A stretch of DNA of 64,000 nucleotides, from assembly GCF_025699125.1 (NCBI RefSeq), contig NZ_JAILWC010000001.1, forward strand, positions 62,001 through 126,000, read 5' to 3'. This stretch comes from Nitrosopumilus sp. Lineage in GTDB: Archaea; Thermoproteota; Nitrososphaeria; Nitrososphaerales; Nitrosopumilaceae. The position numbers and the translations under genes are program-made. Position 1 is the first letter of the stretch. Every line of letters begins with the position of its first letter. Below the pieces are notes generated by a model. The model had not been told where the DNA came from and did no database searches. It saw nothing but the letters and a program-made list of their open reading frames with translations. Shown one piece after another: positions 1 to 64,000 of this stretch.

Positions 1-362
1 TCGTAACAAACTAATTGTTCAATAAACATTATCTTTCCTTTTGTAATTAATCTTAGTTTTCTTTTAAAAGACAGATCGATATTTGTTCTTCTTTGCAGCA
101 GTTGAATTGTTTTCCAAGTTAGGTGTCTTCCTTTTCTGTCTCTGTCAAAAAGTATGATGAGGTTTTGATATTTTGCAACGCTGTCTGTAAAGTCTATCAT
201 TCCTTTAAACTTGTGAAATTCTAACACTCTTCCAGAATATCCTAACTTTCTCAATGCATCAGTGTCCCTCTTTCCTTCTACAACAACCACGCTTTTTTCC
301 TTTGAGTTCAATTGAAAAACAAAATTTTTCAATTCCCTAATTTCTTGTTCGGAAACTAACAC
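1..362 (-). CDS. TOPRIM-domain protein, partial (C-terminus outside the window)
   Basis: The minus strand reads from a GTG at 362 to the window edge without a stop, giving about 120 residues. The translation holds a TOPRIM fold: VVVEGKRD (catalytic Glu) near residue 22 and an LFDRDRKGRH Asp-x-Asp motif near residue 70. This resembles the small archaeal/RNase M5-like TOPRIM proteins that act on RNA or DNA phosphodiester bonds. It is divergent from the glutamine amidotransferase at 413, with about 50 bases between them. The exact substrate cannot be told. The call is of a domain, not a named enzyme. Confidence 0.75.
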   Translation of the reverse strand, partial: MLVSEQEIRELKNFVFQLNSKEKSVVVVEGKRDTDALRKLGYSGRVLEFHKFKGMIDFTDSVAKYQNLIILFDRDRKGRHLTWKTIQLLQRRTNIDLSFKRKLRLITKGKIMFIEQLVCY

Positions 363-412
363 ACAAACTAAACTTGTTTTAACATATTAAGCACTTTTGC
401 TAATAGAAAATA

Positions 413-1096
413 GTGTCTGATGTTTTACTTGTACAGAATACTAGGATTGAAGGCTCTGGATATCTTGGTGAACTCCTTAAAGAAGATGGGTTTGAAATCA
501 CCTCTGTTAATGCCAAACACGAACGACTACCTGAAAAAAAATTCTCTCTAGCAGTAATTTTAGGTGCGCCTGAAAGCGCAAATGATGACTTGGTATATCT
601 TAAGGCTGAACAGAAACTAATCAAAGACTACGTTCAAGAAAACATTCCTGTATTGGGGATATGCTTGGGTTCCCAATTAATTGCAAAAACTTTTGGTGCC
701 AAAGTATACTCTGGGCCTAAAAAAGAAATTGGATTTTACAATGACTTGAAAATATCTAATGATTCTCCATTATTTTCAGGCTTTACAAATCCATTCACTG
801 TATTTCATTGGCATGGTGATACATTCGATTTACCTGAAGGTGCAATCAGATTAGCCTCATCTGAAAATTATCTCAATCAGGCATTTCAATACAAAAGCGC
901 AATTGGGTTGCAATTTCATTTGGAAGTAAATGAGGAGATGGTGAATTTGTGGCTTGACAATGCTGAGGAAAAACTTCAAAAAATTTCATATATTGATCCA
1001 CAAAAAATTCGATCAGATATTGTTGAAAATATTTCGACTGTAAAATCAAATATGAATAATTTTTACAACAATTTCAAATCGTCATTTGCCCTTTGA
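413..1096 (+). CDS. Class I glutamine amidotransferase (GuaA-type domain protein)
   Basis: This 227-residue protein is a stand-alone class I glutamine amidotransferase. The nucleophile elbow GICLGSQ carries Cys84, and FHLEV near residues 168-172 supplies the catalytic His169 and Glu171. Such proteins release ammonia from glutamine, or hydrolyse other gamma-glutamyl bonds, and are often annotated as GMP-synthase-like. It starts at GTG 413. The last 45 residues form a helical tail beyond the domain. No synthetase partner is adjacent, so the acceptor substrate is unknown. Confidence 0.85.
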   Translation: MSDVLLVQNTRIEGSGYLGELLKEDGFEITSVNAKHERLPEKKFSLAVILGAPESANDDLVYLKAEQKLIKDYVQENIPVLGICLGSQLIAKTFGAKVYSGPKKEIGFYNDLKISNDSPLFSGFTNPFTVFHWHGDTFDLPEGAIRLASSENYLNQAFQYKSAIGLQFHLEVNEEMVNLWLDNAEEKLQKISYIDPQKIRSDIVENISTVKSNMNNFYNNFKSSFAL

Positions 1097-1121
1097 CCAA
1101 AGTTTAACATAGATAAAGTTA

Positions 1122-1286
1122 TTATTTTTCACGCTTTGGTTTTGAATGAGCTTTAATCATGTGTTTTTTGGTCCTTTCAGGATCGGTAAATTCCATGTTA
1201 CAGATTTTACACGTGTTTGAAAAAGTTGTTTCTCTTTTTAGTATATTTTTCACCACACTTTTGTTAAATGAAATCTTTGTTTTCAT
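1122..1286 (-). CDS. Small single C2H2 zinc-finger protein
   Basis: A 54-residue basic protein with one C2H2 finger: C-x2-C (CKIC) followed 12 residues later by H-x4-H (HMIKAH). Single-finger mini-proteins of this type are common in thaumarchaea and presumably bind nucleic acid or protein. A palindrome TTAACATTGTTAA ends 36 bases upstream of the ATG, with a TATA-like CTTATAATC between. A second C2H2 mini-protein at 3650-3805 has the same arrangement. The function is inferred only from the motif. Confidence 0.65.
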   Translation of the reverse strand: MKTKISFNKSVVKNILKRETTFSNTCKICNMEFTDPERTKKHMIKAHSKPKREK

Positions 1287-1321
1287 GATAAAATCCTGAA
1301 TTTATGATTATAAGGCATTGC

Positions 1322-1334
1322 TTAACATTGTTAA
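1322..1334. promoter_or_regulatory. Palindromic operator-like site (copy 1)
   Basis: TTAACATTGTTAA is a perfect inverted repeat around a single central base. It lies between the zinc-finger gene (minus) and the winged-helix gene (plus), just upstream of a minus-strand TATA-like box. It matches four other sites at 2206, 2557, 2747 and 3841. Confidence 0.6.
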
Positions 1335-1386
1335 TCCATCAAGACTAGCAACAATAGTTAAAGTCCCATAAAACATACAATCAATA

Positions 1387-1722
1387 TTGGCAGAATCCAA
1401 AAAATACAGAGATCGAATTTACATTGTAAAAGACATTATTCTCACACTATCTGAATATGGGGAGTTGAATCAGACTTCGTTGTTTAGTTTTTGCGGATTA
1501 AACATTACAAAACACAAAGAGATCTTAAATAATTTGGAAGAAAATGACATCATACAAAGAACAGAGACAGTAGAGGGAAAAAGGATCATTACTATTTTCA
1601 AAGTTACTCCTAAGGGCATGAATTTTTGTCATGAAATACTAGAACCATATGAGCAATTATTCCCAAGAAGCGGAAAATCTTCTGATCCCTCAGTAAATCT
1701 AGGTTGTTTATTCTTCGTCTAA
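1387..1722 (+). CDS. Winged-helix DNA-binding protein
   Basis: A 111-residue protein with an archaeal winged-helix pattern. Helices lie around residues 10-55 (VKDIILTLSEYGELNQ, then TKHKEILNNLEENDII). A beta wing with KRIITIFKVTPKGMNF follows at about 65-80, the usual place of a TPKG wing end. It starts at TTG 1387; no ATG precedes the domain. It is the only obvious transcription factor inside the 1.3-3.9 kb cluster of TTAACAATGTTAA sites, so it is a candidate to bind them (inference). Its 3' end overlaps the convergent membrane-protein gene by 15 bases. Confidence 0.65.
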   Translation: MAESKKYRDRIYIVKDIILTLSEYGELNQTSLFSFCGLNITKHKEILNNLEENDIIQRTETVEGKRIITIFKVTPKGMNFCHEILEPYEQLFPRSGKSSDPSVNLGCLFFV

Positions 1723-2091
1723 ATGAAATTTAGACGATATGTCCTTGTCCAAATCATCTCGTTTTCGCAGATAGTTGGTGTATCTTTGGTTCCAGTTGCT
1801 AAGCGAGCGAAATTGCTGTATGCCTGCAACCAGCCAAATTCCAGAAGTGACCAATACGGCAGTCAGCAAAACTGTCAACAATATTGCAAATTCACCTTCA
1901 TTTTCTATCAAATGAAGGAATTTTGGATGTGTCATCATGTATAGCGATATTCCAATGGCAAGTGGGGCTAAAATTACTGCAGAAAATGAGACGCCTAACA
2001 TCAATCCCCTGAGTTGCTGAATTTTTTCAATGAATAAATCCATTGAGCTTAGAATATTGTTGTGGTTATCTGACATATTCTTCCTCATCAA
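1708..2091 (-). CDS. Small membrane protein with two transmembrane segments
   Basis: A 127-residue protein with an amphipathic N-terminal region, two hydrophobic segments (about residues 29-52 and 68-90) and a charged C-terminal tail (RKRDDLDKDISSKF). I do not recognise a family. The start is either ATG 2091 or the ATG five codons later (2076). It overlaps the preceding small frame 2066-2167, so the two may be translationally coupled. Confidence 0.6.
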   Translation of the reverse strand: MMRKNMSDNHNNILSSMDLFIEKIQQLRGLMLGVSFSAVILAPLAIGISLYMMTHPKFLHLIENEGEFAILLTVLLTAVLVTSGIWLVAGIQQFRSLSNWNQRYTNYLRKRDDLDKDISSKFHLDEE

Positions 2092-2167
2092 TATTTAGGA
2101 AAATTTGTTTTATGTGTTTTGAATTTTTCATGAATGGTAAAACAGCATATTCTTCAAGCAGTCTCAT
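2066..2167 (-). CDS. Possible 33-residue small protein
   Basis: ATG 2167 opens a 33-codon frame with balanced, protein-like composition (MRLLEEYAVLP... ending DEEEYVR). It ends inside the start of the membrane-protein gene. A TATA-like CTATATAC and the palindrome at 2206 lie upstream at the same distance as for neighbouring small genes, which supports a promoter here. It could instead be the leader of the membrane-protein transcript. Confidence 0.35.
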   Translation of the reverse strand: MRLLEEYAVLPFMKNSKHIKQIFLNIDEEEYVR

Positions 2168-2205
2168 TTCTACTCTATAATCAATTTGAAGTATATAGGA
2201 AATAC

Positions 2206-2218
2206 TTAACAATGTTAA
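2206..2218. promoter_or_regulatory. Palindromic operator-like site (copy 2)
   Basis: TTAACAATGTTAA lies between the minus-strand unit starting at 2167 and the plus-strand small gene at 2238, so it could serve both. It is 38 bases from the minus-strand ATG. Confidence 0.6.
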
Positions 2219-2237
2219 TTCAGTTTTATTAGAAATT

Positions 2238-2354
2238 ATGCCAATCACTAGTATGAAGAAAAAAGTAGAGGTGGAGGATGATGATTTGGATAAAAGAAAT
2301 GAAGACTGGTGGAGGTTGGAAAAATCCCAGATAGGGAGGAGGCGATTTTGTTAG
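2238..2354 (+). CDS. Small charged protein, 38 residues
   Basis: ATG 2238 to TAG 2354 encodes a highly charged peptide: an acidic stretch (VEVEDDDLDKR), then NEDWWRLEKSQIGRRRF. It begins 20 bases after the palindrome at 2206-2218 and ends 2 bases before the zinc-ribbon gene, so the two probably share a transcript. No family is recognised. The high charge and the tight spacing are the only support. Confidence 0.4.
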   Translation: MPITSMKKKVEVEDDDLDKRNEDWWRLEKSQIGRRRFC

Positions 2355-2356
2355 AT

Positions 2357-2560
2357 ATGACTTTTTGTTGCAAAGGGATATGCGAAAACTTGGAATTAAC
2401 TCCAGTTCCAACTTCGTTGCGCTACCAATTAGGACATAAGAGATGTACAATGTGTTCTATTTTTGTTGAAACAAAAAAACTGAGATGTCCATGTTGTGGT
2501 GTACGTCTAAGAACTAAATCACGAAACAAGAAACACTCTGAAGAAGAATTATCTAATTAA
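2357..2560 (+). CDS. Thaumarchaeal mini zinc-ribbon protein (GIC/GHKRC family), copy 1
   Basis: A 67-residue protein from ATG 2357. It carries KGIC near the start, RYQLGHKRCTMC at about 33-44 and CPCCGVRLRTKSR near the end, giving two zinc-binding Cys pairs and a basic tail. Paralogues at 38668-38874 and 50728-50913 share the same order: GIC, PVP/VGI, RY, (G/E)xKRCxxC, CxCC, LRxxxR. Function is unknown; nucleic-acid binding is likely from the basic tail. A longer frame opening at GTG 2309 is rejected because the paralogues start at the equivalent of 2357. Its stop codon lies inside the palindrome at 2557. Confidence 0.7.
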   Translation: MTFCCKGICENLELTPVPTSLRYQLGHKRCTMCSIFVETKKLRCPCCGVRLRTKSRNKKHSEEELSN

Positions 2561-2569
2561 CAATGTTAA
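2557..2569. promoter_or_regulatory. Palindromic operator-like site (copy 3)
   Basis: TTAACAATGTTAA overlaps the stop codon of the zinc-ribbon gene and lies 36 bases before ATG 2606. TCTAAATA between them is a TATA-like match. Confidence 0.6.
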
Positions 2570-2604
2570 GCATTATCTAAATACTAATTTCTCAATAATT
2601 AATT

Positions 2605-2723
2605 AATGCAGAAGCAACTACTCCAAATGGGAAATAATACCTGTATTGCTACCCTTGACACATGTCCTAGTTTTCGTTGTATGCCTCTAAATAAGAAGTA
2701 ATATTTCCAATTGCTTCTGCATT
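2605..2723. repeat. 13-bp perfect inverted repeat enclosing a 93-base segment
   Basis: AATGCAGAAGCAA at 2605-2617 is the exact reverse complement of TTGCTTCTGCATT at 2711-2723. The left arm includes the start codon of the 31-codon frame at 2606. The arms could pair in RNA as a long-range hairpin or be ends of a tiny mobile element. I see no target duplication beside the arms. Confidence 0.55.
2606..2701 (+). CDS. Possible 31-residue cysteine-containing small protein
   Basis: ATG 2606 to TAA 2701 encodes 31 residues with three cysteines in the second half (NTCIATLDTCPSFRC). It has the same upstream arrangement as the DUF1059 gene: palindrome, TATA-like box, then ATG at about 37 bases. It sits inside a 13-bp inverted repeat. 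Either a peptide or a structured RNA is possible. Confidence 0.35.
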   Translation: MQKQLLQMGNNTCIATLDTCPSFRCMPLNKK

Positions 2724-2746
2724 GTATTTTCTAAATTACTCTATAG

Positions 2747-2759
2747 TTAACAATGTTAA
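2747..2759. promoter_or_regulatory. Palindromic operator-like site (copy 4)
   Basis: TTAACAATGTTAA precedes the DUF1059 gene by 37 bases. CTATATTA directly downstream is a good TATA box, so the palindrome occupies the BRE/upstream position. Confidence 0.65.
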
Positions 2760-2796
2760 CTGAACTATATTACTAACAAATTTCCAAAATTACTCA

Positions 2797-2961
2797 ATGA
2801 CAAAGTTAAGATGTGGAGATTATGGGTTTGAGTGCGATTTTGTCTCAGAAGGAGAACTAGAGAAGGTATTATCTGAGTTTGGAAAACATACTGAAGACGA
2901 ACATGGAATAGATTATTCAAAAGAAGCACTAATGCAGTTAATCCTGAGAAAAACTCGTTGA
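2797..2961 (+). CDS. DUF1059 family small protein
   Basis: A 54-residue protein from ATG 2797 matching the DUF1059 pattern: an N-terminal L-x-CGDYGF-x-CDF strand pair, a GELEKVLSEFGKH helix, EDEHG, and a final helix. Members are widespread small archaeal/bacterial proteins without a known activity. The two conserved cysteines (CGD and CDF) are present. It lies directly behind a TTAACAATGTTAA site and a TATA box and 22 bases before the DUF106 gene, so both may be cotranscribed. Confidence 0.75.
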   Translation: MTKLRCGDYGFECDFVSEGELEKVLSEFGKHTEDEHGIDYSKEALMQLILRKTR

Positions 2962-2983
2962 ATGAATTTGAAGTGACGGTTTC

Positions 2984-3640
2984 ATGGTTGAATGGATAGA
3001 TCATAATGCCATATTGTTATTACTAGATTCTATTTTCTTGCAAGGGGATAATGGCGGAATTTTTGGGTTTCTTGGACAAAATAGAGGTGCACTGGGCAGC
3101 GATGATCCAATTGTGAAGGGTCTAATTCCAACATTATTTGGCGTTACAGGGTTTGGAATTGTACTGAATTTTTTTAATTCCACCGTCAGGAAAAAATTAG
3201 TTGATCAGACAAAGCTGAATCGCATAATGAAGGAAACGAAAGCTTGGCAAAAAGAGAGAATGGATGCAATGAGGGCAAAAGATCAGGCCAAAATTACTCA
3301 ACTGAACAAAAAATCATCTTACATGAACAAGATGTCCATGGAGATGATGCAGATGAACATGAAGCCAATGATGATTACGTTTGTGCCATTAATCTTGATT
3401 TTCTATCTTGTACTGCCACAGCTATTTGCACACACAGTTGCATTGTCCCCCATTTCACTGAATGTTTTTCCGGGAGATTTCTTTCATCTCACATGCACTG
3501 TATCGCAAGCAATGGAGGAAGGCAATGTATGCTATGGTCATGAAAATGCATTATATCTCTGGGCATGGTATTTTCTCTCATCCATTTCATTTAGCGGAAT
3601 TATAATGAAAGTGACTAAAACCTCGATGGGATTGTCTTAG
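2984..3640 (+). CDS. DUF106 / EMC3-TMCO1-YidC-like membrane protein
   Basis: A 218-residue protein of the archaeal DUF106 family, the Oxa1-superfamily relatives of EMC3, TMCO1 and YidC, thought to help insert membrane proteins. A first transmembrane segment at about 50-65 (FGVTGFGIVLNFF) precedes a coiled coil rich in Lys, Glu and Met (about 70-130, MNKMSMEMMQMNMKPMM). Two further transmembrane segments follow (about 130-150 and 190-212). A methionine-rich cytosolic coiled coil is typical. Start is ATG 2984. Thaumarchaea often have another DUF106 gene in the ribosomal region, so this may be an accessory copy. Confidence 0.8.
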   Translation: MVEWIDHNAILLLLDSIFLQGDNGGIFGFLGQNRGALGSDDPIVKGLIPTLFGVTGFGIVLNFFNSTVRKKLVDQTKLNRIMKETKAWQKERMDAMRAKDQAKITQLNKKSSYMNKMSMEMMQMNMKPMMITFVPLILIFYLVLPQLFAHTVALSPISLNVFPGDFFHLTCTVSQAMEEGNVCYGHENALYLWAWYFLSSISFSGIIMKVTKTSMGLS

Positions 3641-3649
3641 TTTGGAAAT

Positions 3650-3805
3650 TCAATCCTCACTTCTAAAAGACCATTTTAGTTCGCCACTCCTTTTCACAAA
3701 TTCTTCAGGCCTAACTTTGCTATGATTAGTTTTGATGTGGGACATGTATGTTTCAAGTGATACATAGTTGTTTTTGCACAGGGGGCAAGTTTTACTAAAT
3801 ACCAT
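3650..3805 (-). CDS. Small single C2H2 zinc-finger protein, second copy
   Basis: A 51-residue protein with CPLC and, 12 residues on, HIKTNH, forming one C2H2 finger, then a charged tail. It resembles the mini-protein at 1122-1286 in length and organisation, and a TTAACAATGTTAG site again lies 36 bases upstream of the ATG. It is convergent with the DUF106 gene, 9 bases between stops. Confidence 0.65.
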   Translation of the reverse strand: MVFSKTCPLCKNNYVSLETYMSHIKTNHSKVRPEEFVKRSGELKWSFRSED

Positions 3806-3840
3806 GAGGACTATTGGTGAAATTTACTTTTAGTCTTTCC

Positions 3841-3853
3841 TTAACAATGTTAG
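3841..3853. promoter_or_regulatory. Palindromic operator-like site (copy 5, one mismatch)
   Basis: TTAACAATGTTAG differs from the perfect palindrome at the last base. It lies 36 bases upstream of the minus-strand zinc-finger ATG. A TATA-like GTATATATG also follows on the plus strand, where no gene is visible. Confidence 0.5.
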
Positions 3854-3884
3854 TTATTGTATATATGCTTGAATCTATGATGAT

Positions 3885-4316
3885 TTAATCCAGATCTGAA
3901 ATTAGTTCTTTTATTTTCTGTTCTATTTGATCACGAATTTCTCTAACCTTTTCAATTGGTTTGTCTTTAGGATCTTCGATGTTCCATTCTAACATTTTTG
4001 GAATCATTGCGGTGGGACAAACTTCTTTATTCATACATCCCATGTTTACTGCCTTTGTGCTGGTTCTTATCATGTCTTCTGATATTCCCTTTGCTCTGTG
4101 TGTCGACATGTCAATTCCTACTTCGTTCATTGCTTGAATTGCGAGTGGATTGACGTATCCTTTTGGTTCAGTTCCTCCGCTGATTGCTTCGTATTTTTCT
4201 GGGGCGTATTTATTAAAAAACGCTTCAGCCATTTGACTTCTGCCAGAATTTTCAACACATGCAAACAGAATCTTTGTTTTAGATTTTGGTTTTTTAAACA
4301 ATCCCATATCTATCAC
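3885..4316 (-). CDS. arsC: Arsenate reductase, low-molecular-weight phosphatase type
   Basis: A 143-residue protein with the LMW phosphatase P-loop C-x5-R (Cys20, CVENSGRS). It also has DPKD near residue 115, the general-acid Asp region, and further cysteines at about 94 and 100 (NMGCMNKEVC). This layout fits thioredoxin-coupled arsenate reductases that reduce As(V) to As(III). The frame begins at GTG 4316, overlapping the arsM stop by 4 bases; ATG 4307 is the alternative start. Being cotranscribed with arsM supports the arsenic role over a tyrosine phosphatase. Confidence 0.85.
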   Translation of the reverse strand: MIDMGLFKKPKSKTKILFACVENSGRSQMAEAFFNKYAPEKYEAISGGTEPKGYVNPLAIQAMNEVGIDMSTHRAKGISEDMIRTSTKAVNMGCMNKEVCPTAMIPKMLEWNIEDPKDKPIEKVREIRDQIEQKIKELISDLD

Positions 4317-5071
4317 TTTATTGCCCTAACCACAAGACTAGATATTTCTCTTCCATTGATTTTTTCTCCATCCATGTATTTTCTTTCTTCTAGGATTTCG
4401 ATTTTTTCAAATCCTGCTTGTTTCATACACGAAAGATAGTTTTCTTTTGTTAGCGCACCATCAATACATTCACACCATTGATCCGAATTGATTTCTTCTG
4501 GGTGTAGTTCCACATTAGTAATCAAGTCAGAAATCACCATTCTTCCATTACTCTTTAAAATTCGAAAGATTTCTTTGAATGCATTTGTTTTGTTTGTTGT
4601 TAGATTAATAACACAATTACTGATCACTGCATCTACAGAATTGTGATCCAGTGGGATGTTTTCTTCAATGTCTCCTTTCTTAAACTCGACATTGGAATAA
4701 TTCCCTCTTAATGCATTTTCTCTAGCTTTTTCTAACATTTGGTCTGTCATGTCAATTCCGATTGCCTTTCCTGAATCTAGCACTTTTTTTGAAGCCAAAA
4801 AGATGTCAATCCCTGCACCTGAACCCAAGTCTACTACAATTTCGCCTTCCTTCAGGCCAGCATGGTTTATTGGTGCTCCGCATCCAACACCCAAAATTGC
4901 TTCTTGAGGGATTGATTCAAGTTCTTCTTGATCATATCCTATCAGCTTTGTCGCATCAATTGGAGAATCTCCCTTTTTACATTCTCCTGGCATACAACAA
5001 CAGTCATCATTTCCAGACATTACTATCTTGGAATACCTTTTTTTGATATCATCTTTAATTGAATTTTTCAT
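4313..5071 (-). CDS. arsM: Arsenite methyltransferase
   Basis: A 252-residue SAM-dependent methyltransferase from ATG 5071. Motif I is DLGSGAGID (81-89). The cysteines expected for As(III) binding are present: Cys64 in GVGCGAP, Cys153 in ISNCVINL, and a WCEC pair at 200-202. There is also a Cys-rich N-terminus with DDCCCMPGEC. It methylates As(III) in the cytoplasm. An open frame continues upstream to 5170, but that part would cross the operator and is probably untranslated. It is divergent from the HxlR regulator, with a palindrome between. Confidence 0.9.
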   Translation of the reverse strand: MKNSIKDDIKKRYSKIVMSGNDDCCCMPGECKKGDSPIDATKLIGYDQEELESIPQEAILGVGCGAPINHAGLKEGEIVVDLGSGAGIDIFLASKKVLDSGKAIGIDMTDQMLEKARENALRGNYSNVEFKKGDIEENIPLDHNSVDAVISNCVINLTTNKTNAFKEIFRILKSNGRMVISDLITNVELHPEEINSDQWCECIDGALTKENYLSCMKQAGFEKIEILEERKYMDGEKINGREISSLVVRAIK

Positions 5072-5073
5072 AC

Positions 5074-5096
5074 AATAGTTTACTAGGTAAACTATT
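5074..5096. promoter_or_regulatory. Palindromic operator between arsM and the HxlR regulator
   Basis: Arms AATAGTTTAC and GTAAACTATT are exact reverse complements separated by the 3-base spacer TAG. The site touches the arsM start (ATG at 5071) and is 38 bases upstream of the regulator ATG, so a protein bound here could block arsM and repress its own gene. Confidence 0.7.
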
Positions 5097-5134
5097 AAAG
5101 TTGTCAAGTATAAACCATTGAAGTAAGTGTAACT

Positions 5135-5515
5135 ATGGAAACTAAAGGAAAAAAACTGCCCGTACTTCAAAATAAATGTGAATTTGCAGGGTACGATGCA
5201 TCAAAATTACTAAAAGAGACGTCTACAATTAGAAATTTAATTACAAAAAGAGCAACACTCGAGATTCTATTTCCATTATGTTGCACAACACAACCAATAA
5301 GGCACAAGCAGTTCAAAGAATCCCTTAAGGGAATCAGCAGTAAGACATTATCCACAAGACTGGCTGAATTAGTTTCTGAAGGCATATTGAAAAGAGAAAC
5401 ATTTGCGGAGATTCCACCACGTGTAGAATACAGATTGACCAAAAAAGGTCAAGAACTAATTGAGTCTATAACTGATCTTTTACAATGGATGCAAAAATGG
5501 TCCAAATCAAAATAA
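5135..5515 (+). CDS. HxlR-type winged-helix regulator, candidate arsenic sensor
   Basis: A 126-residue protein with an HxlR/MarR-like winged helix: RATLEILFPLCC, then ISSKTLSTRLAELVSEGIL as recognition helix, wing FAEIPPRVEYRLTKKG and C-terminal helix. It is not the canonical ArsR family, although it occupies the ArsR position. The vicinal LCC pair around residues 48-50 and a Cys near 15 could bind As(III); this is inference. It probably acts on the palindrome at 5074-5096. Confidence 0.75.
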   Translation: METKGKKLPVLQNKCEFAGYDASKLLKETSTIRNLITKRATLEILFPLCCTTQPIRHKQFKESLKGISSKTLSTRLAELVSEGILKRETFAEIPPRVEYRLTKKGQELIESITDLLQWMQKWSKSK

Positions 5516-5789
5516 TTGATGGCCCAACCTTCCATGCCTTTCACTTTTATGGTCTTAAAGTTTAACAAAATTGATTATGAAATAATGGTTAGTCTGAGTC
5601 ATAGATTGGCTCATGATCTGGGTCTTGTATGTTCAGATGGTATAGTATTGCGTTTCTATTTGACATCATACATGATTAGAGTTTTTAATATTTGAATAAT
5701 GCCCCTATACTTTGGTATGCCTTACATGTAATCAATGATTATCATGGGCTCTTACATTATGTCAACAGACTATGAGTTATGGTAAAATT

Positions 5790-6160
5790 TTGTTTATTTT
5801 TGCTACTGTTGATAACCGTTACCAAATGAAAAGTTCAGCAACAAACAGAATCTATGATCTTCAACGATATTCCTGTAAAGTATGTAGGAAAAGATTTTCT
5901 TTTAATTTAGGATATGAGAAAATGAGGGTTTCCCCACAAGTGGTAACCTCAGCCCTCCAACTATACCGGGGAGTCCCTCAAAAACGTTCAGAAGTTCACA
6001 AGGCTTCAGTGTGGATGCTGCTCACTTTACTGTCTGCAAGTGGATAAAACACCTTGTGAATATCCACTTGGACAGTATGGTGCTACAAGTTGGTGGCTCA
6101 CAGAGGACAGACGAAATTTGTAGTGTTGAGATAAAGGGAAATACGAGTGGATTACATTAA
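5790..6160 (+). pseudogene. Decayed IS transposase (zinc ribbon plus DDE-type fragment)
   Basis: Translation fragments in successive frames line up as one damaged transposase. The first is YDLQRYSCKVCRKRFSFN with a zinc-ribbon CKVC, then MRVSPQVVTSALQLY. After a shift comes TGESLKNVQKFTRLQ, and after a second shift VDAAHFTVCKWIKHLV and QRTDEI. That order is typical of IS6/IS240-like archaeal transposases just before the first catalytic Asp (RTDE). The rest of the DDE domain is missing and no terminal repeats are visible. It is surely inactive. Confidence 0.75.
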
Positions 6161-6191
6161 TTCAGACCATTGGCAAAGAGATTCAATAGAT

Positions 6192-6210
6192 CATGTAACA
6201 ATGTTACATG
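6192..6210. promoter_or_regulatory. 19-bp palindrome upstream of a small zinc protein gene
   Basis: CATGTAACAATGTTACATG is a perfect palindrome. Its core TAACAATGTTA is identical to the core of the 1.3-3.9 kb sites. It ends 40 bases before ATG 6250, like the other copies, and would overlap an alternative ATG at 6208. Confidence 0.55.
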
Positions 6211-6249
6211 AGGTTTTTGTATGAGAAAAAGCATGACAAATTAGACAAA

Positions 6250-6375
6250 ATGGAAAAGATTTGCTGTGTATGTGGAAAAGAGTTTGAAAATCGTTCTACT
6301 GACTTTTGTTCACGAGAATGTGCTTGTGAAAGTTCAGAAGACCTAGTTTTACATACTGTGCCAAAAAATAATTAA
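6250..6375 (+). CDS. Small zinc-binding protein
   Basis: A 41-residue protein (or 55 residues if ATG 6208 is used) with CCVCGKEF, then FCSRECACE, giving a four-cysteine zinc site of the type seen in treble-clef mini-proteins. ATG 6250 is preferred because the upstream ATG lies inside the palindrome. It overlaps the tail of the convergent small zinc gene by 4 bases. Confidence 0.55.
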   Translation: MEKICCVCGKEFENRSTDFCSRECACESSEDLVLHTVPKNN

Positions 6376-6500
6376 TTCTCGTGTCTGCATTCTTCACAAT
6401 GAAGCGATTTGTCATAAGGAACCAATCCCATTTTCATCAGATATTCTACGGATGTTGCCAATTCATAATGTTCATGACAATTTGAACATGGAATTTTCAT
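6372..6500 (-). CDS. Small CxxC...CxxC protein
   Basis: A 42-residue protein with CSNC near the start and CEEC near the end, separated by a helix (YELATSVEYLMKMG). This is a zinc-ribbon-like mini-protein. ATG 6500 is used; MII could extend it to 6509. No family is recognised. The 270 bases on from its start to the response regulator hold no clear gene. Confidence 0.55.
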   Translation of the reverse strand: MKIPCSNCHEHYELATSVEYLMKMGLVPYDKSLHCEECRHEN

Positions 6501-6772
6501 TATTATCATAACATCATAAAATAAACATAAGGAATAGTCTATATTTTTTGAACAGACAATACTTTTTCATATCATCCTGAAAAACGGAAATTATGAGCCA
6601 GGGTTACAGTTCTTTTTTGTGTATTGTACGGCAATATTTTTTCAAAAACCCATGACTTGAAAGAATCAACCTCGGATCTTGCATTTTCGATCATCTTAAT
6701 ATACCTCATTTTAATTGATTTGTTCGTTTTATTCAAACTCAATTACTTATTTTGATTATTTCTCATAAAATC

Positions 6773-7171
6773 ATGAATCCTACAGTAATCCTAATTGATG
6801 ATTATAAGGATATTACAGAAGTGATTTCAGAATACCTTGGATTTCACTCAATCAATGTTTTAGCTACAGGACGAAATGGAAAACAATGTGCGGAATTGTA
6901 CAAAGAGCACCTGCCAGATGTCGTAGTATCAGATTTTTTGATGCCAAAATATGATGGATTGTACGGACTTGAGCAGATCCGCAAGATTAACCCTGATGCC
7001 AAAGTAATCATGATGACTGGTAGCATAGATGATAATCTGCATGACAAACTAAGATCTGCGGGAGCTTCTGTAATTTTGCCAAAACCAACTCCCTTAAACA
7101 CATTGATTGAAACGATAAAAAGAGTAGCATCAGACAATATCGTTCAATCTAGTAATCAGATTGGCAATTAA
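6773..7171 (+). CDS. Single-domain response regulator (CheY-like)
   Basis: A 132-residue receiver domain from ATG 6773. The acidic pair is in LIDDY, the phospho-acceptor Asp in VVSDFLMPK, the switch Thr in MMTGS, and the conserved Lys in LPKPTP. There is no output domain. It is convergent with the histidine kinase at 7231-8175, its likely partner. TTG 6752 would add seven residues with no domain reason. Confidence 0.85.
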   Translation: MNPTVILIDDYKDITEVISEYLGFHSINVLATGRNGKQCAELYKEHLPDVVVSDFLMPKYDGLYGLEQIRKINPDAKVIMMTGSIDDNLHDKLRSAGASVILPKPTPLNTLIETIKRVASDNIVQSSNQIGN

Positions 7172-7230
7172 AACAGATTTGTCATAATCATAAATTATGA
7201 ATAAATTTTCCATCTGCTTTGATTTCATCA

Positions 7231-8175
7231 TTATTTAGAAAAATGAATAGTGAATACACTTCCTTTTTTTGGTCTATTTGATGCTTTGATCAGGCCTCCT
7301 TGACTTTCCATTATGCTTTTACAACAAGACAATCCCAAACCTGTTCCAGTCTGCTTTGTTGTAATTAATGGTTCAAAGATTCTATCTAAAATTTTGGGAT
7401 CAATTCCAACTCCATCATCTTCAATTTTAACTGTAATCCAATTTTTGTTTGAATCAAATGAAACCCATATGTTTCCATCATTTTCAAATGCCTGAATTGC
7501 ATTGATAAAAATATTGACAAATACCACAATGGTTTTTTCATCATCACACAATATTTCACAGTCATCTGGAGGTAACCGAATCTTAATGCTTGCAGGAATG
7601 TTTATTCTCCTTAGACTTTCTTGCAAGAGATATGCCAATGAACAATTCTTCTTTTCTGTAGTGGGTGATTTTACAAAATCCCATATGTCATCTATTTGAT
7701 GGGTAATTCTAAAAATTGAGCGATTAATTTTTTCAAATTGCTTTTCTTGTTCTTTGCTTAGCGGATACTGGCTTTTGAAATTTTCCAAGGTCATTTGAAT
7801 GACGGACAGCGGATTCCGCATATCATGTGCAATTCTTGAGGATAGTTCTCCAATAATTGCTAATTTTTCAGTTTTAATCTTTTTGTTATTTTCATTTTTT
7901 AGCAATTTTACAACACCCAATATCATGACAAGACTGGACAGCGAATTGATTAGCAGAAAATTGACATCTGAAATCACAAATGACTCTTCATAATCAGGTT
8001 TGAACTCAAATTTTTCATTTTGTGAAAAATCATTTGTCGGGGTTTGAGATAGTCCTTGCGGTACAAATGCAACTGTGTCATATGGTTGATTTGATAGACT
8101 CAAGAACTGAGTCGTGAACATTATTGCCAAAATTTGGATTACAATTAATGACCCGATGATGATTTTAGCTTTCAT
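7231..8175 (-). CDS. Membrane sensor histidine kinase
   Basis: A 314-residue kinase. One transmembrane segment is at 5-24 and a second at about 73-92, enclosing a short extracytoplasmic loop of about 48 residues with no recognised sensor domain. The HisKA box holds His117 (IAHDMRNPLS). The ATPase domain has N-box NIFINAIQAF, G1 DDGVGI, F-box IFEPL and G2 TGTGLGL. The partner is probably the single-domain regulator at 6773. The small loop suggests sensing in or near the membrane. Confidence 0.9.
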   Translation of the reverse strand: MKAKIIIGSLIVIQILAIMFTTQFLSLSNQPYDTVAFVPQGLSQTPTNDFSQNEKFEFKPDYEESFVISDVNFLLINSLSSLVMILGVVKLLKNENNKKIKTEKLAIIGELSSRIAHDMRNPLSVIQMTLENFKSQYPLSKEQEKQFEKINRSIFRITHQIDDIWDFVKSPTTEKKNCSLAYLLQESLRRINIPASIKIRLPPDDCEILCDDEKTIVVFVNIFINAIQAFENDGNIWVSFDSNKNWITVKIEDDGVGIDPKILDRIFEPLITTKQTGTGLGLSCCKSIMESQGGLIKASNRPKKGSVFTIHFSK

Positions 8176-8586
8176 GATATTTTTACATTTCTCGTATTCC
8201 TAAAATATTGTGTAATTAACTTGAACAAACTAATCATATTATGCTAATATATGAGCATATCATTCTAACAATTTTGATTACCCCTTGATTTGGTTTATCA
8301 AAAGAAGATAAACTTCATTCAGGACCCAAACATCGGTGCTGTTTTGTGATGTGTGTCAAGAAAGTCTCAAACATGCAATGTTTTGATTTAGAATTCCTGT
8401 TATACGTAGCTGAGTAGTTAATTCAGTCCTTCCTTCCAGATATGCAAACTCACACCACTACGTCACCCATAATACCCCTATTCCACTTATAGAGTTTCAC
8501 ACGATCAGTCCATTATTATAAAAAATAACATTATCAAAATTGACAATTATGACTTTGTTAATATGTCATATTATGTATAATAATTC
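8176..8586. other. 411-base intergenic stretch
   Basis: No supported gene on either strand. It holds the upstream region of the histidine kinase, including an imperfect dyad TATGCT/AGCATA at 8240-8259. It also has an AT-rich promoter-like run at about 8560-8580 in front of the small gene at 8587. Confidence 0.5.
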
Positions 8587-8724
8587 ATGTCTGAAAAAAA
8601 TAATGAAGAACTAGATAAAAAATGGAAAAAACTAGAACAAGATGAAATGAAGGAGGAGGATCATCAGATTGAACTTAAAGAAGGATATGAACAAGACGAA
8701 GAATATGAACAATCAAAAGATTAA
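8587..8724 (+). CDS. Small highly charged coiled-coil protein
   Basis: ATG 8587 to TAA 8724 encodes 45 residues that are almost all Glu, Lys, Asp, Gln or Asn, with a heptad-like LDKKWKKLEQDEMKEE stretch. An AT-rich promoter lies upstream. Such short acidic helices occur in thaumarchaea, but no family is recognised. Confidence 0.5.
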   Translation: MSEKNNEELDKKWKKLEQDEMKEEDHQIELKEGYEQDEEYEQSKD

Positions 8725-8855
8725 CACATTCTAATCTTAATTCCGTTTTATGCAAATCTATCCACATAACAGCATTTACAGTTCTGTAATCTTTTGTACA
8801 ATTCCGCAAGTTCCAAAATAACAAATTTGTTGAGATTTGAACTACAATTATTTAC

Positions 8856-8870
8856 TGTAAACTATTTACA
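8856..8870. promoter_or_regulatory. Small dyad upstream of the isochorismatase-like gene
   Basis: TGTAAACTATTTACA has 6-bp arms TGTAAA/TTTACA and ends 9 bases before the ATG at 8880. It may be an operator or simply an AT-rich promoter. Confidence 0.3.
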
Positions 8871-8879
8871 AGATTCATT

Positions 8880-9527
8880 ATGAATGATGTTTTAACTGTA
8901 CCTGAATGGCATGAAGAAGTAAACCTTCATTCAAAAATAACATTGGTTGTGGTAGACATGCAAAAACTGTTCTTGACTGATAAAAAATCTCCCTGGATGG
9001 ATAAAAAATTACTCTCTATAATTCCAAACATAAAAAAATTAATCGAAATACTTGGAGAACAAAATGTGATATTCACTCGCTTTATGCCTCCTAAGAATTG
9101 GCAAGATGAACACGGTTCTTGGCAAGCATACTATAAAATGAATCAAAAAGTCACTACACGCATTCTGGGAACTGGTGCATTGGATATAATTGATGATTTT
9201 CTTCCATATGTCGCAAATGCATCTGTTGCAAGTAGAAAAAAATCAGCATCCGCATTCATGGCAGGCAATTTTCACTCCAAAATAAAAAAACAATCTGTAC
9301 AAATTCTGATTTTCACAGGTATTGAAACGGATTATTGTGTGCTTTCAAGCGTACTGGATGCCATTCATTTGGGATACTTTGTGATTGTCGTGATGGATGC
9401 ATGTGCAAGCAGCAAAAAACAAGGTCAAAAACATGCACAAGGAATATTTGAGCGATTCCCAGAACAGCTTTGGATAACTTCTACAGATGATTTGATAAAG
9501 CATTTTCAGAATCACATCAAAAATTAG
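8880..9527 (+). CDS. Isochorismatase-family cysteine hydrolase
   Basis: A 215-residue protein with the catalytic triad of the family: Asp in VVVDMQKLF near residue 26, Lys in the ASRKKSASAF region near 119-121, and Cys in TDYCVLSS near 153. Family members include nicotinamidase, isochorismatase and various amidases. The residues around the triad do not identify the substrate. It is a stand-alone gene, convergent with the nucleotidyltransferase at 9597. Confidence 0.85.
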   Translation: MNDVLTVPEWHEEVNLHSKITLVVVDMQKLFLTDKKSPWMDKKLLSIIPNIKKLIEILGEQNVIFTRFMPPKNWQDEHGSWQAYYKMNQKVTTRILGTGALDIIDDFLPYVANASVASRKKSASAFMAGNFHSKIKKQSVQILIFTGIETDYCVLSSVLDAIHLGYFVIVVMDACASSKKQGQKHAQGIFERFPEQLWITSTDDLIKHFQNHIKN

Positions 9528-9596
9528 GTTTCGTTTTTTTATGTCTCCTGAATGCAAAATTTCCATAAGCAATGAATCTTAATATCAAATTATGTC

Positions 9597-10481
9597 TCAA
9601 CGCCGTTTGAATAGTTTCTTTAGAGTAACCGCATATAACCCATAAACAAATTTTGTACTTTTTAACATGTATCTAATAACAAATCCTTTATTCATTTTCA
9701 TATTGTCTTTGGTTTTTTTGTATTCTAGGGATGTTAACAAATGATTTACATCAATCTCAGATTTATTAAAAATAGAACAGATTTCTCTTACTTCTTCTTT
9801 TGTTGTGGAAAGAGGTTTATCCAATGCAAATAAGACATCATCACAAGCCCAAAAGTTAGCCTTTACTGCATGAGAGAATGCCGACTTTGGACTGAATGGA
9901 AATATTACAAAACTCATCATAAGAAGCAACATTGCGTTAAATGATGCTTTTACCTTCTCAATTGTAGGGACTGTATTTGGAATATCTTTTCGAATGTCCT
10001 TGCCATACAAAATGATGCCCGTGTTTTTTATTCTCTGTAGGAATAACCCAAGGGATGCTATGGTTCTTGTACCGATCTCTATTTTAAGGTCTTTTCGTAT
10101 CTTGAACCCCTTCAGGTCTAATTGATCAGATGCTACCACGTAAAATGGCTGTCCAAACATCATCTTGTTTTCAGTCTTAAAGATTAGATCCAGTGCGGGG
10201 TTGTCAGTTTTTTTGTACGTAGTGCATGTCTCAGATAGTTTCAAGTCATATTTTGCATCAAGCTCAAGTAAAAGTTGATCCAAGTATCTCTCAATTTCTT
10301 TACAGAGTTTCTTGTCTTTGATTATTACTATACAATCAATGTCTGATTTTCCACGTATCCATTCCCCCGTGGTTGCAGAGCCAAACAGTACGAAAGAAAC
10401 TATCTCGTTTTGATATTTCTTGACTAGCTGAGATACCAGATTGTCCATGAATTGCTTTAGATTCTTGTTTTGAATTGGCAA
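9597..10481 (-). CDS. Pol-beta-type nucleotidyltransferase
   Basis: A 294-residue protein with the nucleotidyltransferase signature: FVLFGSATTGEW, then KSDIDCIVI supplying the metal-binding Asp pair, and a third Asp probably in the NPALDLIF region. The C-terminal half is helical, as in aminoglycoside/MNT-type enzymes. It could modify a small molecule, RNA or protein. The frame starts at TTG 10481; ATG 10448 is possible and keeps the domain. No HEPN partner lies beside it. Confidence 0.75.
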   Translation of the reverse strand: MPIQNKNLKQFMDNLVSQLVKKYQNEIVSFVLFGSATTGEWIRGKSDIDCIVIIKDKKLCKEIERYLDQLLLELDAKYDLKLSETCTTYKKTDNPALDLIFKTENKMMFGQPFYVVASDQLDLKGFKIRKDLKIEIGTRTIASLGLFLQRIKNTGIILYGKDIRKDIPNTVPTIEKVKASFNAMLLLMMSFVIFPFSPKSAFSHAVKANFWACDDVLFALDKPLSTTKEEVREICSIFNKSEIDVNHLLTSLEYKKTKDNMKMNKGFVIRYMLKSTKFVYGLYAVTLKKLFKRR

Positions 10482-10556
10482 TTAAAATCGTATTGTATTT
10501 TGATATGGGACTCATAAATTCTTCTCCTGGTTTAACATGTCAGGATGATGTTATAT

Positions 10557-10742
10557 TCATAAATGAAAATCCATATTGGTAATCTTTAGTTTATTGATAA
10601 ACCAGTCCTCTGCTGTCCTAGGTATCCCTAGAGATTCGGCAAGTTCCCGAAATTCATTTTGCCTGTCTCGAAGCATTAGATTGAGCGTATCTCTGACTTT
10701 AGTTTCATCATATCCCTCAATTAAGCCAATTCTGTTCATCAT
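10557..10742 (-). CDS. Hypothetical protein, 61 residues
   Basis: ATG 10742 gives a 61-residue, mostly helical protein (DETKVRDTLNLMLRDRQNEF, then LAESLGIPRTAEDW). A TTG at 10787 would add 15 residues. No family is recognised. It may be small DNA-binding or regulatory, but nothing in the sequence proves it. Confidence 0.5.
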   Translation of the reverse strand: MMNRIGLIEGYDETKVRDTLNLMLRDRQNEFRELAESLGIPRTAEDWFINKLKITNMDFHL

Positions 10743-10836
10743 ATTACATTCTTGATTTGAATTAAAAATAAGTTCTGTATTTTTCAAATTTGATAACTTT
10801 GAACTAGTTTAACTATCATGACTTTTATTTGAAAAC

Positions 10837-11049
10837 ATGGATCCCCAATTACAAAAAAAGATTGATGATATCATGATTGAAACAAACGAAAAAATCTCTG
10901 CAATTGTAAATGAAATAAGAGATATTAGATTTTCTAAAATGGATGAAAATGAAAAACAAGTAAAATGTGATAAATTAAGAGAAGAGTTCGAAAAAGTCAT
11001 GTTTGAAGAAGAGAAGAAAATAGAAAAAGTGATGACTGAATACCAATGA
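10837..11049 (+). CDS. Coiled-coil protein, 70 residues
   Basis: A 70-residue, almost wholly helical charged protein (MDPQLQKKIDDIM... EKVMFEEEKKIEKVM) with coiled-coil periodicity. Its stop overlaps the start of the DUF151 gene by 4 bases (ATGA), so the two are translationally coupled and probably work together. Confidence 0.6.
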   Translation: MDPQLQKKIDDIMIETNEKISAIVNEIRDIRFSKMDENEKQVKCDKLREEFEKVMFEEEKKIEKVMTEYQ

Positions 11050-11474
11050 AAATTGATGAAATCGACACAGATTATGAGACTGTCAAAGTAGACCAAATTG
11101 GAATCACTGATTCACAAACAGGTGCAGTATTACTCAAAGACGAAAAAGTCGAATTTGTAATGTCTGGTTTTTCATCAGAGGTTGCAAGAATAATCTCCGA
11201 TTTTGTTGAGGGAAAACGTGATGATCCCCCAACAATTTATCGACTAGTTGAGCAAATTTGTGAGGAAAATGAACTCCTTCTCGTCAAAGTCAAAATTTAT
11301 GAAAGCGGCGGAATATTTAGAGCGAATCTGTATTTTACTGGAAAAAAAGATATGGTGTTTAGAAATTTTAGAGCATCAGACGCCATAGCGTTGGCAACTT
11401 ATTACAACATCCCAATTCTTGTAAGAAAGTCTATGCTGAGAAAAATTGAAAAAAGTGAAATTGAAAAAAACTGA
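11046..11474 (+). CDS. DUF151 / bifunctional nuclease family protein
   Basis: A 142-residue protein of the DUF151 family: VDQIGITDSQTGAVLLKD, then VARIISDFVEGK, PTIYRLVEQICEE, LLVKVKIYES and the conserved RASDAIALATYYNIPI block near the end. Plant and Thermotoga members have been reported as nucleases or structural folds of unclear role; the activity here is unproven. It is coupled to the coiled-coil gene ahead of it. Confidence 0.8.
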   Translation: MKIDEIDTDYETVKVDQIGITDSQTGAVLLKDEKVEFVMSGFSSEVARIISDFVEGKRDDPPTIYRLVEQICEENELLLVKVKIYESGGIFRANLYFTGKKDMVFRNFRASDAIALATYYNIPILVRKSMLRKIEKSEIEKN

Positions 11475-11518
11475 ATCTCTAACGTAAAAGATTAATCTCT
11501 TTAAAATTAAACTACCTC

Positions 11519-12346
11519 ATAACTCCTAGAAAATTTTTCATTTACAAAGCAGATGGAAGACGAGTTCAATTCAATGAACATAAGATACTTAGTACATGTA
11601 TTAGAGCAGGAGCAAGTAAACAAACTGCAAAACAGATTTTAAAAAAAGTCAAATCTGAAGTTTATAGAGATATGACTTCAAATGATATTTACAAAATAGT
11701 TCTTCGAGTTATTTCTGAAGAAAAAGATCTCAAAGCATTACACCAAAGATACCAACTAAAGGATGCCCTAATGAGAATGGGTTCTGCAGGATTTGCATTT
11801 GAAAATTATATTGCATCGATATTGGAATTTTATGATTATCAGGTAATACGTATACGATCAAAAATCCGTGGAAAGTGTGCAATGCATGAAATTGATCTTA
11901 TTGGAATGAAAGACAACAAAGAATTTTTGATTGAATGCAAATATCATTCGCTTCGTGGAGTGTACACTGGATTAAAAGAATCATTGTACACTCATGCAAG
12001 ATTTCTTGACCTGCAGCCAAAATTCGCAGGAGAAATTATTTTTTGTAACACCCAAGTCTCAAATCATGCAAAAAAATATGCCAAATGTATTGGACAGCAA
12101 ATATTCTCTTGGAGATATCCTGCAGCAAACAGTTTGGAAAAAATTATTGAAAAACATAATCTTTACCCAATCACAATTCTTAATTTAACTGAAAACGAAT
12201 TACGGATATTCTCAGATTGCAACATGATGATTGCAAAAGATCTTCTAAGATATAATGAGACAAAGATAGCAAGAATGACTGGAATTTCTAAAAAGAGAAT
12301 AAGCAATATGCAAAAATTAGTTGAACAAATATTCTATCCGACATAG
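11519..12346 (+). CDS. ATP-cone plus PD-(D/E)XK nuclease-like protein, start codon unclear
   Basis: From ATG 11672 the frame encodes 224 residues with a Mrr-like restriction-endonuclease fold: FAFENYIASIL, then HEIDLIGM with the Asp and FLIECKYH with the ECK catalytic residues. The open frame continues upstream to about 11483 and encodes an ATP-cone (FIYKADGRRVQF, CIRAGASKQTAKQIL, KKVKSEVYRDM), plainly one protein with the rest. Yet no ATG, GTG or TTG lies in frame upstream of 11672. ATA 11519 is the most plausible non-standard start (275 residues). The ATP-cone may give nucleotide control of the nuclease domain. Role unknown: DNA repair or restriction. Confidence 0.7.
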   Translation: MTPRKFFIYKADGRRVQFNEHKILSTCIRAGASKQTAKQILKKVKSEVYRDMTSNDIYKIVLRVISEEKDLKALHQRYQLKDALMRMGSAGFAFENYIASILEFYDYQVIRIRSKIRGKCAMHEIDLIGMKDNKEFLIECKYHSLRGVYTGLKESLYTHARFLDLQPKFAGEIIFCNTQVSNHAKKYAKCIGQQIFSWRYPAANSLEKIIEKHNLYPITILNLTENELRIFSDCNMMIAKDLLRYNETKIARMTGISKKRISNMQKLVEQIFYPT

Positions 12347-12447
12347 ACCTATCCAAGAAAATAATGTTAATTTATAATCACGTAACATAGAATTTCACAT
12401 GTGATTTTCTACAATATGTTAAATATTTAGAATTTCTAGAATGACTC

Positions 12448-12594
12448 ATGGTTCTAATTGATGATTTACGGGTTTGCAAGAACTGTGGAAATGTTTTTTC
12501 CAAGAAGGCAGGAGTAACTCATATCTCTGAATGCCCTCAATGCAAGGGAGTCAGTTTTGATCACATCGATGTTAACTATGAAGAACTGAATTAG
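12448..12594 (+). CDS. Mini zinc-ribbon protein (CKNCGNVFSKK family), copy 1
   Basis: A 48-residue protein with CKNCGNVFSKK and CPQCKGVSF, a classic two-knuckle zinc ribbon. A close paralogue at 49830-50000 shares VCKxCGNVFSKKAG and ECPQCKG, with a longer acidic tail. Too short to be catalytic; probably binds nucleic acid or a protein partner. Confidence 0.7.
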   Translation: MVLIDDLRVCKNCGNVFSKKAGVTHISECPQCKGVSFDHIDVNYEELN

Positions 12595-12749
12595 GAGTAC
12601 AATATACAAAAAGTAAAAATTCCTGATCGCAATCAGGATAGGTTTGCAATAATTTATGACCTGAACAACCAATTATTGAAAAAATTTGAATCTGACCTTG
12701 TCAATAACTTTACATTAATATAGTTAATTCTAATTTTATCGATCGAACG

Positions 12750-14867
12750 ATGACTGCGGTTAAGAAAATTTTCGAAGACACCATTCTAACTGATCATAAA
12801 GTCATCACTGAAGAATCATCCAAATCTATCCTCAAAAGTTATGGAGTTAAAGTTCCCCCTTATGCACTTGCTACTTCTGCAAATGATGCAGTAAAACAGG
12901 CAAAGAAGATTGGTTTTCCACTTGTAATGAAAGTTGTATCTCCACAAATTTTGCACAAGACTGATGTTGGTGGAGTTAAAGTCGGAATTGACAATGTCAA
13001 TGATGTAAAAAAGACGTTCAATGACATGTATGGTCGTCTTTCTAAAAAGAAAGGTGTTGAAGTTAAAGGAATTCTTTTGGAAAAAATGGTTCCAAAAGGT
13101 GTTGAACTAATTGTAGGTATTCAAAACGATCCACAGTTTGGCCCAATGATTATGGCTGGATTAGGAGGAGTGATGACTGAGGTCTTCAAAGATGTTGCAT
13201 TCAGAATGCTGCCTATTTCAACTTCGGATGCTAAATCCATGTTGAATGAACTCAAAGGTTCCAAACTTCTCAAAGGTTTCAGAGGAAGCGAACCTGTTGA
13301 TCTTAACATGGTTGCAAAAATGTTAGTTCAGATTGGAAAATTAGGCGTAGAAAATGCAGATTACATTAACAGCATTGATTTTAACCCTGTGGTTGTTTAT
13401 CCAAAATCACATTTTGTAGTTGACGCAAAAATTATTCTGAATAATGAATTAAGAAAGAATTCAATCTCTAAAGCAAAACCAAACATTACCTCAATGGAAT
13501 CCTTCTTTACTCCAAAATCTGTTGCACTAGTTGGCGCATCTGCTACTCCCGGAAAGATTGGTAATTCTGTTTTAGATGCCCTTGGAAAACAAGATTACAA
13601 AGGCAAGGTATTTCCAATTAATCCTAAACAAGAATCAATTCTTGGAATCAAATGTTATCCTTCACTAGATGCAATTACAGAAACAGTTGATCTGGTTGTT
13701 GTCTGCATTGATCTTGCAGAATGTGGACCGATAATGAAAATTTGTGCTAAAAAAGGAATTCATAATGTTGTCATAGTTTCTGGTGGCGGTAAAGAGCTTG
13801 GTGGTGACAGAGCAGCAATGGAAGCTGAAGTTAAAGAACTGTCTATTAAACATAAGATTCGTGTAATCGGTCCTAATTGTATTGGAATGTTCAATGCGGC
13901 AAATAGACTTGACTGTGCATTCCAAGGACAAGAGAGAATGGTCCGTTCAAAATTGGGACATGTTGCATTTTTCTCACAAAGTGGAACTATGGGAATTAGC
14001 ATGTTGGAGAGTGCTGATGTATTTGGTTTATCAAAAATGATCAGTTTTGGCAATCGTTCTGATGTTGATGAAGCAGACATGATATGGTATGCTGCAAATG
14101 ATCCTCAAACCAAAGTAATTGGCCTATACGTTGAAGGCTTTGGTGATGGCAGAAAGTTCATCAATACTGCAAAACGTGTCATGAAAGAAAAGAAAAAGCC
14201 CATTGTTATTTGGAAGAGTGGCAGAACTGCTGCAGGTGCAAAGCAAGCTGCATCGCACACTGGTTCCCTTGGTGGTTCAAATGCAATGATTATGGGTGCA
14301 TTCAAACAAGCAGGAATCATTTCAGTTGATAGTTATCAAGAACTAGTTGGAGTCTTAAAGGCACTAGCATGGCAACCACCTGCAAAAGGTAATCGTGTTG
14401 CTATGACTAGCAATGGTGCTGGTCCAATGATTGGCGGAATTGATCAATTAGAAAGATTAGGTCTTACTATTGGAAAGTTATCCCCAGCGCTTCTCAAAAA
14501 AATGAAGGAACGTTTCCCCCCAACTGTTCCCATTCATAATGGAAATCCTGCCGATGTGGGTGGCGGTGCAACTGCAGATGATTACAAATTTGTCATCCAG
14601 CAATTCCTTGACGAAAAGAATATTGATATTGCAATGCCTTGGTTTGTTTTCCAAGATGATCCCCTTGAGGAAACAATAGTTGAACATCTAGCTGAATTAT
14701 CAAACAAAAAAATAAAACCCATTCTTGCTGGCGGCAATGGTGGCCCATATACTGAAAAAATGATCAAATTAATTGAGAAACACAATGTCCCAGTTTACCA
14801 AGATCTTCGAACCTGGGTTGCAGCTGCCTCTGCATTAGCTAAATGGGGCAAAGTACTCGGAAAATAG
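12750..14867 (+). CDS. ADP-forming acyl-CoA synthetase, probable 3-hydroxypropionate-CoA ligase
   Basis: A 705-residue NDP-forming acyl-CoA synthetase with fused domains. The order is an ATP-grasp domain first (about 1-230, [10 protein letters not shown] and [17 protein letters not shown]), a CoA-binding Rossmann domain (from about 250, [16 protein letters not shown]) and ligase domains. The phospho-histidine lies in [11 protein letters not shown]. This order matches the thaumarchaeal ADP-forming ligases of the 3-hydroxypropionate/4-hydroxybutyrate cycle. The gene is followed 36 bases on by the crotonase-type hydratase, as for the characterised Nitrosopumilus maritimus pair (Nmar_1309/1308, from memory). 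The 3HP rather than 4HB substrate is inferred from that neighbour. Confidence 0.85.
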
Positions 14868-15665
<798 letters not shown>

Positions 15666-15722
15666 TTATTTCCAATTTCCTTCTTATTTTATTCAAAAAC
15701 TAGGATTAGATTTTTTGTTAAT

Positions 15723-16244
15723 CTAATTCACTGTAACTAATCCCACTCGCCATGGATGCCATGAGCAATGGTATTTGAAAATCCCCTCTTCTTCAAATGT
15801 GTATGAGAACTTGTCTCCGGTGTTTAATGGTGGACTGTTGAACATGTCTATTACTTTTCCAGAATCATCTTGACTTTGAATGTTATGTGGCACTGAATCG
15901 TTATTCACCCATGTCACTGTTGTGTCAACAGGAATCTCTAAATTCAGTGGCAAGTAAAATGATTTACTTGACACATTAAAGTTGCCATTTGGTATTGTGA
16001 TGGTTGGATCCATTTTCATAGAAATCTCTTTTTGACCTTCTATTGTAATGACGTCATTATCAATCAAAAATTTTATCATGTTTAGAAACTCTTGTTCTGA
16101 AACAATTCCTTGCCCATACCATAAAGCTGTATTTTTCACCCATTCTGGAACCGATTCTGCATTTGCAGTATTACCTGAAACTGAAATCAGCAAAATTGAA
16201 AATACCATTATTGGCAGAATTGCTTTTTTTGGAAACTGTTTCAT
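15723..16244 (-). CDS. Secreted cupredoxin with one WVKN module
   Basis: A 173-residue protein with an N-terminal signal (about 1-29, ending ANA-ES). A WVKN-type module follows (VPEWVKNTALWYGQGIVS, then EFLNMIKFLIDNDVI), and then a plastocyanin-like domain from about 95. Copper ligands visible are His in SVPHNIQS and Cys and His in YHCSWHPW; the usual C-terminal Met is not obvious. It probably carries electrons outside the membrane, as expected in the copper-based respiration of ammonia-oxidising archaea. It is divergent from the regulator at 16339. Confidence 0.85.
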   Translation of the reverse strand: MKQFPKKAILPIMVFSILLISVSGNTANAESVPEWVKNTALWYGQGIVSEQEFLNMIKFLIDNDVITIEGQKEISMKMDPTITIPNGNFNVSSKSFYLPLNLEIPVDTTVTWVNNDSVPHNIQSQDDSGKVIDMFNSPPLNTGDKFSYTFEEEGIFKYHCSWHPWRVGLVTVN

Positions 16245-16338
16245 ACTGTTATGTTGTTTTTGAGAATTTATTCAAGTTGTATACAATGTCTTGCAGTGCA
16301 ATCGTATTCATTATATCATATTTTGATTTCAACCAATC

Positions 16339-16680
16339 ATGCAAGAATTAGTTCAGTCTCAAAAAATAGTAGATGATGAAAGAAAGCAAGTAATTTTGGA
16401 AATACTTGCTGACAAATATTGCAAACAAATCCTGCACAACACATTAGAAAAGCCAAAATCTGCAATGGAAATCTCCAATGAAAAAAATATTCCAATCAGT
16501 ACTGTGTATAGAAGGTTACAAACTCTTTATGATGCAAAATTGCTGGCAATTTCCGGCTCCATTAATCAGGATGGAAAAAAATATTTCTTGTACAAGAGTA
16601 AGGTAAAGTCCATTTCTCTAAAGTGTGATCTAGAAGTAACTGTTGTTGAATTTGTTCCAAACAAACCCAATGATGATTAG
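16339..16680 (+). CDS. Winged-helix regulator (ArsR-like fold)
   Basis: A 113-residue protein with a winged helix: RKQVILEILADKYCKQIL, PKSAMEISNEKNIPISTVYRRLQTL (recognition helix) and a wing with DGKKYFLYKSKVK. Thaumarchaea have many such regulators. It is divergent from the secreted cupredoxin gene, which is its obvious candidate target, and 18 bases ahead of the ribbon-helix-helix protein. Confidence 0.7.
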   Translation: MQELVQSQKIVDDERKQVILEILADKYCKQILHNTLEKPKSAMEISNEKNIPISTVYRRLQTLYDAKLLAISGSINQDGKKYFLYKSKVKSISLKCDLEVTVVEFVPNKPNDD

Positions 16681-16698
16681 TTAATTTTTGGAGCAAAA

Positions 16699-17301
16699 AT
16701 GTTGGAAGAAAATTTATCAACAAAGAGACAACACATAATGCAAAAAGAACCTACCCGAAGCATCACTTATCGACTTCCAGAAAAACTTGTTTCAGAATTA
16801 GAAAACGAGTCAACACAAAAAGGCATTTCTCAAAATGTTTTGGTCCGACAAATTCTTGAAAAATATGTGCAATGGGATAGATTCTCCGGCAAAATTGGAA
16901 TGATCCCAGTTCCCAAAGGAATCCTGGAATCTTTGGGAGTAGAGTTAGATGAAAAAGATATTGATGAAATTATCACTTTGATGTTTCCTGTGATTAAAGA
17001 TACGGTTTTGTTTATCAAAGGAGATTATGATTTGAAAAGATGTATAGAAACACTTGAAGATTACATGCGAGCATCTGGAATGAATTCTGATCATCGCATA
17101 GAAGGTGATATGCACATATTTTTGATTCAACATGAATTGGGAATAAAATGGTCTCTGTTTACAGAAAAACTTCTAACTCATGTTTTTCGAAATTTCTTGC
17201 CTGATAAAGAACTAAAGTTTCAAACAACTGATACAACTGTTATTTTGTCAGTATCTCTGGGCTCTGACTTTGATGAACACGATTACCATATCCAACGCTA
17301 G
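16699..17301 (+). CDS. Ribbon-helix-helix protein with C-terminal sensor-like domain
   Basis: A 200-residue protein. Residues 18-53 form a ribbon-helix-helix DNA-binding unit (RSITYRLPEKLVSELENES, then GISQNVLVRQILEKYV). The rest, about 60-200, is an alpha/beta domain repeated across thaumarchaeal proteins but of unknown function. ATG 16699 or ATG 16738 could be the start. The position right behind a winged-helix gene suggests a two-regulator operon. Confidence 0.65.
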   Translation: MLEENLSTKRQHIMQKEPTRSITYRLPEKLVSELENESTQKGISQNVLVRQILEKYVQWDRFSGKIGMIPVPKGILESLGVELDEKDIDEIITLMFPVIKDTVLFIKGDYDLKRCIETLEDYMRASGMNSDHRIEGDMHIFLIQHELGIKWSLFTEKLLTHVFRNFLPDKELKFQTTDTTVILSVSLGSDFDEHDYHIQR

Positions 17302-17392
17302 AAATTATAGTAAAATGATGATTATTTCTTGAATTACTAGTGTGTTGGGTGGGAAAAGCTTATTATAATTTGAAGCGGCTTTTTTACTTATA

Positions 17393-17743
17393 ATGGCAAC
17401 TGAGCAAACACAAAAGATGATCACAGTCACTGCAAAAGCAGCTGAGAAGATCAAAGAATTCATGAAAGAAGAAGCAGAATCGCCTGAATATCTTCGAGTA
17501 TATGTTCAAGGTGGCGGTTGTTCTGGTCTATCTTATGGTATGGGCTTTGAAAAAGCACCAGAAGAAGATGACATCGTCATGGAAGAAAATGGGGTAAAAC
17601 TCGTAGTTGACAGTTATAGTGTTGACCATCTACAAGGTGCAAACGTGGACTATATTGAAAGTCTAATGGGTTCTGGATTTAAAATCAACAATCCAAACGT
17701 TACAAAATCCTGTTCATGTGGTCACTCATTTAGTACTGAATAA
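17393..17743 (+). CDS. Iron-sulfur cluster carrier of the HesB/IscA family
   Basis: A 116-residue A-type carrier. The three conserved cysteines are in GGGCSGLSYG (about residue 43) and the C-terminal SCSCGHSF (CxC). VTAKAAEKIKEFM opens the fold as usual. It probably receives and hands on Fe-S clusters in the cytoplasm. It has its own promoter region with an AT-rich TATA (TTATAATTTG) about 30 bases ahead. Confidence 0.9.
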   Translation: MATEQTQKMITVTAKAAEKIKEFMKEEAESPEYLRVYVQGGGCSGLSYGMGFEKAPEEDDIVMEENGVKLVVDSYSVDHLQGANVDYIESLMGSGFKINNPNVTKSCSCGHSFSTE

Positions 17744-17895
17744 ACAACTATCATTATTTTTCATTTTTAGAATTTCTTAGCGTTTGCTGAGCTGATTAAT
17801 CCCTTGAAAAATTTTATATCTTCACAGACTTTTTTGCGATACCCTCATATATCGAAGGCAGAAACCAAAATTATGATAATAAAGGAGATGAACTT

Positions 17896-19041
17896 ATGTC
17901 CGGTAAATCAGGAATTGTCAAATATCATGTTAAACTTTCCTATGAAGTTGATGGGCTCGTTGAAAGAGCAGATATAATCGGTGCCATCTTTGGCCAAACA
18001 GAAGGACTGTTAGGCCCAGAGATGAATCTGAATGAGCTGCAACGTGTTTCCAAAGTAGGGCGTATTGAAGTCAATACAAAATCTACTTCTAACACTACAT
18101 CTGGCGATGCTTTAATCCCAATGAGTACCGATATTGATACATGTGCATTAATTGCAGCTGGAATTGAAAGCATCGATAAAGTAGGGCCATTTGATTGCAA
18201 ATTTAGATTAGAAGCCATTGATGATGTACGAGCTGCAAAGAAAGACGATATTGTAAGACGTGCAAAAGAAATCAAGCAAAAATGGGCTACCAAAACTGTC
18301 AGTGAAGGAGAAACAATGCTAAATGATGTTCATCAAGGTGATGCTGGAAAACTAGCAACTTATGGGCCATCAAAACTAACATGCAGTTCTGGCGTCTTTG
18401 ATTCTAATTGGGTAATTCTGGTAGAAGGAAGAGCCGATGTTATCAATCTCCTAAGAGCAGGATATGATAATGTCTTAGCAATTGAAGGTGCAAAAATTGA
18501 TGAGTCTATCAAAGAACTATGCAATTCTAAAGAAACTGTAGTTGCATTCCTTGATGGTGATAGATCAGGTGGATTCATTCTCAAAGAACTCAAATCTGTT
18601 GTTACTTTAGATTATGAACTACAAGCAGATACAGGTGTTGAAGTTGAAGAACTGACTCCGCAAAGAATTGATGAAATTCTGAGACCAATCGCTGATGAAA
18701 TTAAATCCGGTAAACCGGCACCTGCACTCAAAAGTGAAGATGATAAGCCTCTTGCAGAAATTGCATCAAAGGTTTTTCCAAATCTAAATGAAACTCTTGA
18801 AGCAGTTGCATTGGATAGTGATCAGAATGAAGTTTTCAAAGTTCCAATCAGTGAAGTGGTAAGCAAACTATCATCACAATCTGGAATCAAATATCTTCTA
18901 CTTGATGGAATCATTACTCAGAGACTTTTAGAAGGCGCAAAAAATGCAGGTGTAGAATGTGTTGTTGGTCACAGAGTTGCTAAACTTTCAAACTCTGATG
19001 GAATGACACTAAAAACATTCGGTGATTTGGGCGTATCTTAG
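17896..19041 (+). CDS. dnaG: Archaeal DnaG primase-like protein
   Basis: A 381-residue protein of the archaeal DnaG family. An N-terminal archaeal domain comes first (VKYHVKLSYEVDGLVERAD, GQTEGLLGPEMNL). A TOPRIM domain then has the catalytic Glu in VILVEGRADV and the Asp-x-Asp in AFLDGDRSGG, with a helical C-terminal tail. Archaeal DnaG has primase activity in vitro and is an exosome subunit in Sulfolobus. The start at ATG 17896 is preceded by an unusually strong ribosome-binding site (AAAGGAGATGA). ribK follows after 8 bases. Confidence 0.9.
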   Translation: MSGKSGIVKYHVKLSYEVDGLVERADIIGAIFGQTEGLLGPEMNLNELQRVSKVGRIEVNTKSTSNTTSGDALIPMSTDIDTCALIAAGIESIDKVGPFDCKFRLEAIDDVRAAKKDDIVRRAKEIKQKWATKTVSEGETMLNDVHQGDAGKLATYGPSKLTCSSGVFDSNWVILVEGRADVINLLRAGYDNVLAIEGAKIDESIKELCNSKETVVAFLDGDRSGGFILKELKSVVTLDYELQADTGVEVEELTPQRIDEILRPIADEIKSGKPAPALKSEDDKPLAEIASKVFPNLNETLEAVALDSDQNEVFKVPISEVVSKLSSQSGIKYLLLDGIITQRLLEGAKNAGVECVVGHRVAKLSNSDGMTLKTFGDLGVS

Positions 19042-19049
19042 GAATTTAG

Positions 19050-19733
19050 ATGACTGAACTGAAAATTCAGCACATCTTAACCCTCTCTTATCTATTATCT
19101 AAAGGTGCAAAACACAACTATGTTACCATAACGACTTCCTCCCTTGGAAAAAACATTAAAAAATCTCAGCAAGCTGCATCAAAACATCTAGTCGAATTAG
19201 AACAAAATCAATTCATTGAGAGAATCATCAATGGAAGGAACATATCGGTAAAAATTACTCCGAAAGGATTCAGTGAAATGGTAAAACTTTCTACAATATT
19301 GAGAAAAAGTCTGGATTCTTCTCCATCTTATGTTGAATTAACGGGAACTTTGATTTCTGGAATGGGTGAGGGCGCATACTATATGGGATTAAAAGGATAC
19401 ACTACACAATTCAAGTCAAAAATTGGATATGTTCCATTCCCTGGAACTCTTAATGTCAGATTGGATCAAAAAATCCACCAAGAGGCAATAAAACAGTTTG
19501 AAACTTTGAACGGTGTAAAAATTAAGAGTTTCTCTGACGGGAAAAGAACCTATGGTTGGGTAAAATGCTTTCCAGCCAAATTAAATAATTCAATAAATTG
19601 TGAATTGATAATACTAGAACGAACTCATCATGACGATTCCATAATTGAACTAATATCCAAATCCTGTTTGAGAAAAACTGCAAAACTAAAGGATGGTTCA
19701 AAAATTTCAATTAAAATTCAAATTAATTCCTAA
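19050..19733 (+). CDS. ribK: CTP-dependent riboflavin kinase with N-terminal winged helix
   Basis: A 227-residue protein. Residues 1-85 form a winged helix (NIKKSQQAASKHLVELEQNQFIE would be the recognition helix). Residues 95-225 are the archaeal DUF120 CTP-dependent riboflavin kinase, with GTLISGMGEGAYYM, GYVPFPGTLNVRL and the downstream ELIILERTHHDD block. It makes FMN from riboflavin. The helix suggests autoregulation (inference). It is probably cotranscribed with dnaG and overlaps the FAD synthetase gene tail to tail by 4 bases. Confidence 0.9.
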   Translation: MTELKIQHILTLSYLLSKGAKHNYVTITTSSLGKNIKKSQQAASKHLVELEQNQFIERIINGRNISVKITPKGFSEMVKLSTILRKSLDSSPSYVELTGTLISGMGEGAYYMGLKGYTTQFKSKIGYVPFPGTLNVRLDQKIHQEAIKQFETLNGVKIKSFSDGKRTYGWVKCFPAKLNNSINCELIILERTHHDDSIIELISKSCLRKTAKLKDGSKISIKIQINS

Positions 19734-20347
19734 ATCCCGTGAATCGATTCCCCGTACTCTTTTTCTATTTTATAACTGGAGCTTTCTGGAATTGGGGATT
19801 GCAGTCTTGCAACTTTTGCATCGAGATTTATTTTTTTACATCCTTCTATGATGAATTTCTCTTGATGTACCTGATCATAACCTAACGCAACAATTTCCGG
19901 CTTTACCATGTTGACTGTTTTAAAGATGTCATCTTCTTGTCCGATGAGGCATAGATCAACCATTGAGAGTGAATTTACCAACTCTTGTCTCTGTTCTTGA
20001 CTGTGTATGGGGTTTCTTTTTTTCATTTTGACTGCAGTGTTGTCTGTTGCCACCACTACCACCAGTACGTCTCCTAGTGCTTTTGCCGCATTTAGCGTGT
20101 GGATATGCCCTGGATGAATTATGTCGAAAACGCCGCCTGCCAGAACTACTCGTAATGAACTCCGACCTATTTCTGTAAGTGTGGTTCTGTCTTCGTTAAT
20201 GAATTGGTTCTTTACTAGTTCATCAATCTTTGATTTTATCATATCGTCTGAAAACATACTTTTTTTCTTAATTTCCTCAGTTACTGATCTTCCGTCAATT
20301 TGACATACATACATGGCTGAAAGAATTATTTTGTCAATCGGTTCCAA
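19730..20347 (-). CDS. ribL: FAD synthetase (RibL-type) with N-terminal winged helix
   Basis: A 205-residue protein. Residues 1-66 look like a small helical/winged-helix domain (SVTEEIKKKSMFSDDMIKSK). Residues 67-205 are a cytidylyltransferase-like domain with GGVFDIIHPGH (HxGH at about 78-81) and the KMKKRNPIHSQEQR block. Archaeal RibL adds AMP to FMN; the usual enzyme lacks the N-terminal part. It starts at TTG 20347. It converges on ribK, so FMN and FAD synthesis genes lie together but are transcribed toward each other. Confidence 0.85.
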   Translation of the reverse strand: MEPIDKIILSAMYVCQIDGRSVTEEIKKKSMFSDDMIKSKIDELVKNQFINEDRTTLTEIGRSSLRVVLAGGVFDIIHPGHIHTLNAAKALGDVLVVVVATDNTAVKMKKRNPIHSQEQRQELVNSLSMVDLCLIGQEDDIFKTVNMVKPEIVALGYDQVHQEKFIIEGCKKINLDAKVARLQSPIPESSSYKIEKEYGESIHGI

Positions 20348-20391
20348 TATTTTTCTATTTTCAGACCCTCTCTTTAATTCATCGCTAAAAA

Positions 20392-21429
20392 TTACATCTT
20401 GGGATCCAGGCCTTTGGCCAATCTTAATGCATCAACAAGGCCATCTGCGTACCCTATACTCAAAATCGCCACCTCATCTTGACCGTCTTCTAGAAATTTC
20501 TCTGCATCATTGATGTATAATTCTGCATTTTCCAATATCACTTGATACTCTTTTTGATCTTTATAGTATGGTTCTATTTCTTTCAGCGCTTCTCTTACCA
20601 TTGGAACATATTTTTCCATCATTTGAGTTGAAATCTTTTTTGTCTTCTCCGAATTATCAAATGGTTCATCAATGCATTTACCTAATATCTTCAATGCGTC
20701 TGATTCTGTAAAATGTAATCTTCCTGGAATAATTACTGTATGTGGCGGTTTCCCAAAATCTTTTTTCTTTAAACTAGAGATTTTACCCGAAATAATAGAT
20801 TGATCCTTGAATCCAACTCTTGATGCTACTATTGCATAACTATCTAAACTAATTACATTTCTTTTTTGCCCTTTCTCAGTTTCCAGTAATCCATTCAATG
20901 CGTCCTTAGGATCTAAGAAAAAATCTCTGTCTTGGTTGTATTCTAAAAGAAGCACTGTGTGATTGCCTTCGATGATATTTTTGTAAATTACATAGTATGG
21001 CGTTGTAAGTGATTTCATTTCGTTCATTATAGTTGCAATTCTTCCAACTTTGTAAAAATGCAAACCACATTCTCCGATCATGGATGTAAGAGACGATGAT
21101 GCATGAATGGAATATGTTTTGATTTTTTCTTCAATTGCTCTGGTTCTTAACTCGATATGTGTAGTGGCAATGTATGGATCCCCGTATGAAAGCAACACGA
21201 CCTTCTTTTTCTTTGAATTCTTTAAAATCTCATTTCCATCTTCGACTAACCATCTTTTTGCTGGTCTAAATTCACCCTTTGTTGCATTTTTGATTTTAGT
21301 TAAATCTGATTTTCCAATTGGACTAGTAAATTGTTCCAGGTATACAATGTCTGCTTTTGATAAAACATCTAGCGCCTCAGCGGGAATTGATTTGAATCCC
21401 GAAATTCCTAGTCCTACAAACCACAGCAT
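20392..21429 (-). CDS. dphB: Diphthine synthase fused to a DUF357 domain
   Basis: A 345-residue protein. Residues 1-265 are a tetrapyrrole-methylase fold diphthine synthase (MLWFVGLGISGFKSIPAEAL, SYGDPYIATTH, HASSSLTSMIGECGLHFYK). This enzyme methylates the elongation factor 2 histidine adduct during diphthamide synthesis. Residues about 270-345 add a helical DUF357-like unit (KYVPMVREALKEIEPYY, then LSIGYADGLVDALRLAKG). DUF357 is normally a separate small archaeal protein. The start overlaps the lysK stop by one base, so it is in the same transcript. Confidence 0.88.
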   Translation of the reverse strand: MLWFVGLGISGFKSIPAEALDVLSKADIVYLEQFTSPIGKSDLTKIKNATKGEFRPAKRWLVEDGNEILKNSKKKKVVLLSYGDPYIATTHIELRTRAIEEKIKTYSIHASSSLTSMIGECGLHFYKVGRIATIMNEMKSLTTPYYVIYKNIIEGNHTVLLLEYNQDRDFFLDPKDALNGLLETEKGQKRNVISLDSYAIVASRVGFKDQSIISGKISSLKKKDFGKPPHTVIIPGRLHFTESDALKILGKCIDEPFDNSEKTKKISTQMMEKYVPMVREALKEIEPYYKDQKEYQVILENAELYINDAEKFLEDGQDEVAILSIGYADGLVDALRLAKGLDPKM

Positions 21430-22553
21430 TACTGCATCTTTCTATCATGAAGTCTTTTTAAGTGCTGTAGGGTTTTCTTGAGAATTTCTATTCCTTTGAG
21501 GTATTCTTCGATGGATACTTTCTCATCGATTGTGTGGGCCTCGTGTGGATCTCCTGGGCCATAAGTTACTACGGGAATTGACCATTGATTTCCTAAAACA
21601 TTCATGTCTCCGGTACCTGTTTTTCTAATTAGAGTTGGTCTGGATTTTGTCTCTTCAATAATTCCTAATGTCAATGCTCTGACTAATGGTGAATTATGTG
21701 GCGCCTCAAATGGTTCTGTTTCGTCAAGAATTGAATAAAATGCTTCTACCTCTCTTTTTTGAGAAATTTCTTTTACCAGCGTTGCAATTTTTTGTTCAAT
21801 TGCTTTGCAGTTCATGTCTACCGGAATTCTGATGTCGAAAGTTGTCTCACATTCTTTTGGGGTTATGTTGTGACTTGTACCGCCTCTAATTTCTGTCATG
21901 GATGAAGTTAACAACATTCCTTTTGATCTGTTTTCTTGATTTTCTTCCAATCTGTCTTTGAGTTCTTTTGCAAAAATCATTGATTCATGAATTGCATTTT
22001 TTGAAAGCCATGGTGCACTTGCATGTGAGCTATCATCTACGCTAATTTTAAGACTGATTGCCAATCTTCCTTTATACGCAATTGTAACTTGATTGATTCC
22101 GCTTGGTTCTCCAAATATTGCATAATCAATTCCCATCTCTTTTTTGACGAGATTTTTAATTCCTGTTGCATTCCCTTCTTCATCAACTGCTCCTACAAAA
22201 ATTATAGTTCCGCTGTCGTTTTGAATCGATGCTGCTGCAAACAGCATTGCCATTAAAGGTGCTTTTGCATCTGAAGCTCCTCTTCCATAAAGTGAATCTC
22301 CTTCTTTTCTTACTTTGACTTTTCCTGGAACAACATCCATGTGGCCACATAACATGACTTTTGGAGATCCCGTTCCTTTCTTTGCAATGATATTTCCCAC
22401 TTCGTCAATTTCAATATCTTCAAAACCCAAATCATCGCACTTGTCAGCTAAAAATTCTGCTAATTGTTTCTCACTAAGTGATGGCGTGTAAAGCCTGAGT
22501 GCTTTTTCAAGCATCTTTACTGCAAACCTTGATTCTGATAAGTGACTGGTCAA
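21429..22553 (-). CDS. lysK: [LysW]-lysine/ornithine hydrolase
   Basis: A 374-residue M20-family zinc peptidase. Metal ligands are visible in CGHMDVVPG, GRGASDAKAP and VDEEGNATG, and a late His in the PGDPHEAHT block. It releases lysine (and ornithine in species that share the pathway) from the carrier protein LysW. It follows lysX by 3 bases and precedes dphB by a 1-base overlap, so it is the last pathway gene of the lysW-lysX-lysK run. Confidence 0.88.
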   Translation of the reverse strand: MTSHLSESRFAVKMLEKALRLYTPSLSEKQLAEFLADKCDDLGFEDIEIDEVGNIIAKKGTGSPKVMLCGHMDVVPGKVKVRKEGDSLYGRGASDAKAPLMAMLFAAASIQNDSGTIIFVGAVDEEGNATGIKNLVKKEMGIDYAIFGEPSGINQVTIAYKGRLAISLKISVDDSSHASAPWLSKNAIHESMIFAKELKDRLEENQENRSKGMLLTSSMTEIRGGTSHNITPKECETTFDIRIPVDMNCKAIEQKIATLVKEISQKREVEAFYSILDETEPFEAPHNSPLVRALTLGIIEETKSRPTLIRKTGTGDMNVLGNQWSIPVVTYGPGDPHEAHTIDEKVSIEEYLKGIEILKKTLQHLKRLHDRKMQ

Positions 22554-22556
22554 TTC

Positions 22557-23399
22557 TTATTTTTTTACATTCAGGGCATAATTTAGCATTAGTGATGGGA
22601 TGTCTACTTGACAAACTCTGACTGTATTCTTGTATTCTGTGGTGTTATTGACCTCGTGAACAACTAGTCCTTTCTCATCGCTTTCCATCAAATCTACACC
22701 TACAATGTCTCCTTGAACGGCCTTTTTTGCCTTGATGCACATCTCTTCCATTTCAGGTGTAACCTTGCATGGCTCAGCTGTCCCGCCAAGTGCCATATTC
22801 GTTTTCCAATGTTCTGAAATTCTGTATATTGCTGCAACTATTTTATCTCCTACCATAATTGCTCTGATGTCTCTTGGTGGCCTTTTTACAAATTCTTCTA
22901 AATAATGTATCTGGTAAATTGGATACATGTTCTCTCTACTTTCCATTATGCCCTCAGCTGAATCTTTGTCGTTTAGTTTTGAAATTAGTCTGCCCCAACT
23001 TCCGACAGTTGGCTTGATGACTTTTGGAAATCCTTGTGTTTTCAGTGCTTCCAAAGCTGCTTCTTTTGAAAAGGCAACTGTTGCATCCGGTGTGGGAACT
23101 CCGAATTTTTTTAACAACATGTGTGTGAATAATTTATTTCCTGCAAAAATGCCTGTGTTCAGACAATTAATTACTTTGACTCCTAATCCTTCAAGAGCTG
23201 CAGTTGAATGCAAATTTCTGTAATAACTTACACATCGCTGAATTACTACTCCGTAATCTTCTGGTTTTTTTTCTAAATCTAATGCTACTTTCTTACAATC
23301 CACCATCTGGATATTGATGTTGTTTTTTTTGCCTGCTTCTAGAAGAGCTTTTTCTTCCCAACGGATGGTATCGTAAAGAATAGTGACGTCAGGACTCAC
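22557..23399 (-). CDS. lysX: [LysW]-aminoadipate ligase
   Basis: A 280-residue ATP-grasp ligase starting at GTG 23399, which overlaps the lysW stop (GTGA); TTG 23408 is the alternative. It has IQRCVSYYRNLHSTAALE, FPKVIKPTVGSWGR, KRPPRDIRAI and HEVNNTTEYKN, all typical of the LysX/ArgX family. The EHWKTN segment resembles the HW-x-TN form I recall for Thermus LysX, while the paralogue at 28331 has GFKTN. With homocitrate synthase two genes upstream, aminoadipate is the likely substrate. Confidence 0.85.
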   Translation of the reverse strand: MSPDVTILYDTIRWEEKALLEAGKKNNINIQMVDCKKVALDLEKKPEDYGVVIQRCVSYYRNLHSTAALEGLGVKVINCLNTGIFAGNKLFTHMLLKKFGVPTPDATVAFSKEAALEALKTQGFPKVIKPTVGSWGRLISKLNDKDSAEGIMESRENMYPIYQIHYLEEFVKRPPRDIRAIMVGDKIVAAIYRISEHWKTNMALGGTAEPCKVTPEMEEMCIKAKKAVQGDIVGVDLMESDEKGLVVHEVNNTTEYKNTVRVCQVDIPSLMLNYALNVKK

Positions 23400-23563
23400 T
23401 GTCCCCAATCCTCGCCAACCGTTTGGGCAGGCTTTAATTGGAAACCGTCTGAACCTTTTACTAATTCAAAACTTGCGCCACATTCCGGACATGTTACAAT
23501 TTCTCCTTCAAGTGCATCACTTGGGACGGATATTTCTGCATCACATTCTTCACATTTTGACAT
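23396..23563 (-). CDS. lysW: LysW carrier protein, copy 1, with atypical C-terminus
   Basis: A 55-residue acidic zinc-ribbon carrier with CEEC and CPEC knuckles. Family members end in EDWGE, where the last Glu side chain carries the amino-acid intermediate. This copy ends EDWGQ, whereas the second copy at 29188-29355 ends EDWGE. It lies directly between homocitrate synthase and lysX. If the sequence is right, this copy cannot be loaded in the usual way unless the Gln is deamidated. Too short for many gene finders. Confidence 0.85.
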   Translation of the reverse strand: MSKCEECDAEISVPSDALEGEIVTCPECGASFELVKGSDGFQLKPAQTVGEDWGQ

Positions 23564-23585
23564 ATCTTATCTTCATTAATCCTCT

Positions 23586-24752
23586 TTATTTATCATTAGT
23601 TATCTTTTTTTCAAGTCTATCTTCAAGTGGGATTTCAATAAGATCTCCCATTCTAAGACCCTTTAATCCAGCAGCTACCGCCTTTGCGCTTTCATCATTT
23701 TTATCCAAGCCTAATAACGACATCAAATAGGCTGCACCTGTCTTTCCTGCAAGTTCCCCAAAGACAATCCTTCTTCTATTCCCAACTGCTCTTGGTGGTA
23801 TGGGCTCATATGCGGCTGGATTTCTGAGGATTGCTGCAAGGTGTGTGCCAGCTTTGTGTTTGTATGCTGATGAACCGACAATTGGTTTTGAGTCATATGG
23901 TTTGATTGTTGTATACTCTTCAATTAATCTTGAAAGATCTAATAGCATGTCTAATCTGAAATCGTTTGGAGATTTGTACAGATATGTCAGTGCAACTGCT
24001 ACTTCTGCAAGTGGTGGGATTCCAGTTCTTTCTCCAATTCCATCAATAGTGGTATGAATCTGATCAACTCCTGCATCACAAGCTGAAAAAGCATTTGCTA
24101 CTGCAAACCCAATGTCATTGTGAACATGTGCGTCTAATGGAACATCTACTACATCTTTTACTTTTTTAACAAAATTGTACATTCCAATAGGACGCATTAT
24201 CCCGACTGTATCTGGAAGACTGATTCTATCAACACCTGCTTCTTCAATCGCCTTGCAAACTTTGATTAAAAATTCCGGCTCTGCTCTACTTCCGTCTTCC
24301 ACGGTAAATCTAATTTTAAGACCATGAGATTTTGCATATTCTACAGTTTCAACTGCTCTTCTAAGTGCTTCTTCTCTTGAAATACGCAGTTTGTCTTTAA
24401 GATGAATGTCTGAAATTCCTAAATAAGCTGCACACCATTTTGCATCGCAATCTAACGAAATATCTATGTCTTCTTTGAGTGCACGTCCGTGAGAGACAAT
24501 GTCTGCCTTTAATCCTTGTTTGATAATTGTTTTAGTTGCTTCTTTGTGATCATTTGAAACTACTGGTGATATCTCTATTTGATCTACTCCAAAATAATCT
24601 AACATCCATGCAATCTGAATTCTCTGTTTGTTTGTAAATGACACTCCTGGATGCTGTTCTCCTTCCCTTAGAGTGCTATCTAGGACTCTGATCTTCTTTG
24701 GATTTTTGTCATATGCGTTATACAGGTTTGCATAGTGATTCGGATCTTTCAT
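23586..24752 (-). CDS. hcs: Homocitrate synthase (DRE-TIM metallolyase)
   Basis: A 388-residue DRE-TIM enzyme with DSTLREGEQHPGVSFT (DRE motif), DTVGIMRPIG and the metal-binding HVHNDIGFAVAN. It condenses acetyl-CoA with an oxoacid. Isopropylmalate and citramalate synthases are close relatives, but the adjacency to lysW-lysX-lysK points to homocitrate for the aminoadipate lysine route. It lacks the C-terminal LeuA regulatory domain. A promoter region of 117 bases separates it from the Lrp gene. Confidence 0.85.
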   Translation of the reverse strand: MKDPNHYANLYNAYDKNPKKIRVLDSTLREGEQHPGVSFTNKQRIQIAWMLDYFGVDQIEISPVVSNDHKEATKTIIKQGLKADIVSHGRALKEDIDISLDCDAKWCAAYLGISDIHLKDKLRISREEALRRAVETVEYAKSHGLKIRFTVEDGSRAEPEFLIKVCKAIEEAGVDRISLPDTVGIMRPIGMYNFVKKVKDVVDVPLDAHVHNDIGFAVANAFSACDAGVDQIHTTIDGIGERTGIPPLAEVAVALTYLYKSPNDFRLDMLLDLSRLIEEYTTIKPYDSKPIVGSSAYKHKAGTHLAAILRNPAAYEPIPPRAVGNRRRIVFGELAGKTGAAYLMSLLGLDKNDESAKAVAAGLKGLRMGDLIEIPLEDRLEKKITNDK

Positions 24753-24869
24753 TACTGATATCGGTGATATGGATTGATGATATAAACATATTCGTACTAT
24801 CTTCGTTGAAAAAAACTATTATTGATCCTAAATCAGTTATGAAATAAATATTGTTTGCGAAAGTCGTTT

Positions 24870-25289
24870 TTAGACTATTTTTCTCAAAATTATTACAGTG
24901 TTTGTATCTACCACACCTGGAATCTTTCTTAATGCATCAATGGCGTTGTTAATTTCAGCAATACTTGATGCACTTATTATTGTTGTAATGTCGTATTGAC
25001 CTGTTATTTCATAAACTGTTTTTACTCCTTCTAATTTTGCAAGTTTGAGGGAAACTTTGGATGTATCAGTAGCGGAATCTACTGAAACTAAAACAATTGC
25101 ACTTGTTGCATTTTCTTCGCCAAGTTCCAGGGTAAATTTCTTGATTGTGCCACTGTCTACTAAATTTTTTACACGCCTTCTAACTGCTGATTCAGAAAGT
25201 TTTAATTTTTTACCAATGTCTACAAATGATTCTCTGGCATCTTCTTTTAGGTATCCGATAATCTTCTCGTCTACTTTATCCTTGTACAT
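24870..25289 (-). CDS. Lrp/AsnC family regulator
   Basis: A 139-residue regulator. An N-terminal helix-turn-helix (DEKIIGYLKEDARESFVDIGKKL, then LSESAVRRRVKNLVDSG) is followed by a RAM ligand domain (GVKTVYEITGQYDITTIISA). It overlaps the end of lysJ by 14 bases, inside the lysine/arginine cluster. That position recalls LysM-type regulators that respond to lysine in Sulfolobus; the effector here is inferred. Confidence 0.85.
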   Translation of the reverse strand: MYKDKVDEKIIGYLKEDARESFVDIGKKLKLSESAVRRRVKNLVDSGTIKKFTLELGEENATSAIVLVSVDSATDTSKVSLKLAKLEGVKTVYEITGQYDITTIISASSIAEINNAIDALRKIPGVVDTNTVIILRKIV

Positions 25290-26457
25290 CTCTTTTTTGC
25301 TCCTCTTCAGTAAGTACAGAATCTAGAGCATGTAAAACTTTTGTTATGTCGTCTTCGGAAATCACTAGTGGAGGAAGTACTCTGAGTATGTTTCTTCCTG
25401 AATATAACATAAGGACGCCTTTGTCTATTAATCCCATCAGGATGTCTTTTACTTCAAATTTTAATTCTATTCCTATCATTAGTCCCTTTCCTCGAATTTC
25501 CCTAATTATGGTGTGCTTTTCTTTTAGTTTCTCTAGACCCTCTCTGAATATCTTGCCCATCTTTTCAGAATTTTCTATTAATCCATCTTCTGTCAGTGCT
25601 TTAAGAGCTGCAGTCCCTGCAGCACATGATAATGGGTTTCCGCCAAATGTTGAAGAATGTTCTCCTTTACTCATTGCAGCAAGAATGTCTGGTCTAACAA
25701 GTGTTGCACCCATTGGAACGCCCCCTGCGATTCCTTTTGCTAGACACAAAATATCTGGTGCAGTATTCCAATGTTCGCATGCCCATAATCGTCCAGTTCG
25801 TCCCAAACCAGCTTGTATTTCGTCAAAAATTAACAGAATTCCTTTTTCATCACATAGTTTTCGCACATCTTGCAAAAATCCGTCTGGAGCAACAATTATC
25901 CCACTCTCACCTTGAATTGGTTCCAAAATTACAAATGCAGTATCGTCATCAATTGCTGAACGAAGTGATTCAATGTCTCCAAAGGATGCAAATGAAACTT
26001 TTTCAACTAGTGGTTCAAATGCCTTTTTGTATTTTGGATTAAATGTTAGTGATAAAGCTCCAAGTGATTTGCCGTGATATGATCCCTTCATTGCAACCAT
26101 TCCTTTTTTACCTGTGAACTTCCTTGCAAACTTTATTGCTGCTTCAATTGCTTCTGCACCGCTGTTGTTTAGATGAACTTGTGTGAGTCCTTTAGGTGCC
26201 AATCCGATTAATGTTTTCAAAAACTCTTCTCTTGTTTTGTTGTATAGAGAACTATGTACTGTAATTATTTTATCAACTTGTTCTTTTATTGCATTGTTGA
26301 CTCTTTGATTTTGATGGCCTACTAGTGCAACACCGTAGCCTCCCATGCAATCGATGTATTCTTTTCCATCACTATCCCATACATGAGATCCTACTCCTCT
26401 TTCAACTGTAACTGGGAATCTCTGATAGAGACTTCCCATGAATTGATCTTCACTCAT
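25276..26457 (-). CDS. lysJ: [LysW]-aminoadipate/glutamate semialdehyde aminotransferase
   Basis: A 393-residue class III PLP aminotransferase from ATG 26457 (TTG 26463 possible). The PLP lysine lies in LCLAKGIAGG, the Asp in LIFDEIQAGLGRTG, and the dimer region in STFGGNPLSCAAG. It converts carrier-bound semialdehydes to lysine and ornithine precursors. It overlaps lysZ by 8 bases at its start and Lrp by 14 at its end. Single copy in the window, so likely shared by both pathways. Confidence 0.88.
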   Translation of the reverse strand: MSEDQFMGSLYQRFPVTVERGVGSHVWDSDGKEYIDCMGGYGVALVGHQNQRVNNAIKEQVDKIITVHSSLYNKTREEFLKTLIGLAPKGLTQVHLNNSGAEAIEAAIKFARKFTGKKGMVAMKGSYHGKSLGALSLTFNPKYKKAFEPLVEKVSFASFGDIESLRSAIDDDTAFVILEPIQGESGIIVAPDGFLQDVRKLCDEKGILLIFDEIQAGLGRTGRLWACEHWNTAPDILCLAKGIAGGVPMGATLVRPDILAAMSKGEHSSTFGGNPLSCAAGTAALKALTEDGLIENSEKMGKIFREGLEKLKEKHTIIREIRGKGLMIGIELKFEVKDILMGLIDKGVLMLYSGRNILRVLPPLVISEDDITKVLHALDSVLTEEEQKRDVQG

Positions 26458-27253
26458 GCTCAATCACCGTACAATTATCCTGCGCAATTGCTGAAGATAT
26501 GGGGTTTTCTTTTTGGCCATTTGCAATTAGGGCTTTTTTTACTCCCATATCTAATGCTTCTGTTGATGCCAAAATCTTTTTTTCCATTCCTGGTCCAATT
26601 TTTGGCCTGATTTCTTTTGCTTCTGCTAAAGTTAATTTTGGAACAAGTTTGTCATCCATTAGCAATCCATCTACATTTGTAATGAATAGTACTTTGTCGC
26701 ATCCTACTTTGCCTGCAATGTATGCCGCAGCTCTGTCCCCATCAACATTGAGAAATTCTGATTCTTCGCTAATTGCTATGGGTGAGATGACTGGAGTTAA
26801 TCCCTGTTCTAGGAGTAATTTGATGAAATCAGAGTTGATATCGGTAATTTTTCCTGTATATCCGCCATCAATTGCCTGTTTTCTGCCTTTTTCGTTAACA
26901 ATGAGGAGTTTCTTTTTTCTGTCAGCTTGAATAATTTTGGCATCTACACCTGAAAGACCAATCGCATTAATTCCATTTTTTTGAAGCATCTGAACAATTG
27001 TTTTGTTTATCCTACCTGACATGACCATTGTAAAAATTTCTGCAGTTTCTTTGTCGGTATATCTGCTCTTTATTCCGCTAGGAGACGTGACAAATTTTGG
27101 TTCTTTTCCAAGTTCTTCACAAACTTTTGTAACTTCTTTTCCTCCGCCATGAACTAAAATCACTCCTTCTGATTCTGCTACCTTTTTAATATCTGAAATT
27201 GTTGATGGGTGTAAATTATCTACCACACTTCCGCCAATCTTGATTGTGATCAT
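26450..27253 (-). CDS. lysZ: [LysW]-aminoadipate/glutamate kinase
   Basis: A 267-residue amino-acid kinase like N-acetylglutamate kinase: TIKIGGSVVDN, ILVHGGGKEVTKVC, the VNVDGDRAAAYIAG-type loop (LNVDGDRAAAYIAG) and ITNVDGLLMD. It phosphorylates the side-chain carboxylate of carrier-bound aminoadipate or glutamate. It sits 2 bases behind lysY. The ATG at 27253 is the only good start. Confidence 0.88.
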   Translation of the reverse strand: MITIKIGGSVVDNLHPSTISDIKKVAESEGVILVHGGGKEVTKVCEELGKEPKFVTSPSGIKSRYTDKETAEIFTMVMSGRINKTIVQMLQKNGINAIGLSGVDAKIIQADRKKKLLIVNEKGRKQAIDGGYTGKITDINSDFIKLLLEQGLTPVISPIAISEESEFLNVDGDRAAAYIAGKVGCDKVLFITNVDGLLMDDKLVPKLTLAEAKEIRPKIGPGMEKKILASTEALDMGVKKALIANGQKENPISSAIAQDNCTVIEHE

Positions 27254-27255
27254 TT

Positions 27256-28302
27256 CTATACTGGAGTTAGTGGGGTGTTTCTTAGTCCGTCCATTTCATC
27301 AAAACCACACATTACATTCATGTTTTGAATGGCAGAACCTGCTGCACCTTTCATCAAGTTATCTGATGCAGACAATGCGATTAATCTATTGTTGTCTTCA
27401 TCTAAATCAAATCCGATGTCACAAAAGTTTGAACCAACTAAGAATTTTGGATCTGGGAATTTGTATAATCCCTTTTTATCTCGAATTAATCTGATGAATC
27501 TTTCTTCACCATAAGCTTGACGATATAATTTCCATAATTCTTTTTCTTCAATATCTTTTTTCAAGAATGTGTGATTTGTACACAAAATTCCACGAACTAC
27601 ATCCACTGCATGTGGACTCATTGAAACACGAATTTTATGTCCTGCAATTTCACTAAGCTCCTGTTCAATTTCACCAGTATGTCTGTGTTTTGCAGGTTTG
27701 TATGGTCTGATGACTCCAGCTCTCATTGCATGTGCAGTTCCTGAACCAGAACCTGCGCCAGAAGAGCCGATTTTAGAATCTACTACAATATGTTCTGTAT
27801 CGATTATGTCATTTCGAATTAATGGTGCAAGAGCTAACATCGATGTAACTGCCATACATCCAGGACAGGAAACAAGTTGTGCTTTTTTGATTGCTTCTCT
27901 ATGTAATTCAGGTACTCCAAAAACTGATTTTGCTAGGTAATCTGGGTGTGGGTGTTTCCAGCCATACCATTTGTCATATGCATCCTGATTGTGCAATCTA
28001 TAGTCGGCACTCAGATCTATCACTTTGATTCCTCTGTCATAAAGTGCCTTTACAATTTCAGTTGCAGTTCCATGAGGAACAGCAGTGAAAACTAAATCAC
28101 ATTGATCTGTTAATCTATCATAGTCTAATTCTGAAAACATCAGATCTGTAAATCCTTTCAAACTTGGTTGAACTCTGTGGAGATACTCTCCTACATGTTG
28201 CCTTGATGTAACCATGGCGATTTCAACATCTGGATGATTAACCAGCAGACGAAGTGTCTCTCCGCCTACATATCCTGATGCTCCAACAACACCTACTTTC
28301 AT
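27256..28302 (-). CDS. lysY: [LysW]-aminoadipyl/glutamyl phosphate reductase
   Basis: A 348-residue ArgC-like reductase: VGVVGASGYVGGETLRLL binds NADPH, and the catalytic Cys is in LVSCPGCMAVTS. A conserved HRHTGEIEQEL His block follows. It reduces the acyl phosphate to the semialdehyde while the intermediate stays on LysW. It lies 28 bases behind argX and 2 ahead of lysZ, in one operon from argG. Confidence 0.9.
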   Translation of the reverse strand: MKVGVVGASGYVGGETLRLLVNHPDVEIAMVTSRQHVGEYLHRVQPSLKGFTDLMFSELDYDRLTDQCDLVFTAVPHGTATEIVKALYDRGIKVIDLSADYRLHNQDAYDKWYGWKHPHPDYLAKSVFGVPELHREAIKKAQLVSCPGCMAVTSMLALAPLIRNDIIDTEHIVVDSKIGSSGAGSGSGTAHAMRAGVIRPYKPAKHRHTGEIEQELSEIAGHKIRVSMSPHAVDVVRGILCTNHTFLKKDIEEKELWKLYRQAYGEERFIRLIRDKKGLYKFPDPKFLVGSNFCDIGFDLDEDNNRLIALSASDNLMKGAAGSAIQNMNVMCGFDEMDGLRNTPLTPV

Positions 28303-28330
28303 GATAAGTCTCCTCGCAAAGGAGTATAAT

Positions 28331-29188
28331 TTATTTCCTAACGTAGTTTAGGGCAAATTCTACTATTTCTTTTGGTATGTTTCGTTTAGAAACTCTTGCC
28401 AATCCTTTGAATTCTACTGTGTTGTTCACTTCGTGGACTACCAGTCCCTTTTGATCGTCTTCCATCATGTCAATTCCCAAAATTCCTCCGCCCATGGCTT
28501 TGGATGCTTTTACGGCCATATCTTCCATCTCTTTTGAGATCTCACAAAGTTCAGGATCTGCCCCAAGTGCAATGTTTGTTTTAAAACCTCCTGAAGATTT
28601 TCTATACATGGCTGCAATGGGTTGGTCTCCCACTGTAATTACTCTGATGTCTCTTGGTGGTCTTTTGATTAATTCCTGCAAATAGTAAATTCTATCGTGT
28701 GGACTATCAGTTATGTCTCTAATTTCAAAAACTGCCTCCATGGTATCCTTGTCCTTTAATGGCATTACTCCTCTTCCCCAACTTCCAATTACAGGTTTGA
28801 TCACTAGGGGAAATCCAACTTTCTCTAGATTCTCAGCTGCGCTTTGACTGGAAAATGAAAAATATGTTCTTGGTGTTGGAACGTTGTTTTTCTTTAGTAA
28901 CAATGTCATGAACATTTTATTTCCACAAATGTTTGCGACTTCAAATTTGTTTAAAACTGGAACATCTAAAAATTCTAGACTTGCTGTAAAATGCAGACCT
29001 CTGAAATAGCTGACGCATCGTTCTAAAACAACGTCGCCAAAATCATAATCTTCTTTTTTACTATCTGTGTTTATTTGGGTGATTTTTGCATCAAGCATTA
29101 CTGCATCATGTCCTAGATCTGATGCTTCTTTTTGGAGCATCTTCTCTTCCGCTCTTAGGCGGTCAAACACGATACAGACTTTTGACAT
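28331..29188 (-). CDS. argX: [LysW]-glutamate ligase
   Basis: A 285-residue ATP-grasp ligase, paralogue of lysX at 22557. Shared blocks are VLERCVSYFRGLHFTASLE, LVIKPVIGSWGRG, KRPPRDIRVI and VHEVNNTVEFK. The substrate segment reads GGFKTN instead of EHWKTN. Together with argG and the Glu-ending lysW upstream, this suggests glutamate and the arginine branch. Start ATG 29188 overlaps the lysW stop by one base. Confidence 0.83.
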   Translation of the reverse strand: MSKVCIVFDRLRAEEKMLQKEASDLGHDAVMLDAKITQINTDSKKEDYDFGDVVLERCVSYFRGLHFTASLEFLDVPVLNKFEVANICGNKMFMTLLLKKNNVPTPRTYFSFSSQSAAENLEKVGFPLVIKPVIGSWGRGVMPLKDKDTMEAVFEIRDITDSPHDRIYYLQELIKRPPRDIRVITVGDQPIAAMYRKSSGGFKTNIALGADPELCEISKEMEDMAVKASKAMGGGILGIDMMEDDQKGLVVHEVNNTVEFKGLARVSKRNIPKEIVEFALNYVRK

Positions 29189-29355
29189 TACTCTCCCCAG
29201 TCTTCGCCTACGCTTTCTGCTTGTTTAAGCTCAACATTTGATCCGTCTTTTTTAGATATTTCAAAGTCAGCGCCACAATCAGGACAGGAGACAATTTCTC
29301 CTACTGAGGCATCGTCTGGGATGTTTAGTGTTGCATCACATTCTGGGCAGTTCAT
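29188..29355 (-). CDS. lysW: LysW carrier protein, copy 2
   Basis: A 55-residue zinc-ribbon carrier with CPEC and CPDC, an acidic body and the canonical EDWGE end that carries the substrate. It overlaps argG by 4 bases (ATGA) at its start and argX by one base at its end, so the three are translationally coupled. It is most likely the carrier for the arginine branch and perhaps for both. Confidence 0.9.
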   Translation of the reverse strand: MNCPECDATLNIPDDASVGEIVSCPDCGADFEISKKDGSNVELKQAESVGEDWGE

Positions 29356-30551
29356 GTTTTTGTTGACCTTTTCTTTTGTAATTTATTAGCTTCTGTTGAC
29401 TGCATTCCCCACAATTCTACAAATCCTTTGGCTAATCTTTGATCAAATGTTGATTCTGTACCATATGTGGCGATTTTATGACTGTATAATGAAAAATCTG
29501 ATTTTCTTCCAACAACTCTGAGACTTCCTTTGTACATCTTGAGTTTCACTGTTCCGGAAACTGGTTTTTGTGATTCCTCGATAAATCCGTCAAGATCTCT
29601 TCTTAGTGGATCTTGCCAAAGGCCTGAATACACCAAATATGCCCATTCATCGTCAATTAGTGATTTGAACTTGTTTTCATGTTTTGTATGGACCATTTTT
29701 TCTAGATCTGAATGAGCTTCAATTAGGCAGGTCGCAGCTGGTGTTTCATAAACTTCTCTGGATTTAATTCCGACAACTCTGTCTTCAATATGATCAACAA
29801 TTCCGACCCCCGCATTGCCTGCTTTTTTGTTTATGTATTCAATAAGTTTCTGCGATTCTAATTTTTTTCCGTCAACTGCAACTGGAATTCCCTTCTCAAA
29901 TTTGATTTCCAAATATGATGCTTTTTCAGGCAAGTTTTTTGTCTTAACCCAAATGAATGCGTCATCTGGCGGTTCGTTGTATGGATCCTCTAGCACCCCG
30001 CCTTCAATTGCGCGTCCCCACAAATTTTGATCAATACTGAACCTCTTTGCTACCGCATCAATTTCAATTCCGTGTTTCTTTGCAAATTTCAATTCAGTTT
30101 CTCTGTCCAAGTTCTTGTCTCTAATAGGAGCTATAATCGGAAGATCTGAACCCGAACGTAAAGTGATGTCAAAACGCACTTGATCATTTCCTTTACCTGA
30201 ACATCCGTGTGCAAGCGATGTCACTTTTTCTTTTTTTGCAATCTCTAAAACTTTTTCTGCAATTAATGGCCTGGCAAGAGCTGTTGCAAGACAATATTTT
30301 TTTTGATAAAGTGCATTTGCTTTGATTGATGGAAAAATGTACTTGTTGACAAATTCTTTTCTAGCATCTATGTTGTAGTGTTTTTTTACACCAAGTTTTT
30401 TTGCTTTGGCTGCAATTTTTTTAGCATCATCGCCTTGACCTACATCTACAGTTACTGTAATGACATCCATGTCGTGTTCTTCCTGTAAATATTTCACAAC
30501 TACTGAAGTATCCAAGCCTCCAGAAAATGCAAGAATACCTTTTTGAGTCAT
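29352..30551 (-). CDS. argG: Argininosuccinate synthase
   Basis: A 399-residue enzyme with the P-loop AFSGGLDTSVVVKYL and the conserved SLAHGCSGKGNDQVRF block. It joins citrulline and aspartate using ATP in arginine synthesis. It is the first gene of the minus-strand arginine/lysine operon. The promoter region between it and the divergent ABC transporter is 132 bases. Full length for the family. Confidence 0.95.
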   Translation of the reverse strand: MTQKGILAFSGGLDTSVVVKYLQEEHDMDVITVTVDVGQGDDAKKIAAKAKKLGVKKHYNIDARKEFVNKYIFPSIKANALYQKKYCLATALARPLIAEKVLEIAKKEKVTSLAHGCSGKGNDQVRFDITLRSGSDLPIIAPIRDKNLDRETELKFAKKHGIEIDAVAKRFSIDQNLWGRAIEGGVLEDPYNEPPDDAFIWVKTKNLPEKASYLEIKFEKGIPVAVDGKKLESQKLIEYINKKAGNAGVGIVDHIEDRVVGIKSREVYETPAATCLIEAHSDLEKMVHTKHENKFKSLIDDEWAYLVYSGLWQDPLRRDLDGFIEESQKPVSGTVKLKMYKGSLRVVGRKSDFSLYSHKIATYGTESTFDQRLAKGFVELWGMQSTEANKLQKKRSTKT

Positions 30552-30683
30552 AAAACAACTTTCCCGTTGTATTTTGGAATTTATCTTTTGTGATAGCCTG
30601 AGTTCTAATTATTTTTGAAAAATTTCTGACTAGCTTGAGCTAAAATTCGATGATTATTTAACCGCCAAATATAACGCTGTTTT

Positions 30684-31709
30684 ATGAAAACTCGATCAAT
30701 TATCTCTGCAGGTATTGCAGGAATAATTTTACTGACAGTAATGGGAATTACTCTTAATTCTAGCGTTGCCACACATGAAAATAAAATCCGTATCGCGTAT
30801 TTTCCAAATATTGGGCATTCAATTCCAATAGTTGGAATGGAAAAAGGCTTTTTTGAAAAAAGTGTTGGGGATGAAATAAAAATTGAAACACGTATTTTTG
30901 ATAGCGGTCCACAAGCAATTGAATCCTTGTTTGCAAATTCTGTTGATCTTGCATATGTGGGACCTGGTCCTGCAATTAACGGCTTTTTAAATTCTGAGAA
31001 TCACAATGTAAAGATTCTTGCAGGAGCTGCAAGTGGAGGTTCAAGTTTCATTGTTCATCCTTCATCTGAAATAAAGTCTGCATCTGACTTTGCAGGAAAA
31101 AAGATTGCTGCACCTCAAATTGGAAATACTCAGGATGTATCCCTTCGAAATTATCTTTCAGAAAATGGATTGAAACCTGCTGAAAAAGGCGGCTCTGTAA
31201 TAGTTTACAATATTTCAAATCCTGACATTTACACATTATTTGTTAAGGGTGATATTGATGGAGCTTGGGTTGCAGAACCTTGGGCAACAATTTTAGAAAC
31301 TGAACTTGGAGGAAAAAGATTGTTTCATGAGGAAGAATTGTGGCCAAATAATGAATTTGCATCTGTTCTTTTAATTGCAAATGTGGATTATGTTGAAAAA
31401 AATCACAAATCAGTTTCTGATCTGTTAACTGCGCATCATAAAACTGCCGACTGGATAAATCAAAATCCGACTGAAACAAGAATTGTTTTTAATAATTTTC
31501 TGAAATCACATTTAGGAAAATCACTGCCTGATGAAGTTGTTGATGTGGCATTATCCAATGTTGTTATTACGTCAGATCCTTTACTTGATTCTGTTTACTC
31601 TTTTGCAAAAAAGTCAGATGCGTTAGGATATTTGGGACGAAATGGATATGACTTATCTGGAATCTTTTACCCTGTTGATTCAAATTCTATCTTGGAGGAA
31701 AGCAAGTGA
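30684..31709 (+). CDS. NitT/TauT-family ABC substrate-binding protein
   Basis: A 341-residue SsuA-like periplasmic-type binding protein. A hydrophobic N-terminus (about 8-27) acts as signal or anchor. It is followed by IRIAYFPNIGHSIPIVGMEKGFF, VDLAYVGPGPAING and DGAWVAEPWA. Family ligands include nitrate, sulfonates, taurine, bicarbonate and thiamin precursors; the ligand is not readable here. It overlaps the ATPase gene by 4 bases. Confidence 0.88.
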   Translation: MKTRSIISAGIAGIILLTVMGITLNSSVATHENKIRIAYFPNIGHSIPIVGMEKGFFEKSVGDEIKIETRIFDSGPQAIESLFANSVDLAYVGPGPAINGFLNSENHNVKILAGAASGGSSFIVHPSSEIKSASDFAGKKIAAPQIGNTQDVSLRNYLSENGLKPAEKGGSVIVYNISNPDIYTLFVKGDIDGAWVAEPWATILETELGGKRLFHEEELWPNNEFASVLLIANVDYVEKNHKSVSDLLTAHHKTADWINQNPTETRIVFNNFLKSHLGKSLPDEVVDVALSNVVITSDPLLDSVYSFAKKSDALGYLGRNGYDLSGIFYPVDSNSILEESK

Positions 31710-32473
31710 TGACTAAACTCGAAGCAAAAAATATTGTAAAATATTTCAGCCATGATTCACACAAACTGAAGGCACTTGGTGGAGTTAACCTCAAAGTTGA
31801 GGCCGGTGACTTTGTATGTTTGGTAGGACCATCCGGATGTGGTAAATCGACATTTTTACGCATAGTTGCTGGCTTGGAAACTCCTGATGATGGCCAAATT
31901 TTGTTTGATGGACATCCTGTTGCAGAAACAGGACCTGAAAGAATTATGGTCTTTCAGGAAGGAGCTCTGTTCCCATGGCTCAAGGTTCAAGATAACGTGG
32001 AATTTGGATTAAAGATGGCAGGTATTCCAAAAGAAGAACGTGCAAAGATATCCCATAGATATCTTGACATGATGCAACTTACCAAATTTGCAGATTCTTA
32101 TACGTATCAACTTTCAACTGGAATGAAACAACGTGTAGCTATAGCTAGAGCACTTGTAATGGATCCTGACATTCTACTTATGGATGAGCCATTTGCAGCA
32201 CTTGATGCACAAACTCGTGATTTGTTGTTAGTTGAGATGCAGTTAATTTGGGAAAAGACAAAAAAGACAATTCTTTTTGTAACTCATAATGTTTCAGAAG
32301 CTGCAGTTCTTGGAACTAAGGTTGCAATTTTTAGTAATCGTCCATCAATTATCAAAAAAGAAGTTGATAATAATTTTCCACGTCCAAGAGTAACTGAGGA
32401 CGAGTCATTACTTAAATTTCAACAAGATATTTTAGCAGAATTAAGACCTGAGGTAAAGAAAAGCAAAGAGTGA
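31706..32473 (+). CDS. ABC transporter ATPase, NitT/TauT type
   Basis: A 255-residue ATPase with Walker A GPSGCGKST, Q-loop VFQEGALFPW, signature LSTGMKQRVA (in place of LSGGMxQR), Walker B ILLMDEPF and switch His in FVTHN. It powers uptake by the cluster. Coupled by 4-base overlaps to both neighbours. Confidence 0.92.
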   Translation: MMTKLEAKNIVKYFSHDSHKLKALGGVNLKVEAGDFVCLVGPSGCGKSTFLRIVAGLETPDDGQILFDGHPVAETGPERIMVFQEGALFPWLKVQDNVEFGLKMAGIPKEERAKISHRYLDMMQLTKFADSYTYQLSTGMKQRVAIARALVMDPDILLMDEPFAALDAQTRDLLLVEMQLIWEKTKKTILFVTHNVSEAAVLGTKVAIFSNRPSIIKKEVDNNFPRPRVTEDESLLKFQQDILAELRPEVKKSKE

Positions 32474-33237
32474 CAAGGATGGCGAAAAACTTTACTCCTC
32501 ACAGAATTGCTTTTTACATTGGAATAATTGCAGTCTGGCAAATAGTTGCAATGACTGGAGTGTGGCCAGATAATGTTTTTCCATCCCCGTATGAGGTAGC
32601 TGAAGATTTGGCATATAGTGCATCTGACGGTAGTCTATTTTATGGAATTGCAACAAGTATGTGGAGATTAATTATTGGATTGGCAATTGCAATTGCTGGT
32701 GGTGTTGTACTGGGAATTTTTATGGCCAGAGTTGAAGTGATCAATAAAACAGTCGGTTCCCTAGTTTTAGGATTACAATCAATTCCTTCAATTGCTTGGG
32801 TTCCACTTGCAATACTCTGGTTTGGATTAACTGATGGAGGAATTATTTTCGTTACTGCGATTGGAGCTATTTTTGCAGTTACAATAAACACCTACACTGG
32901 AGTCAAAAACATAGATCCTCACTTTATTGAGGCTGCAAGAAATATGGGTGCAAAGGGCAGTCAGCTAATCACTGCTGTCTTAATTCCAGCAGCATTCCCA
33001 TACATGATTACTGGCTTCAAACAAGGTTGGGCGTTTGCCTGGAGAGGTGTAATTGGTGCTGAAATCCTCTTCTCATTTCTGGGTCTTGGATTTTTACTAA
33101 ATGCCGGACGTTCTCTTACTGATGTCTCACAAGTAATTGCCATAATGATGATAATTATGGGAATTGGATTGGTAATTGACGGAGTTTTATTTACCCGATT
33201 AGAGAATAAAGTGATGTCTCGTTGGGGATTAAGATAA
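32470..33237 (+). CDS. ABC transporter permease, NitT/TauT type
   Basis: A 255-residue membrane protein with about six transmembrane segments and the EAA loop FIEAARNMGAKGSQLITAV, which docks onto the ATPase. It completes a three-gene importer. It starts within the end of the ATPase gene (4-base overlap; frame opens at GTG 32470, ATG 32479 possible). Confidence 0.9.
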   Translation: MTRMAKNFTPHRIAFYIGIIAVWQIVAMTGVWPDNVFPSPYEVAEDLAYSASDGSLFYGIATSMWRLIIGLAIAIAGGVVLGIFMARVEVINKTVGSLVLGLQSIPSIAWVPLAILWFGLTDGGIIFVTAIGAIFAVTINTYTGVKNIDPHFIEAARNMGAKGSQLITAVLIPAAFPYMITGFKQGWAFAWRGVIGAEILFSFLGLGFLLNAGRSLTDVSQVIAIMMIIMGIGLVIDGVLFTRLENKVMSRWGLR

Positions 33238-33240
33238 TTT

Positions 33241-34341
33241 TTATTTTTTAATCTTTAGTGATACTACAAACGCACAAACAATTATGGCAATTGCAAAATA
33301 CATGACTGCCGCATAATCAAAAACAAATGCAATGCTTCCTGCAACTACTGGACCTACTACTGTTGCAATTGATAATGTTGAACTAAATATTCCAGTTGAT
33401 GTCGAACGTGGATTATTTTCCATCAAATGGAAATTTCCACCAATAAACAAAAATGCCCACGTTGCTCCAACAAGTGACATGAATGGCATTACCATCCACC
33501 AATCAGTAACTAACACCAGTCCAATAAATACAAATGTTGTAAACCCTATGCCGATTTTGAATTTAGTTACATTGGATAGGTGTATTTTGCTTGCCATCAC
33601 ATTCATCAAGATAAATGCAGTCAGTGTGTTTGCAACATATACGATTGATACCTGATAAAGCTCTGCACCTAATCTTTCCATTAGCATAATTGGAAGTATA
33701 GTCCATACAGCAGCTGCACCAATGTGTCTTAATAGTAATGATGAGAATAGAAATTTGTTTTTTGCAATGACATTTTTTGTAGTTCCTGGTTTCAGCTCTT
33801 TTTCTTGCTGGGGATTTGGAAGTTTGATTGTAAATAATAATCCAATGACAAACGATGCTGCACTGATTAAGAAAATCAATTTTAGATCATTTGCAATTCC
33901 GGCAGCTGCAATTCCAGCTAGCCATCCCAATGCATGAAACGAGATTACAGTAGCTGCTCGTTTTTTATCAATATTTGCCTCATAGGTATATGCAATCATT
34001 GCAGGAATCATAATTCCGCTTGCTACTCCTGCAGCAATTCTGACAATGAAAAACATGGTGAGATCAGCCGCAAAATAATGCAATCCAAAGGTAATTGCAC
34101 ATCCTATGAAGCCTATTCTGATGAATTTGAGCCTAGTTCCTTTTTTGTCTGAATGTCTTCCAAAATAAATTTCAGATAAAATCTGAGCAAAACTAAATGA
34201 CGCTACTAAAAGTCCAATTTCAAAAATAGATTCTGTTACACCTTTTGCAATAATGGGCATGAAAACAAAGATAATTGAGATTCCAGCATGCTGAAAAAAT
34301 GTTGCACTTCTAACTAGGTTGTTTACTTGAAGTTTTTGCAT
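33241..34341 (-). CDS. Major facilitator superfamily transporter
   Basis: A 366-residue, highly hydrophobic protein with about 10-12 membrane segments and the loop motif GRHSDKKGTRL after the second one, typical of the MFS. The substrate cannot be told. It is convergent with the ABC permease, 3 bases between stops, and divergent from the homocysteine methyltransferase gene. Confidence 0.88.
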   Translation of the reverse strand: MQKLQVNNLVRSATFFQHAGISIIFVFMPIIAKGVTESIFEIGLLVASFSFAQILSEIYFGRHSDKKGTRLKFIRIGFIGCAITFGLHYFAADLTMFFIVRIAAGVASGIMIPAMIAYTYEANIDKKRAATVISFHALGWLAGIAAAGIANDLKLIFLISAASFVIGLLFTIKLPNPQQEKELKPGTTKNVIAKNKFLFSSLLLRHIGAAAVWTILPIMLMERLGAELYQVSIVYVANTLTAFILMNVMASKIHLSNVTKFKIGIGFTTFVFIGLVLVTDWWMVMPFMSLVGATWAFLFIGGNFHLMENNPRSTSTGIFSSTLSIATVVGPVVAGSIAFVFDYAAVMYFAIAIIVCAFVVSLKIKK

Positions 34342-34446
34342 AAATGTACATAAAATCTCATTTCACCTAATTTCAACATACTCCTACAAATGCATGTGGA
34401 TTTTTCTGAAAAGAGTTAAACTATCTAATCTCATTTTAAAATCAAG

Positions 34447-35409
34447 TTGCAAGAAAAAGAACCCTTTCTGACTGCATTACAAAAAAGAATATTGCTTTTT
34501 GATGGTGCAATGGGAACTGAGATTCAAAAATATGATCCAAAACCAGAAGACTTTCCAAATAATCAAGATGGATTCAATGATGGTTTAGTAATTACACATC
34601 CTGAATGGATTAAACAGATTCATAGAAATTATTTAGATGCAGGTTCTGATTGCATTGAAACAAACTCTTTTGGTTCAAATAAAATAAAATTAGACGAATA
34701 CGGGTTTGGTGATCAAACAGTTGAATTCAACAAAAAAATTGCAAAACTCGCATGTGAAGTTTGTGAAGAATATTCAGACAAACCACGATATGTAATTGGC
34801 TCTATGGGGCCATCAGGTTATCTTCCAAGTTCTAATGATCCTGATTTAGGTCAGAAATCACTTGATGAAATCAGGGAAGCATTTGCGTTACAAGCTGAAG
34901 GGTTAATTCTTGGCGGTGTTGACGCATTACTCATTGAAACTAGTCAGGATATTCTTGAAGTGAAATTAGTTATTGAAGCATGTCACAATGCTATTAAAAA
35001 GACCGGCAAGAAAGTTCCAATAATAGCTAATACTACTTTGGATCAATATGGCAAAATGCTACTTGGGACAGACATCCAAGCTGCATACACTACTGTCTCT
35101 GACATGGGGATTGATGTGTTTGGATTGAATTGCTCCACTGGCCCAATCGAGATGAGTCCTAGTGTCAGGTGGCTTGATGAACAAAAAGACCACGACATCT
35201 TGGTAGTTCCGAATGCAGGTATGCCTGAAAATGAAGGCGGACAGGCAATTTACAAAATGACTCCTGAAAAAATGGGTGAAGCATTAGGTGATTTTCTTAA
35301 TCAATACAGCAAAGTACGAATCATTGGTGGATGTTGTGGCACAAATCCAGAACATATTAGAGCACTAAGAAAAGTAATTGACGAAAAAGCCAACTCTGTC
35401 GAGGGTTAA
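34447..35409 (+). CDS. Homocysteine S-methyltransferase domain protein (MetH module 1)
   Basis: A 320-residue homocysteine methyltransferase domain: LFDGAMGTEIQKYDP, ETNSFGSN, and the zinc ligands Cys in GLNCSTGP and GGCCGTNPEH. It corresponds to the first module of cobalamin-dependent methionine synthase. The remaining modules are in the next gene, 32 bases on. Start is TTG 34447; no better start precedes the domain. Confidence 0.9.
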   Translation: MQEKEPFLTALQKRILLFDGAMGTEIQKYDPKPEDFPNNQDGFNDGLVITHPEWIKQIHRNYLDAGSDCIETNSFGSNKIKLDEYGFGDQTVEFNKKIAKLACEVCEEYSDKPRYVIGSMGPSGYLPSSNDPDLGQKSLDEIREAFALQAEGLILGGVDALLIETSQDILEVKLVIEACHNAIKKTGKKVPIIANTTLDQYGKMLLGTDIQAAYTTVSDMGIDVFGLNCSTGPIEMSPSVRWLDEQKDHDILVVPNAGMPENEGGQAIYKMTPEKMGEALGDFLNQYSKVRIIGGCCGTNPEHIRALRKVIDEKANSVEG

Positions 35410-35441
35410 GTATTTAGAAAAACAATGGTGATTTTTCAACG

Positions 35442-37940
35442 TTGACAATTCCTAGAGTGAGTTCTGCATTAAAGGCAGTTGAACTCAAACAGATTCCTCC
35501 ACCTCTAATTATTGGGGAGAGAATAAACACTCAGGGATCTCGTAAAGCAAAGCAGCTAGTTCTTACAGATGACTTTGATGGGTTGGTGGATCTGGGAAGA
35601 ATGCAAGTTGAAGACGGTGCTCATTGTCTTGATGTCTGTGTTGCAACTACTGAGCGTTCCGATGAACGCTCCTTTATGTTAAATCTTGTAAAGCGACTGA
35701 GCTTAGAAATTGATGCTCCTCTTGTTATTGATTCTACAGATCCTGAGGTAATTGAAGCTGCTGTAACACAAATTCCTGGAAGGCCTATAATTAACTCAAT
35801 TAATCTTGAAGGTGATGGAAGTAGATTTGAAAAATTAGCTCCACTGATGGCAAAATACGGATTGCCTGCAATTGCATTGTGTATTGGTCCAAAAGGAATG
35901 GCAAAAACACCTCAAGAAAAACTTGAAACTGCTGAGCTTCTCTATGAGACAGGAAAAAAATATGGGCTAAAAATTGAACAGTTTATTTTTGATGTTCTTA
36001 CTTTTACTTTGGCAACGGGCGAAGATGAATTTCTTGATGCGGGAAAAAACACTCTGGAGGGAATTCGCCTTGTTAAAGAAAGATTCCCAAACTCCTTTAC
36101 TACATTGGGTCTTAGTAATATCAGCTTTGGATTAACACCTTATGCAAGAAAAATTCTAAATTCTGTATTTTTGTATCATGCAGTTAAAGTTGGGTTGGAC
36201 ACTGCAATTGTCAATGCAAAGGAAATCATTCCTTATGGTGAACTTGATGAGAAAGAAAAAAAACTGGCAGAAGATTTGATTTTTAACACTCATCCTAATG
36301 CACTTTCTGATTTAATCTCTTATTTTGAAAAAGCTGGAACGCAGGAAACCAGTGCTTCTAAAAAAGTAGATGTTGATCCATCTTGGGCACCTGGAAAACG
36401 AGCAAATTTTAGAATTGTCAATCGTCTCAAAGATGGCATTCAAAATGATGTGGTATGTGCAATTGCCGAAAAACTAGGAAAAAATGAAATCATCAAAGAC
36501 AATGATGGGGTTCTGTCTTTAGATGCATCTCAAGAAATTACTCATGATGGCGCAATTAGAACCCTAAATGAGGATCTGCTTCCTGCAATGAAGGAGGTTG
36601 GTGACAAATTTGGTGCAGGTGAACTCATTTTGCCATTTGTTCTCAAATCTGCTGAATGCATGAAGGCTGCAGTTGGAGAACTAGAAAAATATTTGGTAAA
36701 AGAAGAGGGAACAAGTAAAGGCAAACTTGTCTTGGGTACAGTTTATGGTGATGTGCATGATATTGGAAAAAATCTTGTAAAGACCATCTTTCAAAATAAT
36801 GGCTACACAGTATATGATTTGGGAAAACAAGTACCATTGCAAAAGTTTCTAGAAAAAATTGATGAAGTAAATCCTGATGCTGTAGGTCTTTCTGCATTAC
36901 TTGTTTCGACATCAAAACAAATGAAGTTTTTTGTAGAACACGCAAGAAAAAACAAAATGAATGTGCCTATTCTTTGTGGCGGTGCTGCAATTAACAGCAA
37001 CTACATTAATCGAATTGCAAAGGAAGACGGAATATATGATCCAGGGGTGTTTTATTGCAATACAATGTTTGAAGGTCTCAAAACAATGGACATTCTAATT
37101 TCAGATGAAAAACCAAAACTATTGTCAGAATGGAAACGAAATTTAGAAAATTGGAAAGATAAATCAACTGCATCAATTGATCCATCCACGCTTCCCAAAA
37201 GTCAAATCAAGCCAGTTGAACCGCCCACTCCCAAAATTATTGGGGAACCCATTCGTCTAAAATTAGAACAAATCAAAATGGACGAAGTTTGGTCAATGAT
37301 TGATAAGAGATCTCTCTTCAAACTATCTTGGGGATTAAGGGGAAAAGCTGGCTCTGAATCCGAATCAGATCATGAGCAATTACTTACAGAATGGAAAATT
37401 AGAATAATTCGAGAAAAACTCTTTGAGCCAGAGGTTGTTTATGGGTATTTTAGATGCCATAACAAAGATGGTAAGTTATCCGTTGAAAATCCTTCTGGTG
37501 AAAATGTGGAATTTGACTTTCCTCGCTCAACTAAACCTGAACATCTTTGTTTAACTGATTATTTTGGTGACGATGATGTTGTAGCGTTCCAATCTGTAAC
37601 TGTGGGAAACAAAGTTGCGGAAATTATTGAACAATGGAATAATGAGGACAAGTATACTGATGCGTATTATCTCCATGGATTAGCTGTTGAAGTTGCAGAG
37701 GCTTTGGCAGAATGGGTGAATCAGAAAATAAAATCCGAACTGAATCTAGAAAAAGGTGGATTACGATACAGTTGGGGTTTTCCTAGTTGTCCTGATGTCT
37801 CACAGCATCATCTAGTATGGAAACTTTTAGACCCTGAAAAATCTGGAATGACTCTGACTGAGTCTGGCCAAATCATTCCTGAACAATCAACTGCGGCAAT
37901 TGTGGTTCATCATCCAAATGCACAGTATTTTGTACTTTAA
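35442..37940 (+). CDS. metH: Cobalamin-dependent methionine synthase, folate/B12/activation modules
   Basis: An 832-residue protein lacking the homocysteine module. The pterin-binding domain (about 20-290) has IIGERINTQGSRKAK. The B12 helical cap follows. The B12-binding domain has DVHDIGKN with the cobalt-ligating His. The AdoMet-activation domain (about 600-832) contains GLRYSWGFPSCPD. With the preceding gene it makes a two-subunit MetH that transfers methyl from a folate or pterin to homocysteine. Start TTG 35442. Confidence 0.9.
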   Translation: MTIPRVSSALKAVELKQIPPPLIIGERINTQGSRKAKQLVLTDDFDGLVDLGRMQVEDGAHCLDVCVATTERSDERSFMLNLVKRLSLEIDAPLVIDSTDPEVIEAAVTQIPGRPIINSINLEGDGSRFEKLAPLMAKYGLPAIALCIGPKGMAKTPQEKLETAELLYETGKKYGLKIEQFIFDVLTFTLATGEDEFLDAGKNTLEGIRLVKERFPNSFTTLGLSNISFGLTPYARKILNSVFLYHAVKVGLDTAIVNAKEIIPYGELDEKEKKLAEDLIFNTHPNALSDLISYFEKAGTQETSASKKVDVDPSWAPGKRANFRIVNRLKDGIQNDVVCAIAEKLGKNEIIKDNDGVLSLDASQEITHDGAIRTLNEDLLPAMKEVGDKFGAGELILPFVLKSAECMKAAVGELEKYLVKEEGTSKGKLVLGTVYGDVHDIGKNLVKTIFQNNGYTVYDLGKQVPLQKFLEKIDEVNPDAVGLSALLVSTSKQMKFFVEHARKNKMNVPILCGGAAINSNYINRIAKEDGIYDPGVFYCNTMFEGLKTMDILISDEKPKLLSEWKRNLENWKDKSTASIDPSTLPKSQIKPVEPPTPKIIGEPIRLKLEQIKMDEVWSMIDKRSLFKLSWGLRGKAGSESESDHEQLLTEWKIRIIREKLFEPEVVYGYFRCHNKDGKLSVENPSGENVEFDFPRSTKPEHLCLTDYFGDDDVVAFQSVTVGNKVAEIIEQWNNEDKYTDAYYLHGLAVEVAEALAEWVNQKIKSELNLEKGGLRYSWGFPSCPDVSQHHLVWKLLDPEKSGMTLTESGQIIPEQSTAAIVVHHPNAQYFVL

Positions 37941-38103
37941 TTTACTATTGTGGCAAATGTGATCAAAGAAATTATTGCAATATTTTTTATTAATTTCCAA
38001 GATCTAATAATTAACATCCATGTATGACATTGAAAGCATACCGTCTGAAAATGCATGGCAGTGCAATCTGACTGCATAAATATATTTTAGAATAAATTGT
38101 AAT

Positions 38104-38436
38104 ATGTCAGAAGTAGAAATTCATTATAATGATTTTTTATCCTCACTTGGACAATTAATCGCAAATGTTGATGTTAATCTGATGATGAAGATTATGTATT
38201 TGGAGAGAAAATTGCCCGACGTAGATCCCAAAGTAGAATTGCACATAGATTACAAATCAGGAGTTGATCTAATGAAGAAACAAGAACAAATGAGAGGAAA
38301 ATATGGATTTCCAACACAGACAAGTGATCATGAATTAACAGTAGTAGGACGTATGAATATTGATCTTATTGAAGAAATTTCCAAAGATCAGGACATAGAA
38401 CATGTTTCAGGTAATGCAACTCCAGCGTCGTACTAG
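38104..38436 (+). CDS. Hypothetical protein, 110 residues
   Basis: A 110-residue soluble protein (MSEVEIHYNDFLSSLG, then VDPKVELHIDYKSGVDLMKKQ and ELTVVGRMNIDLIEE). It appears alpha/beta, with no motif I can name. Short repeats of TGCA-rich sequence (around 38047-38075 and 38450-38465) flank it. The start ATG 38104 has AT-rich sequence ahead. Confidence 0.55.
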   Translation: MSEVEIHYNDFLSSLGQLIANVDVNLMMKIMYLERKLPDVDPKVELHIDYKSGVDLMKKQEQMRGKYGFPTQTSDHELTVVGRMNIDLIEEISKDQDIEHVSGNATPASY

Positions 38437-38495
38437 ATATCACATGTTACTGCATTGCAGTGCATACCAACAAGTTATCTTCTCGCTTAACAATC

Positions 38496-38651
38496 ATGTT
38501 TGACGTGAAACCCGTAAAAGTGGAATTTAATTGGGAACATCCAAGTATTGAAGAAAACCACGGTCATACACAAAGTGAGTGGGGCAAACCTATCTTAAAT
38601 GACAAAAAAGAATCATCGGTCATTTATTCTTACAAAATGAAATGGGAGTAA
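38496..38651 (+). CDS. Hypothetical protein, 51 residues
   Basis: A 51-residue protein from ATG 38496 (FDVKPVKVEFNWEHP, then SSVIYSYKMKWE). GTG 38460 would lengthen it by 12 residues without a domain reason. It lies 16 bases ahead of the mini zinc-ribbon gene, so they may share a transcript. No family recognised. Confidence 0.45.
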   Translation: MFDVKPVKVEFNWEHPSIEENHGHTQSEWGKPILNDKKESSVIYSYKMKWE

Positions 38652-38667
38652 CTGATTACTAACTATC

Positions 38668-38874
38668 ATGAGCTGTAATGGGATTTGCCATAGATACAAG
38701 AATTTGGTGCCTGTTGGAATTCCGAGATACCGCGAAGGAAGAAAAAGATGTAACACTTGTGGAATTTTCATTATATGGGATGGATTGTTTTGCCCCTGTT
38801 GCAACATGCAATTAAGAGTCCATTCCCGTCACAGAAAATACAAGGAAAAATTTCAAGAGTTCCAACGAATTTAA
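38668..38874 (+). CDS. Thaumarchaeal mini zinc-ribbon protein (GIC/GHKRC family), copy 2
   Basis: A 68-residue paralogue of the proteins at 2357 and 50728: CNGIC near the start, RYREGRKRCNTCGIF in the middle, then CPCCNMQLRVHSRHRK. Two zinc-binding cysteine pairs and a basic tail suggest nucleic-acid binding. Position among unrelated genes gives no further clue. Confidence 0.7.
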   Translation: MSCNGICHRYKNLVPVGIPRYREGRKRCNTCGIFIIWDGLFCPCCNMQLRVHSRHRKYKEKFQEFQRI

Positions 38875-38913
38875 AATATTAAATGATCTCCTGATGAGCT
38901 AATCTTTGGAACT

Positions 38914-39651
38914 TTAATTAGAAAATTTTTCTAAAAACTCATTCAATCCATTGAAGTCACTAGGTGATGTAATCAATATGTCTCCCGTAACATCATGAAC
39001 ACTTTTTACAAATTCTTCAAACCCGTGACTATATGATGTTAAATCCAAATTCAAAAATTTTGCAGATTTTTCGTTTTTTTCTGAAGGGAATAATATGATT
39101 GGAATTACTGAAAATTCCTTTAGGTTGTCTGCTAGATTTTTGACTTGTTCTATGTTTTGTACAACCTGAGTCATGAAACCTTTAGGTTTTGATTCTAATT
39201 TCTTTCCAATTTTAGAAAAATCCGGTTTATTTGAAATTGAAAGATACAAATCAATTTTTGAATCCAATTTCATTTCTCTTAATTTTTTTACAATTCTACT
39301 TGGAATTTGACCAGAATCTTGTTTTCCTGATTGTGATGGATCCCCCATTAGGACAAGAATTCCTGAAAAACCAATAACAATGCAACTTTCTACAAATTCT
39401 AAAATTTCGTCTTCACTCTTGTCTCTGACTCTAAGACTTACTGTAATTGGTAAATCTGGAATTTCTTTTCTAATTACTTTTCCAATCTCAATTGGTGAAA
39501 CACGTTGATATCCCAAAACGTTTTCCGTAAGATGAATTGCATCACATTTTTTTGAAATAATTTTTATTTTTTCTATGAATTTTAAAATTGATTCATTTGT
39601 ATCGACATCAGGTAAAATTTTTGGTGGATTTGCTTCGTATCTGATTGTCAT
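38914..39651 (-). CDS. Methylenetetrahydrofolate reductase-like TIM-barrel protein
   Basis: A 245-residue protein resembling the MetF TIM barrel. RYEANPP near the start could hold the active-site Glu, followed by DAIHLTENV, SLRVRDKS and ILVLMGDPSQSG (in MetF, the GDPP-like loop). It is shorter than typical MetF (about 290). Proximity to metH supports a role in supplying the methyl group, but flavin binding is not proven from sequence. Confidence 0.65.
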   Translation of the reverse strand: MTIRYEANPPKILPDVDTNESILKFIEKIKIISKKCDAIHLTENVLGYQRVSPIEIGKVIRKEIPDLPITVSLRVRDKSEDEILEFVESCIVIGFSGILVLMGDPSQSGKQDSGQIPSRIVKKLREMKLDSKIDLYLSISNKPDFSKIGKKLESKPKGFMTQVVQNIEQVKNLADNLKEFSVIPIILFPSEKNEKSAKFLNLDLTSYSHGFEEFVKSVHDVTGDILITSPSDFNGLNEFLEKFSN

Positions 39652-39724
39652 ATTCTCATTTCTTTTATCCTTGGTTAAAACCTTTGAATACCAAAACCCC
39701 TATGAAATTGTAGGGAAGATTGAA

Positions 39725-40273
39725 ATGAATTTAGATGAATTAAAATCAGTACTCTCCAAACCTGTAAATCTAAAAATCGATTATGATGAACATTATAGTT
39801 TGGCGTCAGTACTTGTAGTGATTCATGGAAAAGAGCCGCAAATTGTAATGACTGAAAAACCCAAACATATGAAATTCCATGCTGGAGAGATTTCATTTCC
39901 GGGCGGAAAACTGGAAGATGATGATTCTGATCTTCTTGATACTGCATTACGTGAAACTAGTGAAGAGATTGGATTGCACATTTCTCGTGAACAGGTAATT
40001 GGTCAACTTGAACCGGTTGTTACATTGAATTCTGGATTTTTAATTCTGCCATTTATCTCAGTAATTAATGAGATTCCCCCTCTTTTAGCTAATCCTGAAG
40101 TTGAAAAAATTTTTCATATTCCATTGAAATCCTTTTTGAAAACTATGGCTAAAGATCCAGATCCTTCCCATAACATCATACAAGAAATGTATACGTTTGA
40201 ATATCAAAATCAAATTGTCTGGGGTGCATCTGCTAGAATTCTTAAACAGATTAGAAATCTTGTCGAATTCTGA
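39725..40273 (+). CDS. Nudix hydrolase, CoA-pyrophosphatase-like
   Basis: A 182-residue protein from ATG 39725. The Nudix box is complete: GGKLEDDDSDLLDTALRE followed by TSEEIG. The preceding HAGEISFPGG recalls the NudL/CoAse subgroup, which cleaves CoA diphosphate bonds. A longer frame opening at 39575 would run antisense over the MetF-like gene and is rejected. It precedes the ribosomal protein pair by 37 bases. Confidence 0.8.
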   Translation: MNLDELKSVLSKPVNLKIDYDEHYSLASVLVVIHGKEPQIVMTEKPKHMKFHAGEISFPGGKLEDDDSDLLDTALRETSEEIGLHISREQVIGQLEPVVTLNSGFLILPFISVINEIPPLLANPEVEKIFHIPLKSFLKTMAKDPDPSHNIIQEMYTFEYQNQIVWGASARILKQIRNLVEF

Positions 40274-40310
40274 GATTCATTTAAAAAGAGCTCTTCGTGC
40301 CTGAAAAACT

Positions 40311-40469
40311 ATGGCCGCACGCAAGTCATCTCCAAGGAAAATTCGTCTCTTAAAAAAGACAAGACAAGCATCACCCGTACCAGCTTGGATTATTCTTAAA
40401 ACAAAGAGAAGTGTTAGAACAAACCCAAAACGTAGAGCTTGGAGATCAACTGATGTGGAGGTAGGATAG
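40311..40469 (+). CDS. rpl39e: Ribosomal protein eL39
   Basis: A 52-residue, very basic protein (KSSPRKIRLLKKTRQASPVP, then RTNPKRRAWRSTDVEVG) matching eL39 of the large subunit, which lines the peptide exit tunnel. It is too short for ordinary ORF cut-offs. Its stop directly abuts the eL31 start, the usual archaeal eL39-eL31 pair. Confidence 0.92.
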   Translation: MAARKSSPRKIRLLKKTRQASPVPAWIILKTKRSVRTNPKRRAWRSTDVEVG

Positions 40470-41081
40470 ATGTCTCAAGAATTAGAACGCGTTTATACGA
40501 TTAATCTAGGTAAAGCTTTACTTTCACAGTCTCAACACAGAGCTGTTAGAGCAATTAACATGATCAAAGAATTTGCTCGTCATCATATGAAAGTGGAGGA
40601 TATCAAAATAGAAGAAGAACTGGCTCATCAGATCTGGGCAAGAGGAGTTAGGAGTCCTCCAAGAAAAGTTAGAGTTCGAATGAGTAAGACTGATGAAGGA
40701 TTTGTTCTAGTTTCACAGTATACTGATGAAGTGGAATCTAAAGTCACTCCTGAAAAAGAAACCAAAAAAGTTTCAGACAAAGTAGAAGAACCAACTAAAG
40801 AAGCTCCAAAGAAAGAATCCTCTGATGAAGTAGAGTCTAAAGTCACTCCTGAAAAAGAAACCAAAAAAGTTTCAGACAAAGTAGAAGAACCAACTAAAGA
40901 AGCTCCAAAGAAAGAATCCTCTGATGAAGTAGAGTCTAAAGTCACTCCTGAAAAAGAAACCAAAAAAGTTTCAGACAAAGTAGAAGAACCAACTAAAGAA
41001 GCTCCAAAGAAAGAACCAACTAAAGAAGCTCCAAAGAAAGAACCAACTAAAGAAGCTCCAAAGAAAGAACCAAAAAAATAG
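40470..41081 (+). CDS. rpl31e: Ribosomal protein eL31 with long repetitive tail
   Basis: A 203-residue protein. Residues 1-85 are a full eL31 (LERVYTINLGKAL, RAVRAINMIKEFARHHM, HQIWARGVRSPPRKVRVRM). Residues 86-203 form a Lys/Glu-rich, Pro-containing tail of three near-identical 33-residue repeats and then PTKEAPKKE units. Normal eL31 is about 80-120 residues. The tail is probably disordered and exposed at the exit-tunnel side of the ribosome (inference). Confidence 0.9.
   Translation: MSQELERVYTINLGKALLSQSQHRAVRAINMIKEFARHHMKVEDIKIEEELAHQIWARGVRSPPRKVRVRMSKTDEGFVLVSQYTDEVESKVTPEKETKKVSDKVEEPTKEAPKKESSDEVESKVTPEKETKKVSDKVEEPTKEAPKKESSDEVESKVTPEKETKKVSDKVEEPTKEAPKKEPTKEAPKKEPTKEAPKKEPKK
40725..41078 (+). 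repeat. In-frame tandem repeats in the eL31 tail
   Basis: Three tandem 99-base units start at 40725, 40824 and 40923 and are almost identical in DNA. The last unit runs into 27-30-base PTKEAPKKE repeats. Copy number probably varies between strains through slippage or recombination. Confidence 0.9.
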
Positions 41082-41112
41082 CTTTCAAAAAATTATTAAT
41101 TTAAAAATTATT

Positions 41113-42057
41113 TTACTCTAATTGATACAAATCAAGTTTGCAATCAATACTGCAATCTGGTGTCGACCAATCAAGTGTGTCTTCTTGTGGAATCATTCCA
41201 AGTGGGTCATAATTATCAAATTTTGTCATTCCTTGAACTGATGATAACATTACAACTTTGGATTCTTCAGAAGTTGAACTCATATCTATCTGAGAATTGG
41301 CATCATTTAGAATTCCGCCAGTTATGTTTGTAATTGAATTGAGTATCCCTACAGGAATGTTGCCTCCGCCAACTACATACAACATAGAACGTTTAACTGC
41401 GTTTGGTGGCGCATTTCCATATAGCATTTTTAGTGAATCTCTCAAGGAATCTTCAATGTTTTGTCCGTCTTTGCTTGTAGTTAGTATGTTAGTTTCATTA
41501 GATATTTCAGATGAACCTATTGATTCAACAACATGCATAATTGCTGAATTTGCAATGTCATAACATGTTTTTGGGCTCAAATCTGGGTTGCTCTCAAGTA
41601 ATGAGTCATTATCTAAAACAACTGTGCATTTTGAATTTTCTCTGATTCTTTTCAGAGATATTCCTGAATTGAAAATTCTATCTTTTTCGTATTTGAAAGG
41701 CATTATTGCAAATGAAACTAGTCCTTTATCTTTACACATTTCTGATACGACAGGAGCTATAGCTGAGCCTGCTTTACCTGCTAAATTACTCATCAGAATA
41801 ATTGTGGAATACTCTTCTATCTTTGATTTAATTTCATCCGATACATTGTATGTTGAGCCTCTGATTAATTGGACCGATGGATTAACTACTCCTTTTGTAG
41901 AGACATGGACCGATGGATTTCCAGAAGTGAGATCTTTCTCATCATTGCTAATTAATAGACAATCTGAATTAAGCGAATCTTTAGCCTTAATTGCTAACTT
42001 TGAGCCTACGCCGCCCAAGCCTATTACTAAAATTGGTTCTTTTACTTGAAAACTCAT
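41113..42057 (-). CDS. ftsZ: Divergent FtsZ/tubulin-superfamily GTPase-like protein
   Basis: A 314-residue protein with an FtsZ-like N-terminus (ILVIGLGGVGSKLAIKAKDSL) and SNDEKDL in the next region. The GTP-binding GGGTGTG signature is replaced by LAGKAGSAIA, and the catalytic T7 loop is not recognisable. Thaumarchaea divide with the Cdv system and carry an FtsZ homologue thought not to be the main division protein; this fits that homologue. It may bind nucleotide poorly or not polymerise. Confidence 0.7.
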   Translation of the reverse strand: MSFQVKEPILVIGLGGVGSKLAIKAKDSLNSDCLLISNDEKDLTSGNPSVHVSTKGVVNPSVQLIRGSTYNVSDEIKSKIEEYSTIILMSNLAGKAGSAIAPVVSEMCKDKGLVSFAIMPFKYEKDRIFNSGISLKRIRENSKCTVVLDNDSLLESNPDLSPKTCYDIANSAIMHVVESIGSSEISNETNILTTSKDGQNIEDSLRDSLKMLYGNAPPNAVKRSMLYVVGGGNIPVGILNSITNITGGILNDANSQIDMSSTSEESKVVMLSSVQGMTKFDNYDPLGMIPQEDTLDWSTPDCSIDCKLDLYQLE

Positions 42058-42130
42058 TTCTGATCCTATTTTCTGATTTACATAAAAAACCTTCTTACGT
42101 TTTTTTAATCAAATCTTAGATCTAAAAAAT

Positions 42131-43399
42131 TTAGCTTGCGATCTTCCCAACAAGTCTCTTTACAGAGGCATCTGTGATTTCAACTATGTGTGATTCGCCA
42201 ATGTTTACTTTATCTGCAACTGCTACAGGCTTGTAAGCAAAGTTTCTGCCTTTGATGCCTTCGTCTGTATTTTCATCAAACAGAACTCTGCCCTTCCAAC
42301 CGATCCATTTTTTGTTGCTCTCCATTGATAGTTTACTGATCTGTTCGAAAACTATCTTGGTTCTACGTTTCACTTCTGCCGCGTCTAACTGCTTCAATTC
42401 TGCAGCATCTGTACCTGGTCTTGCGCTGAATCTGGATAGATTTACAACATCTGGTTTTGTCTCATCCAGCAAAGCAATTGTTTCCTGAAAATCTTCCTCG
42501 GTCTCTGTAGGGAATCCTACTATGATGTCTGTGGAAATTGTAAATTGTTCAAATCTCTCTCTTGCTTTTTTTACTATGTCTCTAAAGGTCCCAGATGTGT
42601 GGCCTCTCTTCATATCATGTAGAACCTTATCGCTTCCACTTTGTACCGGAATGTGCAGGAATTTGAAGACTTTGCCATTATCAAAAGACTCGATTAATTT
42701 ATCTTTGATTCTGGGCATATACATTGGATTCATCATGCCAACTCTTACCATAAAATTATCTGGAATTTCTACAACTGCGTCAACCAATGATGGCAAATCA
42801 GTTCCGATATCGAATCCATAACATCCATTGTCTGTTGAAGTTAACCATACTTCTTTACATCCTTCTTTGATCTCTGTCTGGATTTGCCTGACAATGTCTC
42901 CTAATCTATAACTTGAAAGATCACCTTTGGATAGTTTTGTCTGACAAAATGTACATTCACTTAAACACCCACTCGCAATCTCTACAATTCCTACAGTTGG
43001 ATTGAGTCTGACTTTTGGAAGTCCAACTTTGGATAAATCAGAGTCTTCTAAAGCAATTTGCTTTCTTCCTTTCAGAGTTGAATTAATTATCTGAATTGTT
43101 TTGCCTAATGAATTGGGTCCTAAAAGACTGGCTTTTTCTGAGAATTTTTCAACAGCACTTTGTTCTGCTTTTGGTAAGCATCCTGCAACAATTAGCGGTT
43201 TTGTCTTTAACGATTTTATTCTATGCATCATTTTGTTTGCAGTAGAATCTTTGACAGAACATGTGACAACTATGTTGAGATCTGATTCTGAAGAACTTCC
43301 TACCAGAGTGTGACCTCCATTTTGAATCAGTCCTGAAATCATCTCCGAGTCTGCAAAGCTTGCGGAACATCCGTAAGCTTCTACGTAAATTTTTGCCAT
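42131..43399 (-). CDS. tRNA methylthiotransferase (MiaB/CDKAL1 family)
   Basis: A 422-residue radical-SAM methylthiotransferase. An N-terminal UPF0004 domain has Cys in YGCSASFAD, VTCSVKDS and VAGCLPK. A radical-SAM CxxxCxxC motif appears as SGCLSECTFCQTKLS, and a C-terminal TRAM domain (about 360-420) follows. Archaeal members are e-MtaB/CDKAL1-like and add methylthio to t6A37 in tRNA. It lies 3 bases behind the fumarase gene and likely shares its transcript. Confidence 0.9.
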   Translation of the reverse strand: MAKIYVEAYGCSASFADSEMISGLIQNGGHTLVGSSSESDLNIVVTCSVKDSTANKMMHRIKSLKTKPLIVAGCLPKAEQSAVEKFSEKASLLGPNSLGKTIQIINSTLKGRKQIALEDSDLSKVGLPKVRLNPTVGIVEIASGCLSECTFCQTKLSKGDLSSYRLGDIVRQIQTEIKEGCKEVWLTSTDNGCYGFDIGTDLPSLVDAVVEIPDNFMVRVGMMNPMYMPRIKDKLIESFDNGKVFKFLHIPVQSGSDKVLHDMKRGHTSGTFRDIVKKARERFEQFTISTDIIVGFPTETEEDFQETIALLDETKPDVVNLSRFSARPGTDAAELKQLDAAEVKRRTKIVFEQISKLSMESNKKWIGWKGRVLFDENTDEGIKGRNFAYKPVAVADKVNIGESHIVEITDASVKRLVGKIAS

Positions 43400-43402
43400 G
43401 CT

Positions 43403-44764
43403 CTATCCAAAAAGAGAATCAATCTCTTTGTTACTCATTAGTTTCTTTGAAACAACAAGTTCTCTGATAGTTTTTCCTGTTTTTAGAGATTCTTTGAAAA
43501 GTTCTGCTGATTTTAGATATCCAATTTTTGGAGTTAGTAATGTAACTATTACTGGACTGTTTTCAATATCTGCACGAAGTTTTTCTTTGTTAGCAGTAAG
43601 TCCATCAATTAGATTTGCAGAAAATATTGGCAAGAAATTTTTAAGCATGTCAGTTGATTCTAACATGCATTTTAGCATTCCAGGCAACATTACATTAAGT
43701 TCAAACTGTCCGCTCTGTGCAGCATAAGATACTGCCGTATCATTTCCAATTATGTTAAAGCAAATCATGTTCATGCATTCAGCTAAAGATGGATTTACTT
43801 TTCCTGGCATGATTGATGAGCCTGCATGAACTGCGGGAATTCCGAGTTCTGCTAATCCTGCAATTGGACCTGATGCCATTAGTCTGATATCGTTTGCCAG
43901 TTTTCCAATCTCTAAAGCCAAATTTCTTAAAGCACTTGATGCATTTGCAACTGCGAATTTACTTTGCAAACCGTGCTGCATGTCTTTTTCTGGTTTTAAT
44001 GCAAGTTTTGAAATTCTTGAAAGTTCGGAAATTGCAATTTTTCTATAGCCTTTGGGAGTATTTGCACCAGAACCTACAGCTGTGCCCCCCAGTGCAACGT
44101 TTTGTAATTCCTTTTGGGACGAAACGATTTCATTTCTTGCTTTTGTGATTGATGTTGCATATGCGCCAAATTCACTTCCTAATGTAACTGGCAGTGCGTC
44201 CATCAGGTGGGTCCTTCCAATTTTCTTAAATGATGAAAATTGTTTTGCCTTTTTTGATAATGATTTAATTAAAATATCTATTGCAGGAATTGTGTCTTTT
44301 AGATTCATCAAAATTGCAACATGCATTGCAGTTGGATATGTGTCGTTACTTGATTGCGACATGTTAACATGGTCATTTGGATGAAGGAATTCATACTGTC
44401 CTTTCTTTTTGTGTAATACTTCTAGCGCTACATTTGCAATCACTTCATTAGAATTCATGTTAAATGCAGTGCCTGCTCCAGAATTTATCATGTCAACTAC
44501 AAACTGATCTATGTATTTTCCAGAGATTATTTTGTCACATGCTGAAACTATGGCTTTTCCTCGTTTTGCATCAATAGCTTTGGTCTTCATGTTTGCAACT
44601 GCTGCTGAACGCTTAATCATTACAAATGATTTTATTAAATTCTCATGGCTTTTGTTTCCAGTAACATGATATTGTTTGATTGCTCTTCCAGTAAATGCCC
44701 CGTAGTATGCATCCGATGGAATTTTGACTTTTCCAAGTGAATCTTGATCTAGCCTGAATTTCAC
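43403..44764 (-). CDS. fumC: Class II fumarase / aspartase superfamily enzyme, probable fumarate hydratase
   Basis: A 453-residue enzyme with the superfamily signature GSSIMPGKVNPS, the HPNDHVNMSQSSNDTYPTA block and GRTHLMDALPVTLG. GRTH and NDHVN are fumarase-like, whereas aspartases usually have GRTQ and NDDVN. It probably interconverts fumarate and malate. Start is GTG 44764. Some ambiguity remains because the 3HP/4HB cycle does not require it as a unique marker. Confidence 0.75.
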   Translation of the reverse strand: MKFRLDQDSLGKVKIPSDAYYGAFTGRAIKQYHVTGNKSHENLIKSFVMIKRSAAVANMKTKAIDAKRGKAIVSACDKIISGKYIDQFVVDMINSGAGTAFNMNSNEVIANVALEVLHKKKGQYEFLHPNDHVNMSQSSNDTYPTAMHVAILMNLKDTIPAIDILIKSLSKKAKQFSSFKKIGRTHLMDALPVTLGSEFGAYATSITKARNEIVSSQKELQNVALGGTAVGSGANTPKGYRKIAISELSRISKLALKPEKDMQHGLQSKFAVANASSALRNLALEIGKLANDIRLMASGPIAGLAELGIPAVHAGSSIMPGKVNPSLAECMNMICFNIIGNDTAVSYAAQSGQFELNVMLPGMLKCMLESTDMLKNFLPIFSANLIDGLTANKEKLRADIENSPVIVTLLTPKIGYLKSAELFKESLKTGKTIRELVVSKKLMSNKEIDSLFG

Positions 44765-44792
44765 GTCGACTTTATTGAATTTCTACCCATTA

Positions 44793-44832
44793 TTCATTCT
44801 TTTTCAGATATTTTCATTCTTTTTCAGATATC
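44793..44832. repeat. Two tandem 20-base repeats upstream of nirK
   Basis: TTCATTCTTTTTCAGATAT occurs twice in tandem (44793 and 44813) with a 20-base period, 19 of 20 positions equal. They lie about 40-70 bases upstream of the nirK TATA box, so they could be regulator sites or a slippage duplication. Confidence 0.6.
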
Positions 44833-44864
44833 TTCATAATTTCACAACATTCCAATGGGAATTA

Positions 44865-44873
44865 TTATATAGG
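44865..44873 (+). promoter_or_regulatory. TATA box of nirK
   Basis: TTATATAGG lies about 22-30 bases before the ATG at 44895, good for a short-leader archaeal promoter of a highly expressed gene. Confidence 0.55.
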
Positions 44874-44894
44874 ATTTGCTAGTCATCGTGCTTA

Positions 44895-46307
44895 ATGAAT
44901 AAGCGTGTTAGTATGCTCTTTACAATTGCAGCAGTAGCTGTAATGGGGGCAACCTTATTCGGAAGCACATACACACAAACCCAAATCAGTGGACAATCAC
45001 TTGACGTCTCCAAAATGGATGTCAATGTAATTGAACAAATCCACCAGATGGGCGGTTTACAGCTTGTAATGCCTCAAGCATTCGCAGAAACTGATTGTGG
45101 TGCATTAGAAAGCTCTGGACGTACAGTAGTCGAGTTTAACTTGACTGGTGAGAGTGTTGAACTTCCAATCATGGGAGGAAAAACTTACAACGCCATGACC
45201 TTTAGTGGACAAGTCCCAGGACCAACACTAAGAGTTACACAAGGTGATGTTGTAAAAATGACACTTACAATTCCAGAAGATGAAGTTACTGGACACGGTA
45301 ACGACATGCACGCATCTCAAATGTCAGCATCAAACTTTGAATCAGTTAATCCTGGTGAAACAAGTCAATACTGTTACATTGCTGAGTCTGCAGGTGTTTT
45401 CAAATACCATTGTTCTGGTGTCAAACTAATTGGTATGGACCAACACGTTCTTTCCGGCATGTACGGAATTGCAATCGTTGATCCAGCTAATGGATACAAG
45501 AAATTAATGGTAGAGAAAACCAGCGGCAGCGGTGAATTAGACAGAAAATTCTACGATGCAGATGCATTAGAGTTCCAACTCCAATACAACCAATTGTACC
45601 TTACACCTGAAGGCAATTATGATGCAGGAGCAATGTTCATGCATCACAACACTGCAACAGTTGTTAATGGAATGCAATTCGGTTATGTACCAAACATGGC
45701 TCACAACTTACTCGTCAATGGCGATGTAAAGAAGAACATCTTTGTTGCACAACCATGGAATGGAATTGAACACAAGCAATACCAATCACAACTCTTGTTT
45801 GTTGAAAATGATCAACACGTGAGACTCTTTGTTGAAAACCACGGTAACGAACCAGTCTTCTTCCACATCGTTGGAGAAATCTTGGACAGAGTTACTCAAG
45901 GTAACAGAGTACAATCCGCAGCAACTGAAACATGGTTACTCGGTGGTTCACAGAACATGATTGTTGACTTGGTCTTTGATGAACCAGGTGCATACGCAGC
46001 AGTAAACCATGATTATGCAGCAATTTACACTGGCGCAGCTACAGTATTTGTGGCAGGTGACCCATTCGGCTTGAACCCAGTTCTAGTTGAGAAAGGAGTT
46101 ATCCCAGCACCAGTAGCATCTTATGCATATGCTTTAGGCAATCCAAGTGATGCTGTCCCACCAATGGGAAAGAACAGTATTGCTCATCCTGCACTAAACA
46201 TTCACGGTTTATACACTGATGAAGTAGCTTCTGAAATGCAAGCAAGTGGCGATTATGTCGCATTATGGGAAGTAATTCCTGTAGTAGCAGAAATCCTTAC
46301 TTCTTGA
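44895..46307 (+). CDS. nirK: Archaeal copper nitrite reductase-type multicopper oxidase
   Basis: A 470-residue secreted protein. Signal or anchor region is at about 5-28. Two cupredoxin domains follow: GKTYNAMTFSGQVPGPTLRV and VTGHGNDMHAS, with type 1 copper ligands in YHCSGV, DQHVLSGM and type 2 His in the NDMHAS and FFHIVGE regions. It matches the AOA NirK-type protein (N. maritimus Nmar_1259, from memory), highly expressed in ammonia oxidisers and tied to nitrite/NO chemistry. Codon use favours highly expressed genes (AAC, GAC, GGT), unlike neighbours. Confidence 0.88.
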   Translation: MNKRVSMLFTIAAVAVMGATLFGSTYTQTQISGQSLDVSKMDVNVIEQIHQMGGLQLVMPQAFAETDCGALESSGRTVVEFNLTGESVELPIMGGKTYNAMTFSGQVPGPTLRVTQGDVVKMTLTIPEDEVTGHGNDMHASQMSASNFESVNPGETSQYCYIAESAGVFKYHCSGVKLIGMDQHVLSGMYGIAIVDPANGYKKLMVEKTSGSGELDRKFYDADALEFQLQYNQLYLTPEGNYDAGAMFMHHNTATVVNGMQFGYVPNMAHNLLVNGDVKKNIFVAQPWNGIEHKQYQSQLLFVENDQHVRLFVENHGNEPVFFHIVGEILDRVTQGNRVQSAATETWLLGGSQNMIVDLVFDEPGAYAAVNHDYAAIYTGAATVFVAGDPFGLNPVLVEKGVIPAPVASYAYALGNPSDAVPPMGKNSIAHPALNIHGLYTDEVASEMQASGDYVALWEVIPVVAEILTS

Positions 46308-46320
46308 TCTTTTAACATCT

Positions 46321-46337
46321 TTTTTTCTTTTTATTTT
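46321..46337 (+). terminator. T-rich terminator after nirK
   Basis: A run TTTTTTCTTTTTATTTT directly behind the nirK stop, the usual form of archaeal intrinsic termination. Confidence 0.5.
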
Positions 46338-46372
46338 AATGAATTATATTCCGTAGCTCATTTTCTGATGTT

Positions 46373-47305
46373 ATGGGATTTGACGATTCAGTGTTGATCT
46401 GTGATGAAGTAGATCCCATTTTGAATAAAATTTTAGAAGATAACGGGCTGAAAATCTCTTATGAACCTGAGATAACTCCTGAACAAATAATAGAAAAAAT
46501 TTCGAATTTCAATATTGTGATTGTCAGAAGCAGGACTACCATAACAAAAGAGATGATCGATAAAGCAGATAATTGTAAGATCATAGCACGTGTTGGAGTT
46601 GGACTTGATAATGTAGATCAAGTGGCCGCCAAAGCAAAAAACATCCGTGTCATTAATGCAGTAGAAGGTGCTATGAATGCAGTTGCAGAATTAGTTTTGG
46701 GTTTGATGCTTTCACTTGCAAGACAAACTGCAAGAGGTGACAGAGCAATAAGAAACGGGCAATGGCTCAAAAAAGAACTAAAGGGAACTGAACTTAGGGG
46801 AAAATATCTTGGAATAATTGGTTTGGGAAATATCGGAAAAAGATTGGGGAGGCTAGCACGTGCATTAAACATGAATATTATCGGATATGATGTTATTCCA
46901 ATTGATGAGGAATTCTCAAAAGAAGTAGGATTGATGAAAGCTGACTTGAATACTCTTTTGCAAAGTTCTGATTACATCTCAATACATGTGCCGTTATTGG
47001 ATTCCACACATCATCTTTTGGATGCACAAAAAATGTCTACAATGAAAAATACTGCAAAAATCATCAACACCTCTAGAGGCGGTGTTGTTGATGAGGATGC
47101 ACTTTACGACGCTCTTAAAAATGGAAAATTAGGTGGAGCAGCTCTGGATGTTTTTGAAAAGGAACCTGCAATTGGAACCAAATTAGCAGAACTTGACAAT
47201 GTGATCTTGACCCCTCATATTGGTGCTCAAACAAAGGAGGCACAATCTCTGGCTGCAAACGTAATCGGTGAAAAGATCATTCAAATTCTCCGTGGTGTCA
47301 TCTAA
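46373..47305 (+). CDS. serA: D-3-phosphoglycerate dehydrogenase
   Basis: A 310-residue D-2-hydroxyacid dehydrogenase: ARVGVGLDNVDQ, the NAD-binding IGLGNIGKRLGRLA and the INTSRGGVVDEDAL block, with His in ILTPHIGAQT. Lacking ACT and intervening domains, it is the short SerA form seen in many archaea, serving serine synthesis. A glyoxylate-type specificity cannot be ruled out. Confidence 0.85.
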   Translation: MGFDDSVLICDEVDPILNKILEDNGLKISYEPEITPEQIIEKISNFNIVIVRSRTTITKEMIDKADNCKIIARVGVGLDNVDQVAAKAKNIRVINAVEGAMNAVAELVLGLMLSLARQTARGDRAIRNGQWLKKELKGTELRGKYLGIIGLGNIGKRLGRLARALNMNIIGYDVIPIDEEFSKEVGLMKADLNTLLQSSDYISIHVPLLDSTHHLLDAQKMSTMKNTAKIINTSRGGVVDEDALYDALKNGKLGGAALDVFEKEPAIGTKLAELDNVILTPHIGAQTKEAQSLAANVIGEKIIQILRGVI

Positions 47306-47416
47306 AAATCGCATGATTTCTGCCTGAACTTTAAAATAAGTAAAAAAGCTTGACTTTTACGTGATTTATTGTCGCCTCTTCATTTTTAACGTCCATCTGG
47401 AGGTTAAAATATCGTA

Positions 47417-48283
47417 ATGAATAATATAAATAAATTGCAATCTGACAGATTGAAGCCTTTTCCTAATGTGAGTTCCCTATTGAAAATTTCACTTGGACTC
47501 GTTTTATTTACTATAGTTTCCACTGCTCTTGTTTATGCTGAAACAATTTCTGTTGATGTTGACGGTACTTCGTACAATGTTGACTATACTGCAACTGGAA
47601 TGACTCTTGATGCCATTGAGGCTGACTTGGATTTTGTTTCATTGATTCTTACAGTTGATGTTCCTGATTCTGATGCAACTCTGGATATTACATTTGAACG
47701 CTCTTTCTTTGATTCTACATTTGATGGATTGGATGATGATTTTATTATTCTAGTTGATGGTGATGAGCCAACTTTTACTGAAACTGAAACAACTTCTCAA
47801 AGTAGGACTCTGAGTATTGATTTACCTGCAGGAACTGAAGAAATAGAAATAATTGGTTCTTCTTTTGGTGCGGCTGCATCAATTCCAGAAGAGACACCTA
47901 TTGAGGAACCCGTTGAAGAAACGCCTGTTGAGGAACCGGTAGTTGAAGAAAAGCCAGTTGTAACTACGCCAAAAGTTGAAGAAAAGCCAGTTGTAACTAC
48001 ACCAAAAGTTGAAGAAAAGCCAGTTGTAACTACACCAAAAGTTCAGTGCGGACCTGGAACCATTCTCAAAGACGGAGCATGTGTACTTGATGAAAGATGC
48101 GGACCTGGAACCATTCTCAAAGACGGAGCATGTGTACTTGATTCCACTCCAGTTCCAGCTGAAACTTCTGTAAAGGGAATGGGTAAGGAAACTATAGTTG
48201 CATTTGTTGCTGCATTTGTAATTGCAGGAACTGTTGGTGTGATTTTAGCATTGATTTCTAAAGCAAGCAAGAGTTCAAACTAA
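47417..48283 (+). CDS. Secreted, membrane-anchored repeat protein
   Basis: A 288-residue protein with a signal/anchor (about 20-41, ending VYA-ET). A beta-rich domain (42-150) comes next, then a Pro/Glu/Val linker with three copies of KVEEKPVVTTP and two copies of CGPGTILKDGACVLD. A C-terminal membrane segment (about 262-280) ends the protein. It is probably anchored in the envelope with the N-terminal domain outside. The Cys repeats resemble short disulfide motifs. Upstream GGAGG-like ribosome site is present. Confidence 0.75.
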   Translation: MNNINKLQSDRLKPFPNVSSLLKISLGLVLFTIVSTALVYAETISVDVDGTSYNVDYTATGMTLDAIEADLDFVSLILTVDVPDSDATLDITFERSFFDSTFDGLDDDFIILVDGDEPTFTETETTSQSRTLSIDLPAGTEEIEIIGSSFGAAASIPEETPIEEPVEETPVEEPVVEEKPVVTTPKVEEKPVVTTPKVEEKPVVTTPKVQCGPGTILKDGACVLDERCGPGTILKDGACVLDSTPVPAETSVKGMGKETIVAFVAAFVIAGTVGVILALISKASKSSN

Positions 48284-48795
48284 TCACAAGACAAATTTTC
48301 TGCGTTCATCATTTTATCAAAATCAAACCCAGACATTTGAGTAATAGTTGAATATGGAATTATTCCAATAATCGGTGTATCTGTTTGAATTAAAATTACG
48401 AGTTTGTTGGGATCCAGTCTTATGTCCCCTCCATCAAACTCAAAGTCCAACGTCATGAAGATGTGTTGGGATGCTTGAATCTCCTCTGATGAAAAAATCC
48501 CTCCTTGTACATGTGATGACAAAGGATTGATTACTGCTGGTTTTACTACAAAAGACCCTATATTTTTTGAATCATAAAATGCCCCTATCTCAAATTTCTG
48601 AAAACTTGTCCAAAACGGCACTGTGTTGCAAAATTCCATCTCTCCGTGATTGGACATTGTAAAGAACGTAAATTCTCCAGGGCTGTCCCATCTGTATTCT
48701 AATTGTTGTGCTCCAAGAATGTTTAATCCTGAAACTGCAAATGGAATAACAATCACAATTATTGCAATTCCTGTAATGACTGAATGTTTGTTCAT
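48280..48795 (-). CDS. Membrane-anchored extracytoplasmic protein, 171 residues
   Basis: One N-terminal membrane segment (about 7-27) is followed by an extracellular beta-rich domain (EYRWDSPGEFTFFTMSNHGEMEFCN). Its start overlaps the end of the gene at 48792 by 4 bases, so the two are coupled. The family looks thaumarchaea-specific, but I do not recognise a function. It is convergent with the repeat protein, 4 bases overlapping at stops. Confidence 0.65.
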   Translation of the reverse strand: MNKHSVITGIAIIVIVIPFAVSGLNILGAQQLEYRWDSPGEFTFFTMSNHGEMEFCNTVPFWTSFQKFEIGAFYDSKNIGSFVVKPAVINPLSSHVQGGIFSSEEIQASQHIFMTLDFEFDGGDIRLDPNKLVILIQTDTPIIGIIPYSTITQMSGFDFDKMMNAENLSCD

Positions 48796-49472
48796 ATTTC
48801 ATCGATTGTATCTGCTGAAAACGAGATGATTTTTTTACCAATCAAATAATTTACAGCATTTCCCAAGTCTTCATCAGATATCTTTCCTTCAATCCACCAA
48901 TAGCCAATGTTTTTTACCCAATACGGAATTGAAACATCGTAGACATTATTTTCATTAATCTCAATAGGGATGTTGATTAATTTCTTATCAATATACTTCT
49001 CAAACGCATCAATTAGAAATCCATCTGAAATATTTCCAGAAAGCCAGTTTGCCATGATTGGCTTTATTAATTCCGGGATGCAAATTGAATCTGAATCAAT
49101 CAAATTAAATTCCGCTGTTGCTTGTGAACCGGAATATTTTACATCTATGAAATATTTTCCCAATGGAAATATCTCCTTTTCAAATGCAATTAGTGACGGA
49201 ACTGGAGTTTGTAACTCCGTTATTGGAATTGGAATTGCACTGCTGCCTTTGCCTGCTTCATCTCTTATGTGGATTATTGCAGGATCTCCTGTAATTTCTG
49301 AAACTTGAATTGTGTAGAATAATTTTTCACAGTAACTGTATGTTGTTTTCTCCATTGTTATTACAACAGAGGGCTCTGCGCTGATGTCTGGTAGAAAGAA
49401 TGTCAAACTCAATGCCAATATTGACGTCAATATTAATGACCATTGGGCATTTGTTTTCATATTTTTTTTCAT
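48792..49472 (-). CDS. Secreted protein with a WVKN module
   Basis: A 226-residue protein with a signal peptide (about 1-32), an Ig-like beta domain (35-130; KTTYSYCEKLFYTIQVS), and a C-terminal WVKN module (IPYWVKNIGYWWIEGKIS, then NAVNYLIGKKII). It forms an operon with the anchored protein behind it, suggesting a surface complex. Confidence 0.7.
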   Translation of the reverse strand: MKKNMKTNAQWSLILTSILALSLTFFLPDISAEPSVVITMEKTTYSYCEKLFYTIQVSEITGDPAIIHIRDEAGKGSSAIPIPITELQTPVPSLIAFEKEIFPLGKYFIDVKYSGSQATAEFNLIDSDSICIPELIKPIMANWLSGNISDGFLIDAFEKYIDKKLINIPIEINENNVYDVSIPYWVKNIGYWWIEGKISDEDLGNAVNYLIGKKIISFSADTIDEI

Positions 49473-49829
49473 TTTCTGTCCAATAAAAATCTCATAACTT
49501 CTCAGGAATGCTTTTTAACAACTTGGATTTAGTTAAATTATCGAGTTTTCTGCGGAAGCAATTCTTTGAGTGAGTGGAATTCCTTCACTCAAAGCAATTT
49601 TTACTGCTTAGCGGTGCCTATAACGAATAATCGATTCACAGTTAGAATGTACTCAAGACCATGGAAGACAGAGATAGGCAAATGATTTTCTAAATACGTT
49701 AGACGAGATTACATTTCTGGCTTTAAAAGGAAAAATCCAAAAAACAATCTACCAGATCTGTGTTTACATTTAATTTCAATGATAGACATTTACCAAAATG
49801 CACAATAAGGAAATCAGAGTAATAAAATC
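49473..49829. other. 357-base intergenic stretch with a hairpin
   Basis: No convincing gene. At 49564-49594 a 10-bp perfect stem CTTTGAGTGA/TCACTCAAAG closes an 11-base loop, within GC-richer sequence than the surroundings. That suggests a small RNA or an attenuating structure. No tRNA or box C/D signature was visible. Confidence 0.45.
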
Positions 49830-50000
49830 ATGGTAAATTTAGAATATCTAAGAGTATGCAAATCATGCGGAAATGTATTTTCTAAAAAAGCTGGTGCTAC
49901 AAACATTACAGAATGTCCACAATGCAAGGGAACTAGTTTTGAACAGATCATAACAGAAGAAAGTTCAGAAGACGAAGTTTATCTGGATGAATTAGACTAA
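49830..50000 (+). CDS. Mini zinc-ribbon protein (CKNCGNVFSKK family), copy 2
   Basis: A 56-residue protein: VCKSCGNVFSKKAGATNI, then ECPQCKGTSF and an acidic tail (EESSEDEVYLDELD). It is a clear paralogue of 12448-12594. Two CxxC knuckles bind zinc. Role unknown. Confidence 0.7.
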   Translation: MVNLEYLRVCKSCGNVFSKKAGATNITECPQCKGTSFEQIITEESSEDEVYLDELD

Positions 50001-50210
50001 CTGTACCGTTTGATTGGATAAGAACAAAAAAAGGTTTTCACGATATGTGCCCAAATCAAAACAAAGTTGTTCTGACAATTTCTAATCATCTGTTTTCTAA
50101 AAATTCAAGAAAGAATCATTCAAAGTGGTTTTAACTCGAGTTACGACATAGTTTCAAAAAAATAGATCTCAATTTCATATGTCTGGTTTACAATTTTGGC
50201 TCTAAAATAG

Positions 50211-50318
50211 TTAAAATCTACTGCTGCATTTTTGTTCAAACACTGTGTCGTGTCTTCCTGAAATGATCTGAGTTGTGAATATGTTGCCTTTGTATTTTAT
50301 TTCTTGTATTTCTCCCAT
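50211..50318 (-). CDS. Possible 35-residue small protein within a 400-base gap
   Basis: ATG 50318 opens a 35-codon frame (MGEIQEIKYKGNIFTTQIIS...) with protein-like composition. The rest of 50001-50401 shows no gene. No other support, so it could be chance. Confidence 0.3.
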   Translation of the reverse strand: MGEIQEIKYKGNIFTTQIISGRHDTVFEQKCSSRF

Positions 50319-50401
50319 AGTATGTTGCGCTTTAGATCATATAATGCGATATGTTTTCATTACTGGTGCAAACTAATTTGAATTAATTTAATAAACATGG
50401 A

Positions 50402-50731
50402 TCATACTTGACAACTACAATTTTTTTGTTTTAGAATTTGGATTTGTTTTAAAGTACTGTCCACCAAAACATCTTGTTTTGATTTACCTGTCGCATTTTT
50501 TTTATCAAGAGGACTTTGGTGATTATATCCTCTGCGCTTCATCTCTTTAACTAATTGTTCGTGTCTGAAATATAATGCTCCAAGTTTTCCTATCCACCTG
50601 ATCGTTTCAGGGTGTTTTGAATATCCCTTTTTGTTCTCAGTTATTACCGCCCATATTGCATGAATCTCACGATGTTCTCCTAATAGATGATTTTTGCACA
50701 ATTTGACAGGAGAAATATCCCAAATTCTCAT
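50402..50731 (-). CDS. Pyrimidine dimer DNA glycosylase-like protein (T4 endonuclease V family)
   Basis: A 109-residue protein from ATG 50731. MRIWDISPVKLCKNHLLGEHREIHAIW and GYSKHPETIRWIGKLGALYFRHE, then RRGYNHQSPL, match the Pyr_excise family. Its members cut the glycosylic bond at UV-induced pyrimidine dimers and nick the strand. The conserved N-terminal region and the Glu/His/Arg positions (GEHRE, HPET, RHE) are kept. The start overlaps the zinc-ribbon gene by 4 bases. An upstream in-frame Met at 50785 lies inside that gene and is rejected. Confidence 0.8.
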   Translation of the reverse strand: MRIWDISPVKLCKNHLLGEHREIHAIWAVITENKKGYSKHPETIRWIGKLGALYFRHEQLVKEMKRRGYNHQSPLDKKNATGKSKQDVLVDSTLKQIQILKQKNCSCQV

Positions 50732-50913
50732 CTGGCCTTTTTTCCTCTGGCTTTTGTTCTCAAAACTGCTTTGCAACAAATACATCTTGTATCTTCAATT
50801 AGCAAGAATAACCCACAAAATGTGCATCGCTTGTGCCCAATCTCGTATCTGATTCTATTTGGAACCGGTTTTGCTTTATGCATTTGACAGATTCCTCTAC
50901 ATGTTCTACCCAT
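50728..50913 (-). CDS. Thaumarchaeal mini zinc-ribbon protein (GIC/GHKRC family), copy 3
   Basis: A 61-residue protein: CRGICQMHKAKPVP, then RYEIGHKRCTFCGLF, CICCKAVLRTKARGKK. It is translationally coupled (ATGA) to the pyrimidine-dimer glycosylase behind it. This is the only family copy here with an enzyme partner and suggests a role near DNA repair. A TTACCACTAG element lies 61 bases upstream of its ATG. Confidence 0.75.
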   Translation of the reverse strand: MGRTCRGICQMHKAKPVPNRIRYEIGHKRCTFCGLFLLIEDTRCICCKAVLRTKARGKKAR

Positions 50914-50973
50914 AATTTTTCACTTTGATTAAAATTCGGAATCATGCTATTTGAACAAATGATCTTTTTTATT

Positions 50974-50983
50974 CTAGTGGTAA
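50974..50983 (-). promoter_or_regulatory. TTACCACTAG element upstream of the zinc-ribbon/glycosylase operon
   Basis: On the minus strand the bases read TTACCACTAG, followed by AATAAAAAAG, a TATA-like stretch. The same 10-mer occurs at 51951 and 54014. Confidence 0.6.
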
Positions 50984-50987
50984 AATT

Positions 50988-51830
50988 CTATATCTTTCTG
51001 AGAATCTTAGGTAATTCTTCTAATCCGCAATCTGGAATGATGTTTCCTTCAAATTTAGGAATTTTTTTAGAATTGAATGCAAAGCCTCCAATTAATATTG
51101 GGATATCTTTATGATCCTTAATTTTTCTAACGAGTCTTTGTCCTGCTGCAAGATTGTCTTCTAAAGTAATTGAAACTAATACTGCATCTGGCTTATTATT
51201 GTCAATAAAACTAAGAATTGACTCTGTTGGAATTGGTGTTCTTATATTGTATACTTTGAATCCTTTGATTGAGAGATACGTTTCTAACACATCACATCCT
51301 AAATGATGTTCTTCCCCCAGTGGAACACAAATGAGGATTTTTTTCTTATTGCCTGTACCTGACACTTGATCCATTATTATTTTCACTAATGTTTGTGCTA
51401 CATTACTTGAAACATGTTCTGTTGCAATGCTGATTTTGTTATTGGCCCAATCATCTCCAATTTTATACATTACTGGTTTTAGGATTTTATCAAAAAAACT
51501 TGTTGTATTAAATAACTTAGCATATTCCTCATAAATTGTTACGGCATCATGAATATTGCCTTCTGTTAATTTTTTGTACAATTGTTGTTTTGATTTGTTT
51601 GTGGCATCTTCTCTTTTTTTGATGTCTTTTGGATTGAATGACGCTAAAACAGCTAATATTTTGGAATTATTTCTATAGTCTACTGGTATGTCATCTTTTA
51701 CAACTTCGGACGCTTTTCCAAGATATTTTACTATCTCTTGCTTGGATGTACTCTTTTTTGAATCCCACACGCTTTTGACCAAGTAAAGATATTGATCTGA
51801 CTTTACTTTTTTTGCTCTTATGTAGACCAT
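50988..51830 (-). CDS. CarH-like cobalamin-binding regulator, atypical N-terminus
   Basis: A 280-residue protein. Residues 80-155 are a helical B12 cap with Trp128, nine residues, then Glu138-His139: exactly the W-x9-EH signature of CarH/LitR photoreceptors. Residues 163-280 are a B12-binding Rossmann domain with Glu173-x-His175-x2-Gly178. The N-terminal 45 residues (YLYLVKSVWDSKKSTSK, KQEIVKYLGKA) are not MerR but resemble the head of IS1634-type transposases, a possible DNA-binding part. The residue after Trp is Ala, not the light-state His of Thermus CarH. B12-dependent light sensing is inferred. Confidence 0.75.
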   Translation of the reverse strand: MVYIRAKKVKSDQYLYLVKSVWDSKKSTSKQEIVKYLGKASEVVKDDIPVDYRNNSKILAVLASFNPKDIKKREDATNKSKQQLYKKLTEGNIHDAVTIYEEYAKLFNTTSFFDKILKPVMYKIGDDWANNKISIATEHVSSNVAQTLVKIIMDQVSGTGNKKKILICVPLGEEHHLGCDVLETYLSIKGFKVYNIRTPIPTESILSFIDNNKPDAVLVSITLEDNLAAGQRLVRKIKDHKDIPILIGGFAFNSKKIPKFEGNIIPDCGLEELPKILRKI

Positions 51831-51950
51831 GCTTTTTTCTCATATTTTTGTTATTTAACTAATGCCAACCGCATATCATAGTGCTAAAATTTCGTTAATT
51901 TTATGATTTAGGTGTGGTTTATTCTAAACATTCTTCAGAATATGCCATAA

Positions 51951-51979
51951 TTACCACTAGTATTTTTAATTATCACTAG
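51951..51979 (+). promoter_or_regulatory. Two CACTAG elements ahead of the epimerase gene
   Basis: TTACCACTAG at 51951-51960 and ATCACTAG ending at 51979 are spaced 19 bases, about two helical turns. The second touches the TATA-like TTTAAATAAT (51980-51989). They lie in the divergent region between the CarH-like gene and the epimerase. Confidence 0.65.
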
Positions 51980-52008
51980 TTTAAATAATCTGGAACAAAA
52001 AAATCCTC

Positions 52009-53388
52009 ATGGGGCAAATTCTTTCAAATATTCCTATTTCTCAGTCACATCCTTTTTCGATTTTAGTTACTGGTGCTACTGGTTTTATTGGTTCTAGATT
52101 GGTTTCTGTGTTGGCATCATCAGGGTATACCATAAAAGGTCTTACTAGAAAAAAACTTGCTGATACTAAAAATGTAAAGTACGTTCAAGCTGATGTTTTT
52201 GATCTTGATCAATTAAAACATGCCATGCAGGGAATTGACACTGCATATTATCTACTTCATTCAATGGAAGGAAGTAAATCTGAATGGCAAGAGTTTGCAT
52301 CAAGAGAAAGAATTCAAGCTCAAAATTTTCTTAATGCTGCAACTGCTGCTGGCGTAAAGAGAATTATCTATTTGGGAGGATTAGTTAATGATAGTTTAGA
52401 ATTATCTCCACACATGCGCAGTCGTAAAGAAGTTGGAGAAATTCTTGCTTCTGGTAATATCCCTGTGACTGAATTGCGTGCATCCATAATCATTGGTGCA
52501 AAAGGAGGATCTTATGCTATGTTACGTTATCTCGTAGAGCGTTTACGTATAATGATATGTCCTTCTTGGGTAAAGTCCTTGGCACAACCAATTGCAGTTG
52601 ATGATGTAGTATGTTATTTAGCTGAATGTCTTACACAATCTAAAACCATTGGAAAAATATTTGAAATTGGTGGACCTGAAAAAATAACTTATGAGCAACT
52701 AATGAGAGTTTATTCTGCATATCTGAACAAAAATTTGTTTATTCTACAAATTCCTTTTTTGACAACCAGGCTGTCGTCGTATTGGGTAGATCTTATCACT
52801 CCTGTAAAAGCCTCTCTTGCAAGACCGCTGATTGATAGTCTAGTACATGATACTGTCGTAACTGATGATTCGATTACAAAAATTATCCCCCTGCGTTTGA
52901 AATCTATTCGCGAATCAATTGATATTGCAACCAAAGAAATGAAGATGTCTCCGCCTGAAACTGAATTAAAAGAAGAAAAAACTGGATTTAAAATTAATCA
53001 AAAACTCATTCAAATCTCTCTTTTAGCCTTGGCTGTTATTGGAACATCATATTATTGGCTAGATAATCGACCTGAAATTTATCAGCCAATGTGGCTACTT
53101 GGATCACTAATTTGGTATGCTGTCATTGTTTTGTCAATTATCGGCATTCGTAATAAAACTAGATTAGGTTATCTTATGGCAGGTGTTTTATCGTGGTTCA
53201 CTTTGGTGTTTTGGTTATTTGATAATTATTATGTTGTATTTCAAACTTCACTGATTGCAAGTCAGCCAAATGATTTGATGACAATTAGAAATTTCATAGG
53301 GATATTTGCTGCAGTAATTACTGTGATAGCATCTCATAATCTGTTTCATAAAGTCTTTGATTATCAAAGCAAAGGCAAACCTATTTGA
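52009..53388 (+). CDS. NAD(P)-binding epimerase/reductase with C-terminal membrane domain
   Basis: A 459-residue extended SDR-like protein. The nucleotide motif TGATGFIGS is at about 21-29. YLLHSMEGSKSEW and YLGGL follow, with a typical NAD(P)H-binding atypical-SDR layout to about 310. Four predicted membrane helices occupy 330-450. Bacterial relatives with this SDR type occur in LitR/CarH-linked light-inducible clusters. The substrate is unknown. It is divergent from the CarH-like gene. Confidence 0.75.
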   Translation: MGQILSNIPISQSHPFSILVTGATGFIGSRLVSVLASSGYTIKGLTRKKLADTKNVKYVQADVFDLDQLKHAMQGIDTAYYLLHSMEGSKSEWQEFASRERIQAQNFLNAATAAGVKRIIYLGGLVNDSLELSPHMRSRKEVGEILASGNIPVTELRASIIIGAKGGSYAMLRYLVERLRIMICPSWVKSLAQPIAVDDVVCYLAECLTQSKTIGKIFEIGGPEKITYEQLMRVYSAYLNKNLFILQIPFLTTRLSSYWVDLITPVKASLARPLIDSLVHDTVVTDDSITKIIPLRLKSIRESIDIATKEMKMSPPETELKEEKTGFKINQKLIQISLLALAVIGTSYYWLDNRPEIYQPMWLLGSLIWYAVIVLSIIGIRNKTRLGYLMAGVLSWFTLVFWLFDNYYVVFQTSLIASQPNDLMTIRNFIGIFAAVITVIASHNLFHKVFDYQSKGKPI

Positions 53389-53425
53389 TTTTAATTCGAA
53401 AAACAACCCTCATTTTTCAATTTTA

Positions 53426-53962
53426 TCACTTTTTCATTAAAACATCAAATAGATTATCTTGATGAGGTTCTACATATAGCAGAAAATAAGTTTGACTGGC
53501 AAGGTATGTGTTATTAAATCTAAAAATCATTGGATTTATTCTAGCAAGAATATCTCCTATTGCAATCTTTTTTTCTTGAAATTGTATTAGGTGTTCAAAG
53601 AACTGTTCTTTTTCTGATTGTGTGAAATCTTTAGAAAAATAACCAAAAATATGCATTAGAACATTGCTGTGTGTTTTAGTTGTAGGTTCTTTCTCAAATG
53701 CTTTTCTCAAATGCTTTTCATACTCTGTTAAAATTTCTGAAAATTGAATTTTTTTGTTACTTGCAACAATGTTGCCTAAAATTTTTAATTCATTTTGATC
53801 ATGTGCCATTATCATGTATTTATTCATGGCTTGAAACAAAATCAAATTTTTTATTTTGTTTGAAGTCTTTACATTTTCAAATCTCTCAATAACATAATCC
53901 CTGATTTGTTTTTCTGATACTTTTTGTTCTTTTGTATTGAGAGTTTCTTGATTTTTATCCAC
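53426..53962 (-). CDS. YbgA-like protein (DUF1722)
   Basis: A 178-residue protein matching DUF1722: YMIMAHDQNELKILGNIVA, then THSNVLMHIFGYFSKDF and NNTYLASQTYFLLYVEP. In E. coli the ybgA gene lies directly before the photolyase gene phr, and the domain is frequent in light-inducible clusters. Its biochemical role is unknown. It is divergent from the secreted protein gene, with CACTAG elements between, and convergent with the epimerase. Confidence 0.8.
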   Translation of the reverse strand: MDKNQETLNTKEQKVSEKQIRDYVIERFENVKTSNKIKNLILFQAMNKYMIMAHDQNELKILGNIVASNKKIQFSEILTEYEKHLRKAFEKEPTTKTHSNVLMHIFGYFSKDFTQSEKEQFFEHLIQFQEKKIAIGDILARINPMIFRFNNTYLASQTYFLLYVEPHQDNLFDVLMKK

Positions 53963-54013
53963 TTTTGAAATTTATTTTATTTTGCATATAAGGCAGAACG
54001 AATTGTAATCTGT

Positions 54014-54080
54014 TTACCACTAGATTTTTTCTATCTCATCTATTTGGTATTTTTAGCACTAGAATATTATTTAGCACTAG
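54014..54080 (+). promoter_or_regulatory. Three CACTAG elements ahead of the secreted-protein gene
   Basis: TTACCACTAG ends at 54023, AGCACTAG at 54062 and AGCACTAG at 54080. The last two are spaced 18 bases and the final one abuts the TATA-like CTTATATGTA. The same region lies upstream of the DUF1722 gene on the other strand. Confidence 0.65.
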
Positions 54081-54110
54081 CTTATATGTAATGAATGCAA
54101 AATTCCATTA

Positions 54111-55010
54111 ATGAAAACCACAATAACTGCAATCGCAGCGATTCTACTGGTTACATCAGCAACATCTTTTGCTTATGCGGAAGTACCATCCTGGGTTAAG
54201 AACAACGCAGGTTGGTGGGCTGATGGCACTGTCTCAGATACTGAATTTTTAACAGGAATAGAGTTTTTGATCAAAGATGGAATCATTGCAGTACCTCCAA
54301 CAAATGTTTCTTCTGAAAAATCAGATGGTGTTCCAGCTTGGGTTAAGAACAACGCAGGTTGGTGGGCTGAAGGAATCATTTCTGATGATGAATTTGTAAA
54401 TGGTATTCAACATTTAATGATGACTGGATTGATTTCGGTTGTTAATAATGAAGAACCACAACAAATTACTTCTGAATCACAAAACAATGATTCTAAACTA
54501 GCAGAACTTGAAGCAGAACTAGAAAAGTGCTCTGAAATTGTTAAATCTTACAAAAGAATTGATTGCCAAAAACCAATTGAAAAAGCAATAATGTTATACA
54601 AATATCAAATGAATGCTGAGAAATTCATCGTTGGGCCAATTACATACTATTGGTTTGGTATAAATTCTGAAGGAAATGGATTTGAGATTAGTCCAACTGG
54701 ACAACCAATACTTTCAATTCGTATGCTAGCTGAGAATACAAGTTCTGAAATTGTTGCACTAAATTGCACTAGTCCACAAATATGTGCATATGATGTTTGG
54801 GATGGTTCTAAGGCCTTCAAATATTCTGGCATGGATTTTACCAGTGGACAAATTGCACTAAATCCAAATGATTCGAGAGAATTCAATATTCTCTTTGGAC
54901 CAAACATTGGATATGGTGGAACTGAGTTTGAATATGATTCTTCAAAGAATTATGAATTTAGAATCAATGAGAACTTTGGAAGTGCGACCGTCCAATTAAA
55001 CTTGGAATAG
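54111..55010 (+). CDS. Secreted protein with two WVKNNAGWW modules
   Basis: A 299-residue protein. Signal peptide 1-23 ends SFAYA-EV. Two modules follow: PSWVKNNAGWWADGTVSD and PAWVKNNAGWWAEGIISD, each then with an EF-x-x-GI-x-x-L segment. A short coiled coil (SKLAELEAELEKC) and a C-terminal beta domain (180-299) complete it. Exported, function unknown. Its promoter has three CACTAG elements, making it a candidate member of the CarH-like regulon. Confidence 0.75.
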   Translation: MKTTITAIAAILLVTSATSFAYAEVPSWVKNNAGWWADGTVSDTEFLTGIEFLIKDGIIAVPPTNVSSEKSDGVPAWVKNNAGWWAEGIISDDEFVNGIQHLMMTGLISVVNNEEPQQITSESQNNDSKLAELEAELEKCSEIVKSYKRIDCQKPIEKAIMLYKYQMNAEKFIVGPITYYWFGINSEGNGFEISPTGQPILSIRMLAENTSSEIVALNCTSPQICAYDVWDGSKAFKYSGMDFTSGQIALNPNDSREFNILFGPNIGYGGTEFEYDSSKNYEFRINENFGSATVQLNLE

Positions 55011-55020
55011 GCTCTTCCCC

Positions 55021-55040
55021 CTTTTTCCTTTTTATTTTTA
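55021..55040 (+). terminator. T-rich terminator
   Basis: The run CTTTTTCCTTTTTATTTTTA follows the stop at 55010 at 10 bases. The about 200 bases after it up to the eL15 gene show no gene. Confidence 0.45.
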
Positions 55041-55247
55041 TACCTCTCATGTATGGCCGATACTTGGTAATCCGCATTTGCATGCTCAAAGAATTCTCTA
55101 TCTGGATCCGATAAACTCGTTTAGTGGCTTCTGTCTTTAGGGATTCATAGAAAAGCTGGTACGGGGTAACAATAGGGAATATTTGGCCGTGAATATAGTT
55201 AAAGAGAATAGAATGACGATTTTACAGTTATTAATGGGGATTTTTCT

Positions 55248-55712
55248 ATGCCTGATATGCCTAGTCATCAAGACAAAACATGGATCCGACTTTGGAATGA
55301 GAATGCTCCTGAATTACGTGAGCGCATTGTAGGATGGCGTAAACAAAATGCTATCACTAGAATTGACAAACCTAGTAGAATAGAGAGAGCTAGAAGATTA
55401 GGTTACAAAGCAAAACAAGGAATCATTGTTGTCCGAATGAGAGTCGGAACTGGTGGTATGAGAAAACAAAGACCTACTGGTGGTAGGAGACCAAAACATC
55501 TGGGTGTCACAAGAATCAAGGCCGATGATGATATGAAAACTGTTGCAAATAGAAGAGTTCTTGAACGTTACCCAAACATGAAACTTTTAGGTTCATATTT
55601 TATCTACAAAGACGGAATGCATTACTGGTTTGAAGTAATTTTAGCAGATCCACAGCATCCACGAATTGCTCAGGATAAAGAATTAAACAGACAGATTCCT
55701 CAAACTGCATAA
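55248..55712 (+). CDS. rpl15e: Ribosomal protein eL15, short form
   Basis: A 154-residue protein with eL15 landmarks: RIERARRLGYKAKQGIIVVRMRVGTGG, RPKHLGVTRIK and FEVILADPQHPRI. Most archaeal and eukaryotic eL15 are about 190-200 residues. This one ends soon after the DPQHP block and lacks the usual C-terminal RGLTSAGKKGRG part. Start ATG 55248. Confidence 0.9.
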   Translation: MPDMPSHQDKTWIRLWNENAPELRERIVGWRKQNAITRIDKPSRIERARRLGYKAKQGIIVVRMRVGTGGMRKQRPTGGRRPKHLGVTRIKADDDMKTVANRRVLERYPNMKLLGSYFIYKDGMHYWFEVILADPQHPRIAQDKELNRQIPQTA

Positions 55713-55713
55713 G

Positions 55714-56268
55714 TTGAAAACATTATTTTTAGTTTCACTAGTTTTACTTTTTGTAATTTCTCCTGCATACGGACAATCGCTATCTGATGCAACAGGATTA
55801 GTTACTAGACTAGATGTTAAAACGGGTGGACATACTTTTGAAGTTGAAACAGTTTCAAATTTTAATATTCAAGATTTTAATTTTGACAAAGATGAAAAGA
55901 AACTGTCTCTCTTCATAAATAGTGGATTGGAACGTAATTTGGGAGAGTTGCTTATCCCTCAAACACTTTTGGGAGGAAATTTTACATTTTATCTAAACGA
56001 TCAGCCTTATTTCCCGAAAGTTCACTCCAATGAAAAAATTTCTTTTGTTACTTTGAATTTTACTGGTTCTGGTGAAAACAAATTGGAAATTTTTGGAACT
56101 ACTTATCTTGACGGCTTAACTGACAAATCTGAAATAATTCCAGAAGAACTACCGCCATTGCAAAAAGGAGAAACATTGCCTGATTCACTTGGATGGCTGA
56201 TATTGGTAGGATTTTTAGCTGTTGTCTCTGCAGTTGTTGTTGTAAAAATTAAGAAACAAAAATCCTAG
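55714..56268 (+). CDS. Secreted membrane-anchored protein, 184 residues
   Basis: Signal peptide at about 1-20 (ending PAYG-QS), a beta-rich ectodomain (22-145) and a C-terminal membrane segment (about 157-177) followed by KIKKQKS. This layout fits a surface protein anchored at its C-terminus. The start is TTG 55714, one base after the eL15 stop, so it is in that transcript. No family recognised. Confidence 0.7.
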   Translation: MKTLFLVSLVLLFVISPAYGQSLSDATGLVTRLDVKTGGHTFEVETVSNFNIQDFNFDKDEKKLSLFINSGLERNLGELLIPQTLLGGNFTFYLNDQPYFPKVHSNEKISFVTLNFTGSGENKLEIFGTTYLDGLTDKSEIIPEELPPLQKGETLPDSLGWLILVGFLAVVSAVVVVKIKKQKS

Positions 56269-56334
56269 TTTCTATTACTTGAAATCTGATTCTAATACAA
56301 AAACTCTAATAATTTGAGATGTGCCATACAATCA

Positions 56335-56697
56335 ATGAATTATGAAAAATTTTGCTCTGAAATCTTAGCCGCAGATCCAAAAATTAGATTTGCAACAGTT
56401 TACGATGAATGGGCAGTACGCGTTGCAGGTGGGATGAGAGAAGGGATTGAAAATTTGCTTTCTGACCATGCTGAAAAAGAGTTGGTCAATCTCTCAATCA
56501 TGGATTGGAAGGCGCGCAAGGATATGTCAAAATGGCTTGGCATGACAAAATACACTCTGGGTGAATATGATAAAGTAAAACGTTTTTCATTCTATCTTGG
56601 AGATGATCATCTGCTGTTAGTCAGCGCTGAAAAAGATTCCGATACAAATGTTGTAGTTGATGAAGTGATCAAAATTTATTACAAAAATCAAGACTAG
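56335..56697 (+). CDS. Roadblock-like hypothetical protein
   Basis: A 120-residue protein from ATG 56335: IRFATVYDEWAVRVAGGMREG, then ARKDMSKWLGMTKYTLGEYDKVKRFSFYL and LLLVSAEKDSD. This resembles the roadblock/LC7-like fold seen in thaumarchaeal proteins. Roadblock proteins usually bind small GTPases or sensory partners, but none is adjacent. The reading frame opens at 56314, without a good start. Confidence 0.6.
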   Translation: MNYEKFCSEILAADPKIRFATVYDEWAVRVAGGMREGIENLLSDHAEKELVNLSIMDWKARKDMSKWLGMTKYTLGEYDKVKRFSFYLGDDHLLLVSAEKDSDTNVVVDEVIKIYYKNQD

Positions 56698-56703
56698 TCT
56701 TTT

Positions 56704-56784
56704 GTGGATAATGCAAAAATTGCCCTGATTGGAGGGTTTGTCATAGTTGTTGCTTTATCAATATCGCTTGTCTTGATTCACTGA
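56704..56784 (+). CDS. Possible 26-residue single-span membrane peptide
   Basis: GTG 56704 opens 26 codons: a short polar start, then a clear hydrophobic span (IALIGGFVIVVALSISLVLI). It lies 6 bases behind the roadblock-like gene. Small membrane peptides are real in archaea, but support here is composition and spacing only. Confidence 0.35.
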   Translation: MDNAKIALIGGFVIVVALSISLVLIH

Positions 56785-56785
56785 A

Positions 56786-57448
56786 TCAGTCTTCAGCGAG
56801 TAATTTTTGAATTAATGGCTCTATATGTCCAGTCTGTCCAAAAGACACATCTCTGAGAATTCCTTTTCTGTCTACTATGATGGTAGAAGGCGTTCCTTGC
56901 AATGCAAATTTTTCAAAGGTTTCAGCCGAATATTCTTTTGATTTCATATAGTCCTTGACTCTTTGAATGATCTGTTTTTTGTAATCCTCTGATTGAGAAT
57001 CAAAATCGGGGATTTGCGGATATATGAATTGCATTATCTTTTCTTGGCTGATTTCACCCGAAGTCTTTGTTAAATTGTCCATTCCTAACGGAAATGGAAT
57101 CTTGTAAGGTAGTTTTCCGTCTTTGAGCTGTCCGTACATTGAGAGCGCATTCTTTGTCTCGCCAACTACCTCTCCAGTTTCTGCAAGCATCTTCAAATTA
57201 TCCAGCGTATTTTTATCAAAATCTTCAAACGCTGTGGCAAGACCCAAAACTCTGACTCCGTCATCTTTGTATTTGTTGTAGATTTCAATTGCCTCTGGAA
57301 GTGCATGCATAAAACATCCTGGACAATTGACCTGAAATACTTCCAAAATCACAATGTGGTCTTTTTCTTGGTCAAAGTTGGTTGGAGATCCCTGAACCCA
57401 TTCAGAAACCCCGAAATTTGGTACTTTCTCGCCTATTACTGCGCTCAT
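56786..57448 (-). CDS. Thioredoxin-fold redox protein (peroxiredoxin/TlpA-like)
   Basis: A 220-residue thioredoxin-like protein with a CPGC active site (EVFQVNCPGCFMHALPE) and the cis-Pro GTPSTIIVD near residue 190. A long helical insert lies between (about 100-175). No signal peptide, so probably cytoplasmic. It may reduce disulfides or act as a peroxiredoxin. Confidence 0.8.
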   Translation of the reverse strand: MSAVIGEKVPNFGVSEWVQGSPTNFDQEKDHIVILEVFQVNCPGCFMHALPEAIEIYNKYKDDGVRVLGLATAFEDFDKNTLDNLKMLAETGEVVGETKNALSMYGQLKDGKLPYKIPFPLGMDNLTKTSGEISQEKIMQFIYPQIPDFDSQSEDYKKQIIQRVKDYMKSKEYSAETFEKFALQGTPSTIIVDRKGILRDVSFGQTGHIEPLIQKLLAED

Positions 57449-57544
57449 GATGACTGTTGTATTTTTTCCATTAAATACTAATTGATCATTATTCGTAATT
57501 GAGATCTAAAAATCATCTGAAATCTCATTATGCTTTTTCAGATT

Positions 57545-58636
57545 TTATTTAGTTGCTTTTGGAAAAACAACTGTAAACTTTGTTGGATTATTTGTAAAAC
57601 TGATTTTACCATTATGCTGCTCTACGACGTTCTTTACGCTGGAGAGTCCCAAGCCGGTTCCATCTTGTTTCGATGAAACTAGTGGCTCAAAAATCCTCTC
57701 ACCTAATTCATCTGGCACACCAGATCCTGAATCTTGAATCGTGATTTTGATAGAATCTTCTGTTTCGCCAAGTTCGATTGCTATTTGTCCTGATTCATTT
57801 CCTATTGCCTGAACTGCGTTTAACAAAAGATTTCCAAATATGATCTCCATTTTTACCGAGTCACAGTTGTATGTGATGTCGTTTTTTGGAGTGAGAATTG
57901 TTACGTTTGGATTCTCAATCAGTGATAGCGACTTTTGAAGAACTTGTTTTAATGAAACATCTTTTTTATCTAGTGGAATCTTTTGAACATAATTTAGAAC
58001 CTTCTCCACTTGATGGTTCATCCTACTAACAGATTCCTCCATCAATGCCAGTCTTTCCATGACAAAATTATCAATCTCTGTCCCCTTTCTAAGCTTTAGA
58101 ACTCCTACAGACCCTTTAATGACAGTTAGGGGTGTACGTAACTCATGTGCGAGACGTCCTGACAATTCCCCTATTGCTGCCATTCGTTCAGAGCTTACTA
58201 GCTGTTTAGTCTTCTCATGTAGTTCGTCTTCTAATTGGTTCTTTCTTTTTATAAGATCTACTTCTGCGCTTGCAATTTTTGATAAATTTGCATGAAGTTT
58301 TTTATTAAGTTCTTGGGATATTTTTTTCTCTGATTCTAACTGCATGTAGATAATGTCATTTCTTTGTTTGTCAGCTGCATTCAATGCAGCTAATGAATCT
58401 TGAAAAATTCTTTTTGCTTCCGTATTAAGTAATGGTTGGTCCTCTTCTGAATCGATCTTTTTAGTTTGAATCAATGAGGCGGTTGGTTCTACTTCCTCTT
58501 CAATTTCTGAAGACAATTTTTGTGTGTTTTGCTCATATGATTTTTTCTCTTTTTCATAAAACACTGTTCTGTTAGGAGCATTCATGGGATCTGTGTTGTT
58601 TTCATCAAAGTTCTTCCTGACAAGATATTTGCGCAT
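57545..58636 (-). CDS. Soluble histidine kinase
   Basis: A 363-residue kinase from ATG 58636, without membrane segments. A polar N-terminus is followed by coiled coil (about 70-150). HisKA has the His in RLAHELRTPLT. The ATPase has N-box GNLLLNAVQAI, G1 DSGSGVPDELG, F-box IFEPL and G2 GTGLGLS. The likely partners are the response regulators at 58758 and 59432. Confidence 0.9.
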   Translation of the reverse strand: MRKYLVRKNFDENNTDPMNAPNRTVFYEKEKKSYEQNTQKLSSEIEEEVEPTASLIQTKKIDSEEDQPLLNTEAKRIFQDSLAALNAADKQRNDIIYMQLESEKKISQELNKKLHANLSKIASAEVDLIKRKNQLEDELHEKTKQLVSSERMAAIGELSGRLAHELRTPLTVIKGSVGVLKLRKGTEIDNFVMERLALMEESVSRMNHQVEKVLNYVQKIPLDKKDVSLKQVLQKSLSLIENPNVTILTPKNDITYNCDSVKMEIIFGNLLLNAVQAIGNESGQIAIELGETEDSIKITIQDSGSGVPDELGERIFEPLVSSKQDGTGLGLSSVKNVVEQHNGKISFTNNPTKFTVVFPKATK

Positions 58637-58757
58637 AGGCGATATATGAAAAATCAGCATATAGTTTTCTCTTTGTTTGTTTCATACAAACATAATTTGT
58701 TATTTTACTAAATGGTATGTTCTCAACTGTAATTGTTGTAACTGGTTATATGTGGAC

Positions 58758-59342
58758 TCACAAAATTATCTCGTAATAATTTCCCCTATCCTCAATATCT
58801 TGCATTTGTGATACGATTTTGTCTGCTTCTTCATCTTTATTTACGCTAAGGATGAACTCTCCGTCATTACTGATTCCGTTTACACTTCCATATGTTACAC
58901 CGTTGTACACCAGTGGCTTTTTTGTGGAATTGTTTGCAGGTTTTGTTATTTCCTTTTTCATAAGCAGTTGTTTTGAAACTGCCATCACAACCACTCCGGA
59001 ATGAAATGGCTTGAAGATAAAGTCTTTTGCCCCGCCTGTCTTTATTGCGTCGTCAACTAGTTCTTTGTTGTCTTTAGTTGACGCAACTATTATTTTTGCA
59101 TTAGGATCATACTTTCTGATTGCAGCTATTGCAGTCAGGCCATCGACCTTGGGCATCAGTATGTCCATTATCACAACATGTGGTTTTTTAGAGATATACT
59201 GCTCTACTGCTTCCTTCCCGTCTCTTGCTTCATAAAAATAATATCCTATTTGAGCATCTATGAGGATGCTCTTCACTTTCAATCTGAATGCCTCTGAATC
59301 ATCTACGATGAGGATCTTACTGAAGCGCAATGGGTTTGCCAT
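58758..59342 (-). CDS. Response regulator with short C-terminal domain
   Basis: A 194-residue protein. Receiver 1-125 has VDDSEAF, phospho-Asp in VVIMDILMPK, switch Ser/Thr in VASTKD and Lys in FIFKPF. Residues 130-194 are an extra small beta-rich domain (YNGVTYGSVNGISNDGEFI) I do not recognise. It lies 121 bases upstream of the kinase gene in the same direction. Confidence 0.85.
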   Translation of the reverse strand: MANPLRFSKILIVDDSEAFRLKVKSILIDAQIGYYFYEARDGKEAVEQYISKKPHVVIMDILMPKVDGLTAIAAIRKYDPNAKIIVASTKDNKELVDDAIKTGGAKDFIFKPFHSGVVVMAVSKQLLMKKEITKPANNSTKKPLVYNGVTYGSVNGISNDGEFILSVNKDEEADKIVSQMQDIEDRGNYYEIIL

Positions 59343-59431
59343 ATTGAACTGGCGGTTTTATATGATATTATGGATTGTTTGTAATAAAATTACAAACAAC
59401 TCGTAATCTAGCATTTTGGCCTTGTACTTGT

Positions 59432-59821
59432 ATGGGTATTAATCCTCGTGTTGTTGTAGTGGATGACTCGAAATCCAACTTGGATGTTTTTTGCGAGTTC
59501 CTGACTCTGAATAACGTGGATGTTGTGGGACAGGGAAAAAACGGTGTTGAGGCAGTCCAACTTTTTGAGCAATATAATCCGGATGTCGTGTTGGCAGATT
59601 TGGCAATGCCTGTCTATGACGGGTATTTTGCGCTAAACAACATTTTGGCAGTGGATAAAAATGCCAAGGTTGTAATTATCACTGCCTTGGAAGGAAAAAA
59701 AGACACGCCAAAATTATTGAAACTTGGCGCAGTTGACGTTCTGCAAAAACCTATTGATCTGAATCGAGTTGTTGATGTGATAAATAAGATATTCAAAGAA
59801 AAGAAGCTTCTGCAAGTTTAG
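59432..59821 (+). CDS. Single-domain response regulator
   Basis: A 129-residue receiver from ATG 59432: VVVVDDSKSN, VVLADLAMP with the phospho-Asp, VIITAL and VLQKPI with the Lys. The frame upstream to 59375 is probably untranslated. It is divergent from the other response regulator and precedes the HEAT-repeat gene by 69 bases. Confidence 0.85.
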   Translation: MGINPRVVVVDDSKSNLDVFCEFLTLNNVDVVGQGKNGVEAVQLFEQYNPDVVLADLAMPVYDGYFALNNILAVDKNAKVVIITALEGKKDTPKLLKLGAVDVLQKPIDLNRVVDVINKIFKEKKLLQV

Positions 59822-59890
59822 CATGTTTCTAAAATGATTAGACTTTTTTTCAAGTACCCTAATATATGACACACAAAGTTTCAAAACAAA

Positions 59891-60379
59891 TTGCAAGCAG
59901 TGACTGAAGAACGATTGGCTCTTTTTGCTGAAATGGAGTCAAAGTACGAGCAAAAAGACACTGATTATTTTGTATCTCTTTTGGAGCATCCTGATTATGT
60001 GGTTAGAACAAGGGTTGCTTGCATCCTGGTTGATTTTGGTGGAGAAGATAAAGTTCAGTATATCGCCAAAGTTTTAAAAAATGATGAAAATGAACTGGTT
60101 CGGCATGAGGCAGCATTTGCATTGGGCCAGATGAGTTATTCCAGTGCAATCCCACCATTGACTGATGCGACCCTTAATGACCCAAGCATGTTTGTCAGAC
60201 ATGAGGCAGCAATTGCTTTGGGTGTTGTGGGAAATAAAGATGCAAAAGAAGCTCTTCAAAAGGCATTAAACGATCCAGACCTGCCAGTCGTAGAATCTGC
60301 AGTTGTCGCGCTATCTAATATTGAATTTATGGAAAAGTTAAGTAAGAATGAACAGTTTGCAAAGTTAACGGGTGGATGA
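59891..60379 (+). CDS. HEAT-repeat protein
   Basis: A 162-residue protein built of HEAT/PBS-lyase-type repeats: HPDYVVRTRVACILVDFG, then NELVRHEAAFALGQM, MFVRHEAAIALGVVG and LPVVESAVVALSNI. Such scaffolds bind other proteins. It starts at TTG 59891 or GTG 59900, and its stop overlaps the Kazal/cupredoxin gene (ATGA). Confidence 0.75.
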   Translation: MQAVTEERLALFAEMESKYEQKDTDYFVSLLEHPDYVVRTRVACILVDFGGEDKVQYIAKVLKNDENELVRHEAAFALGQMSYSSAIPPLTDATLNDPSMFVRHEAAIALGVVGNKDAKEALQKALNDPDLPVVESAVVALSNIEFMEKLSKNEQFAKLTGG

Positions 60380-61407
60380 GATTGGATTTTTCGGTTGGAA
60401 TTATTGTAATAGTTGGCGTTCTTGCGGCTGTGTCTCTTGGATTCATTGCAATGAATCCTGATGAAATCATTCAACCAAGAATGGTCTCAGTAGAAGAGCC
60501 GACTGTCTGCACAATGGAGTGGAATCCTGTGTGTGGTGTTGATGGTGAAACTTATGGCAATATGTGCATGTTGAATGCCGCTGATGTGAAACTAGATTAT
60601 GCCGGTGAATGTGTGGTTGCAGAACCTGAACCGGAACCTGAACCAACACCAGAACCAGAACCGGAACCTGAACCAACACCAGAACCAACAATGACTATGC
60701 CTGTAACTGGGGCTCACACTGTAAACATTGCTGAAGGTTCTTCAATTCCAGGATGTGAAGAGACAAACGAATGTTACTTGCCTTCTTCAATTACAATTTC
60801 TGTAGGTGATACAGTAACATGGAATAATCCTGACAGTGCAGCTCATACTGTAACTAGTGGAAACATTTCAGATGGACATGACGGTGTCTTTGACTCTGGT
60901 TTGTTTATGTCTGGTTCAACTTTTGAATTTACTTTTGATGAGTCGGGAACTTTTGATTACTTTTGTATGGTTCATCCTTGGATGACTGGTCAAGTTATTG
61001 TCAATGATGTTGAAGAGATGGTAGTAATTGAAGAGCCAACTCCTGAACCAGAACCTGTGATGGAGCCAGAACCTGTGATGGAGCCAGAAGCAATTGCAGA
61101 ACCGGAAAAAACATCTATAGTTTCAATTCCACCTGGCGCTGCAATTCCAGGATGTGAAGAGACAAACGAATGTTACTTGCCTTATGAAATTACTATTTCT
61201 GTTGGTCAAACAGTTACTTGGAGCAATGATGATTCAGCAGCTCATACTGTGAGTAGTGGAACTGTTAATGCCGGAGTGACCGGAGTGTTTGACTCTGGTT
61301 TGTTCATGTCTGGTTCAACTTTTGAGCATACGTTTGAGAAAGCAGGAAAATACGATTACTTTTGCATGGTTCATCCTTGGATGACTGGCGTTGTTATCGT
61401 GGAATGA
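60376..61407 (+). CDS. Secreted Kazal-like plus double-cupredoxin protein
   Basis: A 343-residue protein. One membrane segment or signal is at 6-27. A Kazal-like domain at about 48-80 has CTMEWNPVCGVDGETYGNMC. Pro-Glu-rich linkers separate two copies of a plastocyanin-like domain, each with IPGCEETNECYLP, SAAHTV (His ligand) and FCMVHPWM (Cys, His, Met). It is an exported two-copper electron carrier or copper store. The protease-inhibitor-like domain is unusual in this setting. Confidence 0.85.
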   Translation: MRLDFSVGIIVIVGVLAAVSLGFIAMNPDEIIQPRMVSVEEPTVCTMEWNPVCGVDGETYGNMCMLNAADVKLDYAGECVVAEPEPEPEPTPEPEPEPEPTPEPTMTMPVTGAHTVNIAEGSSIPGCEETNECYLPSSITISVGDTVTWNNPDSAAHTVTSGNISDGHDGVFDSGLFMSGSTFEFTFDESGTFDYFCMVHPWMTGQVIVNDVEEMVVIEEPTPEPEPVMEPEPVMEPEAIAEPEKTSIVSIPPGAAIPGCEETNECYLPYEITISVGQTVTWSNDDSAAHTVSSGTVNAGVTGVFDSGLFMSGSTFEHTFEKAGKYDYFCMVHPWMTGVVIVE

Positions 61408-61581
61408 TGTGTTTCTGATTTTCTAATTTCTAAAATATTCTTAAAAAATTCTTTTATTGTACAAGACTTTCGATAATCAATTACTGATCTTTTAAAAAAA
61501 TTCCATCTGTTAACTTTCGTGGGCTGACAACAAGTAGGAACTTTATTTATTCCTAAAACATCCATAAAACGAGTTTTAAAA

Positions 61582-62073
61582 ATGGAAAATCACGATGTTT
61601 GTCCTTTTTGTGGAGGCAAACCAATTAAAAAAAACCCTTATTCTGATCGAGTAAAAAAAGCAGGTATTGGTGCAGGTGCACTAGAAGTATCAGGTAGTGG
61701 AAATGTGGAAATGGATCCAAATCCTGAAAAAGAAGAATATTTTCTTTGTAATGGTTGCAATCAAAAGTATGTTTGGGCAGATATTGACATTAACTTAATT
61801 CTTAAACATTTGAAAGGTGAAGAAAACATTCCAAAATTGATCAAATATTATTATCCTGATAATGTGTCGTTAACTGATTTGTTGACAAAACATAGAACTG
61901 GCATAGTAAGAAGACACAGTGATAAAGTCTCTTGGCTTTCAAATATGATTATAAAACGTCAACTTTACATTTGTTTTAACTATGACGGCAAAAGAACTTT
62001 CGGCACCTTTATCAGAAAGGAGAAAGAAAAATACTACTATACGATGAAAACCATGGGGGTTCCAAAATTATGA
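61582..62073 (+). CDS. Zinc-ribbon protein, cassette gene 1
   Basis: A 163-residue protein with CPFCGGKPIKK and CNGCNQKYVW forming a zinc ribbon over the first 65 residues. A helical/beta part follows (KYYYPDNVSLTDLLTKHR). Function unknown. A promoter-like ACTTTATTTATTCC lies upstream. It overlaps the next gene by 4 bases, as does that gene with the third. Confidence 0.65.
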   Translation: MENHDVCPFCGGKPIKKNPYSDRVKKAGIGAGALEVSGSGNVEMDPNPEKEEYFLCNGCNQKYVWADIDINLILKHLKGEENIPKLIKYYYPDNVSLTDLLTKHRTGIVRRHSDKVSWLSNMIIKRQLYICFNYDGKRTFGTFIRKEKEKYYYTMKTMGVPKL

Positions 62074-62633
62074 CAGATACTAATCATGACAATACTTTGA
62101 CATTGCAAGAAATTGATGAACAAATTCGAAAAGAGAAAATTGATTTTAAATATACTTTGAGCGACGCAATTCTCTTTTTATTATATTCAGATCGAAAACC
62201 AATCAAAGGTAAAATCAAACAGCAAAAAGAAGTATTCTTAGCATTAAATTTGGTATTAGATAAAATTCCCATTCAACCAGTGTATTTTAAAAAACATAGA
62301 TTTGGACCTTATAGTGAGGAAGTAGAACATACTATAGATCAATTAGTATTCTCAAATCATCTCAAAGTTAGTGGTGGAGACAAACGATCGAATCAATTCT
62401 CAATTAGTATTTCACCAAATGGGATGAATTACATAAAAGATAAGTTCAATGAGTTGCCTAATGATATACAAGAAAAATTGGAAACAAGTAGAGAAGAATG
62501 GGATACCCATACCCCAGAAGGAATTCTAAATGTAGTTTACACCCATTATCCAGATTATTTGGAAAACTCCGTATTGAAAAATAGATATCAGCAACTTGAT
62601 TGGGATGATGATAAACAGGTGCCAACAAAATGA
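62070..62633 (+). CDS. Panacea/SocA-like domain protein, cassette gene 2
   Basis: A 187-residue protein. The middle part (LLYSDRKPIKGKIKQQKEVFLA, FKKHRFGPYSEEVEH, HLKVSG) has the pattern of the Panacea/SocA-type or YwgA-like domain, known from toxin-antitoxin antitoxins and phage-related loci. It may neutralise or regulate its neighbour (inference). Coupled to both neighbours by ATGA overlaps. Confidence 0.6.
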   Translation: MTDTNHDNTLTLQEIDEQIRKEKIDFKYTLSDAILFLLYSDRKPIKGKIKQQKEVFLALNLVLDKIPIQPVYFKKHRFGPYSEEVEHTIDQLVFSNHLKVSGGDKRSNQFSISISPNGMNYIKDKFNELPNDIQEKLETSREEWDTHTPEGILNVVYTHYPDYLENSVLKNRYQQLDWDDDKQVPTK

Positions 62634-63784
62634 TAATTGAAGATGTCAAACTAATTGATCGTATAGACGTGCCAAAATCTGCACCATTTCATCATAGTCG
62701 AGTTTTTCGCATAATTACAGATAATGGTGTAATATACACACCGCATAAAACAACAAATCGATTAGAGTATAATGCAAGATCTGGGGTACCGTTATTGAAA
62801 ACATTACCTAGCGAAATAACATCTGATTTCAAATTACTGGATTCCAAAAATATTGATGGTTTTTTAAACGATGGTAAAAAAGCAACACATCTGATAAACA
62901 TAGTAAAACAGTTTAACGATATTACACGTCGTTCTGTTCTAAGAATATCAATATTCCAACCAACAAGTGATGTTTTAAGAGGTTGGACTAAAACTGAAAA
63001 AATAAAATTTGCTGAAATTCAGGCTGAATTTTTACAAAGTAGAGTGGGCTCAAATCTAATCACATATCCATTTTTAGATTTGGGAATTTCTGACTATATT
63101 GAATTTATTGATAATCATCATATACGAGATGAAAATCAATCAACAATTTTCACTTTTGACATGGGGATGGATCCAACCAATCTGAAAAAAATACTTGATT
63201 ATATGCAATCTAAAGATGAACCTATGATTATTGCATTAATTCACAGACCATGGGCAAACACAATCCCTCAACATATTATTCTCAATAGTTATTTCAATAA
63301 TGAAAAAATAGTGTTTTTTGGTTGTCAGATAGAAAGGAAAGATAGAGATTCTGACACCAGTAATCCTCATGCAGTTGCTATAGGAGCCAATTTCGATATT
63401 GTTGCATTAAAACAATCACATGGATTTTCTACCAATAAAGATTTGATACTTAACAAAATTAACTTTTTTTCTCCACATTCGTTATTGATTGACAATGTAG
63501 AAAATACTCTTAATGATCCAAGTCGGGATATAATACGGGAATTTCAAATCCCAGTAGACAATTATTTGGATTTAATTCATCTACACAGAATAATCAAAGG
63601 TTACAAAGGTGCAGAAGTACATCCAAAGAAATATCAAATCTTATTCTATCTTGCACGTGCACATGAAGCAATGACGAGTACACCGATATTTACTCGAATT
63701 GTAGAACGTATAGTACAGAAAAACATCATACAACACATTAATGATACCCATCTAAGATTTGTTCCCATGATTAGAGGATTCTAA
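62630..63784 (+). CDS. Unknown protein, cassette gene 3
   Basis: A 384-residue soluble protein. Regularly spaced beta-strand-like segments (STIFTFDMG, MIIALIHRPW, KIVFFGCQIE, FDIVALKQSHGF, SLLIDNVEN) suggest a TIM-barrel-like core, with a helical C-terminus. I cannot name a family; TGT-like and other barrels were considered without a clear motif. The linked zinc-ribbon and Panacea-like genes make a defence or toxin role possible but unproven. Confidence 0.6.
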   Translation: MIIEDVKLIDRIDVPKSAPFHHSRVFRIITDNGVIYTPHKTTNRLEYNARSGVPLLKTLPSEITSDFKLLDSKNIDGFLNDGKKATHLINIVKQFNDITRRSVLRISIFQPTSDVLRGWTKTEKIKFAEIQAEFLQSRVGSNLITYPFLDLGISDYIEFIDNHHIRDENQSTIFTFDMGMDPTNLKKILDYMQSKDEPMIIALIHRPWANTIPQHIILNSYFNNEKIVFFGCQIERKDRDSDTSNPHAVAIGANFDIVALKQSHGFSTNKDLILNKINFFSPHSLLIDNVENTLNDPSRDIIREFQIPVDNYLDLIHLHRIIKGYKGAEVHPKKYQILFYLARAHEAMTSTPIFTRIVERIVQKNIIQHINDTHLRFVPMIRGF

Positions 63785-63916
63785 TCATTTTTCTTTTCTA
63801 AGATATTCACTTAAAATTACTCGTATCGTTTCGGGCATGTTTTCAATCTCTGTTAATTTTATGTTGTTTTTATCAAATATTTTTTGTAATGCATCTGAAT
63901 CAAGCATACTTTGCAT
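63785..63916 (-). CDS. Possible 43-residue small protein
   Basis: ATG 63916 to TGA ending at 63785 encodes 43 residues with helical, protein-like composition (QSMLDSDALQKIFDKNNIKL, then MPETIRVILSEYLRKEK). It abuts the cassette end convergently. It could be a small regulator or partner gene; no family recognised. Confidence 0.45.
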   Translation of the reverse strand: MQSMLDSDALQKIFDKNNIKLTEIENMPETIRVILSEYLRKEK

Positions 63917-64000
63917 AGGACATTTCTATTTAAAACTTTGATTAATCTTCTGACTATAGTTATTGTCCTAAAATGATGAACATCATAACTATACCGTAGA

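Follow-up and report, generated by a model that had tools for sequence, protein, structure and literature searches.

Gene cluster and distribution of the putative regulator

The window, i.e. the whole stretch of DNA analysed here (64,000 nucleotides), contains a putative B12-dependent regulator gene, whose open reading frame of 280 amino acids lies exactly at 50988..51830, and a group of genes around it. The features are given below in window positions; neighbour counts were taken over 56 loci with long flanks.

50402..50785, minus strand: pyrimidine-dimer DNA glycosylase gene (PF03013, 6.9e-28), found in 4 of 56 loci
50988..51830, minus strand: gene of the putative CarH-like B12-dependent regulator, 280 aa
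50991..51353, minus strand: Rossmann B12-binding domain, residues 160-280 (Pfam and predicted fold)
51297..51314, minus strand: motif E173-x-H175-x2-G178 with the expected lower axial His ligand
51363..51623, minus strand: four-helix bundle, residues 70-156, B12-binding_2 (Pfam and predicted fold)
51414..51449, minus strand: Wx9EH adenosyl-capping motif, W128-H139 (W128-x9-E138-H139), as defined in PMC8156234
51711..51830, minus strand: N-terminal module, residues 1-40, predicted three-stranded beta-sheet, net charge +7, putative DNA-binding domain
51852..51858, minus strand: TATA-like box TTAAATA, directly past the second repeat of the regulator-gene operator and about 20 bp from the start codon
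51860..51887, minus strand: operator of the regulator gene, TTAGCACTATGATATGCGGTTGGCATTA, 19-bp direct repeat
51951..51978, plus strand: operator of the divergent SDR gene, TTACCACTAGTATTTTTAATTATCACTA
52009..53388, plus strand: SDR/NmrA-family oxidoreductase gene, the divergent neighbour, in 48 of 56 loci
53426..53962, minus strand: DUF1722 gene (YbgA/RudS C-terminal domain), in 43 of 56 loci
54053..54079, plus strand: operator of the secreted-protein gene, TTAGCACTAGAATATTATTTAGCACTA, 18-bp period
54111..55010, plus strand: gene of a predicted secreted protein with VPSWVKNNAGWWADG repeats, behind the operator; homologs behind the operator in 42 loci

The same full-length architecture was observed in tens of species at 30-85% identity, which is far beyond chance, and it is kept across Nitrosopumilaceae and two sister families. 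Among the 300 genomes of the phylum that were scanned, full-length relatives occur only in the order to which the window belongs (families f1, f2 and f3). The nearest named relatives are from Nitrosopumilus (80-85% identity), others being from Nitrosarchaeum, Nitrosotenuis and Nitrosopelagicus; judging from these relatives, the DNA belongs to a marine ammonia-oxidising archaeon or a close relation of one. Cobalamin biosynthesis was acquired by ancestral ammonia-oxidising archaea, AOA (PMC7554672). A literature search did not find a paper on an archaeal CarH-like photoreceptor, most subscription journals being outside its scope.

The predicted B12 sensor half

The earlier note, made from the sequence alone, had assigned this protein a CarH-type sensor module, and this assignment is borne out by both motifs that define CarH homologs, by Pfam, by the CarH model and by the predicted fold. 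The two motifs are ExHx2Gx41SxV/Tx22-27GG and Wx9EH (PMC8156234). The former is complete with exact spacing (residues 173-249); the latter is kept in all examined relatives except the paralog L035. Pfam places B12-binding_2 at residues 82-152 (5e-10) and B12-binding at residues 165-251 (4.5e-12). Among the NCBIfam models, CarH ranks first (6.8e-15), with a score far short of the curated cut-off and a match to residues 78-229 only; the models of corrinoid proteins are weaker (TIGR02370, 4.1e-9).

In the AlphaFold2 model (48 sequences; mean pLDDT 89), the predicted fold is closest to the photocobilins 8j2w and 8j2y (Z 26.3, rmsd 1.7, 204 aligned residues), followed by the B12 domain of CtMerR from Chloracidobacterium thermophilum (8jbs/8jbt; Z 22.7) and by TtCarH (Z about 20.5 over ~195 residues). 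MetH, with Z 20.3, ties with CarH; thus, the fold by itself cannot tell a sensor from an enzyme module. Photoreception is not proven from the fold alone, and the feature that separates the two, as read from the predicted protein, is the Wx9EH cap.

The residue after Trp128 is Ala129, which occupies the position of His132 of TtCarH. Across 82 partly overlapping family rows with an intact Wx9EH, His never occurs at this position, which is A in 46, S in 13, E in 10, K in 4, and another residue in the rest. In TtCarH, His132 gives rise to the bis-His light state, and the H132A mutant is largely still tetrameric in the light (PMC10442372), which puts in question whether release can occur without this residue. 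CtMerR counters this, as it has Arg at this position and does monomerise in the light (PMC11796333). Other light-responsive proteins without His132 are the photocobilins SasPcob (Gln) and AbDPcob (Tyr) (PMC10979010, PMC11796333), and the light state of SasPcob is ligated by water or hydroxide (PMC10979010). Thus, while the earlier note was right about Ala in place of His, this substitution is not unusual, as the position is occupied by Arg, Gln or Tyr in proven B12 photoreceptors.

The N-terminal module

The second half of the earlier claim was that the N-terminus is not of the MerR type. This holds: Pfam finds no MerR domain in the regulator, the CarH model begins only at residue 78, and the predicted model has three beta-strands instead (residues 2-9, 12-23 and 28-39). 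The module ranks with the best conserved regions of the family: in a set of 16 members, whose overall identity goes down to 30%, residues Y3, R5, K7, Y14, Y16, L17, V18, W22, Q31, Y36, L37 and G38 do not vary. Residues 1-45 are conserved but unmatched in Pfam, and the matches of the N-terminus to Pfam and NCBIfam models are at chance level only. The fold searches yielded nothing meaningful (best Foldseek E 0.61; best VIA-align Z 3.9, to a small ribosomal protein), and a profile search of PDB sequences gave nothing. As the N-terminal model has no significant match among solved structures, its DNA binding is inferred. An AP2/Arm-type fold, which had been guessed for the N-terminus, was unsupported by both fold and profile searches.

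A profile of residues 1-68 was run over the 300 genomes. Outside the family, it picks up two heads of the transposase type, both from one distant genome (1.1e-7 and 5e-5). The best of them, ORF L228:1688-2230, is followed by an ORF with DDE_Tnp_1 (2.5e-17). A homologous head of ~40 residues appears to be shared with DDE transposases that have the YLG head (IS4/IS1634-like); these, however, have a DDE catalytic domain, which Pfam and NCBIfam searches do not find in the regulator, NF033559 being unmatched in this genome. The suggestion that residues 1-45 resemble an IS1634-type head is therefore supported as regards a transposase head, but weak as regards IS1634 specifically, since the canonical IS1634 transposase L233 scores only a marginal 4.6 bits.

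The profile also matches the heads of Fic proteins (5e-4 and 2e-3; one such protein matches Fic at 4e-24). The Fic-domain proteins L230:1937-2851 and L231:2156-3094 (both on the minus strand) open with the same head, MVxIKKKrIKGqxYYYLxxS...YLG, which indicates that the module has been reused across several protein types.

The operator

Nearly every promoter of the homologs contains a pair of direct repeats, TTRGCACTAK and then, 19 bp on, TTRGCAYTAGTT, ending at the TATA box. For the 78 named loci and the window, the spacing is 19 bp in 65 cases, 20 bp in 12 and 18 bp in 2, and the pair is mostly situated at -57/-38 from the start codon. Near-invariant columns extend across both repeats and the adjoining TATA box, and the information content falls beyond it. 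The operator is retained even by the most distant relatives (L036-L038), with about 30% protein identity.

The same pair is also found ahead of the genes for SDR, the secreted protein, the FAD oxidase and others, in most cases 29-31 bp from the start codon. A strict scan of the genome of the window yields only three convincing pairs, all of them in this cluster, and allowing one mismatch adds chance-like matches only. Within the 64-kb window, 8 of the 10 near-matches to the half-site fall within 3.1 kb at the cluster (binomial 1.3e-9). A single half-site is not enriched across the window, so that only clustering and pairing are informative. The operator pair, its linkage to the gene and the presence of the same pair ahead of neighbouring genes are new here.

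Co-occurrence of the gene, the operator and photolyase

Among 121 genomes of the family, the strict operator is present in 49 of the 54 genomes with the gene and in 2 of the 67 without it (Fisher test, 1.6e-25); if only more complete genomes are considered, these numbers are 43 of 47 and 1 of 41, respectively. A loose pattern had many chance matches in gene-negative genomes, from which the stricter pattern separated the real ones, and the backward-read control of the scan gave 2 matches versus 113 real ones. One of the five gene-positive genomes without the strict operator has a relaxed pair (L033). A conserved direct-repeat operator linked to the presence of the gene supports a regulatory role, as far as can be predicted from sequence.

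Photolyase (PF03441) shows the same tendency, being found in 24 of the 54 gene-positive and 2 of the 67 gene-negative genomes (Fisher test, 3e-8; neither test is corrected for shared ancestry). The two gene-negative genomes with photolyase, G325 and G368, are exactly those gene-negative genomes that have operators, which suggests that their regulator genes were lost or remained unassembled; G368 is 87% complete and consists of 360 contigs. By coordinates, 18 of the 24 photolyases are at most about 10 kb from a family gene (in G192, from the degenerate paralog), and at L063 photolyase starts 2 bp downstream of the regulator gene. The genome of the window has no photolyase, but a pyrimidine-dimer glycosylase gene is situated next to the regulator gene.

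Neighbouring genes and the putative regulon

Besides the SDR and DUF1722 genes, the 56 loci contain genes for the secreted WVKNN protein (44), a FAD amine-oxidase-like protein (34), TFB (36) and photolyase (11). The glycosylase gene is shared by only four loci, so that its membership in the regulon is uncertain. In Pseudomonas, the regions of class II LitR include genes for photolyase, a short-chain dehydrogenase and a FAD-dependent oxidoreductase (PMC9758184), and RudS, which bears DUF1722, is located in LitR light operons (PMC11417400). In its predicted gene content (SDR, DUF1722, FAD oxidoreductase, photolyase), the archaeal cluster mirrors this set. The genes switched on through the repeated DNA site appear to be those protecting against sun damage, light control being inferred.

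Proposed mechanism and alternatives

The protein is probably an AdoCbl-dependent transcriptional repressor and light sensor, although light sensing, DNA binding and repression are all inferred. We also lean, but only slightly, towards a more specific reading, in which it is a B12 photoreceptor repressor of AOA that combines a CarH-type sensor with a domesticated transposase head and controls TATA promoters of a photoprotection regulon. The idea of an independently assembled B12 regulator, put forward in the earlier note, gains support from the sensor motifs, the transposase-related beta module and the gene-linked operator, with DNA binding and photochemistry remaining inferences.

In the dark, AdoCbl would sit between the Rossmann domain and the four-helix bundle; His175 would lie beneath the cobalt, and Trp128, Glu138 and His139 would cap the adenosyl group. 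The bound AdoCbl would drive assembly via the sensor domains, setting at least two N-terminal beta modules onto the two direct repeats 19 bp apart. Once occupied, the repeats would block TBP/TFB, as they adjoin the BRE/TATA region or overlap it. Upon illumination, the Co-C bond would be cleaved and the assembly would break without a bis-His lock, there being no His132 equivalent. This would free the promoters of the regulator's own gene, the SDR gene and the secreted-protein gene, and, in relatives, also those of photolyase and the FAD oxidoreductase. The motifs, the predicted fold, the operator and its position, and the co-occurrence of gene, operator and photolyase are observed; that AdoCbl is bound and photolysed, that the beta module contacts DNA and that the effect is repression, not activation, is inferred. 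Weighing against the proposal are the five gene-positive genomes without the strict operator, the lineage L062/L129 with no operator ahead of the gene itself, and the lack of photolyase in the genome of the window.

The same promoters could be controlled by a regulator of B12 status or oxidative stress that senses the AdoCbl level, oxygen or cobalt redox state and not light. The oxygen dependence of CarH chemistry (PMC10442372) favours such sensing, the SDR, FAD oxidoreductase and nitroreductase neighbours are compatible with redox stress, and some homologs come from dark habitats, e.g. deep-water bins according to record titles. However, photolyase hardly occurs outside the genomes that have the system, a pyrimidine-dimer glycosylase adjoins the gene in the window, and Wx9EH is a photoreceptor signature; we hence consider non-light sensing unlikely. 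If light is sensed, the bound protein could still be an activator that recruits or stabilises TBP/TFB. A TFB gene is often near, and archaeal activators can also use a site just upstream of BRE/TATA. Here, however, the second repeat touches the TATA box without a spacer and the site is present on the regulator's own promoter, and the known CarH proteins are dark repressors; activation thus seems rather improbable. Two repeats that reach the TATA box, also on the own promoter, argue for a repressor excluding TBP/TFB, as CarH excludes RNA polymerase.

Since DNA binding by the beta module is only inferred, the repeats (TTAGCACTAG) might be bound by another, co-inherited regulator, the B12 protein acting by protein contact or otherwise; the operators do persist in G325 and G368, where the regulator gene was not found. 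Against this, the co-occurrence of gene and operator is almost complete, G368 is an incomplete and fragmented assembly, and the operator overlaps the gene's own promoter even in L036-L038, so that we give this possibility little weight. An ordinary corrinoid carrier of a methyltransferase with a chance N-terminal extension, named in the earlier note as a refuting case, is strongly disfavoured and can hardly be maintained: TIGR02370 does match, but the CarH model is better, the protein has Wx9EH, its conservation is highest in the N-terminus, and none of the annotated flanking genes was identified as a methyltransferase gene.

Comparison with known systems

With CarH and class I LitR (Thermus, Myxococcus, Bacillus megaterium) the archaeal system shares Wx9EH, the full B12 motif, and the helix bundle with the Rossmann fold; a direct-repeat operator over the promoter in an autoregulation-like layout (there are no binding data for the archaeal operator); and the LitR-like regulon genes photolyase, SDR, FAD oxidoreductase and DUF1722. 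It differs in having the beta module instead of the MerR winged helix, a TATA promoter, no His132, and repeats of another sequence 19 bp apart, whereas the CarH operator consists of tandem 11-bp repeats nAnnTnnACAn. The bis-His light state is a feature of TtCarH and is not universal. As proposed here, the archaeal protein functions like CarH, yet the MerR domain, a defining feature of CarH/LitR, is missing from it. CtMerR, a light-dissociating tetramer (PMC11796333), shares the sensor fold and the absence of His132, but it is bacterial and has a MerR DNA-binding domain. The photocobilins carry a C-terminal bilin-binding globin-like domain, some of them with enzyme outputs, whereas the archaeal protein lacks such a domain and ends at residue 280, past the Rossmann domain.

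Few chemolithoautotrophs of the ocean are as abundant as ammonia-oxidising archaea, and the cluster provides definite candidates for a sensor, an operator and target genes with which their light response can be tested. If the proposed reading is true, B12 photoreception would extend to archaea, a CarH sensor would be seen to operate through another kind of DNA-binding module at archaeal promoters, a natural family lacking the His132 lock would become available, and a DNA-binding domain new to the role of a B12 light-sensor output would be added.

Additional copies and operator variants

A second family member, L035 (G192:C1:795500-796264), has lost Wx9EH (GNLGNSKKIDLGTQTT) but retains the N-terminal module and has photolyase near; possibly, it is a B12-independent CarA-like partner. 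Second copies are also present in G323, G339 and G348. In the near-complete genome G325, operators at G325:C89:83900 and 85440 (L232) occur together with photolyase, the regulator gene being undetected.

In the window, a lone half-site TTACCACTAG at 50974-50983 (minus strand) lies upstream of a small zinc-ribbon ORF (50728-50913) and the pyrimidine-dimer glycosylase gene, its second repeat being degenerate. Between the DUF1722 gene and the secreted-protein operator there is a third half-site TTACCACTAG, at 54014-54023 (plus strand), which precedes that operator by 39 bp, or roughly two periods. At L062 and L129 (genus g6), the gene directly follows the zinc-ribbon ORF and its own operator is lost, while other operators in the genome remain. 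In Nitrosopelagicus (L135-L149), the regulator's own pair is shifted: its repeats, spaced by 20 bp, are found around the TATA region at about -44. A further pair is located ahead of a downstream uncharacterised gene of 199 aa.
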